From Clostridia bacterium (GTDB taxonomy: Bacteria; Bacillota_E; RBS10-35; JAJYVN01), in contig DAHWHV010000640.1 of the NCBI GenBank assembly GCA_027335545.1, positions 1-5,008 of the forward strand: a stretch of 5,008 nucleotides of DNA. The letters are read 5' to 3'. Below, piece by piece: positions 1-5,008 of the stretch (positions within the stretch are counted from its first letter, which is position 1; each line of letters starts with the position of its first letter). The translations under genes and the position numbers were made by a program. The notes beneath the pieces are model-generated. The model was not told the origin of the DNA, did no database searches, and saw only the letters and a list, made by a program, of their open reading frames with translations.

Positions 1-1
1 T

Positions 2-181
2 GGGACGGCGGCCGTGCTGGCCCGCCTGGGACGCCGCTACCCCGCCGTCAAAATCGCGCGTTGGCCAGACGATACACCTCAGGGAGAGGACCTGCTCGCC
101 GCCGCCTGCGCCCTGTGTACCGGGGGCTGCATCCTTCTTTGCCAGGCCCGGGCGGAGCGACTCGCCGCCCCGGGGTCCTGA
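2..181 (+). CDS. C-terminal fragment of unidentified protein
   Basis: The gene begins before the window; 59 codons remain, ending in TGA at 179-181. This frame has strongly GC-rich third positions and a balanced amino-acid make-up, whereas the other two + frames read as Arg/Pro/Gly-rich shadow. The visible part reads as an alpha/beta-type stretch (TAVLARLGRRYPAVKIARW) followed by a cysteine-rich segment with four Cys in about 12 residues (CALCTGGCILLC) and a basic tail. In Bacillus the genes ahead of yvyF are the comF competence genes. I considered a ComFA/helicase-like or ComFC-like tail, but the residues do not show the ComFC phosphoribosyltransferase motif or a recognisable helicase motif. 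Function is left open. Confidence 0.55.
   Translation, partial: GTAAVLARLGRRYPAVKIARWPDDTPQGEDLLAAACALCTGGCILLCQARAERLAAPGS
49..75 (+). promoter_or_regulatory. Weak sigma-28/sigma-D-like promoter candidate upstream of yvyF
   Basis: CAAA at 49-52, a 15-base spacer, then GACGATAC at 68-75. Against the flagellar consensus TAAA-N15-GCCGATAA/T this is 3 of 4 and 6 of 8, with the ideal spacing. It lies inside the coding end of the upstream gene, about 175 bases before yvyF. AT-rich patches are rare here, which makes the match notable, but two key positions differ, so it may be chance. Confidence 0.2.
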
Positions 182-238
182 GCGGGGCGGCCGGGCAGCG
201 GGCTCGACCGGCGAGCGGCGCGCGAGGCCCCCGCCACC

Positions 239-243
239 GGAGG
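239..243 (+). promoter_or_regulatory. Ribosome binding site of yvyF
   Basis: GGAGG lies six bases before ATG 250. It decides the yvyF start: the same frame is open from the window edge, but only this ATG has a strong Shine-Dalgarno sequence and begins the conserved zinc-ribbon protein. Confidence 0.75.
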
Positions 244-249
244 TGCGCG

Positions 250-741
250 ATGCTCCGCAACTGCCCGAACTGCGGCCGACTCCTGACCACGCCGCCCGGC
301 ACGCCCTGTGCGCACTGCCTGGCTGCCGAGGACGCGGCCGTGGGGCGCATCCTCGCCCATCTGGACGCCGGGGGGGCCGCCACCATGGCGGAGGTGGCGC
401 GGACGACCGGGACGCCGCTGCCCCTGCTGCGGCGCCTGGTCCGCACCGGCCGCATCACTCTGGCCGACGGGGTGGGAGACCGCTGCGTCCTGTGCGGCGG
501 GAGCCTGGAGGGGGCGCGCCGGCTCTGCCGCGCCTGCGCCCGGCGGGTCCGGTCCGAGGCCCCCGCGACCGGCGGCGCGGGCCCGCGGAGGGGCGGGAAC
601 GGCCCGTCCGGCCGTGGGGAGGCCTTTCACAGCCCGCCCGCCCCACTCCCGGCGGGGCCGTTCCCCCTGGGGCTGGGGCGCGAGGGGGACCCCGCAGGCG
701 GCGGCCTGACCCCTAAAAATGCGCGTGCGCCGCGCCGATAA
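250..741 (+). CDS. yvyF: YvyF-type flagellar operon zinc-ribbon protein
   Basis: 163 residues. Two pairs of CxxC cysteines occur at each end of the conserved part: CPNC at 5-8 with CAHC at 20-23, and CVLC at 79-82 with CRAC at 93-96. They flank a small helical, winged-helix-like region (about 30-75) with the typical pattern ATMAEVARTTGTPLPLLRRLVRTGRITLAD broken at 45-73. This arrangement is that of YvyF (flagellar operon protein TIGR03826 as I recall it), which lies directly before flgM in Bacillus; its biochemical role is not firmly known, and the fold suggests zinc-dependent nucleic-acid or protein binding. Family members are near 140 residues; here residues after about 103 form a Gly/Pro/Arg-rich tail with no visible domain. 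The start is set by GGAGG at 239-243. The stop codon TAA is part of the -10 box of the flgM promoter. Confidence 0.85.
   Translation: MLRNCPNCGRLLTTPPGTPCAHCLAAEDAAVGRILAHLDAGGAATMAEVARTTGTPLPLLRRLVRTGRITLADGVGDRCVLCGGSLEGARRLCRACARRVRSEAPATGGAGPRRGGNGPSGRGEAFHSPPAPLPAGPFPLGLGREGDPAGGGLTPKNARAPRR
714..741 (+). promoter_or_regulatory. Sigma-28/sigma-D flagellar promoter of flgM
   Basis: TAAA at 714-717 and GCCGATAA at 734-741, 16 bases apart. The -10 element matches the E. coli FliA consensus at all eight positions and the B. subtilis sigma-D consensus (GCCGATAT) at seven. The spacing is one base over the usual 15; using AAAA at 715-718 gives exactly 15. Transcription would begin near 748-750, giving flgM a leader of about 200 nt. 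The promoter overlaps the end of yvyF. Known biology: flgM is sigma-28/sigma-D controlled in both Salmonella and Bacillus, so a promoter here is expected. Confidence 0.85.
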
Positions 742-750
742 CCTTCCTGG

Positions 751-784
751 TGGGTCCGGCCCCGGAGTGGGTCCGGCCCCGGAG
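751..784 (+). repeat. Two perfect tandem copies of a 17-bp unit
   Basis: The unit TGGGTCCGGCCCCGGAG occurs at 751-767 and 768-784, and a degraded third copy (TGGGT, then GGGG and CTCCCGGA) follows from 785. The repeat begins almost at the predicted transcription start of flgM. Each unit holds GGCCCCGGAG and GGTCC, so it could form small GC-rich hairpins or pair with GGACC in the downstream array. Confidence 0.9.
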
Positions 785-843
785 TGGGTGGGGCTCCCGG
801 ACCGGTGGCTCCGTGGCTTCCCCCGGCGAGCGCCCCGGACGCG

Positions 844-932
844 TGGACCGTTTTGCACCGTCTTGCACCGTTTTGCACCGTCTTGCACCGTTTTGGACCG
901 TTTTGCACCGTCTTGGACCGTTTTGGACCGTT
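844..932 (+). repeat. Phased 10-bp tandem repeat array in the flgM leader
   Basis: Eight contiguous 10-bp units occupy 851-930, preceded by a partial unit (TGGACCG, 844-850) and followed by TT. The consensus is TYTTGSACCG. In order the units are TTTTGCACCG, TCTTGCACCG, TTTTGCACCG, TCTTGCACCG, TTTTGGACCG, TTTTGCACCG, TCTTGGACCG, TTTTGGACCG. Variation is confined to position 2 (T/C) and position 6 (C/G), and the first four units form a 20-bp repeat occurring twice. ACCG is invariant. T-tracts recur every 10 bp, about one turn of DNA, in a region otherwise nearly free of AT. The array lies between the sigma-D promoter and the flgM ribosome binding site. Function unknown: a DNA bend, a cooperative protein-binding array, or an RNA element in the leader are all possible. 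Confidence 0.95.
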
Positions 933-936
933 GAGG

Positions 937-943
937 AAGGAGG
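937..943 (+). promoter_or_regulatory. Ribosome binding site of flgM
   Basis: AAGGAGG, a near-perfect Shine-Dalgarno sequence, lies 8 bases before GTG 952 and 11 before ATG 955. It begins five bases after the trailing TT of the 10-bp array, so anything binding the array could affect ribosome access. Confidence 0.85.
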
Positions 944-951
944 CCTGTGTC

Positions 952-1260
952 GTGATGATCTCCGGGCGGGAACTGGGCAGCGTGGTCGCCACCCATGTGC
1001 GCGGCCCGGCAGGGACCACGGGCCAGAGGCCTGTCCCGCCGGGCACGGCCGGCCAGGGCGTGGACTCCGTCGTCCTCTCGTCGCGGGGGGCGTCGGTCGC
1101 CCGCCTGGTGTCCGCGCTGCGGTCCGTCCCCGACGTGCGCCTGAACCGGGTGGGGGAGGTCTCCGCGCGGCTCGCCTCCGGAAAGGCCCCCAGCAGCCAC
1201 CAGGTCGCCCGTCAGATGCTTAGCCGCGTGATCGGCGACCACCTGGCGGCGGGCGGCTGA
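952..1260 (+). CDS. flgM: FlgM, anti-sigma factor of the flagellar sigma factor
   Basis: 102 residues, close to the family's usual 90-100. FlgM binds the flagellar sigma factor (sigma-28/sigma-D) in the cytoplasm and keeps it from RNA polymerase until the hook-basal body is finished; in many bacteria it is then exported. The N-terminus MMISGREL fits the Firmicute FlgM start pattern (M-x-I-S). Residues about 10-37 are a Gly/Pro-rich flexible stretch. The conserved sigma-binding half follows: DSVVLSSRGASVARL (38-52), then VRLNRVGEVSARLASGKAPS (62-81) and HQVARQMLSRVIGDHL (83-98). The GTG start is chosen because its Shine-Dalgarno spacing is 8 and it aligns with the family N-terminus; ATG 955 is one codon later. 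The same frame is open upstream through the repeat array, but an earlier start lacks support. It is preceded by a sigma-D promoter, implying feedback control, and its stop is one base from the flgN start. Confidence 0.9.
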   Translation: MMISGRELGSVVATHVRGPAGTTGQRPVPPGTAGQGVDSVVLSSRGASVARLVSALRSVPDVRLNRVGEVSARLASGKAPSSHQVARQMLSRVIGDHLAAGG

Positions 1261-1261
1261 G

Positions 1262-1870
1262 ATGCCGCGCGCGACGGTGGCGGCGCAGTCCGTCCCGCTC
1301 GGTGCTGCCGCGGCGCGGGAGCCGGCGCCCGGCGTGCAGGCGGCAGGGGCGGCGGCACCGCTAGGGGCAGCGGTGGTGCGGGCCCTGGCGGCGCTGCGCT
1401 CGGCGGTGGAGGCCCAGGGGGGCCTGGAACGCCTGGCCGCAGAGCTGCGGTCGGCCCTGCTGGCCCGGGATGCGGCCGGCATCCTGGGCTTGGCGGCCGC
1501 ACAGGAGCGCGGCGTCGCCGCACTGACGGCGGCGGGCGCGGAGGTCGGCGCGGCCCTCGGCGCCCTCTGCCGGGCGCTGGGGACGACGGAGGCCGTCACC
1601 GCGGCGGGCCTGGAGTCGGCCCTCGCCGCCGCCGGGCTCGCCGGGACGGCCTCGGCCCTGGCGGCGGCTTGGGGCGAGGCGGCGGAGGGTGCGTTGCGCG
1701 CTCGGCGGGCGAACCTCGCCAACGCGCTGCTCATCCGCCAGGGCCTCGCCTACACGGGATTCGCCCTGCGCTGCCTGACCGCGGGCGGGGCGCCCCAGGA
1801 CTCCGGCTATACGGAGGTCGGCCTGCCGCGCCCTTCGGGCGCCTGTCGCCTGATCGACACCACGGGTTGA
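1262..1870 (+). CDS. flgN: FlgN-like export chaperone for FlgK and FlgL
   Basis: 202 residues, Ala/Leu-rich and predicted almost wholly helical, as in FlgN, a cytoplasmic chaperone that keeps the hook-filament junction proteins FlgK and FlgL export-ready and delivers them to the flagellar type III secretion system. Sequence identity in this family is low; what supports the call is the helical heptad-like body (about 40-150), the C-terminal pattern RRANLANALLIRQGLAYTGF followed by a YTEVG turn and RLIDTTG end, and its position between flgM and its clients flgK/flgL. It is longer than the usual ~160 residues because of an Ala/Pro-rich N-terminal stretch of about 35 residues. The ATG lies one base after the flgM stop with only a weak GGCGGGCGG upstream, suggesting translational coupling to flgM; a later start such as GTG 1277 cannot be excluded. 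Confidence 0.8.
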   Translation: MPRATVAAQSVPLGAAAAREPAPGVQAAGAAAPLGAAVVRALAALRSAVEAQGGLERLAAELRSALLARDAAGILGLAAAQERGVAALTAAGAEVGAALGALCRALGTTEAVTAAGLESALAAAGLAGTASALAAAWGEAAEGALRARRANLANALLIRQGLAYTGFALRCLTAGGAPQDSGYTEVGLPRPSGACRLIDTTG

Positions 1871-1891
1871 GACGAGGCGCCGCGGCGCGGC

Positions 1892-1900
1892 GGGGGAGGG
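1892..1900 (+). promoter_or_regulatory. Ribosome binding site deciding the flgK start
   Basis: GGGGGAGGG contains GGAGG at 1895-1899. It is only 2 bases from ATG 1902 but 8 bases from the in-frame GTG 1908, so GTG 1908 is the better start. The protein then begins MGGSLFTGLNIA, which fits FlgK N-termini. Confidence 0.65.
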
Positions 1901-1907
1901 GATGCGG

Positions 1908-3332
1908 GTGGGCGGCAGCCTGTTCACGGGCCTGAACATCGCCCTGAGCGGCTTGGAGGCGCAGCAGAGCGTCCTCTCCGTGACGGCCCACAACGTGGCG
2001 AACGCCTCCACGCCGGGCTTCTCGCGCCAGGAGGCGGACCTGGCCCCCAATCCGCCGTATGCCCCCCCCGCCCTCGGGCAGGGGGGCGGCGCCCTCCAGT
2101 ACGGCATGGGGGTCCGCGTGGCGCAGATCCAGCGCGTCAGCAGCCACTTCCTGAACCTGCAGCTCTGGAGCAGCGACGCCCAGTTGGGCGCCGCCTCACA
2201 GCAGACCACCACCCTCGGCCAGGTGCAGGCGATGCTCAATGAGCCCTCCTCGACGGGAATCAACAGCGCGCTGAGCGCGTTCTGGAACTCGTGGCAGGCG
2301 CTCGGCAACGACGCGTCCAGCACGGCGGCGCGTAGCCAGGTGCTGGATGCGGGGCAGGCGCTGGCGAGCCGGCTCAACACCCTCTCCGGGGAGTGGACGG
2401 GCCTGACCCAGAGTCTGAACACCTCGGTCGGGCAGGCGGTCGCGACGATCAACGGGCTGACCGGGCAGATCGCCGCCCTCAACGGACAGATCGCGGCGAG
2501 CACGGCCGCGGGGCAGAGCCCGAACGATCTGGAGGACGGTCGCAGCCGCCTGATCACCCAGCTCGCGAGCCTGGTGCCGGTGTCCGTCTCCTGGCAGGCC
2601 AACGGCCAGGCCGACGTGTCGCTCGCCGGGGTCCAGGCGGTGGCCGGCACCAGCACCCTCACCCTGCACGCCACGCCCAACCCCGCAAACCAGAACTTCC
2701 TGGCCCTGAGTTGGGGTCCGGCGGGCATCCCCGCCCCGATCAGCGGTGGCTCGCTGGGCGCGACGCTCGCCCTGCGCGACCAGACGGTGCCCGGGTACCT
2801 GGCGCAGCTCAACGCCCTGGCCTCTGGCGTGGCCACGGCCGTGAACACCCAGCACGCCCAGGGCTACGACGCCACCGGCGCCTCGACGGCGGCGGTACCG
2901 TTTTTCACGTCCAGCGGCGGCGGGACGATCACCGCCGCCAATCTGGCCGTCAATCCCAGCCTCGTCGCCAACCCCGGCGGGATCGGCGCGGCCTCCAGCG
3001 CCACCTCCGGCCCGGGCGACGGCAGCAACGCCGTGGCCATCGCCAATCTCCAGAACTCCGCCTTTCTCTCGGGCGGCAGCGCGACCCCGGGGGGCGCCTA
3101 CGCGACCCTGGTCGGCCAGGTGGGCAGCGACACCTCCGCGGCGCAGGGCGCCCAGGCCAACCAGCAGACCCTGCAACAGAGCATCCAGAACCAGCAGCAG
3201 CAGGTCTCCGGCGTATCGATCAACGGCGAGATGACGACCATGGTCGAGGCTCAGAACGCCTACGCGGCGGCCGCGCGCGTGGTGACGACGATCGACGGCA
3301 TGTTGGGGACCCTGATCGGGATGGTCCAGTAG
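1908..3332 (+). CDS. flgK: FlgK, hook-filament junction protein 1 (HAP1)
   Basis: 474 residues from GTG 1908 (476 from ATG 1902). FlgK is exported through the flagellar secretion system and forms the first junction layer between hook and filament. The N-terminal D0 helix is clear: GLNIALSGLEAQQSVLSVT (8-26) followed by the axial-protein signature HNVANASTPGFSRQ (28-41). The C-terminal D0 helix is equally clear: SGVSINGEMTTMVEAQNAYA onward to the end (about 434-474), matching the family ending of an E-M, Q-x-A-Y-x-A-x-A-R-V-x-T-T-x-D-x-M-L pattern. A long Gln-rich helical stretch (about 400-433) precedes it. The middle is Gly/Ala/Ser/Thr-rich beta structure, somewhat shorter than in many FlgK proteins (500-550 residues). 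It follows flgN after 37 bases and precedes flgL, its partner in the junction. Confidence 0.95.
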   Translation: MGGSLFTGLNIALSGLEAQQSVLSVTAHNVANASTPGFSRQEADLAPNPPYAPPALGQGGGALQYGMGVRVAQIQRVSSHFLNLQLWSSDAQLGAASQQTTTLGQVQAMLNEPSSTGINSALSAFWNSWQALGNDASSTAARSQVLDAGQALASRLNTLSGEWTGLTQSLNTSVGQAVATINGLTGQIAALNGQIAASTAAGQSPNDLEDGRSRLITQLASLVPVSVSWQANGQADVSLAGVQAVAGTSTLTLHATPNPANQNFLALSWGPAGIPAPISGGSLGATLALRDQTVPGYLAQLNALASGVATAVNTQHAQGYDATGASTAAVPFFTSSGGGTITAANLAVNPSLVANPGGIGAASSATSGPGDGSNAVAIANLQNSAFLSGGSATPGGAYATLVGQVGSDTSAAQGAQANQQTLQQSIQNQQQQVSGVSINGEMTTMVEAQNAYAAAARVVTTIDGMLGTLIGMVQ

Positions 3333-3375
3333 CGGGGGATGCGGTCGGGGCGCGGTGCCGGGCCGCTCCGGGCGT

Positions 3376-3395
3376 CGGCGCCCGGGCGGGCGCCG
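3376..3395 (+). other. Perfect GC hairpin between flgK and flgL
   Basis: CGGCGCCC at 3376-3383 and GGGCGCCG at 3388-3395 form an 8-bp perfect stem with the 4-base loop GGGC. It sits in the 116-base flgK-flgL gap. No T-tract follows, so it is not a standard intrinsic terminator; it could slow or protect the transcript between the two genes. In sequence this GC-rich, hairpins of this size also arise by chance. Confidence 0.45.
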
Positions 3396-3437
3396 CGGGA
3401 TCGCTGCGCAGCCGAAGTGGCGTCGCGGCGTCGGCGC

Positions 3438-3445
3438 AGGGGGTG
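3438..3445 (+). promoter_or_regulatory. Ribosome binding site deciding the flgL start
   Basis: AGGGGGTG differs from the full anti-16S complement AGGAGGTG at one base that still allows a G-U pair. It ends 5 bases (counting from its GGGGG core) before GTG 3449 and 14 before GTG 3458. Confidence 0.5.
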
Positions 3446-3448
3446 GGG

Positions 3449-4336
3449 GTGCAGGCCGTGCGTGTCACGCAGCAGATGCTGGGGTCCGTGCTCACCTCGG
3501 ACCTCCAATCGGTGCAGTCCCAGATGTTGCAGGTCCAGCAGCAGTTGGCGAGCGGCAAGCGCATCCTGGTCCCGAGCAACGACCCCGTCGGCACGCAGAA
3601 CGTGCTGCAGTGGCAGGGCGCCATGGCGCAGAACAAGCAGTTCCAAGCCAACGCCAGCAATGCCGTGGACTGGCTGCAGAGCACCGACACGGCGCTGCAG
3701 AGTGCCGTGTCGGTGGCGCAGCAGGTGCGGACGCTGGCCGTCAGCACGGGCTCGGCTGCCCTGACCTCCTCCGAGGACCAGACCATCGCCTCCCAGATCT
3801 CCTCGCTGCAATCCAGCCTGGTGCAGATCGGCAACACCAAGGTCGGCGATCACTACCTGTTCAACGGCGACCAGACGGCGACGCCCCCCTTCACCCAGAG
3901 CGGCAACAGCGTGGCCTTCGCGGGTGGCACCGGCGCCCAGATGCGCGAGGTCGCCCCCGGCTCCAGCATCCAGGCCAACACGGGCGGCGGCGTGTTCACG
4001 CCGCTCTTCGGGGCGATCACCCAGATCCTGCAGGACCTGAAGTCCCCGAGCACCGTCGGCAACGTGACCTCCGGGGACCTCGCGGCCCTGGACGCCGCGA
4101 TCGGCAACCTCAGCAACGCCAACGGCCAGGTGGGGGCGAGCCTGCAGCAGGCCCAACAGGCCCAGGGCATGCTCACCGATCTCAACCAGTCCCTGCAGAC
4201 GCTGGAGGCGGGTACCCTGGACACGAACATGGCCCAGGCCGTCGTCCAGCTCCAGGAATTGCAGGTCGGCTACCAGAGCGCGCTGGCCGTCGGGGGGCGC
4301 CTCCTGCAGCCGACCCTGGCCCACTACCTCCAGTAG
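3449..4336 (+). CDS. flgL: FlgL, hook-filament junction protein 3 (HAP3)
   Basis: 295 residues, the usual family length (about 300). FlgL is exported and forms the second junction layer, to which flagellin attaches. The N-terminus has the family RVTQQML pattern (5-11) and the flagellin-like D0/D1 signature LASGKRILVPSNDPVG (33-48), followed by a long Gln/Ala-rich helix and DQTIASQISSLQSSLVQIGN plus GDHYLFNGDQT, the typical flagellin-family core. The C-terminal helix ends with LDTNMAQAVVQLQELQVGYQ then SALAVGGRLLQPTLAHYL. Three in-frame GTG codons compete for the start: 3443, 3449 and 3458. I chose 3449 for its ribosome-binding-site spacing; 3458 would give MRVTQQML, the most common FlgL beginning, so it is a close alternative. 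No promoter is visible in the 116-base gap after flgK, so it is probably co-transcribed. Confidence 0.94.
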   Translation: MQAVRVTQQMLGSVLTSDLQSVQSQMLQVQQQLASGKRILVPSNDPVGTQNVLQWQGAMAQNKQFQANASNAVDWLQSTDTALQSAVSVAQQVRTLAVSTGSAALTSSEDQTIASQISSLQSSLVQIGNTKVGDHYLFNGDQTATPPFTQSGNSVAFAGGTGAQMREVAPGSSIQANTGGGVFTPLFGAITQILQDLKSPSTVGNVTSGDLAALDAAIGNLSNANGQVGASLQQAQQAQGMLTDLNQSLQTLEAGTLDTNMAQAVVQLQELQVGYQSALAVGGRLLQPTLAHYLQ

Positions 4337-4363
4337 GACGTAGTGTCGGGGCACGCGTGAGGG

Positions 4364-4380
4364 CCCGTCGGGCGACGGAG
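4364..4380 (+). other. Small hairpin just after flgL
   Basis: CCGTC (4365-4369) pairs with GACGG (4374-4378) around the loop GGGC; C4364 can pair with G4380 across a bulged A. It begins 27 bases after the flgL stop and is followed by GC-rich sequence without T residues. It could be part of a transcript end, but it lacks the U-tract of an intrinsic terminator. Confidence 0.35.
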
Positions 4381-4401
4381 GGCCAGGGCCGGCCGCCGCG
4401 C

Positions 4402-4418
4402 CGCCCCGGGCCGGGGCG
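4402..4418 (+). other. Perfect GC hairpin downstream of flgL
   Basis: CGCCCCG (4402-4408) and CGGGGCG (4412-4418) form a 7-bp perfect stem with the 3-base loop GGC. With the hairpin at 4364-4380 and the larger one at 4501-4554 it makes the post-flgL region heavily structured. No T-tract follows. Confidence 0.4.
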
Positions 4419-4500
4419 CTGCGCGGGGTCGCCGCCCTCCCAGTACACCCCCCGGATCCGGTACACTTCTGGACGCGTGGAGCGACGGCGCGGCGGCGCG

Positions 4501-4554
4501 CACCCACGCCTCCGGCCGCCGGCGGTTCTGCCCTGGTGGCCGCAGGCGTGGGTG
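4501..4554 (+). other. Long stem-loop between flgL and the acidic ORF
   Basis: CACCCACGCCT (4501-4511) and AGGCGTGGGTG (4544-4554) are perfect 11-base inverted repeats. Inside, after one C-C mismatch, 4513-4522 pairs with 4533-4542 (eight Watson-Crick and two G-U pairs), leaving a 10-base loop CGGTTCTGCC at 4523-4532. The result is a 54-nt hairpin of about 21 pairs. It ends 48 bases before the next ribosome binding site. It has no adjacent T-tract on either strand, so it is either a factor-assisted terminator, an mRNA stabilising structure, or a leader element of the following gene. Confidence 0.75.
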
Positions 4555-4602
4555 TCCGCTCCAGCGGCGACGCGGGTGAACGGGGTGGGTGGCGTGGGCC
4601 GC

Positions 4603-4607
4603 GGAGG
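4603..4607 (+). promoter_or_regulatory. Ribosome binding site of the acidic ORF
   Basis: GGAGG lies 7 bases before ATG 4615. The frame is open far upstream, so this site is what picks the start; the 278 bases from flgL to here show no convincing promoter. Confidence 0.6.
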
Positions 4608-4614
4608 CGAAGCG

Positions 4615-5008
4615 ATGGGCGCGGTGCCTGCGTGGACGCCGGCGTCTGTCGCCGCGGGGTGTGAGGGCGAGGACGAGTTGGACGCCTTCCCCCTGCCGGC
4701 GGAGGCCCGCGGCGAGGAGCTGCGGGAGGTCGCGGCGGCCGCCGGGGACGGCGGGGACACCCAGGGGACGGCACTGGCCGTGCTGGAGGCCGAGCCGCTG
4801 GCGCCCGCGGGTGCAGAGGCGGATGTGCCGGGGGCGGCCCGCCTGGAGCCCCTGGGCGCCGAAGCGGACGATGCGCGCGACGACCCGGAGGGCGCCATGC
4901 ACCGGTTTCATGAGGAGATCGGCCTGGTTCCGGCGACGAGCGTGGTGGAGCCCGTGGTCGTCGCACCGGAGGCGGCCGGGGCCGGCGGGGGCGAGGGGGG
5001 CGGCCGCG
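4615..5008 (+). CDS. N-terminal part of an unidentified, highly acidic protein
   Basis: 131 codons are visible and the frame is still open at the window end. The composition is Ala/Gly/Glu/Asp/Pro-rich with about 27 acidic against 6 Arg/Lys residues, and no hydrophobic segment or signal peptide is visible. Acid-rich runs include CEGEDELDAF near 16-25 and LGAEADDARDDPEG, then MHRFHEEIGL begins a more ordinary stretch. Third codon positions are very GC-rich, as in the flagellar genes, and the start has a good Shine-Dalgarno sequence. I do not recognise the family. In Bacillus this position holds yviE, then fliW and csrA; nothing seen here matches FliW or CsrA. It may be an acidic linker in front of a folded domain outside the window. 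Low complexity in GC-rich DNA leaves some risk that it is not a gene. Confidence 0.55.
   Translation, partial: MGAVPAWTPASVAAGCEGEDELDAFPLPAEARGEELREVAAAAGDGGDTQGTALAVLEAEPLAPAGAEADVPGAARLEPLGAEADDARDDPEGAMHRFHEEIGLVPATSVVEPVVVAPEAAGAGGGEGGGR

Follow-up and report, generated by a model that had tools for sequence, protein, structure and literature searches.

Tandem decamers in the leader of a clostridial flgM operon: a probable lineage-specific expansion

What is a run of near-identical decamers doing between a flagellar promoter and the ribosome-binding site of an anti-sigma factor gene? The question is raised by a stretch of 5,008 nucleotides from a Clostridia bacterium (hereafter the window), where eight contiguous and perfect units of the form T[TC]TTG[CG]ACCG (TYTTGSACCG) occupy positions 851-930, shortly before flgM. 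Exact pattern matching places the unit starts at 851, 861, 871, 881, 891, 901, 911 and 921, and Tandem Repeats Finder reports the same plus-strand array, with its partial flanks, at 847-932 (period 10, 8.6 copies, score 130) as well as at a period of 30 (score 144), so that the eight-unit 10-bp array described in the first-pass annotation is confirmed by both approaches. The highest lagged self-match per 70 bases in the whole window (lags 6-30) reaches 64 of 70 at position 842 with a lag of 20, whereas none of 100 dinucleotide shuffles of the window exceeds 43, and the head-to-tail repetition is far beyond chance. The G+C content of the array is 53%; the window as a whole has 75% and the stretch 748-846 has 81%.

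As originally pointed out in that annotation, variation is confined to unit positions 2 (T or C) and 6 (C or G) across all eight units, which read at these two positions, in order, TC, CC, TC, CC, TG, TC, CG and TG. Such a pattern does not decide for either selection or recency, because it could also result from two mutations that later duplications passed on. The description of a T-tract at every helical turn turned out to be overstated: TTTT is present in five of the eight units (1, 3, 5, 6 and 8, at 851, 871, 891, 901 and 921) and TCTT in the other three, which makes a T-rich ladder with gaps. The array does end beside the Shine-Dalgarno sequence, although the gap given as 5 bases takes values of 2-6 nt depending on the limits chosen for the array and for the Shine-Dalgarno. 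Three of the units contain GGA, and CsrA was considered on that account.

The genes in the window follow the order yvyF-like, flgM, flgN, flgK and flgL, all on the plus strand. The yvyF-like flagellar-region gene (250-741) matches NCBIfam TIGR03826 with an E value of 1.7e-11 and 44.3 bits, below the cut-off of 124.15, and stretches 43-61% identical to it precede flgM in five relatives (L001, L002, L003, L004 and L010). The frame itself has 163 codons, compared with 125-159 in five relatives, and the flgM promoter match lies across its 3' end. The gene for the anti-sigma-28 factor, flgM (952-1260), starts with GTG at 952 and is recognized by Pfam PF04316 (30.6 bits, cut-off 25), its match to NCBIfam TIGR03824 (28.4 bits) being below the cut-off of 40.75; its product is 93% identical to protein P0121. 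It is followed by flgN (1262-1870; Pfam PF05130, 39.3 bits, cut-off 30.5), flgK (1902-3332; TIGR02492, 356.9 bits, cut-off 170.75) and flgL (3452-4336, with a putative start codon; TIGR02550, 205.3 bits, cut-off 127.2). A further frame runs after flgL at 4615-5008, with no Pfam match for the part within the window; by eye, it has an acidic stretch, EGEDELxxFPLPxEAR ... HEExGLV, in common with the post-flgL frame of L003 (~10400-10900).

Following the consensus of sigma-28 (SigD/FliA) promoters, an exact match of this type, TAAA-N16-GCCGATAA, was found on the plus strand at 714-741, unique in the window when both strands were scanned, and a sigma-70 promoter scan of 600-1300 gave none. From the end of this match to the flgM start there are 210 nt, which hold a second plus-strand tandem array of 17 bp x 3 (GTGGGTCCGGCCCCGGA; 750-801; Tandem Repeats Finder, 91% match, score 81), the decamers and, finally, the Shine-Dalgarno GGAAGGAGG of flgM (935-943), for which relatives show similarly spaced G-rich stretches. 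According to Tandem Repeats Finder, the two arrays (17 bp x 3 and 10 bp x 8.6) make up 138 of the 210 nt. By position, then, the decamers sit between the promoter match and the GTG at 952, and the stretch that carries them is very probably a true transcribed leader, as judged from the sequence; what had been a presumed leader is well supported by the sigma-28-type match upstream and by the same promoter type in four of nine relatives. A longer FlgM read in frame from a GTG at 784 was also considered and rejected: P0121, the 93% identical relative, has 102 aa, and visual inspection shows no good Shine-Dalgarno ahead of this GTG. An Rfam search returned two matches, both under the gathering score.

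An assembly may get the length of a repeat array wrong, and one may ask whether the decamers were produced by the assembly or by the sequencing. We regard such an artefact as extremely improbable, in view of the promoter match, the Shine-Dalgarno and the genes intact on both sides, and of units that carry distinct variants.

How the leader compares with others was addressed with the upstream regions (300 nt or fewer before flgM) of nine relatives, L019, with a flgM match, having been left out. A promoter of the form T[AC]AA-N15/16-[GC]CCGATAA precedes flgM in four of them (L001, L002, L004 and L010), at distances of 28, 30, 31 and 38 nt, respectively, versus the 210 nt of the window, whose leader is therefore 5.5 to 7.5 times longer (172-182 nt extra). 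The comparison of promoter distances rests on these four relatives, since the other five (L003, L009, L014, L020 and L022) show no such promoter, L022 having a -10-like match only, 117 nt upstream and inside the yvyF frame. The decamer is absent from all nine regions. The first-pass annotation had named absence of the array from close relatives with the same promoter among the observations that would speak against its interpretation; it is indeed missing from the relatives that share the promoter, but these are distant, with FlgM proteins only 40-53% identical. Closer relatives are known as proteins, with 95% identity in FlgK and 93% in FlgM.

These observations are the basis of the explanation that we favour, and to which we give somewhat better than even chances: the array would be a lineage-specific expansion, born by slippage within the flgM leader, with a weak effect or none and modest tuning at most. 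A short tandem repeat (minisatellite) would have grown, through slippage during replication or through unequal recombination, within the leader of a putative sigma-28-driven flgM-flgN-flgK-flgL operon, the promoter and the Shine-Dalgarno being kept while the stretch between them went from some 30 to 210 nt and acquired two separate arrays. Any effect would be a modest change in expression, brought about by the length of the leader, the kinetics of elongation or the stability of the mRNA, and neither start-site occlusion nor a dedicated switch forms part of the proposal. We infer all three of its elements, namely a short leader as the older state, an origin by slippage and a weak function. In favour of the expansion are the perfect units with their two variant positions and the share of the leader taken up by the two arrays, the 28-38 nt leaders of the four relatives, the lack of an array in the class and phylum genomes searched, and a predicted exposure of the start site that stays almost level between 0 and 8 units. 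On the other side, eight of the ten bases of the unit are the same in all eight copies, something that selection could also explain, and the combination of the weakest-folding array with a poorly folding leader would fit a functional unstructured leader (see below).

The search for the unit in related genomes proposed in the first-pass annotation came out empty, with the array absent, even when 3 mismatches per 28 nt were allowed, from 154 genomes in the class to which the nearest relative belongs, and absent also from 398 genomes of its phylum, a set that partly overlaps the former. This absence says little about recency, however, because no relative with readable DNA has a FlgM more than 53% identical. 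In viral contigs neither the three-unit nor the two-unit pattern gave any exact match, and BLASTN of the array against phages, plasmids and Escherichia coli genomes gave no match, a weak result as BLAST masks simple repeats. When the leader was searched together with flgM against plasmids (BLASTN), only short matches at chance level appeared, and the translated array, run against the 154 class genomes with no positive control, gave no match at E 0.01. A FlgK search of genome contigs returned 36 stretches and no relative, and a 27-row FlgK alignment located 4 loci in genome contigs and none in viral contigs. A mobile origin of the segment 745-940 was rejected, with matches in six of six family genomes at E values up to 1 (best E 0.004); none of the matches listed passes query base 107, so the decamers are left uncovered.

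Among 28 array rows scoring at least 50 in the flagellar contigs of four relatives (274 kb), only one reaches 130 or more, a 30 bp x 2.6 repeat of L003 (score 140) that lies inside an open coding frame after flgL. Downstream of the flagellar genes of L001 there is a cluster of TTATCCACA-type boxes (12830-12905), which we take to be DnaA-box-like and which could mark a replication origin, and L002 has a similar repeat at 8714-8740. As a separate observation, the predicted protein P0123 (221 aa, from a 1401-base JGI contig) reads like the opposite-strand translation of a diverged array of this decamer (E 2.2e-12), so the unit may occur beyond the flgM leader. A genome-wide family of such arrays in the source genome is possible.

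Repeats of this general kind have precedents. By its sequence, the decamer array would belong to a known kind of element, the tandem repeat in a leader between promoter and start codon, and we do not class it as a phase-variable locus. The earlier view that no equivalent had been described was too strong, as published work places AGAT repeats upstream of uspA2 and GACTGTTT repeats upstream of gor in Moraxella catarrhalis (PMC7302503; uspA2 also in PMC4679880). Those arrays are also tandem units upstream of the start codon and outside the coding frame, and their copy number differs between strains and alters uspA2 mRNA levels (PMC7302503). In contrast, the flgM array has a 10-bp unit, precedes an anti-sigma gene and is known here from one sequence. 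A second likeness is found in marine Beggiatoaceae, where short direct repeats, the TAACTGA heptamers, also lie just upstream of start codons, with some 170 sets in one genome, mostly without a Shine-Dalgarno; they are predicted to form no particular structure and their function is given as unknown (PMC4679880). Unlike these heptamers, the flgM array stands at one known place and beside an intact Shine-Dalgarno. The surroundings of the array, on the other hand, resemble those of Bacillus subtilis both in gene order and in a sigma-D-type promoter before flgM, the order in that species being yvyF-flgM-yvyG-flgK-flgL. We know of no tandem array in the flgM leader of B. subtilis, and a literature search on repeats and flagella retrieved no work about the flgM leader by title.

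By analogy with uspA2, gains and losses of units by slippage might vary the expression of the flgM operon from cell to cell, the copy number acting as a tuner. Adjacent near-identical units are prone to slippage. Interspersed variant units, as found here, are nevertheless expected to lower it, and the predicted exposure of the start site barely depends on copy number. For uspA2 itself, mRNA differences of up to 3.37-fold with repeat number are reported (PMC7302503), but on the whole we find this explanation unlikely for flgM.

Could the array act as DNA? With a wedge model, the predicted bend of the 80-bp array is 78 degrees, compared with a window mean of 29 (sd 16), a value reached by 1.1% of the window 80-mers (step 5, those of the array included) and by 1.8% of 500 mononucleotide shuffles. 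The bend attributed to phased T-tracts is thus modestly supported by the model, while the phasing itself suffers from TTTT being present in just five of the eight units. An element in which phased T-tracts bend the DNA, or offer a one-sided ladder to a DNA-binding protein, would draw on this predicted curvature, larger than that of about 99% of the window 80-mers. Against it, the array begins some 110 bp downstream of the promoter match, the genomes of relatives were searched without finding such an array, and we know of no standard role for a bend more than 100 bp downstream of a promoter; taken together, a role of this sort seems quite improbable.

At the RNA level, among 493 window 80-mers taken every 10 bases none folds more weakly than the array in isolation (-14.3 kcal/mol), although a distant one comes near it (-15.3 kcal/mol, at 3151), and all 200 shuffles of the leader fold better than the leader itself (z +2.9 for 748-975 and +3.6 for 845-975). 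The first-pass annotation had depicted the transcribed array as a string of single-stranded units, a picture that the weak folding of the isolated array favours; in context, once 60-nt flanks are added, the array has a mean unpaired probability of 0.34, equal to the window mean. A clear effect on ribosome access was not borne out either, the energy predicted for opening the ribosome site being almost flat between 0 units (17.2 kcal/mol) and 8 units (15.2 kcal/mol), with 16.6 +/- 2.6 kcal/mol for 60 shuffled arrays. Start-site exposure is therefore not supported by these predictions as the role of the array.

The weak folding could alternatively point to an RNA platform, that is, an unstructured leader that would load Rho, a ribosome standby complex or an RNA-binding protein, and rho matches do occur in six of six family genomes, five of them over the cut-off and the sixth cut by a contig end. 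Nevertheless, besides the average unpaired probability in context, the cytosine-spacing rule of RhoTermPredict failed at the array, while 1886 of 4931 plus-strand windows satisfy it. This rule takes a 78-nt window with C/G >1 and cytosines every 11-13 nt (PMC6407284); in our own rendering of it, none of the windows starting at 835-870 pass. The C/G ratio is just 1.26, and although the window has no longer YC chain than that of the array, 33 of 100 shuffled windows have one at least as long. Moreover, flgM expression is reported as unchanged in B. subtilis rho mutants (PMC5540618). A Rho-loading site at the array is not supported by its sequence, and a platform of any of these sorts is, in our judgement, very improbable.

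A last level at which the decamers might act is elongation. The consensus of elemental pauses is G-10 Y-1 G+1; such pauses occur every 100-200 nt, most of them not considered regulatory, and can be precursors of longer ones (PMC12288461). The 80-nt array has 16 matches to this consensus, two per unit, at the TG and CG steps, versus a window mean of 5.7 per 80 nt (sd 2.6; highest value outside the array, 12) and a mean of 5.4 in 500 dinucleotide shuffles of 841-942 (maximum 11). The array could be a pause ladder, where the polymerase would halt again and again along the leader and its transit time ahead of flgM would depend on the number of copies. This count is above all window and shuffle values, and the unit positions that make the motif (4, 5, 9 and 10) never vary. 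The two matches per unit arise, however, because with the period at exactly 10 each G has another one ten bases upstream, so any 10-bp repeat with a YG step yields the motif automatically and the matches provide no independent evidence of selection. In addition, the motif alone is common, with 357 matches in the window or one per 14 nt, against one pause every 100-200 nt in the source just cited, and the NusG pause motif TTNTTT of the non-template strand is absent from 847-932. We consider such a ladder distinctly unlikely. A more specific version, going by the sequence, would see in the array a delay line encoded by copy number, with a period equal to the distance between G-10 and G+1 that keeps two pause sites per unit in register, the number of decamers setting the dwell of the polymerase in the leader and hence the timing of the anti-sigma factor after the onset of sigma-28, and this we hold to be quite doubtful. 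A literature search, mostly at title level, found no case of repeat number as a dial on transcription timing.

Since FlgM restrains sigma-28, motility could be tuned by a leader that altered the timing or the dose of this protein. Were the decamers to work through repeated pausing, their number would be a heritable dial on the timing of transcription. If they do nothing, the locus would be a clean case of a leader several times longer than those of relatives, with its promoter and its ribosome site kept.
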